Below, one piece after another: positions 1-39,888 of a stretch of 39,888 bases of DNA. Within the stretch, counting starts at the first letter, position 1, and every line of letters begins with the position of its first letter. This stretch comes from Tepidibacillus decaturensis (GTDB taxonomy: Bacteria; Bacillota; Bacilli; Tepidibacillales; Tepidibacillaceae), in the NCBI RefSeq assembly GCF_001561915.1, contig NZ_LSKU01000001.1:356149-396036 (forward strand), written 5' to 3'. The position numbers and the translations under genes were made by a program. The notes under the pieces were generated by a model that did no database searches, was not told the origin of the DNA, and saw only the letters and a program-made list of their open reading frames with translations.

Positions 1-18
1 ATCAAAAAAAAGATTAAA

Positions 19-47
19 TTGACATTTATTCGTTTTAATGGTATGAT
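19..47 (+). promoter_or_regulatory. Sigma-A promoter of the tRNA cluster
   Basis: TTGACA at 19-24 and TATGAT at 42-47 with a 17-bp spacer, about 19 bp ahead of the first tRNA. It is a near-consensus vegetative promoter, as expected for stable RNA genes. Confidence 0.75.
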
Positions 48-65
48 AATTGATGTCTCAAAAGA

Positions 66-141
<76 letters not shown>

Positions 142-187
142 TTTTTTAAATGAAAAGTGGACAACTATTTAAAGTTAATGTTTATTT

Positions 188-262
188 GCGGACGTGGCTC
201 AGTGGTAGAGCATCGCCTTGCCAAGGCGAGGGTCGCGAGTTCGAATCTCGTCGTCCGCTCCA
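188..262 (+). tRNA. tRNA-Gly (GCC)
   Basis: 75 nt with encoded CCA. The acceptor stem GCGGACG pairs with CGTCCGC, the anticodon GCC lies within CTTGCCAAG, and the T-arm GTTCGAATC is intact. Confidence 0.97.
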
Positions 263-340
263 TATATTTGAGCGCAGCTACGTCGATTTTACTTCTAGCA
301 AGCGAATATAGTTGTGCCCTTTAGGGTACTCCATTAACGT

Positions 341-429
341 GCCGGGGTGGCGGAATTGGCAGACGCACAGGACTTAAAATCCTGCGGTAGGTGACTACCG
401 TACCGGTTCAAGTCCGGTCCTCGGCACCA
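341..429 (+). tRNA. tRNA-Leu (TAA)
   Basis: 89 nt class II tRNA with a long variable arm (GGTAGGTGACTACC) and encoded CCA. Anticodon TAA lies in the loop ACTTAAAAT. Last tRNA of the cluster. Confidence 0.96.
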
Positions 430-518
430 TTAATATACTCTCAGAGAGTGCACTATATTAATTTTCGAGTACGACGTCAAATGACATCATTATCGGATGA
501 ATTTCATATTGCAAATTT

Positions 519-547
519 AAAAGTAGCTTTTGACAGCTACTTTTTAT
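519..547 (+). terminator. Terminator of the tRNA cluster
   Basis: AAAAGTAGCT (519-528) pairs with AGCTACTTTT (535-544), followed by a short T run. It lies about 90 bp after tRNA-Leu, the only upstream transcription unit. Confidence 0.75.
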
Positions 548-646
548 ATTTAACTTAATTTTATATTTGCTTAATTTTTTATCAACAATGTGTTGTTAAA
601 CTAAAAATGTGACATAGATTTTGACCTCTATTATATTTGGAAAAAG

Positions 647-675
647 GCGATAGCGCATACTATCGCTCATTTTTT
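647..675 (+). terminator. Second terminator-like hairpin
   Basis: GCGATAG (647-653) pairs with CTATCGC (660-666), followed by TCATTTTTTT. No gene lies between it and the previous hairpin, so it is a backup terminator or the end of a small RNA. Confidence 0.55.
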
Positions 676-784
676 TCTGTCATCAATGTCCTCCTAATAT
701 TCTTTTCTTCTTATGGAAGAGGTAACTCATTTGAGTATGGATGAATCATAATAAAAACGGAAAAAATAAAACTACCATTTCAAA

Positions 785-838
785 TTTACAATTCCTTAAC
801 AATTCATTAACGCTAGCTTGATATGGACAAAGTATACT
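785..838 (+). promoter_or_regulatory. PhoP box array and promoter of the pst operon
   Basis: Three hexamers TTTACA (785-790), TTAACA (796-801) and TTAACG (807-812) are spaced exactly 11 bp apart. This is the pattern of Bacillus PhoP-binding sites (TT(A/T/C)ACA with 5-bp gaps). A -10 TATACT follows at 833-838, and no good -35 is present, as usual for PhoP-activated promoters. The inference is induction of pstS under phosphate starvation. Confidence 0.85.
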
Positions 839-888
839 CAAACTTGTAAGGAATATAACAATAAAAATTTTCAAGGGGGCTTTTGAAA

Positions 889-1959
889 GTGAATTTCAAA
901 AAATTAAGCTTACTATTCTTATCATTAGTTGTTATCTTTACTTTAGGAGCATGTGCGGCTCAAAATCAACCAAATCAACAAGGTGGAGATGCTGCAGGTA
1001 AAGGTGTCTTATTAAACGGAGCAGGTTCTACTTTCGTTAACCCATTATTACAAAGAATGATTCCAGATTATGCAAATGCTAAAGGTGTTAAAGTAAACTA
1101 TCAGTCTATTGGTAGTGGTGGCGGAATTAAACAATTAATTGAAAAAACAGTTGATTTTGCTGCATCCGATGCACCTATGAAAGAAGACGAGATCAATCAA
1201 GCTGGTGGAAATGTGCTTCATATCCCAGTAACATTGGGTGGAGTTGCGATTAGTTATAATTTAGAAGGAGTAGATAACTTAAAATTAACTCCACAAATAT
1301 TAGGAGAAATTTATACAGGGAAAATTACAAAATGGAATGATAAAAAAATTGCTGATATTAATCTAGGTGTGAATTTACCAGATGAAGCGATTAAAGTAAC
1401 ACATCGTTCTGATGGCTCTGGTACTACTTATATCTTCACAAGTTACCTAAATGCAGCAGTGCCTGAAATCTGGGGTGAGAATTTAGTTGGTAAGTCTATC
1501 GATTGGCCAGTTGAAGGTATTGGTGCAAAAGGTAATGAGGGGGTAGCTGGTCAAATTCAAAACGAACCAGGTACAATCGGTTATGTTGAATTAGCTTACG
1601 TGATTGAAAATAAAATGCCGGCAGTCGAGCTTCAAAATAAGGATGGCAACTTTGTTGCGCCAACGCTTGAAACTGTATCTGCTGCAGCTGCAGGGGCAGT
1701 AGCAAATATGCCTGAAGATATGAAAATATCCTTAGTAAACCAACCTGGTGCAAATAGTTATCCAATCGTTGGAACAACATGGCTATTGGTTTATGAGAAC
1801 TCCCCATTGGATAAGGAACGTACTCAACAAGTGATCGACTTCTTAAAGTATGCAGTTACTGAAGGACAAAAATTTGCCGAAGAGTTACAATATGCTCCAT
1901 TACCAAAAGAAATTCAAGATTTAGATGTTAAACAATTAGACAAAGTTCAAGTAAAATAG
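889..1959 (+). CDS. pstS: Phosphate-binding lipoprotein PstS
   Basis: Extracytoplasmic phosphate receptor of the high-affinity Pst ABC importer. An N-terminal signal ends in the lipobox LGAC, with the lipidated Cys at about residue 22. The phosphate-binding segments GAGSTF, SIGSGGG, ASDAPM and HRSDGSGTTYIF are present, and the length (356 aa) is normal. Two starts are possible, TTG 883 and GTG 889. The ribosome site AAGGGGG at 873-879 is 3 nt from TTG and 9 nt from GTG, so GTG 889 is preferred. It is the first gene of pstSCAB-phoU, follows a PhoP box array, and is followed by a strong hairpin that probably lets pstS be expressed more than the downstream transport genes. Confidence 0.97.
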   Translation: MNFKKLSLLFLSLVVIFTLGACAAQNQPNQQGGDAAGKGVLLNGAGSTFVNPLLQRMIPDYANAKGVKVNYQSIGSGGGIKQLIEKTVDFAASDAPMKEDEINQAGGNVLHIPVTLGGVAISYNLEGVDNLKLTPQILGEIYTGKITKWNDKKIADINLGVNLPDEAIKVTHRSDGSGTTYIFTSYLNAAVPEIWGENLVGKSIDWPVEGIGAKGNEGVAGQIQNEPGTIGYVELAYVIENKMPAVELQNKDGNFVAPTLETVSAAAAGAVANMPEDMKISLVNQPGANSYPIVGTTWLLVYENSPLDKERTQQVIDFLKYAVTEGQKFAEELQYAPLPKEIQDLDVKQLDKVQVK

Positions 1960-1976
1960 TAAAATGACATACGGAT

Positions 1977-2009
1977 GGCAAAAAACCCTAAATATCAGGG
2001 TTTTTTGCC
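1977..2009 (+). terminator. Intercistronic hairpin between pstS and pstC
   Basis: GGCAAAAAACCCT (1977-1989) pairs perfectly with AGGGTTTTTTGCC (1997-2009). The T run is inside the stem, so it is likely a partial terminator or 3' stabiliser of pstS mRNA rather than an operon end. Confidence 0.75.
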
Positions 2010-2040
2010 GTGTATTTTAGCTTGTTAAGGGGTGTATCGC

Positions 2041-2964
2041 TTGAAAAAACATCACGGAGATAAACTCTTCAAGGGAATCGCTTATCTATTTGGCTTTTCT
2101 GTTGTATTTCTACTTTTCTTAATGATTTATGAAATGTATTCGGGATCGAAGTTATCCATTGCAGAGTTTGGATGGGATTTTATTTTTAATTCAAAATGGG
2201 ATCCGGTAGAGGAAAAATTTGGGGCGTGGCCATTTATTTATGGCACGGTTGTTTCTTCAATTATTGCACTACTTATTGCAACACCAATTAGCGTTGGAAT
2301 TGGCATTTATTTAGTAGAAATAGCACCTAAATGGGTTCGAAGCTCAGTAGGATTTATGATTGAATTATTAGCAGCAATCCCTTCAATCGTTTATGGCTTA
2401 TGGGGAATATTTATTTTGGCTCCATTTATACGGAAATATATTGCACCTATTTTTATTAATACATTGGGAGAATTTATACCCTATTTTTCAGGTCCAGCCT
2501 ATGGTGTGAGTTTATTTACAGCTGGTGTAATCTTAGCTATTATGATTATCCCCACAATTGCATCCATCTCAAAAGAAGTGATTGCAACTGTACCAAATAC
2601 ACAACGTGAAGCAGCTCTAGCTTTAGGAGCAACCAAATGGGAAATGATTCGAACAGCTGTTTTAACCTATGCAAGAACGGGAATATTAGGTGGTATGATT
2701 ATTGGATTAGGAAGAGCGATTGGTGAAACGATGGCAGTAACGATGGTTATCGGAAATAGACCATCTATTCCAAAATCGATTTTTGATCCAGCTTATACGA
2801 TGGCAAGTGTTATCGCTAATGAATTTACTGAGGCTTCATCAAATCTGTACTTATCAGCATTGATTGAAATTGGTTTGGTCTTATTCGGGGTTACTTTACT
2901 TATTAATATTATTGCAAGGTTATTGGTTTGGTCAGTTTCAAAGGGAACTCAAGAGGTGAAATGA
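2041..2964 (+). CDS. pstC: Phosphate ABC transporter permease PstC
   Basis: Inner-membrane permease subunit of the Pst complex, about 307 aa with six predicted membrane helices. The ABC-permease EAA loop (EAALALGATKWEMI) occurs near residue 190, followed by the GLGRAIGETMAV segment typical of PstC. GTG 2032 overlaps the ribosome site TTAAGGGG (2025-2032), while TTG 2041 lies 8 nt after it, so TTG 2041 is taken as start. The stop overlaps the start of pstA, implying translational coupling. Confidence 0.95.
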   Translation: MKKHHGDKLFKGIAYLFGFSVVFLLFLMIYEMYSGSKLSIAEFGWDFIFNSKWDPVEEKFGAWPFIYGTVVSSIIALLIATPISVGIGIYLVEIAPKWVRSSVGFMIELLAAIPSIVYGLWGIFILAPFIRKYIAPIFINTLGEFIPYFSGPAYGVSLFTAGVILAIMIIPTIASISKEVIATVPNTQREAALALGATKWEMIRTAVLTYARTGILGGMIIGLGRAIGETMAVTMVIGNRPSIPKSIFDPAYTMASVIANEFTEASSNLYLSALIEIGLVLFGVTLLINIIARLLVWSVSKGTQEVK

Positions 2965-3797
2965 TGAAATCACTAAAAAATAGAAAGATCAAAAGTAAAA
3001 TAATGGTTGTACTTACGGTTATTGCAACATTGACTGCTTTAATACCGCTGTTCAGTATTTTTGGGTATGTAATTATGAAAGGTTTACCTGCATTAAATTT
3101 AGGTTTTTTCATTAATACGCCTACTCCTCCTGGGGTTGAGGGTGGAGGAATAGCAAATGCCATCATTGGTACGTTCACCTTAATTTTAATTGCTTCAATT
3201 ATTGGTATTCCAGTTGGTCTCATGTCAGGAATCTTTTTATCTGAATATGGGAGAAATAGGTTGGGGAAATCCATTAGTTTTCTTACTGATATTTTAATTG
3301 GTGTTCCTTCCATCGTTGTTGGTATTGTCGTCTACACTTTATTAGTCATTTCCATGGGTGGTTTTACAGCGATTGCTGGAGGAGTGGCTTTGGCGTTTAT
3401 TATGATTCCTGCGGTTACACGTACAACAGAGGAAATGTTAAAATTAATCCCAAGTGATATTCGCGAAGCAGGATTAGCATTAGGGTTACCTAAATGGAGA
3501 GTTATTTTATTCATTGTTTTACCTTCTGCAATGAGGGGAATTGTGACTGGAATCATGTTAGCTGTTGCACGTGTATCTGGAGAAACAGCACCATTATTAT
3601 TTACGGCATTTGGAAATATCTATTTTAGCAGAACTTTACTAGAACCTATGGCTTCTATACCTGTTCAGGTCTTTAACTATGCGATCTCTCCATATGCAGA
3701 TTGGAAAGCTCAAGCATGGGCTGGGGCATTAGTGTTGATCCTTCTAATTTTAGTTCTTAATGTGTCTGCACGTTTTCTCACAAGAAGTAGAGCTTAA
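2961..3797 (+). CDS. pstA: Phosphate ABC transporter permease PstA
   Basis: Second permease subunit, about 278 aa, with multiple hydrophobic segments, the EAA loop (EAGLALGLPKWRVI) and the RVSGETAPLLFTAFGN segment shared by PstA proteins. The start is ATG 2961, which overlaps the pstC stop, or ATG 2964. A GAGG motif at 2953-2956 favours 2964 slightly. Upstream in-frame codons lie inside pstC and lack a ribosome site. A 51-nt hairpin repeat follows between pstA and pstB. Confidence 0.95.
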   Translation: MMKSLKNRKIKSKIMVVLTVIATLTALIPLFSIFGYVIMKGLPALNLGFFINTPTPPGVEGGGIANAIIGTFTLILIASIIGIPVGLMSGIFLSEYGRNRLGKSISFLTDILIGVPSIVVGIVVYTLLVISMGGFTAIAGGVALAFIMIPAVTRTTEEMLKLIPSDIREAGLALGLPKWRVILFIVLPSAMRGIVTGIMLAVARVSGETAPLLFTAFGNIYFSRTLLEPMASIPVQVFNYAISPYADWKAQAWAGALVLILLILVLNVSARFLTRSRA

Positions 3798-3810
3798 TTT
3801 TTCTAGGGTT

Positions 3811-3861
3811 CCCGCAAAAGTAATCGGAATACGGTTCGAAGGAGGACGTCACTTTTGTGGG
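3811..3861 (+). repeat. 51-nt hairpin repeat, copy 1
   Basis: CCCGCAAAAGT (3811-3821) pairs with ACTTTTGTGGG (3851-3861) through a single G-U wobble. A related element of the same size lies at 39378-39428. The right arms share TCACTTTTGTGGG exactly, and both loops contain AATCG and GGA blocks. It sits between pstA and pstB within the operon, so it may modulate pstB expression. Confidence 0.6.
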
Positions 3862-3914
3862 TTATCTTGTGGACTCATCTTACTTATCGTCATACATTAA
3901 ATGAGGTGGAATCT

Positions 3915-4667
3915 ATGTCAATTCAAGTAAATAATTTGAACGCTTGGTATGGAGATTTTCATGCTATAAGAGATATAAATTTGGATATAAAAGATAAACA
4001 AGTTACAGCTTTAATTGGACCGTCTGGTTGTGGGAAATCTACATTTATTCGTACGATCAATCGCATGCATGAAGTGATTGAAGGTGCACGAGTTACTGGT
4101 GAAATCATCGTTGATGGCCAAAACATTTATGATACGAATATAGACCCAGTAAGCGTACGCCACCGAATTGGGATGGTTTTTCAGAAACCTAATCCATTCC
4201 CGACGATGTCGATTTACGATAATGTGATTGCTGGCTTACGTTTAAATGGAACGAAAGATAAAAAAATCTTAGATGAAAAAGTAGAGACTAGTTTAATTCA
4301 GGCTAATCTTTGGGACGAGGTCAAGGATCGTTTAAATAAAAATGCCATGGGGTTATCTGGTGGTCAACAACAACGTCTATGTATTGCTAGAACCTTAGCA
4401 GTAGAACCAGATGTAATATTGATGGATGAACCAACATCTGCACTTGACCCGATTTCTACATTAAGAGTTGAAGAATTGGTTCATTCTTTAAAGGATAAGT
4501 ATACAATCATCATCGTCACTCATAATATGCAACAAGCGGCTCGTGTGTCTGATAAAACTGCCTTTTTCCTAAATGGTGAGTTGATTGAATATGATGATAC
4601 TGTTAAAATCTTTTCAAACCCTAAAAACCAAAAGACAGAGGATTATATAACTGGTCGTTTTGGTTAA
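3915..4667 (+). CDS. pstB: Phosphate ABC transporter ATPase PstB
   Basis: Cytoplasmic ATPase that drives Pst phosphate import, 250 aa. Visible motifs are Walker [10 protein letters not shown] (about residue 34), a Q-loop in VFQKPNPFP, signature LSGGQQQR, Walker [14 protein letters not shown] and the H-loop VTHN. ATG 3915 is chosen because GAGGTGG precedes it by a normal distance and the protein then begins [13 protein letters not shown], as in other PstB proteins; the frame is open for 20 more codons upstream, through the hairpin repeat. Confidence 0.97.
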
Positions 4668-4686
4668 TACAAGGAGATGATACACT

Positions 4687-5343
4687 GTGCAAAGAAAAAG
4701 CTTTGATCAAGAATTGAATACTTTGCAACAAAACTTGTTGCAAATGGGTAATCTTGTTGAAGAAGCCATTGAAAAATCCCTTGAATCGTTGTCTAATTTG
4801 GATAAAGATTTAGCAAGAAAAGTGGTAGAGGATGATGTCAAGGTAAATGAAATGGAAGATCAAATTGAAACACTTGCCGTTCAATTAGTGGCTACTCAAC
4901 AACCAGTTGCTAAAGATTTAAGGAAAATTATAGCAGCTATTAAAATTGCAAGTAGTTTAGAAAGAATGGCTGATTTATCAAGAGATATTGCGAAGGTAAC
5001 GATTCGAATTGAAGAAGACCACTTATTAAAACCCTTAGTTGATATCCCTCAAATGGCGCAAATGGTAAAACAAATGTTAACGAACGGATTAAAATCTTAT
5101 ATTGAGGAAAATGTTGAGTTAGCGTTTGGTTTAGCTGAAATTGATGATAAGGTTGATAAATTGTATAGTACGGTTTTACGTGATTTATTAGAGATTATGA
5201 CCAAAAAACCTGAAACGCTAAGCCAAGCAATGTTACTCTCATTTGTAGCCAGATATATCGAACGAATTGGAGATCATGCTACAAATATCGGAGAGAGTGT
5301 CATTTACTTGGTAAAAGGGAACAAACCAGATTTAAATTTATAG
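4687..5343 (+). CDS. phoU: Phosphate signalling protein PhoU
   Basis: Cytoplasmic negative modulator of Pst activity and of the Pho two-component response, 218 aa, all-helical with two repeats of the PhoU domain. The conserved E/D-rich segments KVNEMEDQIE, RMADLSRDIA, DDKVDKLY and RYIERIGDHATNIGE are present; the last two contribute to metal clusters in known structures. The GTG start follows AAGGAG by 10 nt. Last gene of the operon; the next promoter begins 7 bp after its stop and no separate terminator is obvious. Confidence 0.95.
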   Translation: MQRKSFDQELNTLQQNLLQMGNLVEEAIEKSLESLSNLDKDLARKVVEDDVKVNEMEDQIETLAVQLVATQQPVAKDLRKIIAAIKIASSLERMADLSRDIAKVTIRIEEDHLLKPLVDIPQMAQMVKQMLTNGLKSYIEENVELAFGLAEIDDKVDKLYSTVLRDLLEIMTKKPETLSQAMLLSFVARYIERIGDHATNIGESVIYLVKGNKPDLNL

Positions 5344-5349
5344 AGAAAC

Positions 5350-5378
5350 TTGACTTTTATCATAGCCATTCTTATAAT
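5350..5378 (+). promoter_or_regulatory. Sigma-A promoter of thrS
   Basis: TTGACT (5350-5355) and TATAAT (5373-5378) with a 17-bp spacer, directly after phoU and just ahead of the T-box leader. Confidence 0.85.
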
Positions 5379-5410
5379 ACTAATTATTAAAAAACTTAGT
5401 TAAAAAAATA

Positions 5411-5666
5411 GTTAGATCGACGATGATGAGGACATGAATGATCAAGTACCAGTTTTTAGAGAGAGAATCCTTGGCTGAGAGATTCTTAACTAGGGTTGAT
5501 GATTTACCCCCTTTGAGTCATAATAGCGAAAAGAAAAGTAGCTATTATCGGTAGTCACCGTTATCTATATGAGCATTTATTTAGGAAGTAGGGATATTTC
5601 CTTCATAAATGAAATTTGGGTGGAACCACGGCACAATCGTCCCATAGAGGATGAATGTGCTTTTTT
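5411..5666 (+). promoter_or_regulatory. T-box leader of thrS (tRNA-Thr sensing)
   Basis: The T-box core GGGTGGAACCACGG at 5618-5631 is diagnostic. Upstream lies a Stem I region with the apical TTGGCTGAGAG motif near 5471. A Thr codon ACC at 5506-5508 is the candidate specifier; this last assignment is inferred from position and the downstream gene. Uncharged tRNA-Thr is expected to pair with TGGAA and prevent the terminator at 5631-5666. Confidence 0.9.
5631..5666 (+). terminator. T-box terminator of thrS
   Basis: GCACAATCGTCC (5631-5642) pairs with GGATGAATGTGC (5649-5660), with one mismatch and one wobble, followed by TTTTTT. The left arm starts at the end of the T-box core. Confidence 0.85.
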
Positions 5667-5717
5667 ATTGAAAAAAATTTTTTGCATCAAAATCACTAAA
5701 AAGGAGTGTTATGAAGG

Positions 5718-7634
5718 ATGGATAAGATTAAGATTACGTTTCCGGATGGTTCTTTTAAAGAGTTTGACAAGGGTATAACTATCGAAGATATTGCTGCTTC
5801 CATAAGCCCAGGTCTAAAGAAAAAAGCCATAGCTGGTAAAGTAAATGGTAAATTGGTAGATCTATATTTACCCATTGAAGAAGATGCTACAGTAGAAGTT
5901 GTGACAATGGACAGTGAGGATGGACTTGAAGTCTATCGCCATAGCTCTGCTCATTTATTAGCACAAGCTGTGAATCGTTTGTATCCTGGGACAAAATTTG
6001 GTATTGGTCCAGTAATCGAAGACGGTTTTTACTACGATATGGATATTCCAGAGCAACTTTCAACAGAGGATTTAGAAAAAATTGAAAGAGAAATGAAGAA
6101 AATCATTAAAGAAGACTTACCGATTCGTAGAAAAGTCGTATCACGTGAAGAGGCATTGGAAATTTTCAAAGGAATAAATGATGATTTGAAAGTGGAGATC
6201 ATCAATGAGTTACCAGAGGATGCTGAAATCACGATTTATGAACAAGGTGAATTCTTTGACCTTTGCCGTGGCCCTCACTTACCATCAACAGGAAAAATTA
6301 AAGCGATTAAGTTATTAAGTATCGCTGGTGCTTATTGGAGAGGGGATTCTGATCGCCAAATGTTACAACGAATTTATGGAACCTCTTTCCCTAAAGAAAA
6401 TCAATTAGAAGATTACTTACATTTCTTAGAAGAAGCAAAAAAACGTGATCATCGCAAACTAGGTCGGGAATTAGAGCTCTATATGTTCTCAGACGAGGCT
6501 CCTGGAATGCCATTCTACCTAGAAAATGGAATGATCATTCGTAACCAATTGGAGAATTTCTCAAGAAAACTTCAAGAAGAAGCTGGATATAGAGAGGTTC
6601 GTACTCCACTTGTGATGAATCAACGTCTCTGGGAGCAATCTGGACACTGGGAACATTATAAAGAAAATATGTATTTCACTGACGTCGATGATACCAAATT
6701 TGCACTAAAACCAATGAATTGCCCAGGTCATATGTTGATTTATAAAAATCAATTACATTCTTATCGCGATCTTCCATTACGTATTGCTGAATTCGGCCAA
6801 GTTCATCGCCATGAGTTATCAGGTGCATTAAATGGAATGATGCGTGTTCGTACCTTTACTCAGGATGATGCACATATTTTCGTAAGACCTGATCAGATTG
6901 AATCGGAAATTAAAGAAGTTATTAAGTTGATTGATAAAATCTACAGTGTATTTGGTTTTGATTATAAAGTTGAATTATCTACTAGACCTGAAGATTCAAT
7001 GGGGTCAGATGAATTATGGGAACAAGCAGAGACAGCGTTAAAAAATGTGTTGGATCATTTGGGAATGGAATACACCATCAATGAAGGAGATGGCGCATTC
7101 TATGGTCCAAAAATTGATTTTCATATTCTTGACGCATTGAAGCGTAGCTGGCAATTGGCAACCATTCAGCTTGACTTCCAAATGCCTGAAAAATTTGATT
7201 TACACTATATCGGGGAAGACAATCAGCGTCATCGTCCAGTTGTCATTCATCGTGCGATTATGGGTTCTATTGACCGATTTATTGGGATCATTACTGAACA
7301 TTATGCCGGTGCATTCCCTACTTGGTTAGCACCTGTTCAAGCAAAACTTCTGCCAATTGCTGAACCTCATCATGATTATGCAAAAGAAGTATTAAAAAGA
7401 ATGCAAGAAGCAGGCATTCGTGTTCAATTAGATGATCGTAACGAAAAGATTGGTTATAAGATCCGTGAAGCACAACTACAAAAAGTGCCTTATATGCTTG
7501 TGATTGGTGATAAAGAGATGGAAAACGGTACTTTATCTGTTCGTAAGCGTGGAGAAGGGGATCTAGGTGCACAAGCGATTGACCAAGTAATCGCCCAATT
7601 GGTTGAACAAATCAATCAGAGAACAGCAAACTAA
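5718..7634 (+). CDS. thrS: Threonyl-tRNA synthetase
   Basis: Charges tRNA-Thr with threonine, 638 aa, full length. Order of domains: TGS (residues 1-62), second editing domain with HxxxH at H75/H79, class II catalytic core with MNCPGHM, VHRHELSG and HRAIMGS (the Cys and two His that hold zinc in known ThrRS), and a C-terminal anticodon-binding domain. ATG 5718 gives the standard N terminus. A four-codon frame starting at ATG 5711 overlaps it and lies closer to the AAGGAG ribosome site. Controlled by the upstream T-box. Confidence 0.98.
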   Translation: MDKIKITFPDGSFKEFDKGITIEDIAASISPGLKKKAIAGKVNGKLVDLYLPIEEDATVEVVTMDSEDGLEVYRHSSAHLLAQAVNRLYPGTKFGIGPVIEDGFYYDMDIPEQLSTEDLEKIEREMKKIIKEDLPIRRKVVSREEALEIFKGINDDLKVEIINELPEDAEITIYEQGEFFDLCRGPHLPSTGKIKAIKLLSIAGAYWRGDSDRQMLQRIYGTSFPKENQLEDYLHFLEEAKKRDHRKLGRELELYMFSDEAPGMPFYLENGMIIRNQLENFSRKLQEEAGYREVRTPLVMNQRLWEQSGHWEHYKENMYFTDVDDTKFALKPMNCPGHMLIYKNQLHSYRDLPLRIAEFGQVHRHELSGALNGMMRVRTFTQDDAHIFVRPDQIESEIKEVIKLIDKIYSVFGFDYKVELSTRPEDSMGSDELWEQAETALKNVLDHLGMEYTINEGDGAFYGPKIDFHILDALKRSWQLATIQLDFQMPEKFDLHYIGEDNQRHRPVVIHRAIMGSIDRFIGIITEHYAGAFPTWLAPVQAKLLPIAEPHHDYAKEVLKRMQEAGIRVQLDDRNEKIGYKIREAQLQKVPYMLVIGDKEMENGTLSVRKRGEGDLGAQAIDQVIAQLVEQINQRTAN

Positions 7635-7650
7635 AATCTTTTTGTTGTGT

Positions 7651-7680
7651 TTGACAAAGAAGTAACAATTATGGTAATAT
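7651..7680 (+). promoter_or_regulatory. Promoter of infC-rpmI-rplT
   Basis: TTGACA (7651-7656), 18-bp spacer and TAATAT (7675-7680) with the extended TG at 7672-7673. Confidence 0.75.
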
Positions 7681-7689
7681 AATTTAGTA

Positions 7690-7811
7690 AATTTTTATAT
7701 AGTGGATATTAAGCAGAAGCGCCCGCTTCTCACCTGATCGACATGGGGTTGACAGGTTCATATGGTCGGTGAATCAATGATAGTGTGGGCGCGTGGCGTC
7801 TACACTTTTTT
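7690..7811 (+). promoter_or_regulatory. L20-type attenuator leader of infC
   Basis: The leader contains hairpin AGAAGCG/CGCTTCT (7715-7730) and a terminator AGTGTGGGCG/CGTCTACACT (7782-7806) followed by T6. The segment GCGCCC at 7719-7724 is complementary to GGGCGC at 7787-7792, so an antiterminator fold can compete with the terminator. In B. subtilis, ribosomal protein L20 controls infC-rpmI-rplT through such a leader; this family is inferred here from position and architecture. Confidence 0.75.
7782..7811 (+). terminator. Leader terminator ahead of infC
   Basis: A 10-bp stem 7782-7791/7797-7806 including G-U pairs, a 5-nt loop and TTTTTT. It lies about 40 bp before the infC start and so can only act as an attenuator. 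Confidence 0.75.
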
Positions 7812-7851
7812 GCTTTTTTATCCATTGAATGTTTATTGGAGGTGGCAGGTT

Positions 7852-8358
7852 ATTAGCAAAGAACATTTGATAAATGAGGAAATTCGTGCGCGTGAAGTTC
7901 GTGTAGTTGGACCAGATGGAGAACAAATTGGGATTCTTCCGCTTAAAGAAGCGCTTAAATTAGCTGAGGAAAAAAATCTAGATTTGGTAAATGTTGCTCC
8001 TACAGCAAAACCACCAGTTTGTCGTATTATGAATTATGGTAAGTTTAGATATGAGCAAAGCAAGAAAGAAAAAGAAGCTCGCAAAAATCAAAAAGTAATC
8101 AATGTCAAAGAAATTAGGCTTAGTCCGACTATTGAGGAAAATGATTTTCAAACGAAACTTCGTAGTGCAATTAAGTTCCTTAAAGCTGGCGATAAAGTGA
8201 AATGTAGTATACGTTTCCGTGGGCGTGAAATTGCTCACCAATCGATTGGTGAAAAAGTTTTAGATCGTCTAGCAAAAGAAGTAGAGGATATTTCAGTCAT
8301 TGAACGCAAGCCTAAGTTAGAAGGCAAAAGTATGATCATGATTTTAGCGCCAAAATAA
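7852..8358 (+). CDS. infC: Translation initiation factor IF-3
   Basis: Binds the 30S subunit, checks start-codon pairing and prevents premature subunit joining. 168 aa with the N-domain ([17 protein letters not shown]), lysine-rich linker and C-domain ([18 protein letters not shown]). The start chosen is ATT 7852: GGAGGTG at 7838-7844 lies 7 nt upstream and the protein then begins I-S-K-E-H-L, as in other IF-3 proteins. The frame is open upstream to ATG 7762, but that would run through the attenuator. An AUU start is the known basis of IF-3 autoregulation. Confidence 0.95.
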
Positions 8359-8386
8359 TAGTCGTTATAGATAGGAGGAAATAGTC

Positions 8387-8584
8387 ATGCCAAAAATGAA
8401 AACTCATCGTGGAGCTGCAAAACGTTTTAAGAAAACAGGTAGTGGAAAGCTTAAGCGTAGTCATGCTTATACAAGTCACCTTTTAGAAGCTAAAAGTCCA
8501 AAACGTGGACGTCAATTACGTAAAAGTGCGGTAGTAAGTAAAGGTGACCAAAAACGTATTGAGCAAATGTTAACTTATTTATAA
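8387..8584 (+). CDS. rpmI: 50S ribosomal protein L35
   Basis: 65 aa, basic, with the family start [20 protein letters not shown]. Preceded by AGGAGG and placed between infC and rplT, the usual order. Confidence 0.98.
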
Positions 8585-8620
8585 TCATCGAAAAGATTCG
8601 CAATCTAGGAGGGAATAGAT

Positions 8621-8980
8621 ATGGCAAGAGTAAAAGGCGGATATGTTAGTCGTCGTCGTCGTAAAAAAATCTTAAAACTTGCTAAAGGTTATTTTGGTTC
8701 AAAACACCGTTTATTTAAAACAGCAAAAGCACAAGTAATGAAATCATTATTATATGCTTATCGTGACCGTCGTCAGCGCAAACGTGACTTCCGCAAATTA
8801 TGGATTGCACGTATCAATGCTGCTGCACGCATGAATGGTCTTTCATATAGTAAATTTATGCATGGCTTAAAAATAGCAGGTGTAGATATTAACCGTAAAA
8901 TGCTAGCTGACTTAGCTGTAAATGATGCAAAAGCATTTGCAGACCTAGCAGAATTAGCAAAAGAAAAAATCAATGCCTAA
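8621..8980 (+). CDS. rplT: 50S ribosomal protein L20
   Basis: 119 aa, full length. Conserved segments [17 protein letters not shown] and [13 protein letters not shown] are visible. It is needed for early 50S assembly and in Firmicutes represses its own operon at the leader. Last gene of infC-rpmI-rplT, followed by a terminator. Good AGGAGG ribosome site. Confidence 0.98.
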
Positions 8981-8987
8981 ATTTTTA

Positions 8988-9014
8988 TAAAAACACCCTA
9001 TATGGGTGTTTTTC
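8988..9014 (+). terminator. Terminator of infC-rpmI-rplT
   Basis: AAACACCC (8991-8998) pairs with GGGTGTTT (9004-9011), followed by T residues. Confidence 0.85.
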
Positions 9015-9054
9015 ATTATTCCATCACTTTTGTTGGTAATATTGGGGGTCCAAT

Positions 9055-10764
9055 ATGAAGGTCATTCTGTCGACATTAAATGCAAAATATATTCATTCTT
9101 CACTTGCATTACGTTATCTTAAGGCATATAGTCAACGTGAATTTCCTGACATAAAAATTCTTGAATACTCGATTAAAGAACCGATCTTACAAATGGTCAG
9201 TGAGATCTATCAAAAAGACCCTGACGTAGTAGGTTTCTCTTGTTATATTTGGAATATTGAAGAGACCATTCAGTTAATTCAACTATTAAAAAAAGTGAAG
9301 CCTGAAGTCAGGATTGTATTAGGTGGTCCTGAAGTTTCCTATGACCTTGATTATTGGTTTAAAAGAGTACCAGAAATTGATGTCATTGTGGTTGGAGAAG
9401 GAGAAGCCACTTTTTTGCATCTACTTCAAGCATTAAAAACAAAAAGACCTCTAGATGAAGTTCTAGGGATTGCCTATAGAGAAGGGAAGACCTATCGAGT
9501 AAATGCATCACAGCCTAAATTGGATTTGAATGAAATTCCTAGCCCATACAAAGATCTGGATGATCTTCAATCCCTAAAGGATCGAATTGTCTATTTTGAG
9601 GCAAGCAGAGGCTGTCCTTTTTCATGTGCTTATTGCTTATCTTCCATAGAAACAGGGGTTAGATATTTTGCATTAGAGAGGGTAAAGGAAGATCTTCTTC
9701 AATTGATCAAAAGCGGTGTCAAGCTGATTAAGTTTGTGGATCGAACCTTTAATATCAATAAGAAATATGCACTTGAAATCTTTCAATTTCTCATCGAAAA
9801 CCATCAAGGGACTGTATTCCAATTTGAAATCACCGCTGATATTATGAAACAGGATGTTCTACAATACCTTATTGATTATGCACCTGATGGAATCTTTCGT
9901 TTCGAAATCGGTGTTCAATCAACCAATGAGTATACCAATTCCTTAGTTCATCGTCGGCAAAACTTTAAAAAGCTTAGTGAAACGGTACTCAAATTAAAAG
10001 AAAGCACCAAAATTGATAAACATTTAGACTTAATTGCAGGACTTCCAGAAGAAGATTATGCATCCTTTCGCAAAACCTTTAACGATGTATTTGAGTTAAG
10101 GCCAGAAGAATTACAACTAGGTTTTTTAAAAATGTTAAGAGGGACGGCTATCTGGAAGGAAGCCAAAAAATATGGTTATATTTATATGGACAAAGCACCC
10201 TATGAAATATTGGCAAACAACGTTCTTTCTTTCTCAGATGTCATTCGGGTTAAAAGAGTAGAAGAGGTATTAGATAAATATTGGAATGCACAGCGAATGA
10301 ATCGAACCATTGAATACTTAATTCGATATGAATTTACTTCGGCTTTTGACTTCTTTCAGCAGTTCGGAGATTATTGGGAAAGCAAAGGATGGAATCGAAT
10401 TGGCCATCAATTAGAAACCTTATATACAAGGTTAAATGATTTTTTAATCGATACCGGTATTCAACATCTAGAGATAGCTCAGAGCTTGATGAAACTTGAT
10501 TATTTTCTTAATTTTAATCATAAGCCAAGAAAAACATGGTGGGAATTTACCCTCACCAAAAAAGAACAAAAGGAAATGATGAAAGACCTTATGGAGGATT
10601 TAAACCTAAGTGAAAATGAGCTACATAAGCATGTCATGATTGAAGTGGTTCCTATTGATATCGAAGCTTTTTTAACAATAGGTGAAATAAAAGAACAAAA
10701 TACTTTGCTAGCGGTATATTATAATCCACCTGATAAACCAAAGTATTTTACTAAAAAACGATAG
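9055..10764 (+). CDS. Radical SAM protein with B12-binding-like N domain and DUF4080
   Basis: 569 aa. The N-terminal ~130 residues form a Rossmann-like domain (VVGFSCYIW, RIVLGGPEVS, VVGEGEATF) as in cobalamin-binding radical SAM enzymes, but the base-off DxHxxG motif is not visible. The radical SAM core has the [4Fe-4S] motif CPFSCAYC at about residues 187-194, followed by FVDRTFN and FRFEIGVQST. The C-terminal ~170 residues fit DUF4080. The substrate is unknown. It stands alone between the rplT terminator and nhaA and has no homologue at this place in the B. subtilis order. Confident in class, not in reaction. Confidence 0.85.
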   Translation: MKVILSTLNAKYIHSSLALRYLKAYSQREFPDIKILEYSIKEPILQMVSEIYQKDPDVVGFSCYIWNIEETIQLIQLLKKVKPEVRIVLGGPEVSYDLDYWFKRVPEIDVIVVGEGEATFLHLLQALKTKRPLDEVLGIAYREGKTYRVNASQPKLDLNEIPSPYKDLDDLQSLKDRIVYFEASRGCPFSCAYCLSSIETGVRYFALERVKEDLLQLIKSGVKLIKFVDRTFNINKKYALEIFQFLIENHQGTVFQFEITADIMKQDVLQYLIDYAPDGIFRFEIGVQSTNEYTNSLVHRRQNFKKLSETVLKLKESTKIDKHLDLIAGLPEEDYASFRKTFNDVFELRPEELQLGFLKMLRGTAIWKEAKKYGYIYMDKAPYEILANNVLSFSDVIRVKRVEEVLDKYWNAQRMNRTIEYLIRYEFTSAFDFFQQFGDYWESKGWNRIGHQLETLYTRLNDFLIDTGIQHLEIAQSLMKLDYFLNFNHKPRKTWWEFTLTKKEQKEMMKDLMEDLNLSENELHKHVMIEVVPIDIEAFLTIGEIKEQNTLLAVYYNPPDKPKYFTKKR

Positions 10765-10817
10765 TGTGATAAAATTTCTTTTTAGTGAGACTAAAATGTA
10801 GGGGAGGAAAAAACAAC

Positions 10818-11984
10818 GTGCAGAAAACAGTCAATCTTTTAAGGGAGTTCTCCATTCCATTGATCTCCGGAGTTATTGTCGCCTTATTATGGGCAAATCT
10901 TTCGCCTCACAGTTATGAGACATTTGTAGAAGGCGAGTTTTTTAGTGGGATTAGCTTTCATTTTTTTGTAAATGATATCTTTATGGTTTTCTTTTTTGCG
11001 ATTGCAGCTGTAGAGATTGTTCAGAGCTTATCGCCTGGAGGAGATTTGAATCCATTAAAGAAAGCGGTTAATCCACTGATGGCTACAATGGGTGGGGTAC
11101 TTGGGCCTGTAGCTGTTTATTTACTACTAAATTCAATCATAGGATCTCCAGAATATTTAAGGGGTTGGGGGATTCCAACAGCAACTGATATTGCACTTGC
11201 ATGGCTAGTTGCTCGCTTTGTTTTTGGTGATAAACATCCAGCTGTTTCCTTTTTATTATTATTAGCGATTGCAGATGATGCCATCGGGTTAGTGATCATT
11301 GCGATTTTTTATCCTGATCCTGTGAATCCAGTAGAACCGATTTGGCTGTTAGTTACCTTAGCAGGGATGGCAATTTCCTTTATATTAAGAAAAAAAGGAG
11401 TAACCAATTATTGGCCTTATCTCCTATTAGGTGGCGTTCTTAGTTGGATAGGTTTACACAACGCGCATTTGCATCCTGCACTAGCATTAGTCGTGATTAT
11501 TCCATTTTTACCAAATCCAAAAGAAGAACATGGGCATTTATTTGAAGATGATGAGACCTCTCATACTACCCTTACGAAATTTGAACATGAGTGGAAAATC
11601 TTTGTAGATTTCGGATTATTTATGTTTGGCTTATCCAATGCCGGTGTAGAGTTTTCTGAAATTGGAACAACGACTTGGTTAGTTTTTGTCGGATTACTTG
11701 TCGGAAAAACGGTGGGAATCTTTATTTTAGGTTCTATTGCCAAAATGTTAGGTTTCCCATTACCAACAGGTATGGGAATGAAAGAATTATTCCTTGCTGG
11801 TGTCGTTGCTGCGATGGGATTAACAGTCGCACTCTTTGTGGCAGGGGCTGCGTTTACTGATCCAGTGATCCAAGGAGCAGCAAAAATGGGAGCGCTCTTT
11901 AGTGCAAGTGCTGCAATTTTTGCCTTTATCCTTGGCAAACTACTAGGTATCAAAAAGATGAAAGAAACCAGTACGCAAAATTAA
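10818..11984 (+). CDS. nhaA: Na+/H+ antiporter NhaA (paralogue 1)
   Basis: Electrogenic Na+(Li+)/H+ exchanger of the cytoplasmic membrane, 388 aa. The paired aspartates of the ion site are in LLAIADDAIGL, and the TATDIALAW segment carries the other functional Asp. GTG 10818 is chosen because GGGGAGGA at 10801-10808 lies 9 nt upstream; the frame is open for 11 more codons, but these overlap that site. It is clearly related along its full length to the second copy at 13705. Its terminator has been split by an insertion sequence. Confidence 0.93.
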   Translation: MQKTVNLLREFSIPLISGVIVALLWANLSPHSYETFVEGEFFSGISFHFFVNDIFMVFFFAIAAVEIVQSLSPGGDLNPLKKAVNPLMATMGGVLGPVAVYLLLNSIIGSPEYLRGWGIPTATDIALAWLVARFVFGDKHPAVSFLLLLAIADDAIGLVIIAIFYPDPVNPVEPIWLLVTLAGMAISFILRKKGVTNYWPYLLLGGVLSWIGLHNAHLHPALALVVIIPFLPNPKEEHGHLFEDDETSHTTLTKFEHEWKIFVDFGLFMFGLSNAGVEFSEIGTTTWLVFVGLLVGKTVGIFILGSIAKMLGFPLPTGMGMKELFLAGVVAAMGLTVALFVAGAAFTDPVIQGAAKMGALFSASAAIFAFILGKLLGIKKMKETSTQN

Positions 11985-12036
11985 GTCTTAATGACCCACG
12001 TAAAACTATATTTTAAGCTAAATGAAATGAATGATG

Positions 12037-12049
12037 AAAGACTCTAAGG
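12037..12049 (+). terminator. Left arm of a terminator split by the IS
   Basis: AAAGACTCTAAGG (12037-12049) is complementary, with one G-U pair, to CCTTGGAGTCTTT at 13535-13547, which is followed by a T run to 13551. The two arms are separated by the whole insertion sequence. Before insertion they would have formed a 13-bp stem typical of a terminator, here at the end of nhaA paralogue 1. Confidence 0.75.
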
Positions 12050-12094
12050 AAATTAATAAAGTGTACCCTTTGTAAAGGACATTTTAAAAAAACT

Positions 12095-12952
12095 CTAAGC
12101 AACTTGGAGAAGATGATGTCTGTATTGTGCAGGCGTCATCTTTTTTAAGTTCCACTGACCTCGATAATGATTGTAATAGATTATATAACTCTTTATCTCT
12201 CGTTTTACATCTTCTAACGTTTCACACGATTCAAAGTCCGTTTCATCTTTCAAATGCCCAAAGAACGATTCCTGCGGCGCATTATCCCAACAGTTCTCAC
12301 GACGTGACATCGATTGACCTAATCCCATTCTCTTCACAAGTATTTGAAATTGGGGGCTGGTATAATGCACTCCTTGATCCGAGTGGATGAATGCACCCTC
12401 CGCTAGTTTTCCACCTTTCTTCTTTAATTTCTTTACCGTATTTAGGGCGATATCTAGTGTTATTTTGTCAGACACTTCATAGGATAGAATTTCATTAGTT
12501 TCGGCATCTTTTATAGTAGATAAATAGGCGCGTTTTCCTTTTCCATAACTTAAATAAGTGATGTCTGTTAATAATACTTTTCCAGCGATTCCTTGCTTAA
12601 ATTCACGATTTAATAGGTTCGGTAATGTTCTATGCTCTTTTGTAGCCTTTGCCATTCTTCGATAAGGATTTGCTTTTCGAATCGGGCAAACGATGCCGTA
12701 CTTTCTCATAATGCGACGAATTCGTTTTAGGTTATAGGTAATTTGAAACTGATTTTCTAACGTCATTTTAATTTGACGTGCGCCTTTCTTACGACGACGA
12801 AAATTGAACGCTTTTAAAATAACTTCTTTTACTTCTTCGTCTGCTTGATCATAAGATTGTCTAGTAAGTTGTGCATCTGTCGAAAAATAACGATAATAAC
12901 CTGATCGAGAGACCCCAACTAATTCACAAAGATAGCGTACCATCCGATTCAA
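12095..12952 (-). CDS. IS3-family transposase OrfB (integrase domain)
   Basis: 285 aa counted from TTG 12952. The rve-type DDE catalytic core is intact: D in LLTDITYL, D in FIHSDQGVHYTS and E in QESFFGHLKDE. An N-terminal HTH_21 region (ARQIKMTLEN, IRRIMRKYGI) precedes it. The same frame stays open upstream to about 13012 and encodes EQKFQLIQYVIEKYNL, so the active product is probably the OrfAB fusion made by -1 frameshifting rather than a protein starting at 12952. Confidence 0.93.
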   Translation of the reverse strand: MNRMVRYLCELVGVSRSGYYRYFSTDAQLTRQSYDQADEEVKEVILKAFNFRRRKKGARQIKMTLENQFQITYNLKRIRRIMRKYGIVCPIRKANPYRRMAKATKEHRTLPNLLNREFKQGIAGKVLLTDITYLSYGKGKRAYLSTIKDAETNEILSYEVSDKITLDIALNTVKKLKKKGGKLAEGAFIHSDQGVHYTSPQFQILVKRMGLGQSMSRRENCWDNAPQESFFGHLKDETDFESCETLEDVKREIKSYIIYYNHYRGQWNLKKMTPAQYRHHLLQVA

Positions 12953-13002
12953 GTTGTATTTTTCTATGACATACTGGATTAACTGAAATTTTTGTTCTGC
13001 TG

Positions 13003-13446
13003 TTAATTTCCCTTTTTCTTTACCAGCATCCTTTCTGCTAAATCGATCTTTTTTAATAATTCATTTTCTGCACGTAACAATGCATTTTGTGCCTCCAATC
13101 TCGCATATTTTTCTTCTATACTTAATTCACGTTTAAATGGACGCCCTGAATGGTTTTTACGCGAATCTTCAAGTCCCGCTATACCATTTTCTTTGTAAGC
13201 AGTACGCCATCGTTTTAAAGCAGATTTAGCACGTTCTATCCCAACAATTTCAATATCAAACCCTGCATCTTCAAAGATTTGACGTGAAAATTTCCCTTCC
13301 TCATATTCTTTAACTGCCTTTGCTTTAAATTCATCTGTATATGTAATTGCTTTTTTACTAACAGATTTTACATAAGGATGCTTTTTCAATATTTCCTGCT
13401 CTTGTTTTGTAAATAATATTTTCGACATTGTTTTCCGCTCCATCAA
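13003..13446 (-). CDS. IS3-family transposase OrfA (helix-turn-helix protein)
   Basis: 147 aa. An N-terminal DNA-binding region (ITYTDEFKAKAVKEYEEGK, then ALKRWRTAYKENG) is followed by a leucine-zipper-like coiled coil (LEAQNALLRAENELLKKI) near the C terminus, the usual OrfA layout. The 3' end reads AAG AAA AAG GGA AAT TAA; the G AAA AAG run at 13012-13018 is a plausible slippery site feeding into the orfB frame, which overlaps here. Confidence 0.9.
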   Translation of the reverse strand: MMERKTMSKILFTKQEQEILKKHPYVKSVSKKAITYTDEFKAKAVKEYEEGKFSRQIFEDAGFDIEIVGIERAKSALKRWRTAYKENGIAGLEDSRKNHSGRPFKRELSIEEKYARLEAQNALLRAENELLKKIDLAERMLVKKKGN

Positions 13447-13534
13447 CTTTTTACTTCAATTATAAATAAAAGTACCCTACAAGGGAGACTTTTTTTAAGT
13501 GTCCATCTTATAGGGTACATTTTATTTTATTCAA

Positions 13535-13551
13535 CCTTGGAGTCTTTTTTT
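13535..13551 (+). terminator. Right arm and T run of the split terminator
   Basis: CCTTGGAGTC followed by a seven-base T run is what is left, downstream of the IS, of the terminator of nhaA paralogue 1. Without the left arm nearby it should no longer terminate efficiently. Confidence 0.7.
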
Positions 13552-13704
13552 ATTTCGTTACATATGATTTTTCCTTAGGAAATCGTAAATAATAACAATG
13601 TGTTTCATTGGAAAAACTTCTCTAGATTTTAATTGAAACCAATTTAGAAATCATTCGTAATATACTTTTAAGCATATGCACAATTAAAAAGGAGGAGATG
13701 AGGG

Positions 13705-14895
13705 ATGTATAAAACAATTCAATTATTACGGGAATTCTCAATCCCACTTATCACGGGGGTTATCGCTGCATTAGCATGGGCCAATCTTTCCCCTGAAGGG
13801 TATCAGGCATTTGTACATTACAAAATTTTTGGCGATATTGACTTGCATTTTATTGCAAATGATATCATTATGGTGTTTTTCTTCGGTATTGCAGCTGTAG
13901 AGATCACACAAAGTGTTTTACCAGGTGGAGATTTAAATCCAATCAAAAAGGCGATTAATCCTTTATTTGCAACACTAGGTGGAGTTATAGGCCCAATTGT
14001 TGTTTTCTTTGTTCTTAATTCCATAATTGGTGACCCAGCTTATACAAATGGTTGGGGAATTCCAACTGCGACAGATATTGCATTAGCTTGGTTAATTGCA
14101 AGATTTATCTTTGGGGCAAAACATCCAGCCGTATCATTTTTGCTACTTTTGGCTATTGTAGACGATGCGATAGGCCTTGGAATTATAGCCATTTTTTATC
14201 CCGACCCAACTCACCCAGTTCAACCGATCTGGCTATTACTTACTGTTATTGGGATGGGAGTCGCTTTTATTTTAAGAAAGGTGAAGGTAAACAATTATTG
14301 GCCATATATGATTATTGGTGGGCTATTTAGTTGGTTTGGCCTATATAAAGCATCTATTCACCCAGCATTGGCATTGGTCTTTATTATCCCATTTCTACCC
14401 CATGCACCTAGGGAGAGAGACCATCTTTTTGAAGAAGATGTGGATGACCATACCCCTCTTGCTCAATTTGAGCATGAATGGAAAGCATTTGTCGATTTTG
14501 GTTTGTTCGTCTTTGGATTAACAAATGCAGGAGTTGAATTTTCTGGAATAGGTACAATTACCTGGATTATTTTCCTCTCCTTATTGTTGGGCAAAAGCTT
14601 AGGTATCTCATCTTTTGCCTTGCTAGGTGAAAAATTTGGATTTCCATTACCACAAGGAATGTCACATAAGGATGTTTTTTTAGTAGGTGTGATTGCTGGA
14701 TTAGGTTTAACAGTGGCTTTATTTGTTGCAGGTGCTGCATTTACTGACCCAACCATTCAAGGAGCAGCAAAAATGGGTGCCGTCTTTAGTGCCTTTATTG
14801 CGCTTATTGCTTTTGTGTTGGCTAGGTTTTTTAAAGTAAATAAAGAACCAAATGTTACTTTAAATAAAAGGAACATTAGGTTGAAAATGTTTTAA
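13705..14895 (+). CDS. nhaA: Na+/H+ antiporter NhaA (paralogue 2)
   Basis: 396 aa, NhaA family. Its ion-site aspartates are in LLLAIVDDAIGL, where paralogue 1 has ADDA, and TATDIALAW is identical. The two copies align without gaps over most of their length and are roughly two-thirds identical by eye, with a divergent C-terminal tail here (KEPNVTLNKRNIRLKMF). Excellent ribosome site AAAAAGGAGGAG before ATG 13705. It probably arose by tandem duplication before the IS landed between the copies. Confidence 0.94.
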   Translation: MYKTIQLLREFSIPLITGVIAALAWANLSPEGYQAFVHYKIFGDIDLHFIANDIIMVFFFGIAAVEITQSVLPGGDLNPIKKAINPLFATLGGVIGPIVVFFVLNSIIGDPAYTNGWGIPTATDIALAWLIARFIFGAKHPAVSFLLLLAIVDDAIGLGIIAIFYPDPTHPVQPIWLLLTVIGMGVAFILRKVKVNNYWPYMIIGGLFSWFGLYKASIHPALALVFIIPFLPHAPRERDHLFEEDVDDHTPLAQFEHEWKAFVDFGLFVFGLTNAGVEFSGIGTITWIIFLSLLLGKSLGISSFALLGEKFGFPLPQGMSHKDVFLVGVIAGLGLTVALFVAGAAFTDPTIQGAAKMGAVFSAFIALIAFVLARFFKVNKEPNVTLNKRNIRLKMF

Positions 14896-14957
14896 AAGTT
14901 TTAATCATTCGCTATAATAAGATTGGATAGGAATTCCAATGAGAAAGGGGCGTTAAA

Positions 14958-16031
14958 ATGGAAGATTTGACATTACAAATGTTTAAGGAATTAACTGAAG
15001 CACCAGGAGCACCTGGGAATGAAGCAGCTGCTAGAGAAGTGATGAGAAAGTATATCGAACCTTATGCTGATGAGGTTTATACTGATAACTTAGGGAGTTT
15101 AATTGCGAGAAAAGGAAATCACGGTCCTAAAATCTTAATTGCCGGACATTTAGACGAAGTCGCTTTTATGGTAACACGGATTACAGATGATGGATTTATC
15201 AAGTTTCAACCCCTTGGAGGTTGGTGGGAACAAGTCATGCTTGCTCAAAGGGTAACGATACATACGAGAAAAGGTGAAGTGATTGGTATCATTGGCTCTA
15301 AGCCACCACATATTTTACCACCTGAAGCTAGGAAGAAGCCAGTTGAGAAAAAAGATATGTTTATCGACATTGGAGCAAGCAGTAAGGAAGAAGCTGAAGA
15401 ATTCGGTGTACGTCCTGGAGATTCAATTATACCGGTTTCTCCATTTACAGTAATGAAAAATCCAAAAATGATAATGGCAAAAGCATGGGATAATCGGATT
15501 GGTTGTGCGATTGCAGTAGAAGTGCTTAAACGATTAAAAGATGAACAACATCCTAATACTGTATATGGAGTAGGTACAGTACAGGAAGAAGTGGGTCTTC
15601 GTGGTGCACAAACTTCTGTGAATACCGTTCAACCAGATATTGCTTTTGCTATAGATGTAGGAATCGCTGGCGATACCCCAGGAGTTACAGATGATGAAGC
15701 AGTGAGTAAAATGGGAAAGGGTCCACAAATCTTATTATTTGATGCGTCTATGGTTCCTCATCGAGGCTTAAGGGATTTTGTCGTTGATATTGCTGAAGAA
15801 GAAAACATTCCTTTTCAATATGAAGCATTAGCAGGGGGAGGAACAGATGCAGGGCGTTTTCACTTGTATGGAAAGGGAGTCCCATCCACAGTAATAGGGA
15901 TTGCTACTCGTTACATTCATAGTCATGCTGCGATTCTTCATCGAGATGATTTTGAACAAGCAGTCAATTTACTTGTGAAAGTCATTAAACGATTAGATGA
16001 AAAGACGGTAAAAGGAATCATGGCTAGATAA
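14958..16031 (+). CDS. ysdC: M42-family metallo-aminopeptidase
   Basis: 357 aa, cytosolic M42 peptidase (glutamyl aminopeptidase/deblocking type) that trims peptides and assembles into large tetrahedral particles in studied members. Di-metal site residues are visible: H in [11 protein letters not shown] in [10 protein letters not shown], catalytic and ligand Glu in [12 protein letters not shown] in [10 protein letters not shown], and H in [11 protein letters not shown]. In B. subtilis ysdC also lies near infC-rpmI-rplT, which supports the symbol. AGAAAGGGG precedes the start, and a terminator follows the stop. Confidence 0.9.
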
Positions 16032-16034
16032 AAA

Positions 16035-16075
16035 GAAAGAATGAGTCTCCTCTGTTGGATGGCTCATTCTTTTCA
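16035..16075 (+). terminator. Terminator after the M42 peptidase
   Basis: AAAGAATGAG (16036-16045) pairs with CTCATTCTTT (16063-16072), followed by TTC. Confidence 0.75.
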
Positions 16076-16134
16076 TTTATATATTCCATAAGCAGCGACT
16101 TTTGAGAGAGTATTTCTTACCTTATGTTTTATTC

Positions 16135-16176
16135 GAAGAAATGCACGGACAACGGAGCGCGTTGGAATATATAAAC
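16135..16176 (-). repeat. 42-nt dispersed repeat, copy A
   Basis: Matches the reverse complement of 24138-24179 at 35 of 42 positions, with an uninterrupted core ACGGAGCGCG. In gene-relative terms it follows the stop of sspI by a few bases and reads GTTTATATATTCCAACGCGC on that strand. It is not part of any recognised gene or RNA family. Confidence 0.6.
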
Positions 16177-16178
16177 TA

Positions 16179-16382
16179 TTATATATTTTTACTTAGTGCA
16201 TCAATCATTTCGTTCTGTGATTGTGAATCACTGTGTTGCCAAATCACTTCAAATAAGACACCTAATCCAGGTAAGGTTTTTTCTTCATGATCTTTAATCG
16301 CTGTATTGATCATGTCTTTTAATTGTTCTTCATCTTTTCCTTTTATGTTTTGAATGATAGCTTGACGTAGGTCAATGTTCAT
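16179..16382 (-). CDS. sspI: Small acid-soluble spore protein I
   Basis: 67 aa minor SASP found in the spore core, expressed in the forespore. The family signature LPGLGVLFEVIWQH is present at residues 37-50, and the N terminus MNIDLRQAI is typical. A good AGGAGG ribosome site precedes it on the minus strand. No convincing sigma-G promoter could be picked by eye. It lies between the M42 peptidase and the SpoU methylase, as sspI does in B. subtilis. It shows that the organism sporulates. Confidence 0.93.
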   Translation of the reverse strand: MNIDLRQAIIQNIKGKDEEQLKDMINTAIKDHEEKTLPGLGVLFEVIWQHSDSQSQNEMIDALSKNI

Positions 16383-16494
16383 CTCTTTAACCTCCTATAT
16401 TTAATGGTAAGGAAATGGTCACTTTTATGGAATTTTTTTTAGTATACCCTATATTGATCAAACCATTAGTTTTTAGGAAAAGAGCTTGTAGATA

Positions 16495-16503
16495 TGATAT
16501 AAT
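16495..16503 (+). promoter_or_regulatory. Extended -10 promoter of the first RCK gene
   Basis: TGATATAAT (TG at 16495-16496, TATAAT 16498-16503) about 30 bp before the start codon; the -35 region is poor (TTAGGA). Confidence 0.55.
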
Positions 16504-16534
16504 ATAAAAAAATCATGGTGAAGGGAGTAGCCAT

Positions 16535-17200
16535 ATGAGCAAGCAATTTGCAGTGATTGGTTTGGGCAGGTTTGGATCAAGTGTAGCAAAAGAATTGTAT
16601 GATCTTCATTATGAAGTGATGGCTATAGATATCAATGAAGAAAGGATTCAAGAAAACGTTAACGTGGTTACCCATTGTGTACAAGCTGACTCCACTGACG
16701 AAACCGCGTTAAAGGCACTTGGAATCCGCAATTTTGATGTGGTTGTTGTCGCGATCGGACAAAATATTCAGGCCAGTATTTTAACTACTATACTTTTAAA
16801 AGAACTAGGTGTAGAAACGATTGTGGTTAAAGCGCAAAATCAATTACATGCAAAAGTATTATATAAAATTGGAGCCTCAAAGGTCGTCTTTCCAGAACGA
16901 GATATGGGAGCAAGGGTAGCGCATAATCTGGTTACACCGAATATTTTAGATTACATCGAACTGTCTGATGAATATAGCATCGTTGAAATTATTGCGAGTG
17001 AAAAAATGAACCACAAAAGCTTGGTTGAATTAAATATCCGTGCACGATTTGGATGTAACGTCATGGCAATCAAGAATGACCATCGTATCAATGTAGCCCC
17101 TGATGCAAATGACATGATCAAAACAGGGGATATCTTAGTCGTTATTGGACATAATAAAGATTTAAGAAAGTTTGAAGATTTTGTCATGAATGGAAAGTGA
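16535..17200 (+). CDS. K+ uptake regulatory subunit, KtrA/KtrC type (RCK) 1
   Basis: 221 aa cytosolic RCK protein that gates a Ktr/Trk potassium channel. The N-terminal NAD/ATP-binding Rossmann fold has GLGRFGSSVAKEL and the acidic end of strand 2 (AIDINEE). The C-terminal RCK_C domain (about residues 135-221) is the c-di-AMP site in studied KtrA/KtrC proteins. No KtrB/KtrD membrane partner is encoded nearby. A close paralogue lies at 22992. Its stop is immediately before the next gene. Confidence 0.92.
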   Translation: MSKQFAVIGLGRFGSSVAKELYDLHYEVMAIDINEERIQENVNVVTHCVQADSTDETALKALGIRNFDVVVVAIGQNIQASILTTILLKELGVETIVVKAQNQLHAKVLYKIGASKVVFPERDMGARVAHNLVTPNILDYIELSDEYSIVEIIASEKMNHKSLVELNIRARFGCNVMAIKNDHRINVAPDANDMIKTGDILVVIGHNKDLRKFEDFVMNGK

Positions 17201-17207
17201 GAAAAAA

Positions 17208-18011
17208 ATGGAAGTCATTCAATCAACCAATAATCCTAGAATTAAGACATGGTATCAACTAAAGAGTAAAAAGGGAAGACAAGAACAAGGGTTATACATC
17301 ATTGAAGGAATCAAACTTATTGAGGAAGCGATCGATGCAAAACAAGAAATTGAAGCCCTAATTTTTGATCAGGGAAAGGATCTTCCAGAATCATTAGCTC
17401 TTCATCTAGAGAAGTATGACTTGTCCATTCCTATTGTTTCCGTATCAACACCTGTGATTGAAAAATTATCAGATACTGAAACCCCCCAAGGGGTTTTGGC
17501 TATATTAAAAAAGAAAAATATCGAGATAGAGAAACTGCTTGAAAACCAATTTTCTTTTTACTTGCTGATCGATCAAATTCAGGATCCTGGAAATCTAGGA
17601 ACAATTATTCGCAGTGCAGATGCAGCCGGGGTACAAGGCATTATTTTAGGAAATAGTACAGTCGAGCTATACAATTCAAAGGTAATCCGTTCTGCAATGG
17701 GATCGATTTTTCACCTGTCAATCGTACAAGATGAATTAGACCAAATTATTCCTAAGTTACAGAAAAACGGTGTTAAAGTGATTGGGACAAGCCCATATGC
17801 TAGCAAAACTTATTTTGAAGTTGATCTTACACAAAAAGTGGCTATAATAGTAGGAAATGAAGCAAAAGGGTTGTCTGATTCAAGAAAACAACAAGTAGAT
17901 GAAATGATAAAAATCCCTTTAGTTGGGAAAGCAGAATCGCTAAATGTAGCAATGGCCACAACGCTTATTTTATACGAGAGAGTAAGGCAAATGGAAAAGG
18001 GTTGGGCTTGA
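17208..18011 (+). CDS. ysgA: SpoU/TrmH-family RNA 2'-O-methyltransferase
   Basis: 267 aa. An N-terminal substrate-binding domain (QGLYIIEGIKLIEEA) is followed by the SPOUT knot fold with motif 1 QDPGNLGTIIRSADA, motif 2 IVGNEAKGLS and motif 3 IPLVGKAESLNVAMA, which bind AdoMet. The target RNA cannot be told from sequence. ATG 17208 (MEVIQSTNNPRIK) is preferred to ATG 17190, which overlaps the RCK gene. It lies directly upstream of pheST as ysgA does in B. subtilis. Confidence 0.9.
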   Translation: MEVIQSTNNPRIKTWYQLKSKKGRQEQGLYIIEGIKLIEEAIDAKQEIEALIFDQGKDLPESLALHLEKYDLSIPIVSVSTPVIEKLSDTETPQGVLAILKKKNIEIEKLLENQFSFYLLIDQIQDPGNLGTIIRSADAAGVQGIILGNSTVELYNSKVIRSAMGSIFHLSIVQDELDQIIPKLQKNGVKVIGTSPYASKTYFEVDLTQKVAIIVGNEAKGLSDSRKQQVDEMIKIPLVGKAESLNVAMATTLILYERVRQMEKGWA

Positions 18012-18036
18012 AGTCTAGCTTATACATCAGTATAAT
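18008..18036 (+). promoter_or_regulatory. Sigma-A promoter of pheST
   Basis: TTGAAG (18008-18013) overlaps the stop of the methylase gene; TATAAT at 18031-18036; spacer 17 bp. Confidence 0.8.
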
Positions 18037-18072
18037 GATACATAATAACCAAAGATATAATTTTATATTTGA

Positions 18073-18320
18073 ATGCGAGGAAAGAGAAGAGTAGATAAAT
18101 TCCCATCTTTTAGGGAGGAGATGTCATAGACTGGAAGCATCTCTAAGATGGTTTTATTGAAGTTCGCTCTGGAGCAGATCTCTGAAAAGGATCAGTAGGA
18201 GAATCCGTTTTGTCTACGTTAAGACACTAAAGTTGAACAATCAATCTTGTTTAATTGTTCATAAATTAGGGTGGTACCACGGTCTTTCGTCCCTTGCCAA
18301 GGATGAAAGGCCTCTTTTTT
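18073..18320 (+). promoter_or_regulatory. T-box leader of pheST (tRNA-Phe sensing)
   Basis: The T-box core AGGGTGGTACCACGG at 18268-18282 is canonical. Stem I is recognisable, with GAGTAGAT near 18089. The specifier TTC (Phe) at 18163-18165 sits in TGAAGTTCGCTC, a typical specifier-loop context. It ends in the terminator at 18281-18320. Confidence 0.95.
18281..18320 (+). terminator. T-box terminator of pheST
   Basis: GGTCTTTCGTCC (18281-18292) pairs with GGATGAAAGGCC (18301-18312) with G-U pairs, followed by TCTTTTTT. Confidence 0.88.
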
Positions 18321-18361
18321 GTGGGCTATTTTTAAGTATATGATACAAGGGAGGAAATGTT

Positions 18362-19396
18362 ATGAAGGAGCGATTAGAGCAATTGAAGCAAGAAGCTCTA
18401 ACGGAAATTGATCAAGTAAATGACATCCAAGCTTTAACTGCAGTAAAAGTAAAATATTTAGGCAAAAAAGGGCCCATCACAGAAGTGCTACGAGGGATGG
18501 CAAATGTTTCAGCAGAAGAGCGCCCGCTCATTGGAAAGTTGGTTAATGAAATAAGGGAAGAAATTGAAAGGGGTCTAAATTTAAAAGAGACCGCAATAAA
18601 AAACAAGGCTTTAGAAGAAAAACTTGAGAAAGAAACTATTGATGTCACTTTACCTGGTAAACCAATAAGCCAAGGGAATAGGCATCCATTATCAAAAGTG
18701 ATTGAGGAAATTGAAGATATTTTTATCGGTATGGGATTTGAGGTAGCTGAAGGTCCAGAAGTAGAATCAGATTACTATAACTTTGAAGCATTAAACTTAC
18801 CAAAAGAGCATCCTGCTCGTGATATGCAAGATTCATTCTATATTACAGAAGAAATCTTGATGAGGACGCATACTTCTCCTGTTCAAGTGCGGACGATGCT
18901 AAACAAAAAAGGAAATGTTCCTGTAAAAATCATTTGTCCAGGAAAAGTTTACCGTAGAGATGACGATGATGCGACTCATTCCCATCAATTTATCCAGATT
19001 GAAGGACTTGTGGTTGATGAAAACATAACCATGACTGATTTAAAAGGGGTTCTTCTTAATTTTGCTAAGAAAATGTATGGCGATCATGCAAAAATTCGCT
19101 TACGTCCAAGCTTCTTTCCTTTCACAGAACCAAGTGCAGAGGTAGATGTATCCTGTATGATGTGTGGTGGAGATGGCTGCCGAACATGTAAAAATACTGG
19201 CTGGATTGAAATCCTTGGTTCAGGGATGGTTCATCCAAAAGTGTTAGAGATGGCTGGTTATGATCCAGAAAGGTATTCCGGATTTGCCTTTGGTATGGGT
19301 GTAGAAAGGATCGCTATGTTAAAATATGGTATTGATGACATTCGCCATTTTTACACCAACGATTTAAGATTTTTAGATCAGTTTAAACGGGTTTAA
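18362..19396 (+). CDS. pheS: Phenylalanyl-tRNA synthetase alpha subunit
   Basis: 344 aa catalytic subunit of the (alpha-beta)2 enzyme. An N-terminal coiled coil (residues ~1-85) is followed by the class II core with motif 1 near [11 protein letters not shown], motif 2 [15 protein letters not shown] and motif 3 [17 protein letters not shown] precedes ATG 18362. Cotranscribed with pheT after the T-box, 15 bp apart. Confidence 0.98.
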
Positions 19397-19411
19397 GGGA
19401 GGTTAGAAAAG

Positions 19412-21829
19412 ATGAGAGTATCCTATCAATGGTTATCCCAATATGTTGACATTCAAGATATCGATCCATATGAATTAGCGGAAAAGTTAACTCGTAGTGG
19501 TGTAGCAGTTGATCTTGTAGAAAAAAGCAATCCTGCTTTAGAAAAAGTAGTAATCGGTTATGTAGTAGAACGAGAACAGCATCCAAATGCCGAGAAATTA
19601 AGTTTGTGTAAGGTAGACGTGGGTCAGGGTGAACCTTTACAAATTATTTGTGGTGCGGCAAATGTTGCACAGGGTCAAAAGGTACCTGTCGCATTAGTTG
19701 GTGCTACCTTACCAGGAGATATTAAAATTAAAAAGGCAAAATTGCGTGGAGTTGACTCTGAAGGGATGATTTGTTCCGCCAAAGAATTAGGAATGAATGA
19801 AAAATTATTATCTAAAGAAAAAACCGAAGGGATTCTAGTTCTTTCAGACGATGCCAAAATTGGTGAGCCGATTGAACCTTTGTTAGGGTTTAATGATTAC
19901 ATCCTAGAGTTGGACTTAACGCCAAACCGTTCAGATTGTTTAAACATGATTGGTGTTGCATATGAGGTAGCCGCTATTTTAGACAGGAATATAAAACTAC
20001 CTGAAATAAATCTAGAGAATAACATTGACCAAAATCATCCTGTTCAAATTAAGATTGAGTCACCTGAAGCATGTCCTCATTATGCAGCCCGTCTAGTTAA
20101 AAATGTAAAAATTTCAGATTCTCCACAATGGATGCAAAATCGTCTGATTGCAGCAGGAATCAGGCCCATAAATAATGTGGTTGACATTACCAACTTTGTC
20201 ATGTTGGAATACGGGCAGCCTTTACACGCCTTTGATTTTGAAAAATTGGATCAAGCAAAAGTTGTTGTTCGGATGGCAAAACCTAATGAAAAAATCGTCA
20301 CCTTAGATGACCAAGAACGAGAATTAGACGAACAAATGCTTTTGATTACCGATGGAGTAAAACCTATTGCCATCGCAGGAGTAATGGGGGCTGCCAATAG
20401 TGAAGTTACAAAAAACACAACCCAAATTTTATTAGAATCAGCCTATTTTAAGGGCTTTTCCATCAGATCAACCTCTAAAAAGCTTGGGCTTCGTTCTGAA
20501 GCAAGTATGCGTTTTGAAAAAGGGGTTGACCCCAATCGAATCTATGCGGCATTAAATCGAGCAGCGGCATTATTAGTAGAGTATGCTGGGGGTAGCATTG
20601 AAGGTGGAATAACAGAAGAAAAGTTAGAACAACCAACAGAATTGATGATTCCATTAAAGCCAGATCGTATCAATCAAATTCTTGGTACTGAGTTAAATGT
20701 ACAAGAAATGGTTGCTATTATGAAACGCTTAGGTTTTTCTGTAGAAGAAGAAACGAGTGGCCTAAGGGTAATCATTCCTACTAGAAGACCAGATGTTACG
20801 ATTGAAGCGGATTTAATTGAAGAAATCGCAAGAATTTATGGGTATGATCATATCCCGACAACATTACCTATTGGCGAATATATCCAAGGTGGGCTAACCA
20901 AAAAACAAAAACTTCGTAGAATGATAAAAAATCTTCTGGAGGTTTCTGGTTTACAGGAAGTAATCAGTTATACTTTTATCGGGGAATCCCAACTTGATAT
21001 ATTACAAGGGTTGGCGAATCAGCCAAGACCTATTTCTTTAGCCATGCCAATGAGTGAAGAAAGGCAATTTTTGAGAACACAACTTCTCCCACAATTGTTA
21101 GAAATAGCTAAATACAATGTGAATCGTCGCAATCATAATATTCGTATATATGAAATAGGAGCCACTTTTATTTCCAATGAAATTCATTTAACTGAACTTC
21201 CTTCTGAGAGATGGACTGTTGCAGGTTTTATGATGGGTTCCTTACCCATACATTGGCAATCCAAAGAACACAACATAGATTTTTATGAAGTAAAAGGGGT
21301 TCTAGAACACTTATTTATTAGCTTAGGATTAAGAAATGTCGAATATCAAGCGGTTAGGGCAAAAGGCTTTCATCCTGGTCGAACAGCAGAGATCAAAATT
21401 GGGGAAAAAATCATCGGTTATATTGGTCAGATTCACCCAGAAGTTCAAACTCAATATGATTTAGATGAATGCTATGGTTTTGAATTAGATTTGAATACCA
21501 TTCTGGAACTAGCAGATATAGAAATTGAATATCAGCCATTGCCAAAATATCCTGCAATTCAAAGGGATATAGCAGTGGTTGTTGATAAAAATGTAGAATC
21601 CAGCTCGTTAATGGATACTATTTATGAAAATGGTAGAGAGTTGTTAGAGGATCTTACCTTGTTTGATGTTTACATGAGTGAACAATTAGGGGAAGATAAA
21701 AAAAGCATCGCTTTTTCACTTATCTATCGTAGTCCAGAACGTACCTTAACAGATGAAGAAGTAGCAAAGAGACATGGACAAATTCTGGAACAACTGAAGG
21801 AAAAGTATCACGCAGAATTAAGAAAATAA
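19412..21829 (+). CDS. pheT: Phenylalanyl-tRNA synthetase beta subunit
   Basis: 805 aa, full length. Order of domains: EMAP/tRNA-binding domain (residues ~40-150, VGQGEPLQIICGAANV), B3/B4 editing domain that hydrolyses Tyr-tRNA-Phe (LTPNRSDCLNMIGVAYEV and the ASMRFEKGVDP area), B5 domain, inactive class II-like core, and the C-terminal anticodon-binding FDX-ACB domain (LPKYPAIQRDIAVVVD). GGGAGG ribosome site. Followed by a terminator. The rnhC gene that follows pheT in B. subtilis is missing here. Confidence 0.98.
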   Translation: MRVSYQWLSQYVDIQDIDPYELAEKLTRSGVAVDLVEKSNPALEKVVIGYVVEREQHPNAEKLSLCKVDVGQGEPLQIICGAANVAQGQKVPVALVGATLPGDIKIKKAKLRGVDSEGMICSAKELGMNEKLLSKEKTEGILVLSDDAKIGEPIEPLLGFNDYILELDLTPNRSDCLNMIGVAYEVAAILDRNIKLPEINLENNIDQNHPVQIKIESPEACPHYAARLVKNVKISDSPQWMQNRLIAAGIRPINNVVDITNFVMLEYGQPLHAFDFEKLDQAKVVVRMAKPNEKIVTLDDQERELDEQMLLITDGVKPIAIAGVMGAANSEVTKNTTQILLESAYFKGFSIRSTSKKLGLRSEASMRFEKGVDPNRIYAALNRAAALLVEYAGGSIEGGITEEKLEQPTELMIPLKPDRINQILGTELNVQEMVAIMKRLGFSVEEETSGLRVIIPTRRPDVTIEADLIEEIARIYGYDHIPTTLPIGEYIQGGLTKKQKLRRMIKNLLEVSGLQEVISYTFIGESQLDILQGLANQPRPISLAMPMSEERQFLRTQLLPQLLEIAKYNVNRRNHNIRIYEIGATFISNEIHLTELPSERWTVAGFMMGSLPIHWQSKEHNIDFYEVKGVLEHLFISLGLRNVEYQAVRAKGFHPGRTAEIKIGEKIIGYIGQIHPEVQTQYDLDECYGFELDLNTILELADIEIEYQPLPKYPAIQRDIAVVVDKNVESSSLMDTIYENGRELLEDLTLFDVYMSEQLGEDKKSIAFSLIYRSPERTLTDEEVAKRHGQILEQLKEKYHAELRK

Positions 21830-21879
21830 TTACAATCCTTTTCGAACATTGAAGCAAATCGACGATTTACTCAAAGAAT

Positions 21880-21914
21880 AAGAGGTTGCCTAAACTTAAG
21901 GTGACCTCTTTTTT
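21880..21914 (+). terminator. Terminator of pheST
   Basis: AAGAGGTTGCCT (from 21880) pairs with AGGTGACCTCTT (ending 21910) with two G-U pairs, followed by T5. Confidence 0.8.
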
Positions 21915-21934
21915 CCCTCATCGCTTATAAATCA

Positions 21935-21943
21935 TGATATACT
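21935..21943 (+). promoter_or_regulatory. Possible extended -10 promoter of zapA-cvpA
   Basis: TGATATACT between the pheT terminator and zapA. The -35 region is weak. Confidence 0.35.
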
Positions 21944-22027
21944 GGTCTATATTGAAGGAATTTTATACCTTTCTATAGAATGTATTACAACATCGAAGTA
22001 TATAGAGGCAGCAAGGGGGTTCTATAA

Positions 22028-22285
22028 GTGAATGAAGAGCAAAAAAATCGTCTACCCGTCATGATTTATGGACAACAGTATAAAATTGTGGGAAAAGCGA
22101 GTTCAAATTATATGCGGATGGTTGCTGGATATGTTGACGAAAGAATGAAACAAATTGCGGATTCTAATCCTCGATTAGATACAACTAAAATTGCGGTGCT
22201 TACTGCGGTGAATATTGCTGATGAATATTTTAGGTTGAAACAAGAGTATGATGAATTGTTAAAGTTGATTGAAGAAGAAGAGTAG
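22028..22285 (+). CDS. zapA: Cell division protein ZapA
   Basis: 85 aa cytosolic activator that bundles FtsZ filaments at the division ring. The N-terminal globular part (VMIYGQQYKIVGKASSNYMR) and a C-terminal helical coiled coil (YFRLKQEYDELLKLIEEEE) fit the family. GTG 22028 follows AAGGGGG at normal distance. It lies in the pheT-zapA-cvpA neighbourhood seen in Bacillus. Confidence 0.92.
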   Translation: MNEEQKNRLPVMIYGQQYKIVGKASSNYMRMVAGYVDERMKQIADSNPRLDTTKIAVLTAVNIADEYFRLKQEYDELLKLIEEEE

Positions 22286-22293
22286 GTGAAAAG

Positions 22294-22845
22294 ATGAATA
22301 CAATGGATCTGATTATTGTGATCATCATCATTGTCTCCATTTTTCGAGGTTATCAGTTAGGATTAATTCGTCAGTTCATTCACTTTATAGGTTTTTTTCT
22401 TTCTCTTTATTTGGCCTATCGCTTTTCAGGTGAATTAGTACCTTTGATACAAAGTGTAGTGCCTATGCCAACATTTGAACAGTCTTCTTTGTATTTATTT
22501 TCGGAAACTTTTCAGCTTCCCACAATGTTTTATAATGCGATTGCATTCTTTCTTATCTTTTTTGGTACTAAGCTTATTTTGAATATTGGGGGTAGCATTC
22601 TACATCAGATTGCCAGTTTACCCGGTATTGCCATTGTAAATCGACTTTCTGGTGCATTATTAGGACTTGTCCAAATTCTTTTTATTCTGATTATATTGGT
22701 TCATATCCTCTCAGTCATGCCATGGGCGGAATTAAAAAATGTTTTAGAAGGATCCTATTTTGCTAAATATACGTTGCAAATGACACCTGTTATTACTGAG
22801 AAATTATATCATCTATGGAACACCTCTAATTCTTCATATCTTTAA
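22294..22845 (+). CDS. yshB: CvpA-family membrane protein
   Basis: 183 aa with four hydrophobic segments. The opening MDLIIVIIIIVSIFRGYQLGLIRQ and the later LPGIAIVNRLSGALLGLVQ are the conserved CvpA features. Function unsettled; family members affect colicin V production, purF-linked phenotypes or envelope stress in proteobacteria. It starts 8 bp after zapA, so it is in the same operon. Confidence 0.88.
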   Translation: MNTMDLIIVIIIIVSIFRGYQLGLIRQFIHFIGFFLSLYLAYRFSGELVPLIQSVVPMPTFEQSSLYLFSETFQLPTMFYNAIAFFLIFFGTKLILNIGGSILHQIASLPGIAIVNRLSGALLGLVQILFILIILVHILSVMPWAELKNVLEGSYFAKYTLQMTPVITEKLYHLWNTSNSSYL

Positions 22846-22869
22846 TCGTATAAGTTAATATACATTACA

Positions 22870-22899
22870 AATCATGCCAAATTAGGTATGATTTTTTTT
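22870..22899 (+). terminator. Terminator of zapA-cvpA
   Basis: AATCATGCC (22870-22878) pairs with GGTATGATT (22885-22893), followed by T6. Confidence 0.8.
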
Positions 22900-22909
22900 A
22901 TGAATTTCG

Positions 22910-22938
22910 TTGACATTTTCATAGAAAATAAGTAGAGT
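22910..22938 (+). promoter_or_regulatory. Promoter of the second RCK gene
   Basis: TTGACA (22910-22915), 17-bp spacer, TAGAGT (22933-22938). The -10 match is modest. No ydaO/c-di-AMP riboswitch core was seen in the leader. Confidence 0.5.
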
Positions 22939-22991
22939 ACTATATGTGTTTTCTTGTGTTTATAAGGGCATTATTTTAGGAGGAGAAAAAA

Positions 22992-23672
22992 GTGGCTACA
23001 CAATTTGCAGTCATTGGTTTGGGACGTTTTGGTTCAAGTTTAGCTGGAACACTATATGAAATGGGCTATGAAGTACTAGGAATTGATTCAAAAGAGGAAA
23101 AAGTTCAAGAAATGGTCAATCGGGCTACACATGTATTACAAGTAGATTCTACAGATGAAGTTGCTTTAAAAACCATTGGGATTCGTAATTTTGATGTGGT
23201 CATTGTGGCGATTGGTGAAGATATCCAATCAAGCATTTTGACTACATTGATTCTTAAAGACTTAGGAGTGCCAAGAATTGTAGTAAAAGCCCAAAATGAG
23301 CTTCATGGAAAGGTGTTGGAAAAAATTGGTGCAGATAAAATTATCTACCCAGAACGAGACATGGGGATCCGTGTCGTTCACCAGCTTATTACTCCTAATA
23401 TCCTTGATTATATAGAACTAGCACCAAACTATAACATTGTAGAGATTGCGATTGGACCAGATATCGTAGGAAAGACCCTACTTGAATTAGATATACGCGC
23501 TAAATTTGGCTTAAATGTGATGGCAATCAAATCTAATGAGCAGCTAAAAATTGCACCTCAAGCCAATGATCAATTTCAAGAAGGTGACATTTTAGTATTA
23601 GTTGGTCATATTGATGATATAAAACGGTTCGAAGAATATTCAAATGGTAAAAAGAAAAAATTAAAGATATAA
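22992..23672 (+). CDS. K+ uptake regulatory subunit, KtrA/KtrC type (RCK) 2
   Basis: 226 aa. Same RCK_N plus RCK_C layout as the protein at 16535, with GLGRFGSSLAGTLYEMGYEV at the N terminus and PERDMGIRVVHQLITPNILDYIEL at the domain junction; the two are strongly alike throughout. GGAGGAG ribosome site ahead of GTG 22992. It is monocistronic between a terminator and the regulator gene, and no channel subunit is nearby. It could be KtrA or KtrC; sequence alone does not decide. Confidence 0.92.
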   Translation: MATQFAVIGLGRFGSSLAGTLYEMGYEVLGIDSKEEKVQEMVNRATHVLQVDSTDEVALKTIGIRNFDVVIVAIGEDIQSSILTTLILKDLGVPRIVVKAQNELHGKVLEKIGADKIIYPERDMGIRVVHQLITPNILDYIELAPNYNIVEIAIGPDIVGKTLLELDIRAKFGLNVMAIKSNEQLKIAPQANDQFQEGDILVLVGHIDDIKRFEEYSNGKKKKLKI

Positions 23673-23736
23673 TAGAGACAAACAATATACTTGTTAAGGT
23701 ATTTAATGTATAAGGATATGTGATGGAGGTGGTTCT

Positions 23737-24006
23737 ATGAATTACTCCCCAGAGATTAAGAATCGCTTAAAGAGAGTAGAGGGACAGGTAAGAGGCGTCC
23801 TCCGAATGATGGAAGAAGGACAAGAATGCAATGATGTCATTCACCAATTGTCTGCGGTACGTAATGCTGTTGACCGTGTGATTGTTCACGTCATTGGCAC
23901 AGATATGAGTAAATGTTTAATGGATGAAATGCAAAAAGAGGACGAACAACGTGATACGGATAAAATCATTAAAGACGCCATACAATTACTATTAAAAACA
24001 AGGTAG
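23737..24006 (+). CDS. CsoR/RcnR-family regulator, CstR-like
   Basis: 89 aa, all-helical DUF156 repressor. The DNA-binding N-terminal helix has NRLKRVEGQVRG. Cys31 and Cys60 are present with the family spacing. The Cu(I) ligand His that precedes the second Cys by four residues in CsoR is Asp56 here, so a copper-sensing role is unlikely. A two-Cys site without the His resembles persulfide sensors of the CstR type; that assignment is inference. Candidate targets in this window are the rhodanese and TauE genes at 33604-34930. GGAGGTGG ribosome site. Confidence 0.85.
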   Translation: MNYSPEIKNRLKRVEGQVRGVLRMMEEGQECNDVIHQLSAVRNAVDRVIVHVIGTDMSKCLMDEMQKEDEQRDTDKIIKDAIQLLLKTR

Positions 24007-24128
24007 ACGATCAGGGGAATAAAGCTGCTGTTGATGTATCAGAGGAGATGTTATCTTATTTTCGCGAAAAGTTGAAAGAAGAAAATGCAGACCAAACGAA
24101 GTTCAGTATTTATTGGTTTGTGATGTAA
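23991..24128 (+). pseudogene. Decayed reading frame after the CstR-like gene
   Basis: A frame without a plausible start or ribosome site encodes VDDQGNKAAVDVSEEMLSYF and a further 20 residues ending SIYWFVM before TAA 24126. The composition is protein-like (amphipathic, Lys/Glu-rich), unlike random AT-rich sequence. I do not recognise the family. It may be the truncated end of a gene that once followed the regulator. The 42-nt dispersed repeat begins about 10 bp after its stop. Confidence 0.3.
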
Positions 24129-24137
24129 GATAAAAAG

Positions 24138-24179
24138 GTTTGTATATTCCAGCGCGCTCCGTCATCCATGCCTTTCTTT
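24138..24179 (+). repeat. 42-nt dispersed repeat, copy B
   Basis: Reads GTTTGTATATTCCAGCGCGC on the plus strand and matches copy A (16135-16176, opposite strand) at 35 of 42 positions. In both places it directly follows the stop of a reading frame in the same relative orientation. Confidence 0.6.
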
Positions 24180-24208
24180 GATTAAAGAAACCCTTAAACA
24201 ACTAAAGG

Positions 24209-24228
24209 AAGAAAGTGTACACTTTCTT
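24209..24228. repeat. Perfect 20-bp palindrome
   Basis: AAGAAAGTGTACACTTTCTT is identical to its reverse complement. It lies 9 bp before the bidirectional terminator between the convergent transcription units, so it may add to termination or be a protein-binding site. Confidence 0.55.
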
Positions 24229-24234
24229 GTCCTT

Positions 24235-24257
24235 AAAAAGAGGCGCTAGGCCTCTTT
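24235..24257. terminator. Bidirectional terminator
   Basis: AAAGAGGC (24237-24244) pairs with GCCTCTTT (24250-24257), with A and T runs outside both arms. It serves the minus-strand ABC exporter operon, overlapping its last codons, and possibly the plus-strand regulator transcript. Confidence 0.8.
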
Positions 24258-26036
24258 CTTTTGTGGGCTCTTTATTCCTTGTTGGAGCAAGAACATCTTA
24301 TGATAGAGGCCACCTTTTGCAAGGAGTTCTTGATGAGTTCCTCTTTCCACGATTTCACCATGGTGTAAGACTAGGATCAAATCAGCATCTTGAATCGTAG
24401 AGAGCCGATGTGCGATAGCGATGGTCGTTCTTCCTTTTCTCATCTTTTCTAGCGCTGTTTGAATCGCTTCCTCTGTCTCCGTATCAATACTAGCCGTTGC
24501 CTCATCCAAAACCAATATTTTTGGCTTGATAGCCATTGTTCGAGCAAAGGAGATCAGCTGCCGTTGTCCAGATGAAAAAGTGGCTCCGCGTTCTACAACA
24601 GGTTCGTAATAGCGATTAGGAAGATTTTGAATAAAGAAATCTGCTTGAACATACTTAGCTGCTTCGATGATTTCCTCATCGCTAATTTCCTCATTATGCA
24701 ACCGAATATTTTGTTTAATATCTCCGACAAAAAGAAAGGGATCTTGTAAGACTAGACCGATTTTTTTACGCAATTCCTCATTAGGGTAATGGGAAAGGGG
24801 GACACCATCAATTAGAATTTCCCCGTGCTCAATTGGATAAAAACGCATCAATAAATTGATAATCGAACTTTTACCACTGCCTGTATGTCCAACCAAAGCA
24901 ACAGTCTCACCAGGTTTAGCAACAAAAGAGATATTTTTTAAGATATCTGTTTTTCCATCATAGGAGAAAGTGACATCTTTAAATTCAATATGACCTTCTT
25001 GAATCACTGATGAATCATCACCAATTTTGGCTGGAGCCATTCGTTCATCATCAAGTAGTCCAAATACTCTTTCAGCGGCAACGATCGCTTGTTGAAATTG
25101 ACTTAGGCGAAACATCATCATATTGACGGGTTCAAAGAAACGATCTAAATAATTCAAATACGCATAAACGACACCAATTTCAATCGACGTGTGAATAGAC
25201 TCGATCCCAAAAAAACTTAAGATTAAGCTTAAAGCTACGAGGTAAAGGAAATCTACAGCAGGTCTAACCATTAGAGAGTTGATTTTGATTTGCTTGATAT
25301 TAAATGTCAAGTAGTCTTGGTTGGTCTTACCAAATTCACTACTTACCCTTCTTTCTTGACGCATCGCTTGAATGATATTCATCCCTTGAAGAGATTCGTT
25401 TAGTTTGGCATTTAGCTGGCTTAATTTTTTTCTCGCTTGGTGAAAAATCTTCGCACTTAATTTTCGATATCCATGCATCAGTAAAAGGATAAATGGCATG
25501 AGCAAGAGAAAAAGCAAGGCCATTTTCACATTAAGGAAGAACATTCCTACAATGATTCCCATCAGAAAGATCATATTTTGAACGAAAGTAGATAACACAC
25601 TAATGTATAATTCTTTGATCGCTTCTGTATCATTAGTAATCCGAGAAACGATACTTCCTCCTGGAGTGTTATCGAAAAATGTGAGCCCCATATGTTGAAC
25701 CTTCGCAAACACATCGACCCGCAATTGATGAATGATCCATAGGGCGATTTTCTGAAAAGAAATCAGTTGGTAAAAGTTTAAACTTACAGATGTAATATGA
25801 AGAAGTAAATAACCAGCCCCAAGTAAACTGATTGCTTTCCATTCAAAAAGACCAGGTGTTAGGTAGTCGTCAATAAAGATTTTAATGAGAATCGGGCCAA
25901 CAACATCAGCAGATGTAGCAACAAGCAAAATGATAAAGGCATTCGTTAATCCCTTGATATGGGGTTTGATATACGACAAAAGCCTACGAAATACCCTTTG
26001 TTTTGAAATTGCCTCCGTTTGAGGAGTTGTATTCAT
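24246..26036 (-). CDS. ABC multidrug exporter half-transporter, catalytic-site partner (YheH/BmrD-like)
   Basis: 596 aa: a six-helix ABC transporter membrane domain (residues ~20-310) plus a nucleotide-binding domain. Walker A is GHTGSGKSS, and Walker B VLDEATAS carries the catalytic Glu. The signature is FSSGQRQL rather than LSGGQ. Its partner has the opposite defect, so the two together make one complete and one degenerate ATP site, as in BmrCD/TM287-288. The start overlaps the partner's stop by 4 bp (ATGA). Likely exports hydrophobic drugs or lipids; the substrate is unknown. Confidence 0.9.
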   Translation of the reverse strand: MNTTPQTEAISKQRVFRRLLSYIKPHIKGLTNAFIILLVATSADVVGPILIKIFIDDYLTPGLFEWKAISLLGAGYLLLHITSVSLNFYQLISFQKIALWIIHQLRVDVFAKVQHMGLTFFDNTPGGSIVSRITNDTEAIKELYISVLSTFVQNMIFLMGIIVGMFFLNVKMALLFLLLMPFILLLMHGYRKLSAKIFHQARKKLSQLNAKLNESLQGMNIIQAMRQERRVSSEFGKTNQDYLTFNIKQIKINSLMVRPAVDFLYLVALSLILSFFGIESIHTSIEIGVVYAYLNYLDRFFEPVNMMMFRLSQFQQAIVAAERVFGLLDDERMAPAKIGDDSSVIQEGHIEFKDVTFSYDGKTDILKNISFVAKPGETVALVGHTGSGKSSIINLLMRFYPIEHGEILIDGVPLSHYPNEELRKKIGLVLQDPFLFVGDIKQNIRLHNEEISDEEIIEAAKYVQADFFIQNLPNRYYEPVVERGATFSSGQRQLISFARTMAIKPKILVLDEATASIDTETEEAIQTALEKMRKGRTTIAIAHRLSTIQDADLILVLHHGEIVERGTHQELLAKGGLYHKMFLLQQGIKSPQKKEA

Positions 26037-27790
26037 TCTGAAACGCCCCCTTTTTCGACTAAAAATTCTAGTTGTTGACGTTGATACATCTCTTTATACC
26101 ATCCCTCTAATTGCATTAATTCTTCATGACTTCCTCGCTCAATGATTTGGCCTTCTTTAAGGACGATAATCAGATCTGCGTGTTGCACAGCACTTAAACG
26201 GTGTGAGGAGATCAATGTTGTTTTATTTAAACGATTTTTTAAAAGCGATTGTAAGATGCCTTCCTCTGTCTTGGCATCCACTGCTGATAATGCATCATCT
26301 AGGATTAGAATCTCCGGATCTATAAGTAAAGCGCGGGCAATTGAGATTCTTTGTTTTTGTCCCCCAGATAAAGTGACCCCTCTTTCTCCAACCATCGTTT
26401 CATACTTTTCTTCGAATTGCAGGATATCTTTATGGATTGCAGCTAATTTTGCCACTTCGATTACTTCTTCTAACGTGGCCTTAGGTTTTGCAAAGGAAAT
26501 ATTTTCTGTTATCGTACCTGAGAAGAGGAAATGTTCCTGTGGTACATAACCGACCGAAGAGCGTAGAGCGTCTAAAGTATAATCATAGATTGATTTATAA
26601 TTAATGGTGATATCACCTTGATCGAGATCAAATTCCCGAAGTAATAAACGAAGTAACGTTGTTTTCCCACTTCCTGTTTTTCCAATCACACCAAGAGTTT
26701 GCCCTTTTTTTAATGTGAAATCAACATTTCTTAATGTTGGTTTCTCTTGTTCAGGATAGGTGAAAGAGTTAATCTGATAGGCTAGATCGCCAGTAGGAGG
26801 CTGCTTAATTGCACCTACTTTGTCAACAATGGCAGGTTTAACATGAAGTAACTCCTGAACGCGATCATAGGAAGCACGACCACGTTCAACTATATTAAAT
26901 AACCAACCAAAAGCTAACATTGGCCAGATCAATTGACCCAAATAAATTGTAAAAGATGTCAACTGACCAATCGTCATCTCTTTCCCTATCACAAATTTGG
27001 CGCCAAAGGCCACTGCAAGAAAGAAAGAGATCCCTACAATCAATTGAATGGTAGGATCAAATAATGAATCGACTTTGGCTACTGCAATATTCTTTTTAAC
27101 CGTATCCATGGATTGATTTGCAAAAATATTCTTTTCTGCCTCTTCTTGACCAAATGCTTTAATAACACGAATTCCCGAGACATTTTCCTGAACTTTTTCA
27201 TTTAAATGAGAGAAGGCATCTTGTGCTTGAAAAAAACGTTCGTGTACGAGAGAACCATAAAAGTTAGTCAGCCAAGCCATAAAAGGCATGGGTAAAAGCG
27301 TAATCAGCGTTAATTTCCAACTAATTGTAGTGGCCATGGCCACGATGACAAGTGTTCCCATTGTTAAGGAGTCTACTAGGGTTAAAACCCCTTCTCCAGC
27401 AGTGCCTTCAATCGCTTGAATATCATTGGTTGAATGAGCCATTAGATCACCGATTCGGTGCTTATGATAAAATTGCGATGATAATTTTGTAAAATGATCA
27501 TATAAACGTTGGCGTAACAAGGCTCCCAATTTAACGGCAGATCCAAAGATCATCATACGCCAAATATAGCGCAAGACGTACATAAGGATTCCGGCAAATA
27601 AAATAAGCAAAATCCATAGCAATAATTGTTCTGTCGTTAACGTTTGTCCTTTGATTTGATCGACGATTTTACCAACGGCATAGGGTGGAAATAAATTAAG
27701 GAATGAGACCAACATCAAAAGAAGAACACCAGTGATATAGCTCTTTCTTTCTAACTTAAAAAACCACCATAAATCCCGAAAAATACTCAT
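26033..27790 (-). CDS. ABC multidrug exporter half-transporter, degenerate-site partner (YheI/BmrC-like)
   Basis: 585 aa: a membrane domain (residues ~1-310) with an exporter fold followed by a nucleotide-binding domain. Walker A is GKTGSGKTT, and the signature LSGGQKQR is canonical. Walker B reads LILDDALS, with Asp in place of the catalytic Glu, which marks the degenerate site of heterodimeric exporters. First gene of a two-gene operon with a good promoter at 27841-27869. No leader peptide like BmrB was found in the short (about 40-nt) leader. Confidence 0.9.
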   Translation of the reverse strand: MSIFRDLWWFFKLERKSYITGVLLLMLVSFLNLFPPYAVGKIVDQIKGQTLTTEQLLLWILLILFAGILMYVLRYIWRMMIFGSAVKLGALLRQRLYDHFTKLSSQFYHKHRIGDLMAHSTNDIQAIEGTAGEGVLTLVDSLTMGTLVIVAMATTISWKLTLITLLPMPFMAWLTNFYGSLVHERFFQAQDAFSHLNEKVQENVSGIRVIKAFGQEEAEKNIFANQSMDTVKKNIAVAKVDSLFDPTIQLIVGISFFLAVAFGAKFVIGKEMTIGQLTSFTIYLGQLIWPMLAFGWLFNIVERGRASYDRVQELLHVKPAIVDKVGAIKQPPTGDLAYQINSFTYPEQEKPTLRNVDFTLKKGQTLGVIGKTGSGKTTLLRLLLREFDLDQGDITINYKSIYDYTLDALRSSVGYVPQEHFLFSGTITENISFAKPKATLEEVIEVAKLAAIHKDILQFEEKYETMVGERGVTLSGGQKQRISIARALLIDPEILILDDALSAVDAKTEEGILQSLLKNRLNKTTLISSHRLSAVQHADLIIVLKEGQIIERGSHEELMQLEGWYKEMYQRQQLEFLVEKGGVSE

Positions 27791-27811
27791 AAAGACTCCT
27801 TTCTTGTGTTG

Positions 27812-27897
27812 TTATATGGAATATAAAGCCGCGGTTTGGAAATTATATCTCGTTTTTGTTGCAAAGTAAAGATTTTTTTGAATTTTCCTTCCATATA
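27812..27897. repeat. 10-bp inverted repeat flanking the ABC exporter promoter
   Basis: TTATATGGAA (27812-27821) and TTCCATATAA (27888-27897) are perfect reverse complements that bracket the promoter at 27841-27869. Possible paired operator half-sites; could also be chance in AT-rich DNA. Confidence 0.35.
27841..27869 (-). promoter_or_regulatory. Sigma-A promoter of the ABC exporter operon
   Basis: On the minus strand TTTACT (27864-27869) and TATAAT (27841-27846) are separated by 17 bp; transcription would start about 40 bp before the first gene. Confidence 0.8.
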
Positions 27898-28259
27898 ATC
27901 AATCGGAACAAGCATTAAAGAAAACAGTCACTTTTGTTGATTTTGTATCTAAAAATAGATGTAATTTATGGATGTAATTCTAATAATTACATCTTTTTGA
28001 TCTGAGTAAATCTACTAATTTTTAAATACTTTTATTAAAATGAAAGAGGGATTTTTCCAGTACTGCTCTATATTTTGGGAATTTATGAAGAAAATATGAA
28101 GAAAGATGTGAACATCAGTAAACCAAAAACTAGCAAAGAAGTTGGTAGATATTACATCGTCCATCACAACACTACCTATGTTACCATGTAAATACGCACC
28201 AAGAATAAATCTAAATCCTAGAATAAGAGATTTAGAAAAAACAACATAGGAGGTTATGT
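27870..28259. other. Non-coding gap ahead of the NlpC/P60 gene
   Basis: About 390 bp. It contains two GATGTAATT direct repeats (around 27957 and 27971) and a terminator-like hairpin at 27971-27998 with no gene before it on that strand. No c-di-AMP riboswitch, which often precedes NlpC/P60 genes in Bacillus, could be recognised. A good AGGAGG lies just before 28260; no convincing promoter was found. Confidence 0.5.
27971..27998 (+). terminator. Orphan terminator-like hairpin
   Basis: GATGTAATT (27971-27979) pairs perfectly with AATTACATC (27985-27993), followed by T5. No plus-strand gene precedes it; it may end a small RNA or a leader transcript. Confidence 0.6.
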
Positions 28260-29240
28260 ATGAGATATACTGCAAAGAAACTGGCTGGCTTGGCTATTGC
28301 CACCACAATGGTATTTGGTTCCTTTGGACCAACAAGTGCTATTTTACCAAGCTTAACCGCTCAAGCAGCAACTGTATCAAGTACAGACATAACAAGGGAT
28401 GCGTTAAATCAAGTAGGAGTACCATTTAAATATGGAGGAGCCTCTCCTCAAGAAGGATTCGATACTTCAGGTTTAATCTATTACGTTTACCAAAAGAATG
28501 GAATTGACTCACCTCGAACAGTGAAGTCTCAAGCATTCTATGGCGTTCATGTAGATCGTAATGAATTAAAACCAGGAGATGTGGTGTTCTTTTCCTATAA
28601 GGGATCCTATCCTGACTTCAATGGAATCTATTTAGGTGATGAAAAGTTTGTTAGTTCTTTCAGTGGAAAGGTAGCTGTTCATTCGTTATCTACAAGTTAC
28701 TATAATGGTAAGTATTTTGGTGCGAGACGATTTTTAACAAGTGGACAAACTTCAACAGGAGCAACATCAACGCCTTCAACGCCAACATCACTAACGAATA
28801 ATACGGGTTCATCTAATACGGGGTCAACTGCTCCATCAACAGTCCCTACTTTAACCAACACGATCGCAGATTCAATTATTGAGACTGGTGAAAAGTATAT
28901 GGGAACACCATATCAATTTGGTGCGAGAGCCTATCAAACCAATACATTTGATTGTTCTTCTTTTACACAATATGTCTTTTATAAGAATGGGATCAAATTA
29001 CCAAGAAATTCTCGTCAACAATCTACTGTTGGTGCATATGTACCATATGGAAAATGGCAAAAAGGAGATTTACTCTTCTATACCTTACCTGGATATAATG
29101 GTAGAATTGGCCACGTGGCCATCTACGCTGGTAATGGAAAAGTACTTCATACCTATGGTAAACCAGGTGTAACATATACTGATATGAATGTTAGATGGTT
29201 GAAAGATTACTATGTTACAGCACGTCGTGTGATTAAATAA
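28260..29240 (+). CDS. Secreted protein with two NlpC/P60 domains, first one inactive
   Basis: 326 aa. A signal peptide ends near AQA-A (residues 35-37). Domain 1 (residues ~40-160) keeps the NlpC/P60 outline, but the catalytic Cys of the FDCSG motif is Thr69 (GFDTSG) and the His of HVGIY is Phe120. A Ser/Thr/Pro-rich linker follows (~161-200). Domain 2 has Cys232 (TFDCSS) and His285 (IGHVAIY) and looks like an active gamma-D-glutamyl-diamino acid endopeptidase of cell-wall peptides. The dead domain may bind peptidoglycan. It stands alone, with AGGAGG before the start and a terminator after it. Confidence 0.92.
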   Translation: MRYTAKKLAGLAIATTMVFGSFGPTSAILPSLTAQAATVSSTDITRDALNQVGVPFKYGGASPQEGFDTSGLIYYVYQKNGIDSPRTVKSQAFYGVHVDRNELKPGDVVFFSYKGSYPDFNGIYLGDEKFVSSFSGKVAVHSLSTSYYNGKYFGARRFLTSGQTSTGATSTPSTPTSLTNNTGSSNTGSTAPSTVPTLTNTIADSIIETGEKYMGTPYQFGARAYQTNTFDCSSFTQYVFYKNGIKLPRNSRQQSTVGAYVPYGKWQKGDLLFYTLPGYNGRIGHVAIYAGNGKVLHTYGKPGVTYTDMNVRWLKDYYVTARRVIK

Positions 29241-29254
29241 GCAATATAGCAGTA

Positions 29255-29286
29255 AAAAAGTGAAGGATTGATTCCTTCACTTTTTT
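29255..29286 (+). terminator. Terminator after the NlpC/P60 gene
   Basis: AAAAAGTGAAGGA (29255-29267) pairs with TCCTTCACTTTTT (29273-29285). Confidence 0.88.
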
Positions 29287-29335
29287 GCTTTTATACTATC
29301 ATCCCTTGTTTATATTAGGCATAGATTTTAAATTA

Positions 29336-29364
29336 TTGAAAAAAAATAAATGATGAAATATACT
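29336..29364 (+). promoter_or_regulatory. Promoter of the metal-efflux operon
   Basis: TTGAAA (29336-29341), 17-bp spacer, TATACT (29359-29364). The operator at 29375-29394 covers the region just after the -10. Confidence 0.8.
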
Positions 29365-29374
29365 ACTATTAAAC

Positions 29375-29394
29375 ATATGAACAATTATTCATAT
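29375..29394 (+). promoter_or_regulatory. SmtB/CadC-type 12-2-12 operator
   Basis: ATATGAACAATTATTCATAT is an inverted repeat (TGAA...TTCA) that matches the class operator of ArsR/SmtB repressors. It overlaps the predicted transcription start, so binding of the apo-repressor should block initiation. Confidence 0.85.
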
Positions 29395-29417
29395 AAACAT
29401 ATGAAAGGGGGATAAAG

Positions 29418-29789
29418 GTGGCTGAAACAAAACGTTATGCAGAAACCTGTAGTTGTACCATCATTCATAATGATGTAGTCACGAATGTGAAAGAAGCAAT
29501 GCCAGAAGAAGAAACACTTTATGATTTAGCAGAACTATTTAAGGTGTTTGGTGACACGACGAGGATTAAAATTTTATATGCCTTATTTGAAGCTGAAATG
29601 TGTGTATGTGATATCGCAGCCCTTCTTGGGATGAATCAATCGGCGATCTCACACCAGCTTAAGGTCTTAAAACAAGCTAGATTAGTAAGAAATCGTAGAG
29701 AAGGGAAAATTGTTTACTATTCATTAGATGATTATCATATTAAACAGATTTTTGATCAAGGGTTAGTCCATATTAATGAAAGGTCATAG
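29418..29789 (+). CDS. cadC: ArsR/SmtB-family metal sensor (CadC-like)
   Basis: 123 aa winged-helix repressor. Both metal sites are recognisable. The alpha-3/N site comprises Cys11, Cys13 and the MCVCD pair Cys62/Cys64; the alpha-5 site is Asp105, His107, His118 and Glu121 in the DxH-x10-HxxE pattern. The recognition helix is in NQSAISHQLKVLKQARLV. Thiol sites favour Cd/Pb and the alpha-5 site favours Zn in studied proteins. It starts the operon with the P-type ATPase, after an operator and promoter. Confidence 0.93.
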   Translation: MAETKRYAETCSCTIIHNDVVTNVKEAMPEEETLYDLAELFKVFGDTTRIKILYALFEAEMCVCDIAALLGMNQSAISHQLKVLKQARLVRNRREGKIVYYSLDDYHIKQIFDQGLVHINERS

Positions 29790-29812
29790 ACGAGAGCGAG
29801 GAGGAAGGAGAA

Positions 29813-32098
29813 ATGAGTTCGACAACGATAATAGAAAAAAGAGAACTTATTTTGGAAGGTTTGGATTGTGCAAGCTGTGCAGCAAAAATAGAAGCAAAAG
29901 TAAAAGAGTTAGATGGAATTAAAGATGGGTCGATCAATTTTGTTACACAGGTATTAACTCTAGAAATTAATAAACCTGATCGGACTGATTATTTGATATC
30001 TGAGGTTAAAGCAATTGTCAATGAATTAGAGCCAGATGTGATCATTCAGGAAAAAACAACGAAAAAACTAACGAAAGCTTCTAAACTATTTATTGAAGTA
30101 AATGATAAAAGCCATTTACCTAGTCTTATTGAAGAAGCAAAAAAAATTGTAGTGAATATTGAACCAGATGTGAAAGTACATGAGGAAATAAAAACAGCAA
30201 ATAAGCATTCACTTCAAGATGACCATGACCATGGCCATGGTCATGGTGAAGCAGGGGAAATGAAGAAAGAGTTAATTCAATTAGGGATTGGTACAGCGTT
30301 TTTTGCCATAGCCATTGCTTTTAAGTTTACTTTTTGGATGGAGTTTCTATTATATTTCATCAGTTACATCTTAATTGGTGGAGAGGTTTTAGTAAGGGCA
30401 GGGAAAAATATTAAACGAGGTCAAATATTTGACGAAAATTTCTTAATGAGTATAGCCACCATTGGCGCCTTTGCAATAGGAGAGTTTCCAGAAGGGGTAG
30501 CCGTTATGCTGTTCTATCAAGTTGGTGAATTATTTCAAGACTTAGCTGTAAATCGATCCCGTAAATCGATCGCTGCATTAATGGATATTCGTCCTGACTA
30601 TGCCAATCTAAGAATAGGTGAAGAGGTTAAAAGGGTTTCTCCAGAAGAAGTAAACGTTGGGGATGTCATTATTGTTAAACCGGGTGAAAGAGTGCCGCTC
30701 GATGGCAAAATCATTGAAGGCAGCTCAATGGTTGATACGTCCGCTTTAACTGGCGAATCAATTCCTAGGGAGGTAGAGGTAGAAAGTGAAATCCTTGGTG
30801 GGTTTATCAATAAAAATGGGCTTATTGCTGTTGAAGTCACGAAAGAATTTGGAGAATCAACTGTTTCTAAAATCTTAGATTTGGTGCAAAATGCAAGTAG
30901 TAAAAAAGCTCCGACAGAGAATTTTATAACGAAATTTTCAAGATACTATACGCCCATTGTTGTTGTAATTGCTCTCTTATTGGCTCTAATACCCCCACTT
31001 GTGGTTGAAGGGGCTACTTTTTCACAGTGGATCTATCGAGCCCTTATTTTCTTGGTCATTTCCTGTCCATGCGCATTGGTGATTTCCATCCCATTAGGAT
31101 TTTTCGGAGGAATTGGCGGAGCATCCAGAAATGGAATTTTAGTTAAAGGTGGAAATTATTTAGAGGCATTGAATAACGTAGATATAGTTGTCTTTGATAA
31201 AACAGGCACGCTTACAAAAGGAGTATTTAATGTAACAGAGATTCATGCGAAAGAATCGATGTCAAACGATGAATTGTTGGAAATAGCAGCCTATGCTGAG
31301 AACTATTCCAACCATCCAATCGCCTTATCCATTTTAAAAGCTTATGGTAAAGAAGTGAACAGAGACGAGATTGAAAACTATGAAGAGATTAGTGGTTATG
31401 GTATAAAGGTTAGTGTTAAGGGGAAAGAGATCATTGCTGGTAATCGTAAATTGATGACCAAAGAAGGTATTGAATTTGAACAGGTAGACGCACCTGGAAC
31501 GATCGTTCATATTGCAATAGATCAGCAATACGCTGGTTATATTGTGATTTCTGATGAGATAAAAGAGGATTCAATTGATGCCATTCGCTCTTTAAAAGAA
31601 ATTGGAGTAAGAAAAACAGTGATGTTAACCGGAGATATTCAAAATGTTGGAGAAAAAGTTGCTACACAACTAGGATTAGATGAAGTTCATGCCGAGTTGC
31701 TTCCAGATCAAAAAGTAGAGAAATTAGAAATTCTTGATGCGAAAAAGCCTCATAAAGGAAATTTAGTTTTTGTCGGCGATGGAATCAATGATGCACCTGT
31801 ATTGGCAAGGGCAGATATTGGGATCGCAATGGGTGGTTTAGGTTCTGATGCAGCGATAGAGGCTGCGGACGTTGTCATCATGACTGATGAACCTTCAAAA
31901 ATTGCTACTGCCATCAAAATTGCAAGACACACCAGAAAGATTGTATGGCAAAATATTATTTTTGCATTAGGTATGAAATTATTTGTACTTGTACTTGGTG
32001 CAGGTGGTTTAGCAACTATGTGGGAAGCGGTGTTTGCTGATGTTGGTGTTGCATTACTTGCAGTATTAAATGCTATGAGAATACCCCTTAAAAAGTAG
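29813..32098 (+). CDS. cadA: Zn2+/Cd2+/Pb2+-exporting P-type ATPase
   Basis: 761 aa P1B-type ATPase of the ZntA/CadA type. An N-terminal heavy-metal domain carries CASC (residues 19-22). A second ferredoxin-like stretch without Cys follows, then the His-rich linker HDHGHGHGE (~138-146). The transmembrane metal site is the CPC motif in SCPCALVISIP (~417-419), the phosphorylation site is DKTGT (~462), and MLTGD and GDGINDAPVLA complete the ATPase core. It exports divalent soft metals from the cytosol. It follows the CadC-like gene by 23 bp. Confidence 0.95.
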   Translation: MSSTTIIEKRELILEGLDCASCAAKIEAKVKELDGIKDGSINFVTQVLTLEINKPDRTDYLISEVKAIVNELEPDVIIQEKTTKKLTKASKLFIEVNDKSHLPSLIEEAKKIVVNIEPDVKVHEEIKTANKHSLQDDHDHGHGHGEAGEMKKELIQLGIGTAFFAIAIAFKFTFWMEFLLYFISYILIGGEVLVRAGKNIKRGQIFDENFLMSIATIGAFAIGEFPEGVAVMLFYQVGELFQDLAVNRSRKSIAALMDIRPDYANLRIGEEVKRVSPEEVNVGDVIIVKPGERVPLDGKIIEGSSMVDTSALTGESIPREVEVESEILGGFINKNGLIAVEVTKEFGESTVSKILDLVQNASSKKAPTENFITKFSRYYTPIVVVIALLLALIPPLVVEGATFSQWIYRALIFLVISCPCALVISIPLGFFGGIGGASRNGILVKGGNYLEALNNVDIVVFDKTGTLTKGVFNVTEIHAKESMSNDELLEIAAYAENYSNHPIALSILKAYGKEVNRDEIENYEEISGYGIKVSVKGKEIIAGNRKLMTKEGIEFEQVDAPGTIVHIAIDQQYAGYIVISDEIKEDSIDAIRSLKEIGVRKTVMLTGDIQNVGEKVATQLGLDEVHAELLPDQKVEKLEILDAKKPHKGNLVFVGDGINDAPVLARADIGIAMGGLGSDAAIEAADVVIMTDEPSKIATAIKIARHTRKIVWQNIIFALGMKLFVLVLGAGGLATMWEAVFADVGVALLAVLNAMRIPLKK

Positions 32099-32111
32099 TT
32101 CAAGGGGTATT
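32080..32111. terminator. Hairpin between convergent genes
   Basis: AATACCCCTT (32080-32089) pairs perfectly with AAGGGGTATT (32102-32111). There is no clear T run on either side, so termination strength is uncertain. Confidence 0.5.
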
Positions 32112-32316
32112 ATACTCGAATAACCATATAATCTCCAGTTTTTAGCTGAACGATATCTGCTTTTAAGGCTTTAGCAATATCTACGGATAAGGTTTTCTGA
32201 ATTTCTTCATTTTCAGCATATAAAGCAATAGGATTTCCGGCGAGTACTCTATTTTTATCTAATGTAATATAAGCTAAAATCTCATAGCTAGGTTTCATAG
32301 TTGCTTCTCTTCCCAT
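32110..32316 (-). CDS. Small partner protein of YIEGIA (capping complex subunit type)
   Basis: 68 aa soluble protein (MKPSYEILAYITLDKNRVLAGN). It follows the YIEGIA gene directly: the YIEGIA stop lies just before this start, and its ribosome site GGGGAGG is within the last codons of YIEGIA, implying coupled translation. The assignment rests on size and constant pairing with YIEGIA genes in spore formers, from memory. The role is presumed in spore-envelope assembly, unproven here. Confidence 0.65.
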   Translation of the reverse strand: MGREATMKPSYEILAYITLDKNRVLAGNPIALYAENEEIQKTLSVDIAKALKADIVQLKTGDYMVIRV

Positions 32317-32318
32317 CC

Positions 32319-33215
32319 TTATTCCTCCCCAAATAAATTGGTATTCATCACTGAATGGCTCTTTTTCACAGTTTCTAATAGTGGTGTTTGGATAACCGCT
32401 TCAACTAATTTATCGTAATCGTTAAGTATAGGAACCAATGTGACTACAATTCTCCCTTTTTCATAATCTTTTCTTGTGAAATGGTAACGTTTTAAACCAA
32501 TTGCTCTCGTTGCCTCAAATAGCATCGCTTGACGTTGGCCAAAATGATCGAGTGCAATGCGAAAATGATCTTTTTTGGGATAAACGACAACGGCCATGCC
32601 TTCCTTTTGAAATAACTCACGACTATTATCGCCACCAAGTAAGTTACTGACGAAAATGTCATCGACATAAAGCTCAGAACCTTTTATTTCAATTTTCCCT
32701 GGCTTTACTTCTGCAATATCACCAACAGTTTTTCCCTTTGAAAACCGTTTTAGAATATAGATGAGAGAAAAACCAACGATTACTGACCCTATCACCTTAG
32801 GGACATATGAAAAGGGTAATATGTACATGGTTAGTGCAGTAAAGAGAGATACAATGAGTGAAAAATAACTTCTAGCCTCAAACGTTTTTGCAATTCCATC
32901 AATGTAAGCTGCACCTCGGAAAGTGTATTCCGTCTCTTCTAAATCTTTTAGGCTATCTCTCTCCATTTTTCTTATATCGCGAAATTGCTGAATGGCTAGA
33001 ACAAGGAAAGTGACGGCTACATAATTCTTGGACAACAGTGCTGGAATCGCCACTGCTCCTAAAGATGCAGCAATAAAACCCGTAATTAAATGAATCAGAT
33101 AGCCATTTGGATAACTAGGATATTGGCGAAAGTCTTCCTTTAGCATCAGGATTCGAGAAATGGTTCCAATCAAAATTGCAGTAAGAATTGTGATGAGATC
33201 ACGTGTTTCTAACAT
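32319..33215 (-). CDS. YIEGIA-family membrane protein
   Basis: 298 aa. Three or more membrane segments occupy the N-terminal half, and the family-naming motif appears as AAYIDGIAKTFEARSY at about residue 105. A further hydrophobic hairpin (SLFTALTMYILPFSY, VIGSVIVGFSLIYIL) precedes a soluble C-terminal domain. The family is restricted to spore-forming Firmicutes and is linked to sporulation. First gene of a two-gene minus-strand operon. Confidence 0.8.
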   Translation of the reverse strand: MLETRDLITILTAILIGTISRILMLKEDFRQYPSYPNGYLIHLITGFIAASLGAVAIPALLSKNYVAVTFLVLAIQQFRDIRKMERDSLKDLEETEYTFRGAAYIDGIAKTFEARSYFSLIVSLFTALTMYILPFSYVPKVIGSVIVGFSLIYILKRFSKGKTVGDIAEVKPGKIEIKGSELYVDDIFVSNLLGGDNSRELFQKEGMAVVVYPKKDHFRIALDHFGQRQAMLFEATRAIGLKRYHFTRKDYEKGRIVVTLVPILNDYDKLVEAVIQTPLLETVKKSHSVMNTNLFGEE

Positions 33216-33520
33216 TTTTTCACCTGAATTTTTATAGTATAATTTATGTTTACTATTTTTTCTTTCCTTCCATAAAATATTCAGATGAATTTTCTGAATA
33301 CAAATTCATTATTTCTCCATATTTTGCATATATTGTAGTAGATGTAAAGGTTTGAAGGCATTCTCCCTTACGCCCTTCCATGAAAAGTGACTGTAAATAG
33401 TCACTTTTTTTGTATAACAAATAAGAAGACGTTTTAGTTAAATGATTCAACTTGCCCAAGAGATTATGCTTAAATAGCACAAACTTGATTTATCACTTGT
33501 GAAAGGAAAGGTGAAGAAAG
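33216..33520. other. Non-coding gap with bidirectional terminator
   Basis: About 300 bp between the YIEGIA operon and the merA-like remnant. It holds the hairpin at 33383-33412. On the minus strand a 42-codon frame (MEGRKGECLQTFTSTTIYAK onward, 33378 to 33253) has some protein-like character but no ribosome site, so it is not called a gene. Confidence 0.45.
33383..33412. terminator. Bidirectional terminator
   Basis: AAAAGTGACT (33383-33392) pairs perfectly with AGTCACTTTT (33399-33408), followed by T4 on the plus strand and by a shorter T run on the minus strand. Confidence 0.7.
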
Positions 33521-33590
33521 ATGTATGATTTCGTTATCATAGGTTCGGGAAGTGCTTCGTTCTCTGCAGCCATTAAAGCAGTTGAATTCG
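33521..33590 (+). pseudogene. Truncated 5' end of a merA-like flavoprotein disulfide reductase
   Basis: About 23 codons starting at ATG 33521 (with AAAGG upstream) encode MYDFVIIGSGSASFSAAIKA-VEF. This is the FAD-binding beta-alpha-beta start (GxGxxxxxAA) of mercuric reductase-like enzymes. After about 33588 the similarity stops, the rest of the enzyme, including the CxxxxC redox motif, is absent, and the sequence runs into the convergent tauE gene. The frame continues to 33991 only as antisense of tauE. It is a recombination remnant. Confidence 0.75.
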
Positions 33591-33603
33591 ATGACAGTCG
33601 CCT

Positions 33604-34377
33604 TCAAATGATATCAAGCCAAATTTTGATTGCGGTTCCTAAAATAAGGATGGCCAATACATATTGCAATGATTTGGCTTTCATTTTTTTCCCTACTTTT
33701 GCCCCTAGCGGAGCCCCGGCTAAGCTTCCTATGACTGTCCAAAAGGTTGGCCAAAAGAGAATTGACCTTGACATGACTTTTCCAACCGTTCCACCAATCG
33801 ATGATAGAAATACAATAACTAAAGAGGAAGCAATAGTAGTACGAAGAGGAATCTTTAAGAAAAACAGCATGATTGGAATTAAAATAAAGGCCCCACCTGC
33901 ACCGACAATACCTGAGACAACCCCAACAATAAAAGCTAAGATTGCAGCCAATATACGATTATATCTAAGTTCTGGTTCATGTTCTTCCTGAACTGGTCTA
34001 GGAATGAACATTAAGATTGCAGCCAAAGTGGCGAGTACTCCATAGGTCATATTGATCATATCACCAGTTAGATATTTTGAACCAAAGCCTCCTAAGAGCC
34101 CCCCAATAATAATACTACTTCCCATGGTAATTACTAGATTTTTATTGATAAAATTTGATTTTTTATAGGCAAATGAAGCAGTTAAAGAAGAGAAAAAGAC
34201 TTGTAACATGGTAATAGCAGAAACTTCTTGAGGAGTAAAAGCTCCTACTCCAATCAAAACAGGTATATATAAAAGCATGGGATAATTAACGATTGCCCCT
34301 CCAATTCCAAGCATTCCAGAAAGAAAAGCACCAATCAATCCAATAAAGAAAAGAATCATCGCCAAGGAAATAGTCAA
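33604..34377 (-). CDS. TauE/SafE-family sulfite/thiosulfate exporter-like protein
   Basis: 257 aa, about eight membrane helices. The two inverted halves each begin with the glycine-rich family motif: FLSGMLGIGGAIVNYPMLL near the N terminus and VVSGIVGAGGAFILIPIML near residue 155. Members export sulfite, thiosulfate or organosulfonates. It has its own promoter and a rhodanese gene upstream on the same strand, which points to handling of reactive sulfur. Its 3' end abuts the merA-like remnant. Confidence 0.88.
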   Translation of the reverse strand: MTISLAMILFFIGLIGAFLSGMLGIGGAIVNYPMLLYIPVLIGVGAFTPQEVSAITMLQVFFSSLTASFAYKKSNFINKNLVITMGSSIIIGGLLGGFGSKYLTGDMINMTYGVLATLAAILMFIPRPVQEEHEPELRYNRILAAILAFIVGVVSGIVGAGGAFILIPIMLFFLKIPLRTTIASSLVIVFLSSIGGTVGKVMSRSILFWPTFWTVIGSLAGAPLGAKVGKKMKAKSLQYVLAILILGTAIKIWLDII

Positions 34378-34410
34378 AGAAGAATCACCTCTAGCTTTGT
34401 TGTTTATTGT

Positions 34411-34459
34411 GATACCGGTATGCGTATACCAGTTTATTTTGTTTAGCTCAATTAGTCAA
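34411..34459 (-). promoter_or_regulatory. Promoter and candidate CstR-type operator of tauE
   Basis: On the minus strand TTGACT (34454-34459), 17-bp spacer and TAAACT (34431-34436), followed directly by GGTATACGCATACCGGTATC (34411-34430). This contains the palindrome ATACCGGTAT and an overlapping GGTAT-N4-ATACC repeat. The rhodanese gene has the same -35, spacer length and -10 with ATACCCGTAT after it. ATACC/GGTAT arms are typical of CsoR/CstR-family operators; binding by the regulator at 23737 is inferred. Confidence 0.7.
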
Positions 34460-34485
34460 CAAAGAACCATAATTTAACTAAAGAG

Positions 34486-34510
34486 AAAGCCGGCATAAAC
34501 CGGCAATTTT
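34486..34510. terminator. Terminator after the rhodanese gene
   Basis: GCCGG (34489-34493) pairs with CCGGC (34500-34504); short but GC-rich, with A/T-rich flanks on both sides. Confidence 0.5.
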
Positions 34511-34600
34511 AAATGTTCAAGTATAACTTTCTTTTCATTATTGTGGGCTATCTTAACCATGATTAACTTTACCGTTTCCCCTGAAATAGTAGAAAGAGTT

Positions 34601-34930
34601 TTAGATATATTTGATTCCCCCTTCTTCTGTTACAACTTTTCCTGTCCAATCCAACATTCCGCCAACAATATTTTTCACTTTTTTAAATCCTTGATGTAGT
34701 AAAAACAGTGTTGCATATTCACTACGATTACCACTACGACAAACGATGAGATATTCTTCTTGTTTATCTAATTCCTGATATCGATAACCTAATGTTCCTA
34801 ATGGAATAAGGATCGCTCCAGGAATATGTCCATTCACAAATTCGAAGTCTTCGCGTACGTCAATGATCTTTACATTGTCGCCATTTTTCAATCTTTTTCT
34901 AACTTCTTCAGTACTAATTTGATAATCCAT
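34601..34930 (-). CDS. Single-domain rhodanese (sulfurtransferase)
   Basis: 109 aa, one rhodanese fold. The catalytic Cys64 lies in the loop CRSGNRS, which forms the persulfide intermediate; IIDVRE and GHIPGAI are the other family motifs. It is cytosolic, without a signal peptide. Together with tauE on the same strand and matching promoters, it suggests detoxification or transfer of sulfane sulfur. GGAGGG ribosome site. Confidence 0.93.
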   Translation of the reverse strand: MDYQISTEEVRKRLKNGDNVKIIDVREDFEFVNGHIPGAILIPLGTLGYRYQELDKQEEYLIVCRSGNRSEYATLFLLHQGFKKVKNIVGGMLDWTGKVVTEEGGIKYI

Positions 34931-35054
34931 TTTGCTATTCCCTCCTTTTTATCTCTACATATTAGATAAGATTTAGTTAAAAATTCAACATATATTACTA
35001 TTTAAACTATGAATATAGTAAAAATAAATTAAACAAAAAAGCAGATTTAATATT

Positions 35055-35096
35055 TATACGGGTATATAGTTTAAAGATAAAATAGAAAAAAGTCAA
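35055..35096 (-). promoter_or_regulatory. Promoter and candidate CstR-type operator of the rhodanese gene
   Basis: On the minus strand TTGACT (35091-35096), 17-bp spacer, TAAACT (35068-35073), then TATACCCGTATA (35055-35066) 1 bp downstream. This duplicates the tauE promoter layout. The leader to the start codon would be about 125 nt; a weaker promoter nearer the gene is possible. Confidence 0.7.
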
Positions 35097-35204
35097 TCGA
35101 GAAAGCATTACATTTCGATTATCAACTTTTGACAAATATAGCATGTTTTATTTTTTACCTAATATATATGAATCAGAGGATGTGAAAAGAGGTGGTTAGT
35201 CAAA

Positions 35205-35789
35205 ATGTCTTATGCTTTTTGGGTTTTTGTTGCCATAATTGTGCTGCTTTCGATCGCAGTCATTCTCTATGTAGTAAGAAAACGCGAAAAGATTACCTGT
35301 ATGACAGGGATGATGATTGCGATGACATTGGGAATGATGGTGGGAATATTATCTGGAACATTGATTGGAATTCTCTATGCCGGTAATCTATTTTTTTCTA
35401 CATTAATTGCGATGGCCATTGGTGGTGCTGTTGGATTAATTACAGGAGCTCCTGTCACATTGATGGCAATGATGGATGGATTGCTTTCAGGTTTAATGGG
35501 AGGTATGATGGGAGCCATGCTAGGAGATATGATTTCCACAAGTAAACCAGACACGATGATGAAGATCTTGCTTGTACTGTTTATAGGGATTATTTTAATT
35601 CTGTTTTACATGATGATTGATGAATTAAATAAAGGAGATCAACCTCGTTTTTTTCGAAACCCACTATTGATGGGGATGATCATTCTTGTGTTTTTCTTTC
35701 TTTTTAACCAGATGGGACATATTGTGACTGTTGAATCAGAAATGGAGCAAAACAATCATAATCATCTAGAAATGGAGCAGAGAAAATAA
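35205..35789 (+). CDS. Met-rich multi-pass membrane protein, unknown function
   Basis: 194 aa with about six hydrophobic segments. Gly/Met-rich helices occur in the middle (LSGLMGGMMGAMLGDM), and the C-terminal tail is hydrophilic and His/Asn-rich (NNHNHLEMEQ). I do not recognise a family. Clustered Met in membrane helices plus His in the tail would suit soft-metal handling, but that is only a suggestion. It is monocistronic: a terminator follows, and it lies next to the rhodanese module in divergent orientation and upstream of the SHOCT cluster. Confidence 0.75.
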   Translation: MSYAFWVFVAIIVLLSIAVILYVVRKREKITCMTGMMIAMTLGMMVGILSGTLIGILYAGNLFFSTLIAMAIGGAVGLITGAPVTLMAMMDGLLSGLMGGMMGAMLGDMISTSKPDTMMKILLVLFIGIILILFYMMIDELNKGDQPRFFRNPLLMGMIILVFFFLFNQMGHIVTVESEMEQNNHNHLEMEQRK

Positions 35790-35808
35790 CTAAAAAAATT
35801 CTTTAAAT

Positions 35809-35842
35809 CCTGAGTGTTCAATGAATATTCAGGTTTTTTTTG
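35809..35842 (+). terminator. Terminator after the Met-rich membrane protein gene
   Basis: CCTGAGTGTTCA and TGAATATTCAGG (35809-35833) pair with G-U wobbles, followed by T8. Confidence 0.82.
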
Positions 35843-35977
35843 CTTTCTTTACAGATTCTCCATACTCTTTGGGAAAGATGGAATCATCACCACCAAAATT
35901 TAGCCAAATTTTCTAAACAAAATAAATGGGAAAGAAATCTCCCTTGAAATTGGTGGAATTGGCGAAAAACAGCGGTT
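35843..35977. other. Gap ahead of the SHOCT operon promoters
   Basis: No gene recognised. One frame reads KINGKEISLEIGGIGEKQRF before a stop (about 35920-35980), protein-like but without start or ribosome site; possibly a remnant. The promoters and operators of the SHOCT operon follow. Confidence 0.3.
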
Positions 35978-36013
35978 TTGACATGACAGGAAGAATAATT
36001 AGAATGATTCTAA
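35978..36013 (+). promoter_or_regulatory. Promoter P1 of the SHOCT operon with a PerR/Fur-type box
   Basis: TTGACA (35978-35983), 16-bp spacer, TAGAAT (36000-36005). The -10 is embedded in TTAGAATGATTCTAA (35999-36013), a perfect 7-1-7 inverted repeat with the AATNATT core of Fur-superfamily boxes. It is closest to the PerR form (TTAnAATnATTnTAA). Binding would block P1, so induction by peroxide or metal limitation is predicted. Confidence 0.72.
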
Positions 36014-36026
36014 AAAAATTAAATTC

Positions 36027-36063
36027 TTCATTTTTTCTTCATTTTTGCTCGTTATTCTATAAC
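36027..36063 (+). promoter_or_regulatory. Promoter P2 of the SHOCT operon with 11-bp direct repeats
   Basis: TTCATTTTTTC (36027-36037) and TTCATTTTTGC (36038-36048) are tandem 11-bp repeats; the second starts 20 bp before TATAAC (36058-36063). The same arrangement precedes the genes at 37086 and 38137. Eleven-bp direct repeats over the -35 are typical of OmpR-family response regulators. Confidence 0.6.
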
Positions 36064-36128
36064 TGTAAAGAAGATAGCACCTTAAAGGGAGCAAAAAAAC
36101 AAATAAATGAAAAAAGGAGGAAAAAGAA

Positions 36129-36317
36129 ATGTTACTTTTGCTTATTTTGGTGATTGGGTTTTATCTATATAAAACAGGTGAACTTCAAAATATCTTAAAC
36201 AAGATTCAAGGAAATGGAAGTAATAATTCGAATGAGGCAAGACGGATCATTGATATTCGTTTTGCAAAAGGTGAAATCTCTGCAGAAGAGTATAACAAGT
36301 TAAAAAATATTTTGTAA
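36129..36317 (+). CDS. SHOCT-domain small membrane protein 1
   Basis: 62 aa. An N-terminal hydrophobic helix (residues 1-14) is followed by a Gly/Asn/Ser linker (~28-35) and the SHOCT domain (ARRIIDIRFAKGEISAEEYN, ~37-62). It is predicted to be a bitopic protein with the SHOCT tail in the cytoplasm. AAAAAAGGAGG is an excellent ribosome site. First gene of a likely operon with the genes at 36389 and 36773. The family function is unknown; SHOCT is thought to mediate oligomerisation or protein contacts. Confidence 0.85.
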   Translation: MLLLLILVIGFYLYKTGELQNILNKIQGNGSNNSNEARRIIDIRFAKGEISAEEYNKLKNIL

Positions 36318-36388
36318 TTTTGTAACAAACTATTTGAATTCCCTTTAGGGTTATCTCCATTAAAACAAAGTAAAAGGAGGAAACGAAG

Positions 36389-36754
36389 ATGATGTTTGGC
36401 GGAGGACATATGGGCGGTTTTGGAGGACCAGGCTTCGGTGGATATGGAAATGGATATGGGTATAATAATGGCTGGGGATATGGTCCCGGCGGTGGATATG
36501 GAAATGGATTTGGTTATGGAATGATGTCTGGTTGGAATCTAACAGGAATTTTATTCCTCGTACTTGTTGGATTTCTTGTCTACCTTTTGATTAAAAGAAG
36601 TAAGCAACATGGTGCATTTTCGCAACCAAGTCAACTTCTAGCACCTACAAAAGCAACTTCAAATGAAGCAGTAGAAATAGCCAAGCTTAGATATGTTCGT
36701 GGGGAAATTTCTTATGACGAATATCAAGAAATTGTAAAAGTCATCAATTCATAA
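36389..36754 (+). CDS. SHOCT-domain membrane protein 2 with Gly/Tyr-rich head
   Basis: 121 aa. Residues 1-47 are a low-complexity Gly/Tyr/Asn/Met stretch (GYGNGYGYNNGWGYGPGGGY), ~48-68 a membrane helix (LTGILFLVLVGFLVYLLI), and ~90-121 the SHOCT domain (EIAKLRYVRGEISYDEYQEI). The head would face outside. AAAGGAGG lies 8 nt before ATG 36389. It is the largest of the SHOCT proteins in the cluster. Confidence 0.85.
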   Translation: MMFGGGHMGGFGGPGFGGYGNGYGYNNGWGYGPGGGYGNGFGYGMMSGWNLTGILFLVLVGFLVYLLIKRSKQHGAFSQPSQLLAPTKATSNEAVEIAKLRYVRGEISYDEYQEIVKVINS

Positions 36755-36772
36755 TGAAAGGGGATTGGACAA

Positions 36773-37003
36773 GTGCTAAATTTAATTCTAACGATTATTG
36801 TTGCCTATTACCTTATCAAAACTGGAGATTTATTTAAACTTCTAAGAAAAGCACAGAAATTTGTGACTGAGTTTTTCACTTCCATCAAGCAAGAGACGCA
36901 AAGTAGCAAAAAAACAGAAGATCCAGTTGAGATCTTAAAAGTCCGTTTTGCTAAAGGTGAAATTAGTCAAAGTGAATTCGAAAAAATGAAAGAAAGTTTT
37001 TAA
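36773..37003 (+). CDS. SHOCT-domain small membrane protein 3
   Basis: 76 aa. An N-terminal membrane helix (residues 1-17) is followed by a basic amphipathic helix (FKLLRKAQKFVTEFFTSIKQ) and the SHOCT domain (VEILKVRFAKGEISQSEFEK). GTG 36773 follows AAAGGGGA at 8 nt. It shares the ...YLIKTGDLF start with protein 1 (FYLYKTGELQ), suggesting duplication. No terminator was seen before the next promoter. Confidence 0.83.
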   Translation: MLNLILTIIVAYYLIKTGDLFKLLRKAQKFVTEFFTSIKQETQSSKKTEDPVEILKVRFAKGEISQSEFEKMKESF

Positions 37004-37005
37004 GT

Positions 37006-37042
37006 TCCATAAAGTCTTCATAATTGAGTGTTACAGTATAAG
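37006..37042 (+). promoter_or_regulatory. Promoter with 11-bp direct repeats ahead of SHOCT protein 4
   Basis: TCCATAAAGTC (37006-37016) and TTCATAATTGA (37017-37027) are 11 bp apart; the second starts 20 bp before TATAAG (37037-37042). A TATAAT also occurs at 37043-37048. The layout equals that at 36027-36063 and 38077-38113. Confidence 0.5.
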
Positions 37043-37085
37043 TATAATAATTTAAGCAAAACTATCATAAATGGAGGTTTTCATC

Positions 37086-37328
37086 ATGGGACCTGGCTTT
37101 GGAGCTTTCGGAGGATGTGGATTAGGAGGTGGATTTGGAATGATGTTCTTAGGTTTGATTGTTATTGGAGTAATCATCTACCTATTGGTTAAAGGGAACC
37201 AAAATGGTACAACAGTAAGAAATGTAACAGCTACAAACTCTGATGCATTAGAAATTGCGAAATCAAGACTAGCTAAAGGTGAAATTACAACCGAAGAATT
37301 TGAAAACATCAAGAAAAACTTATTATAA
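37086..37328 (+). CDS. SHOCT-domain small membrane protein 4 with Gly-rich head
   Basis: 80 aa. A short Gly-rich head (MGPGFGAFGGCGLGGGFG) precedes a membrane helix (residues ~19-36), then a polar linker and the SHOCT domain (EIAKSRLAKGEITTEEFENI). ATG 37086 is used because GGAGG (37073-37077) lies 8 nt upstream; the in-frame ATG at 37071 overlaps that site. It looks like a shortened version of protein 2. The next gene starts 34 bp later and is probably cotranscribed. Confidence 0.83.
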   Translation: MGPGFGAFGGCGLGGGFGMMFLGLIVIGVIIYLLVKGNQNGTTVRNVTATNSDALEIAKSRLAKGEITTEEFENIKKNLL

Positions 37329-37362
37329 GAATATAAATAATGAAAGTGAAAGGAAGAGTATA

Positions 37363-37767
37363 ATGAAAAAGAAATTATTAACTGGTGTATTAGCCACCGC
37401 GTTAGTTTTAGGAGTAGGAACAACTGCATATGTTAGTTATGCTAAAGGAGTCGATTACCGTTCCTTTATGCAACAACAAGGTTTTAACGTAAATCAAATG
37501 GAAGGGTTTATGGAACAACAAGGAATCGATGTAGACCAGATGTATGAATTGATGAATTCTGGTGCAAGTTATGAAGATATGCAAAAGTTTATGCAAGATC
37601 AAAACATCAATTTTGGACAAATGTATAAATATATGCAACAAGTATATCCAGATTTAAAAGCAGATGATTTTAAAGCTCATTATGAAAGCATGCATGGAAC
37701 TGTAGGTTCCTCTAATAGCAATAATTTTACTGGAATGAATGGTTTCAGTGGTATGATGGGTCAATAA
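37363..37767 (+). CDS. Secreted Met/Gln-repeat protein
   Basis: 134 aa. A Sec signal peptide (KKKLLTGVLATALVLGVG, cleavage near SYA-KG, residue ~27) is followed by about five degenerate 13-16-residue repeats. Each begins F/Y/L-M and several have the form FMxxQGI(D/N)xxQM (FMQQQGFNVNQMEG, FMEQQGIDVDQMYE, FMQDQNINFGQMYK). The Ser/Asn/Gly/Met-rich tail ends GMMGQ. I know no family for it. Regular Met suggests binding of Cu(I) or another soft metal, or redox buffering, outside the cell; this is inference. Cotranscribed with SHOCT protein 4 and ended by a terminator. Confidence 0.78.
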   Translation: MKKKLLTGVLATALVLGVGTTAYVSYAKGVDYRSFMQQQGFNVNQMEGFMEQQGIDVDQMYELMNSGASYEDMQKFMQDQNINFGQMYKYMQQVYPDLKADDFKAHYESMHGTVGSSNSNNFTGMNGFSGMMGQ

Positions 37768-37783
37768 AATGATTTCTTTTATA

Positions 37784-37815
37784 AAACAGCAACCTATACA
37801 AGGTTGCTGTTTTTC
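37784..37815 (+). terminator. Terminator after the Met/Gln-repeat gene
   Basis: AAACAGCAACCT (37784-37795) pairs perfectly with AGGTTGCTGTTT (37801-37812), then T. Confidence 0.9.
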
Positions 37816-37822
37816 AAAATGA

Positions 37823-37975
37823 CTACATGCCTGTTTTAAATGTTTTACAATCGGTTTCTTCAGATCTTCTTGCCATTTCTTGTTTTGCAACAATATAAAT
37901 AGAGTCAGCATTACACAAATTGCCATCTCCCCAGTAGTGGCAATTCTTTACTTCACATAACACATCTTGAGCCAA
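37823..37975 (-). CDS. DUF1540 protein
   Basis: 50 aa, read from TTG 37975 with AAAGGAGGG 7 nt upstream to TAG 37823. The sequence (QDVLCEVKNCHYWGDGNLCN, then TDCKTF near the end) has the four-Cys pattern of DUF1540: Cys7, Cys12, Cys21 and Cys43, presumably a metal-binding knot. DUF1540 proteins are common in spore-forming Firmicutes; function unknown. A longer minus-strand frame over the same DNA lacks these features and is not the gene. Confidence 0.85.
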   Translation of the reverse strand: MAQDVLCEVKNCHYWGDGNLCNADSIYIVAKQEMARRSEETDCKTFKTGM

Positions 37976-38076
37976 AGTTCTCCCTCCTTTCTTCCTTAAA
38001 ATAAACTGATTAATATTTTTTTATACTTTAATTTTTAGTGCAAATCATATTTTTACAGATTTGGAAATAAAATAGA

Positions 38077-38113
38077 TTCATTCTTTTTTCACACTTTCAG
38101 GGTAAACTAGATA
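38077..38113 (+). promoter_or_regulatory. Promoter with 11-bp direct repeats ahead of SHOCT protein 5
   Basis: TTCATTCTTTT (38077-38087) and TTCACACTTTC (38088-38098) are tandem 11-bp repeats; the second starts 20 bp before TAGATA (38108-38113). Third instance of the arrangement in this window. Confidence 0.5.
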
Positions 38114-38136
38114 ACAAAGAGGGAGGAGGATTTATC

Positions 38137-38379
38137 ATGGGATTAGGATGTATGTTTGGACATTTAATGCATGGTCGTCATTCACATTCAGATCACGATC
38201 AACGTCGATATCAAGAGCAAGAACATCAGCAAAATCATAATCACAACCATAATCATAATGAACATCAAAATCATGGAAAACAATCGTCAGATCCATTAGA
38301 AGTTCTTAAGTTAAGATTTGTTAAAGGGGAAATAACGGAAGAAGAATATCGCAGAATGAAAGAAGTATTAAGTGAATAG
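38137..38379 (+). CDS. SHOCT-domain protein 5 with His-rich linker
   Basis: 80 aa. A short hydrophobic start (MGLGCMFGHLMHG) is followed by a His/Asn/Gln-rich stretch (HSHSDHDQRR, then alternating NH repeats to about residue 48) and the SHOCT domain (EVLKLRFVKGEITEEEYRRM). Unlike the others it has no full membrane helix. The His run could bind Zn, Ni or Cu. GGGAGGAGG ribosome site; own promoter with the shared repeats and own terminator. Confidence 0.84.
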   Translation: MGLGCMFGHLMHGRHSHSDHDQRRYQEQEHQQNHNHNHNHNEHQNHGKQSSDPLEVLKLRFVKGEITEEEYRRMKEVLSE

Positions 38380-38389
38380 ATCGTATGAT

Positions 38390-38429
38390 TGACCATTAGG
38401 ATTTGATCCTATATGGTCATTTTTTTTTT
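38390..38429 (+). terminator. Terminator after SHOCT protein 5
   Basis: TGACCATTAGGAT (38390-38402) pairs with ATCCTATATGGTCA (38406-38419) with a 1-nt bulge, followed by T9-10. Confidence 0.92.
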
Positions 38430-38536
38430 GACTTAAAACAGTGGATTCATACTTTCTACATATTTGCCAAGTAAAAATAATTTATCTCTTATTTTTAAAA
38501 ATAGTTGCAACTAGAAAAATGGAAAGAGGGGTTAAA

Positions 38537-39334
38537 GTGAGGGTTATTTTATTTCATATTGGGAGTTACGGAGTACGGTCTTATGGCTTAGTCGTTGCAT
38601 TAGCAATTTTACTGGGTATGGGTGTTGCATATTTTTTAGCGAGAAACACCAAGTATCGTGATCATGTCGTCAATTTGTCCATGTATAGCATCATTGGAGC
38701 AATTGTTGGCGCCAGAATTTGGCACGTATTTTTCTTTCAATGGCCATATTACTCAAAAAATTTAGATCAAATCTTTACATTTTGGAATGGGGGAATTGCC
38801 ATACAAGGGGCAATTATTGGTGGAATTCTAACCGCTATCATTTATACGAGATACCACAAGCTTAATTTTTGGGAATTGGCTGATATCATGGCTCCGGCAA
38901 TCATTTTGGGACAAGCGGTTGGTCGCATTGCTTGTTTCTTAAATGGAGATGCGTTTGGTGCACCAACTAACTCTGGATTTGGAATCGTTTATCCTCCTGG
39001 AACGATGGCCTATGATACTTATGGTTCACAACCATTGTGGCCTGCAGAAGTTTGGGAAGGACAATGGGATTTGATTGTCTTCGGAATTTTAATTGCATTG
39101 AGAAATGCTAATGTGAAATGGACAACAGGATTTATTTTCTTAGCCTATAATATTCTTTATTCCATTGGACGCTTTTCGCTTGAATTCTTAAGAGGGGACT
39201 CATTTAGATATTTGTTTAATTGGACAGCAGGGCAGTGGACAAGTGTGATCGTTATTTTTCTCTCAATTATTCTTATGGGATATTTATATTACAAAGAGGG
39301 AAAAAATCAAACGATTGTTGGTGAAGTAGCATAG
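38537..39334 (+). CDS. Divergent prolipoprotein diacylglyceryl transferase (Lgt-like)
   Basis: 265 aa, seven or so membrane helices. Lgt features: FWNGGIAIQGAIIGG (the HGG-region), GQAVGRIACFLNGDAFG (Lgt signature, where mainstream Firmicute Lgt has GNFxNQEAFG) and the Arg/Glu segment SIGRFSLEFLRGD. Standard Lgt moves diacylglycerol from phosphatidylglycerol to lipobox Cys. The altered signature and the metal/stress context suggest an accessory paralogue rather than the housekeeping enzyme. GTG 38537 follows AGAGGGG; the frame is open further upstream without a ribosome site. Confidence 0.82.
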   Translation: MRVILFHIGSYGVRSYGLVVALAILLGMGVAYFLARNTKYRDHVVNLSMYSIIGAIVGARIWHVFFFQWPYYSKNLDQIFTFWNGGIAIQGAIIGGILTAIIYTRYHKLNFWELADIMAPAIILGQAVGRIACFLNGDAFGAPTNSGFGIVYPPGTMAYDTYGSQPLWPAEVWEGQWDLIVFGILIALRNANVKWTTGFIFLAYNILYSIGRFSLEFLRGDSFRYLFNWTAGQWTSVIVIFLSIILMGYLYYKEGKNQTIVGEVA

Positions 39335-39377
39335 TTTGCGATCAGTGACTGAGATGGTCATATACCATTTTCATGAG

Positions 39378-39428
39378 ACCCACAAAACAATCGAAGTAGC
39401 TTTTAAGGAAGTTATCACTTTTGTGGGT
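39378..39428 (+). repeat. 51-nt hairpin repeat, copy 2
   Basis: ACCCACAAAA (39378-39387) pairs perfectly with TTTTGTGGGT (39419-39428). Related to the element at 3811-3861 by arm sequence, length and internal blocks. It lies about 45 bp after the Lgt-like gene and may also act as its terminator. Confidence 0.6.
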
Positions 39429-39554
39429 TTCCTTATGTAAAGATTGGTACATTCTACATCGTTTCTTTATATTTACTGGTTATCATTGATAATGAAAAGT
39501 AAAGAATCAAATTAAATTATTGCCTGTTCTAGGCATTGGTGGTGGTTATATGCG

Positions 39555-39806
39555 ATGAAAAAATACTTTTCTGATATTTTAAATATCATATTAATGATTA
39601 TCGGTGTATCATTTTTACTCTTTGTATTAAAAATGATTTGGTTTCCTCCTTCTTCAATGGGTTTAATAATGGATTCAGCAATGATGTACCATCACATGGG
39701 AACATGGCTGAAAGGGACTACTATTTTATTTCTTCTCTTTTTTGGTATTGGAGCACTAATTTGGTTTATTATCGATAAATTTTTGAACAAGTTTAGAAAA
39801 AAGTGA
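39555..39806 (+). CDS. Small two-helix membrane protein with Met/His loop
   Basis: 83 aa. Two membrane helices (residues ~8-27 and ~52-72) flank a loop rich in Met and His (SSMGLIMDSAMMYHHMGTW). Basic C terminus KFLNKFRKK. A weak GGTGGTGG ribosome site precedes ATG 39555. No family recognised. The Met/His loop resembles the composition of the other membrane proteins in this cluster. Confidence 0.65.
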   Translation: MKKYFSDILNIILMIIGVSFLLFVLKMIWFPPSSMGLIMDSAMMYHHMGTWLKGTTILFLLFFGIGALIWFIIDKFLNKFRKK

Positions 39807-39822
39807 GCTCACTCCACTTTTT
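39798..39822 (+). terminator. Terminator overlapping the last gene
   Basis: AAAAAGTG (39798-39805) pairs with CACTTTTT (39815-39822) and overlaps the stop codon at 39804-39806. The remaining bases to 39888 show nothing recognisable. Confidence 0.75.
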
Positions 39823-39888
39823 CTTCATATTTAATGGTTACACTAAATTTAGTAAAAAATATTAGCCATATTTTTTACCTTCCCAAGT

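Follow-up and report, generated by a model that had tools for sequence, protein, structure and literature searches.

Copper two-component regulons with secreted members have a precedent in C. glutamicum, where the CopR site TGAAGATTTnnTGAAGATTT was proven by EMSA and mutation and where the genes under CopR control include a TlpA-like thioredoxin and secreted proteins whose function is unknown (PMC3140484). A second reference point is CssR, for which the octamer TTTTCACA has been described (PMC6749698). The SHOCT domain is widespread, has no assigned function and is largely absent from model organisms. In the one published self-association test, which was negative, SHOCT fused to Cd4d3+4 remained monomeric (PMC3581485); a later comparative paper predicted that SHOCT-like domains act in assembly or anchoring (PMC11237479), and a membrane SHOCT protein of Haloferax is induced by silver (PMC10694973). 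The initial annotation of the locus presented here had held that no system of this form was described, which is too strong, because copper two-component regulons with secreted proteins were already on record (PMC3140484) and SHOCT mini-membrane proteins are common, with profile matches in 91 of 299 genomes of the phylum.

Three kinds of SHOCT-tailed genes and a secreted Met-repeat gene

We analyzed a 39,888-nt stretch (the window) of the 2.96-Mb genome of Tepidibacillus decaturensis (G000), and the coordinates of the window genes are positions in this stretch (Table 1). The initial annotation had placed five different SHOCT-tailed mini-proteins within 2.3 kb, with a secreted Met/Gln-repeat protein among them. 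All five ORFs (A to E) were confirmed at the annotated starts, as was the repeat protein (M), which carries a signal peptide, and good ribosome-binding sites are present for all of these ORFs. The proteins fall into three kinds rather than five: A and C, a bare helix; B and D, a Gly head with a helix; and E, which is soluble, lacks a membrane helix and has a His-rich stretch. A and C are paralogues, both with KTG[ED]L directly behind their helix; B and D are paralogues by architecture, and the head of D keeps an invariant Cys and GGGFG across orthologues. The changes by codon position were 15/8/30 for A against L016, 31/20/51 for B against its orthologue and 20/12/38 for D against L017; most of them fall at the third position, and A to E and M are therefore real, selected genes. 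From such comparisons, A to E appear to be under purifying selection.

The SHOCT profile (Pfam PF09851, cut-off 27 bits) scored C, D and E above the cut-off (33.3, 36.5 and 36.1) and A and B under it (23.7 and 14.1), yet the tails of A and B align with the others and are kept in their orthologues. Of the five SHOCT matches in the genome, four sit within these 2.3 kb, a concentration that is not due to chance. An AlphaFold2 model of D, of modest confidence (pLDDT 65), contains the two short C-terminal helices expected of SHOCT (residues 49-63 and 69-79) after a membrane helix (15-40). In other genomes, SHOCT mini-proteins are mostly single, and tandem pairs also occur.

Table 1 Features of the locus (positions in the window)
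Feature	Position	Strand	Description	Orthologues or paralogue
X	35205..35789	+	Met-rich multi-helix membrane protein, 194 aa, separate unit	
Box A	36027..36058	+	TTCATttttttcTTCAT direct repeat + TATTCT, exact match	
A	36129..36317	+	62 aa, single helix + SHOCT tail	L015, L016, L162, L163
B	36389..36754	+	121 aa, Gly/Tyr-rich head + helix + weak SHOCT tail	L015, L016, L162, L163
C	36773..37003	+	76 aa, single helix + SHOCT tail, paralogue of A	L016, L162
Box D	37006..37037	+	TCCATaaagtcTTCAT + TACAGT, one mismatch	
D	37086..37328	+	80 aa, Gly head + helix + SHOCT tail	L015, L017, L018, L019
M	37363..37767	+	134 aa, secreted Met/Gln-repeat protein	L015-L019
Box E	38077..38108	+	TTCATtcttttTTCAC + TAAACT, exact match	
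E	38137..38379	+	80 aa, soluble His-rich, SHOCT tail	L017, L018
Second Lgt copy	38537..39334	+	Prolipoprotein diacylglyceryl transferase, TIGR00544 over cut-off	
Small membrane protein	39555..39806	+	PPSSMG...MMYHHM	paralogue L159:11245-11484
Possible further box	39813..39844	+	One mismatch; gene beyond in masked stretch	

The cluster extends past its annotated borders, left to 35205 and right to 39844. On the left, X lies just upstream of A and is followed by a terminator-like hairpin (terminator scan, 35809-35833); in Vulcanibacillus, an X homologue comes directly after A-B-C (L162:7362-7949). On the right, the cluster-side Lgt copy is present only in G000 and G002, in both cases adjoining SHOCT genes, and the housekeeping copy lies elsewhere; Lgt genes also occur near SHOCT genes at the loci L079, L082, L109 and L025. 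The paralogue of the small membrane protein at 39555 follows a box-controlled regulator/kinase pair. A search for a common RNA leader gave no Rfam match in the cluster.

We compared five genomes of the family, G000 and four others (G001 to G004, the last being Vulcanibacillus modesticaldus). In the co-occurrence check suggested in the initial annotation, the cluster proved to be conserved beyond this strain, with orthologues of its parts in three of the four other genomes (G001, G002 and G004). G001 carries M, A, B and D; G002 carries M, A, B and C, as well as M, E and D at a contig end; and Vulcanibacillus has four SHOCT loci, one of which reads box-A-B-C-X. The A-B-C order is conserved in three genera. 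G003, the sole family genome without SHOCT matches, gave no D-type SHOCT, no M and likewise no CopA match, which is indicative only at 360 contigs and n=5. This retention in other genera, the promoter box common to the units and the metal and envelope surroundings bear out the earlier view that the genes belong together.

A promoter box shared by the transcription units

Alignment of the upstream regions revealed an 11-bp direct repeat, TTCAY-N6-TTCAY, common to the transcription units beginning at A, D and E and also present ahead of the A, D and E orthologues. A -10-like TANNNT follows at a fixed distance, 26 bp counted from where the first repeat begins, a spacing that, as read from the sequence, would place the repeat over the -35 region. 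An operator repeat over the -35 region is the arrangement at promoters activated by OmpR-family regulators.

In the window, exact box matches number 2 against 0.03 expected, and matches at one mismatch number 5 against 0.66, a count that no shuffle reached. The five family genomes contain 22 exact sites, compared with 1 for the reversed pattern. A 58-kb region around the cluster and two copA genes, 1.9% of the genome, contains six of the nine exact G000 sites and 12 of the 72 sites with at most one mismatch (p ~1.5e-8); when A and E, the box-defining sites, are left out, 4 of the 7 remaining exact sites still fall in this region (~5e-6 by hand), and these p values flatter the enrichment, since the box was derived from promoters that were later counted themselves and the limits of the dense region were drawn with the hits already known. 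Upstream of distant SHOCT genes, exact repeats with the 6-nt spacer were found in 4 of 32 cases against 5 of 986 in the background, but if one mismatch is allowed, repeats at the off-spacing controls 3 and 8 turn up in as many as 7 of 32; a box at these distant genes is suggestive only.

Over 21 family sites at target promoters, the consensus core is a direct repeat, TCTTCA-N5-TCTTCA, with a half-site every 11 bp, and 31 of the 42 half-sites have C as their second base. On the opposite strand, this core is identical to that of the CopR site TGAAGATTTnnTGAAGATTT (PMC3140484), the same type of direct-repeat operator. By sequence comparison, the CssR octamer TTTTCACA appears to be the next closest known site; it is present in box E, and most half-sites read TCTTCAT.

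Regulators and copper genes around the clusters

In G000, box sites precede a PrsA-like peptidylprolyl isomerase, an OmpR-type regulator/kinase operon and, with two sites, a DUF302-like gene; the name DUF302 for the box-preceded genes is one that we presume from their sequence. The regulator/kinase operon (L159) continues with the paralogue of the small membrane protein, a ResA/TlpA-like thioredoxin and an Lgt-like protein, and at G000:C1:2025283 another exact site separates a divergent regulator/kinase pair from a secreted protein. In G001, one box site precedes M and another stands in the order CsoR-CopA-CopZ-box-RR-HK (L160), with the regulator/kinase operon directly after copA-copZ. A regulator/kinase operon under its own box, as in a CopRS-type system, is found in G001 (L160), adjoining copper-export genes, and in G000 (L159), in the order box-RR-HK. 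In Vulcanibacillus, box sites precede E, D-M, a DUF302-like gene and a methyltransferase, and one-mismatch sites precede a regulator and a cupredoxin. No HtrA gene was seen among the genes under exact boxes. Against the curated heavy-metal family TIGR01387, the regulators scored ~180-197 bits, under the cut-off of 279.2, and the resemblance to CopRS therefore concerns how the system works, not family membership.

Of the four family genomes that carry the clusters, three have CopA, CsoR, CopZ or a cupredoxin near them. G000 encodes two CopA copies, one (TIGR01511 over the cut-off) ~4 kb to the right of the window and the other together with CopZ at G000:C1:433-436 kb. In G001, CsoR-CopA-CopZ come after A-B-D, and a Vulcanibacillus locus (L018) has E-D-M together with a cupredoxin (PF00127), a regulator/kinase pair, cytochrome b, CsoR, CopA and CopZ.

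Similar loci occur in distant bacteria and archaea, not everywhere. They include two with CsoR-CopA (L102, L106), one with CopZ-CopA and a Spy-like Metal_resist protein (L082), one with a YHS-domain protein, Lgt, CcdA and CopA (L079) and one with two M-like secreted proteins, CcdA and CopA (L108). SHOCT genes stand beside copper ATPases in Methanosarcina and Saprospiraceae, and beside Cu-ATPase, cupredoxin-like or Met-rich genes in these two, in Dehalococcoides and in a deltaproteobacterium. CopA lies within 10 kb in 6 of ~39 distant phylum SHOCT loci, ~8 to 20 times the expectation from genome size (one to three copA per 3 Mb), an excess that is not significant against 20 real control windows (p 0.24). 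The other 33 loci have no CopA in that range, so copper is not the sole setting. Kinase genes are near 12 of 40 distant SHOCT loci, many of them without CopA, compared with 1 of 20 controls (p 0.02).

The Met-repeat protein M

Mature M (107 residues) contains 13 Met, 14 Gln, 2 His and 0 Cys, in repeats of ~14 residues with Met pairs at i,i+4 (MX3M). This is its dominant spacing (4 against 1.4 expected, p 0.035), and three M homologues have MX3M counts of 2, 7 and 8. The predicted structure is a string of short helices of low confidence (pLDDT 55), and a PDB fold search with this model gave nothing (best E 5). A Pfam scan found no match to LTXXQ or Metal_resist (PF07813, PF13801) in M, and mature M, with its 2 His, does not carry SilE-like MX2H/HXnM motifs. 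The few His, the lack of Cys and the lack of a family match count against the copper reading discussed below.

The only sequence-profile matches of M, to designed repeat toroids, read as low-complexity repeat similarity, and the NCBIfam/Pfam hits to UDPGP, VapD and Nuf2 are weak repeat matches. The search for M homologues outside the family gave matches at the level of the signal peptide or marginal ones, bar one candidate in the genome G106. This plausible analogue (L108) lies beside a kinase and CopA.

Discussion

On balance, the cluster probably forms the envelope branch of a stress regulon of the copper(I)/silver type, under an OmpR-family two-component system that regulates its own operon. 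In favor of this reading are the copper-gene synteny in the family, the box with its CopR-like core and the silver-induced SHOCT protein of Haloferax; the distant loci without CopA nearby, the comparison with real control windows, the regulator scores under the TIGR01387 cut-off and the make-up of M weigh against it. The genes and their conservation, the common box, its place upstream of the regulator/kinase operon and the CopA synteny are direct observations; from them we infer a metal signal, a box-binding regulator, metal binding by M and E, a membrane topology and partners for the tails. The sensor kinase would detect excess metal, or metal damage, outside the membrane, and the phosphorylated regulator would bind the TTCAY-N6-TTCAY repeat overlapping the -35 region. 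It would thereby switch on the units A(-B-C), D-M and E, along with the PrsA-like foldase, the DUF302 protein, its own operon and, in relatives, the cupredoxin. M, as a string of helical Met repeats, may bind Cu(I) outside the membrane. In the SHOCT mini-membrane proteins, the Gly/Met/Tyr heads would face outward and the SHOCT hairpin would lie on the inner side of the membrane, where it would probably dock to CopA, the kinase or a similar partner, and E would act as a cytoplasmic His-rich metal-binding partner.

Several of the same findings can be read in another way, namely as a general secretion- or envelope-stress regulon of the CssRS/CpxAR type, whose kinase would sense misfolded exported protein or heat, with metal as just one trigger, and whose SHOCT mini-proteins would stabilize the membrane or signal from it. 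The box ahead of the PrsA-like foldase, the resemblance of the CssR octamer to one half-site together with its occurrence in box E, and the kinase genes near distant SHOCT loci that often have no CopA all favor this reading. Against it, the half-site TCTTCA, with its prevalent C at the second position, is closer to CopR than to CssR, an HtrA gene was not seen under an exact box, and copper genes are recurrent neighbors in the family; we consider it somewhat unlikely.

The model of the initial annotation, in which the SHOCT tails bind each other below the membrane and gather different heads in one assembly, draws on the shared tails, on the co-localization and co-regulation of the genes and on the assembly or anchoring roles predicted for SHOCT-like domains (PMC11237479). 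It appears improbable given that the SHOCT fusion stayed monomeric (PMC3581485) and that most SHOCT mini-proteins elsewhere are single. The paralogous pairs A/C and B/D and the tandem pairs of other genomes would also suit a mere duplication hotspot, whose small membrane genes have a common ancestry and no joint role, an explanation that separate promoters carrying the same box, the A-B-C order kept in three genera and the apparent purifying selection make more improbable still.

With the copper(I)/silver-type regulon as the preferred reading, its placement offers a testable role for SHOCT, and a two-component regulon with a copper-type operator supplies a concrete candidate inducer, regulator and partner list. 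A tentative and rather unlikely extension is that SHOCT mini-membrane proteins are general accessory subunits of copper/envelope stress systems in bacteria and archaea, in which the hairpin would dock on the pump or kinase while the outer head and an MX3M protein handle Cu(I). If true, this would be the first function for the SHOCT domain. Should M bind metal, it would represent a novel type of extracytoplasmic binder, one whose protein family occurs in four genera of the taxonomic family and has no clear match in the databases.

Compared with known systems, M resembles SilE and the Spy/CpxP-type proteins in being small, secreted, predicted to be helical and placed among metal or envelope genes, and differs from them in having no LTXXQ or Metal_resist match and MX3M instead of MX2H. 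The mini-membrane proteins of PF09851 (former DUF2078), widespread in Bacillota and archaea, have the same C-terminal bihelical tail, tiny single-helix build and Gly/Met/Tyr/Trp heads, whereas here three kinds and a secreted Met-repeat protein form one array behind a common promoter box. With Bacillus subtilis CssRS the locus shares an autoregulated OmpR-type system and a foldase link, and may share TTTTCACA-like half-sites; here, in contrast, the half-site is TCTTCA, the neighborhood holds copper genes and HtrA was not seen under an exact box. With C. glutamicum CopRS it shares the core TCTTCA-N5-TCTTCA, an autoregulated regulator/kinase pair, a nearby copper ATPase and, in the regulated set, a TlpA-like thioredoxin and functionally uncharacterized secreted proteins. 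The putative copper regulon described here differs from CopRS in its many box sites instead of one and in its SHOCT array, Met-repeat protein and PrsA-like foldase.

A possible gene remnant and recurrent neighbours around the SHOCT cluster

The 11-bp direct repeat shared by the promoters of units A, D and E (the box, TTCAY-N6-TTCAY with TANNNT) occurs with one mismatch at window 33305-33336, upstream of an ORF at 33521-33595. This ORF begins with MYDFVIIGSGSASFSAAIKAVE, which we take to resemble the start of an FAD-disulfide reductase such as mercuric reductase, and its frame departs thereafter; the ORF is possibly a decayed remnant.

Lgt (prolipoprotein diacylglyceryl transferase) genes adjoin SHOCT genes again in L079 and L082, two distant SHOCT loci, and in loci L109 and L025. 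A single kind of SAM-dependent methyltransferase repeatedly adjoins SHOCT genes or stands under the box. The A-B arrangement is mirrored in a distant family by tandem SHOCT genes, one with a bare helix and one with a Gly/Tyr head (L081:9837-10430, L106:9792-10282). The YIEGIA-like membrane protein is also found near the cluster in another genome of the same family and in Vulcanibacillus (L015, L022). Beside a TrkA-like gene (22992-23672), the region of window 23740 shows a brief resemblance to CsoR (34% over 90 aa).

Features of the window and of related loci
Feature	Location	Strand	Setting
Accessory Lgt	window 38537-39334		metal island
Diverged Lgt-like protein	L159:12052-12774 (T. decaturensis regulator/kinase locus under the box)		metal island
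DUF1540 Cys-rich mini-protein (PF07561)	window 37823-37975	-	convergent, between M (secreted Met/Gln-repeat gene) and E
SAM-dependent methyltransferase, recurrent kind	L167:5190-5804; L024:2283-2909; L108:9422-10039		
ArsR-type regulator with CadA-like pump	window 29418-32098	+	
YIEGIA-like membrane protein	window 32319-33215	-	after ArsR-type regulator/CadA-like pump
Two-ORF transposase unit between two paralogous NhaA-like antiporter genes	window 10785-11984, 12095-13446, 13705-14895		

The transposase unit between the NhaA-like genes resembles an IS3-type element.
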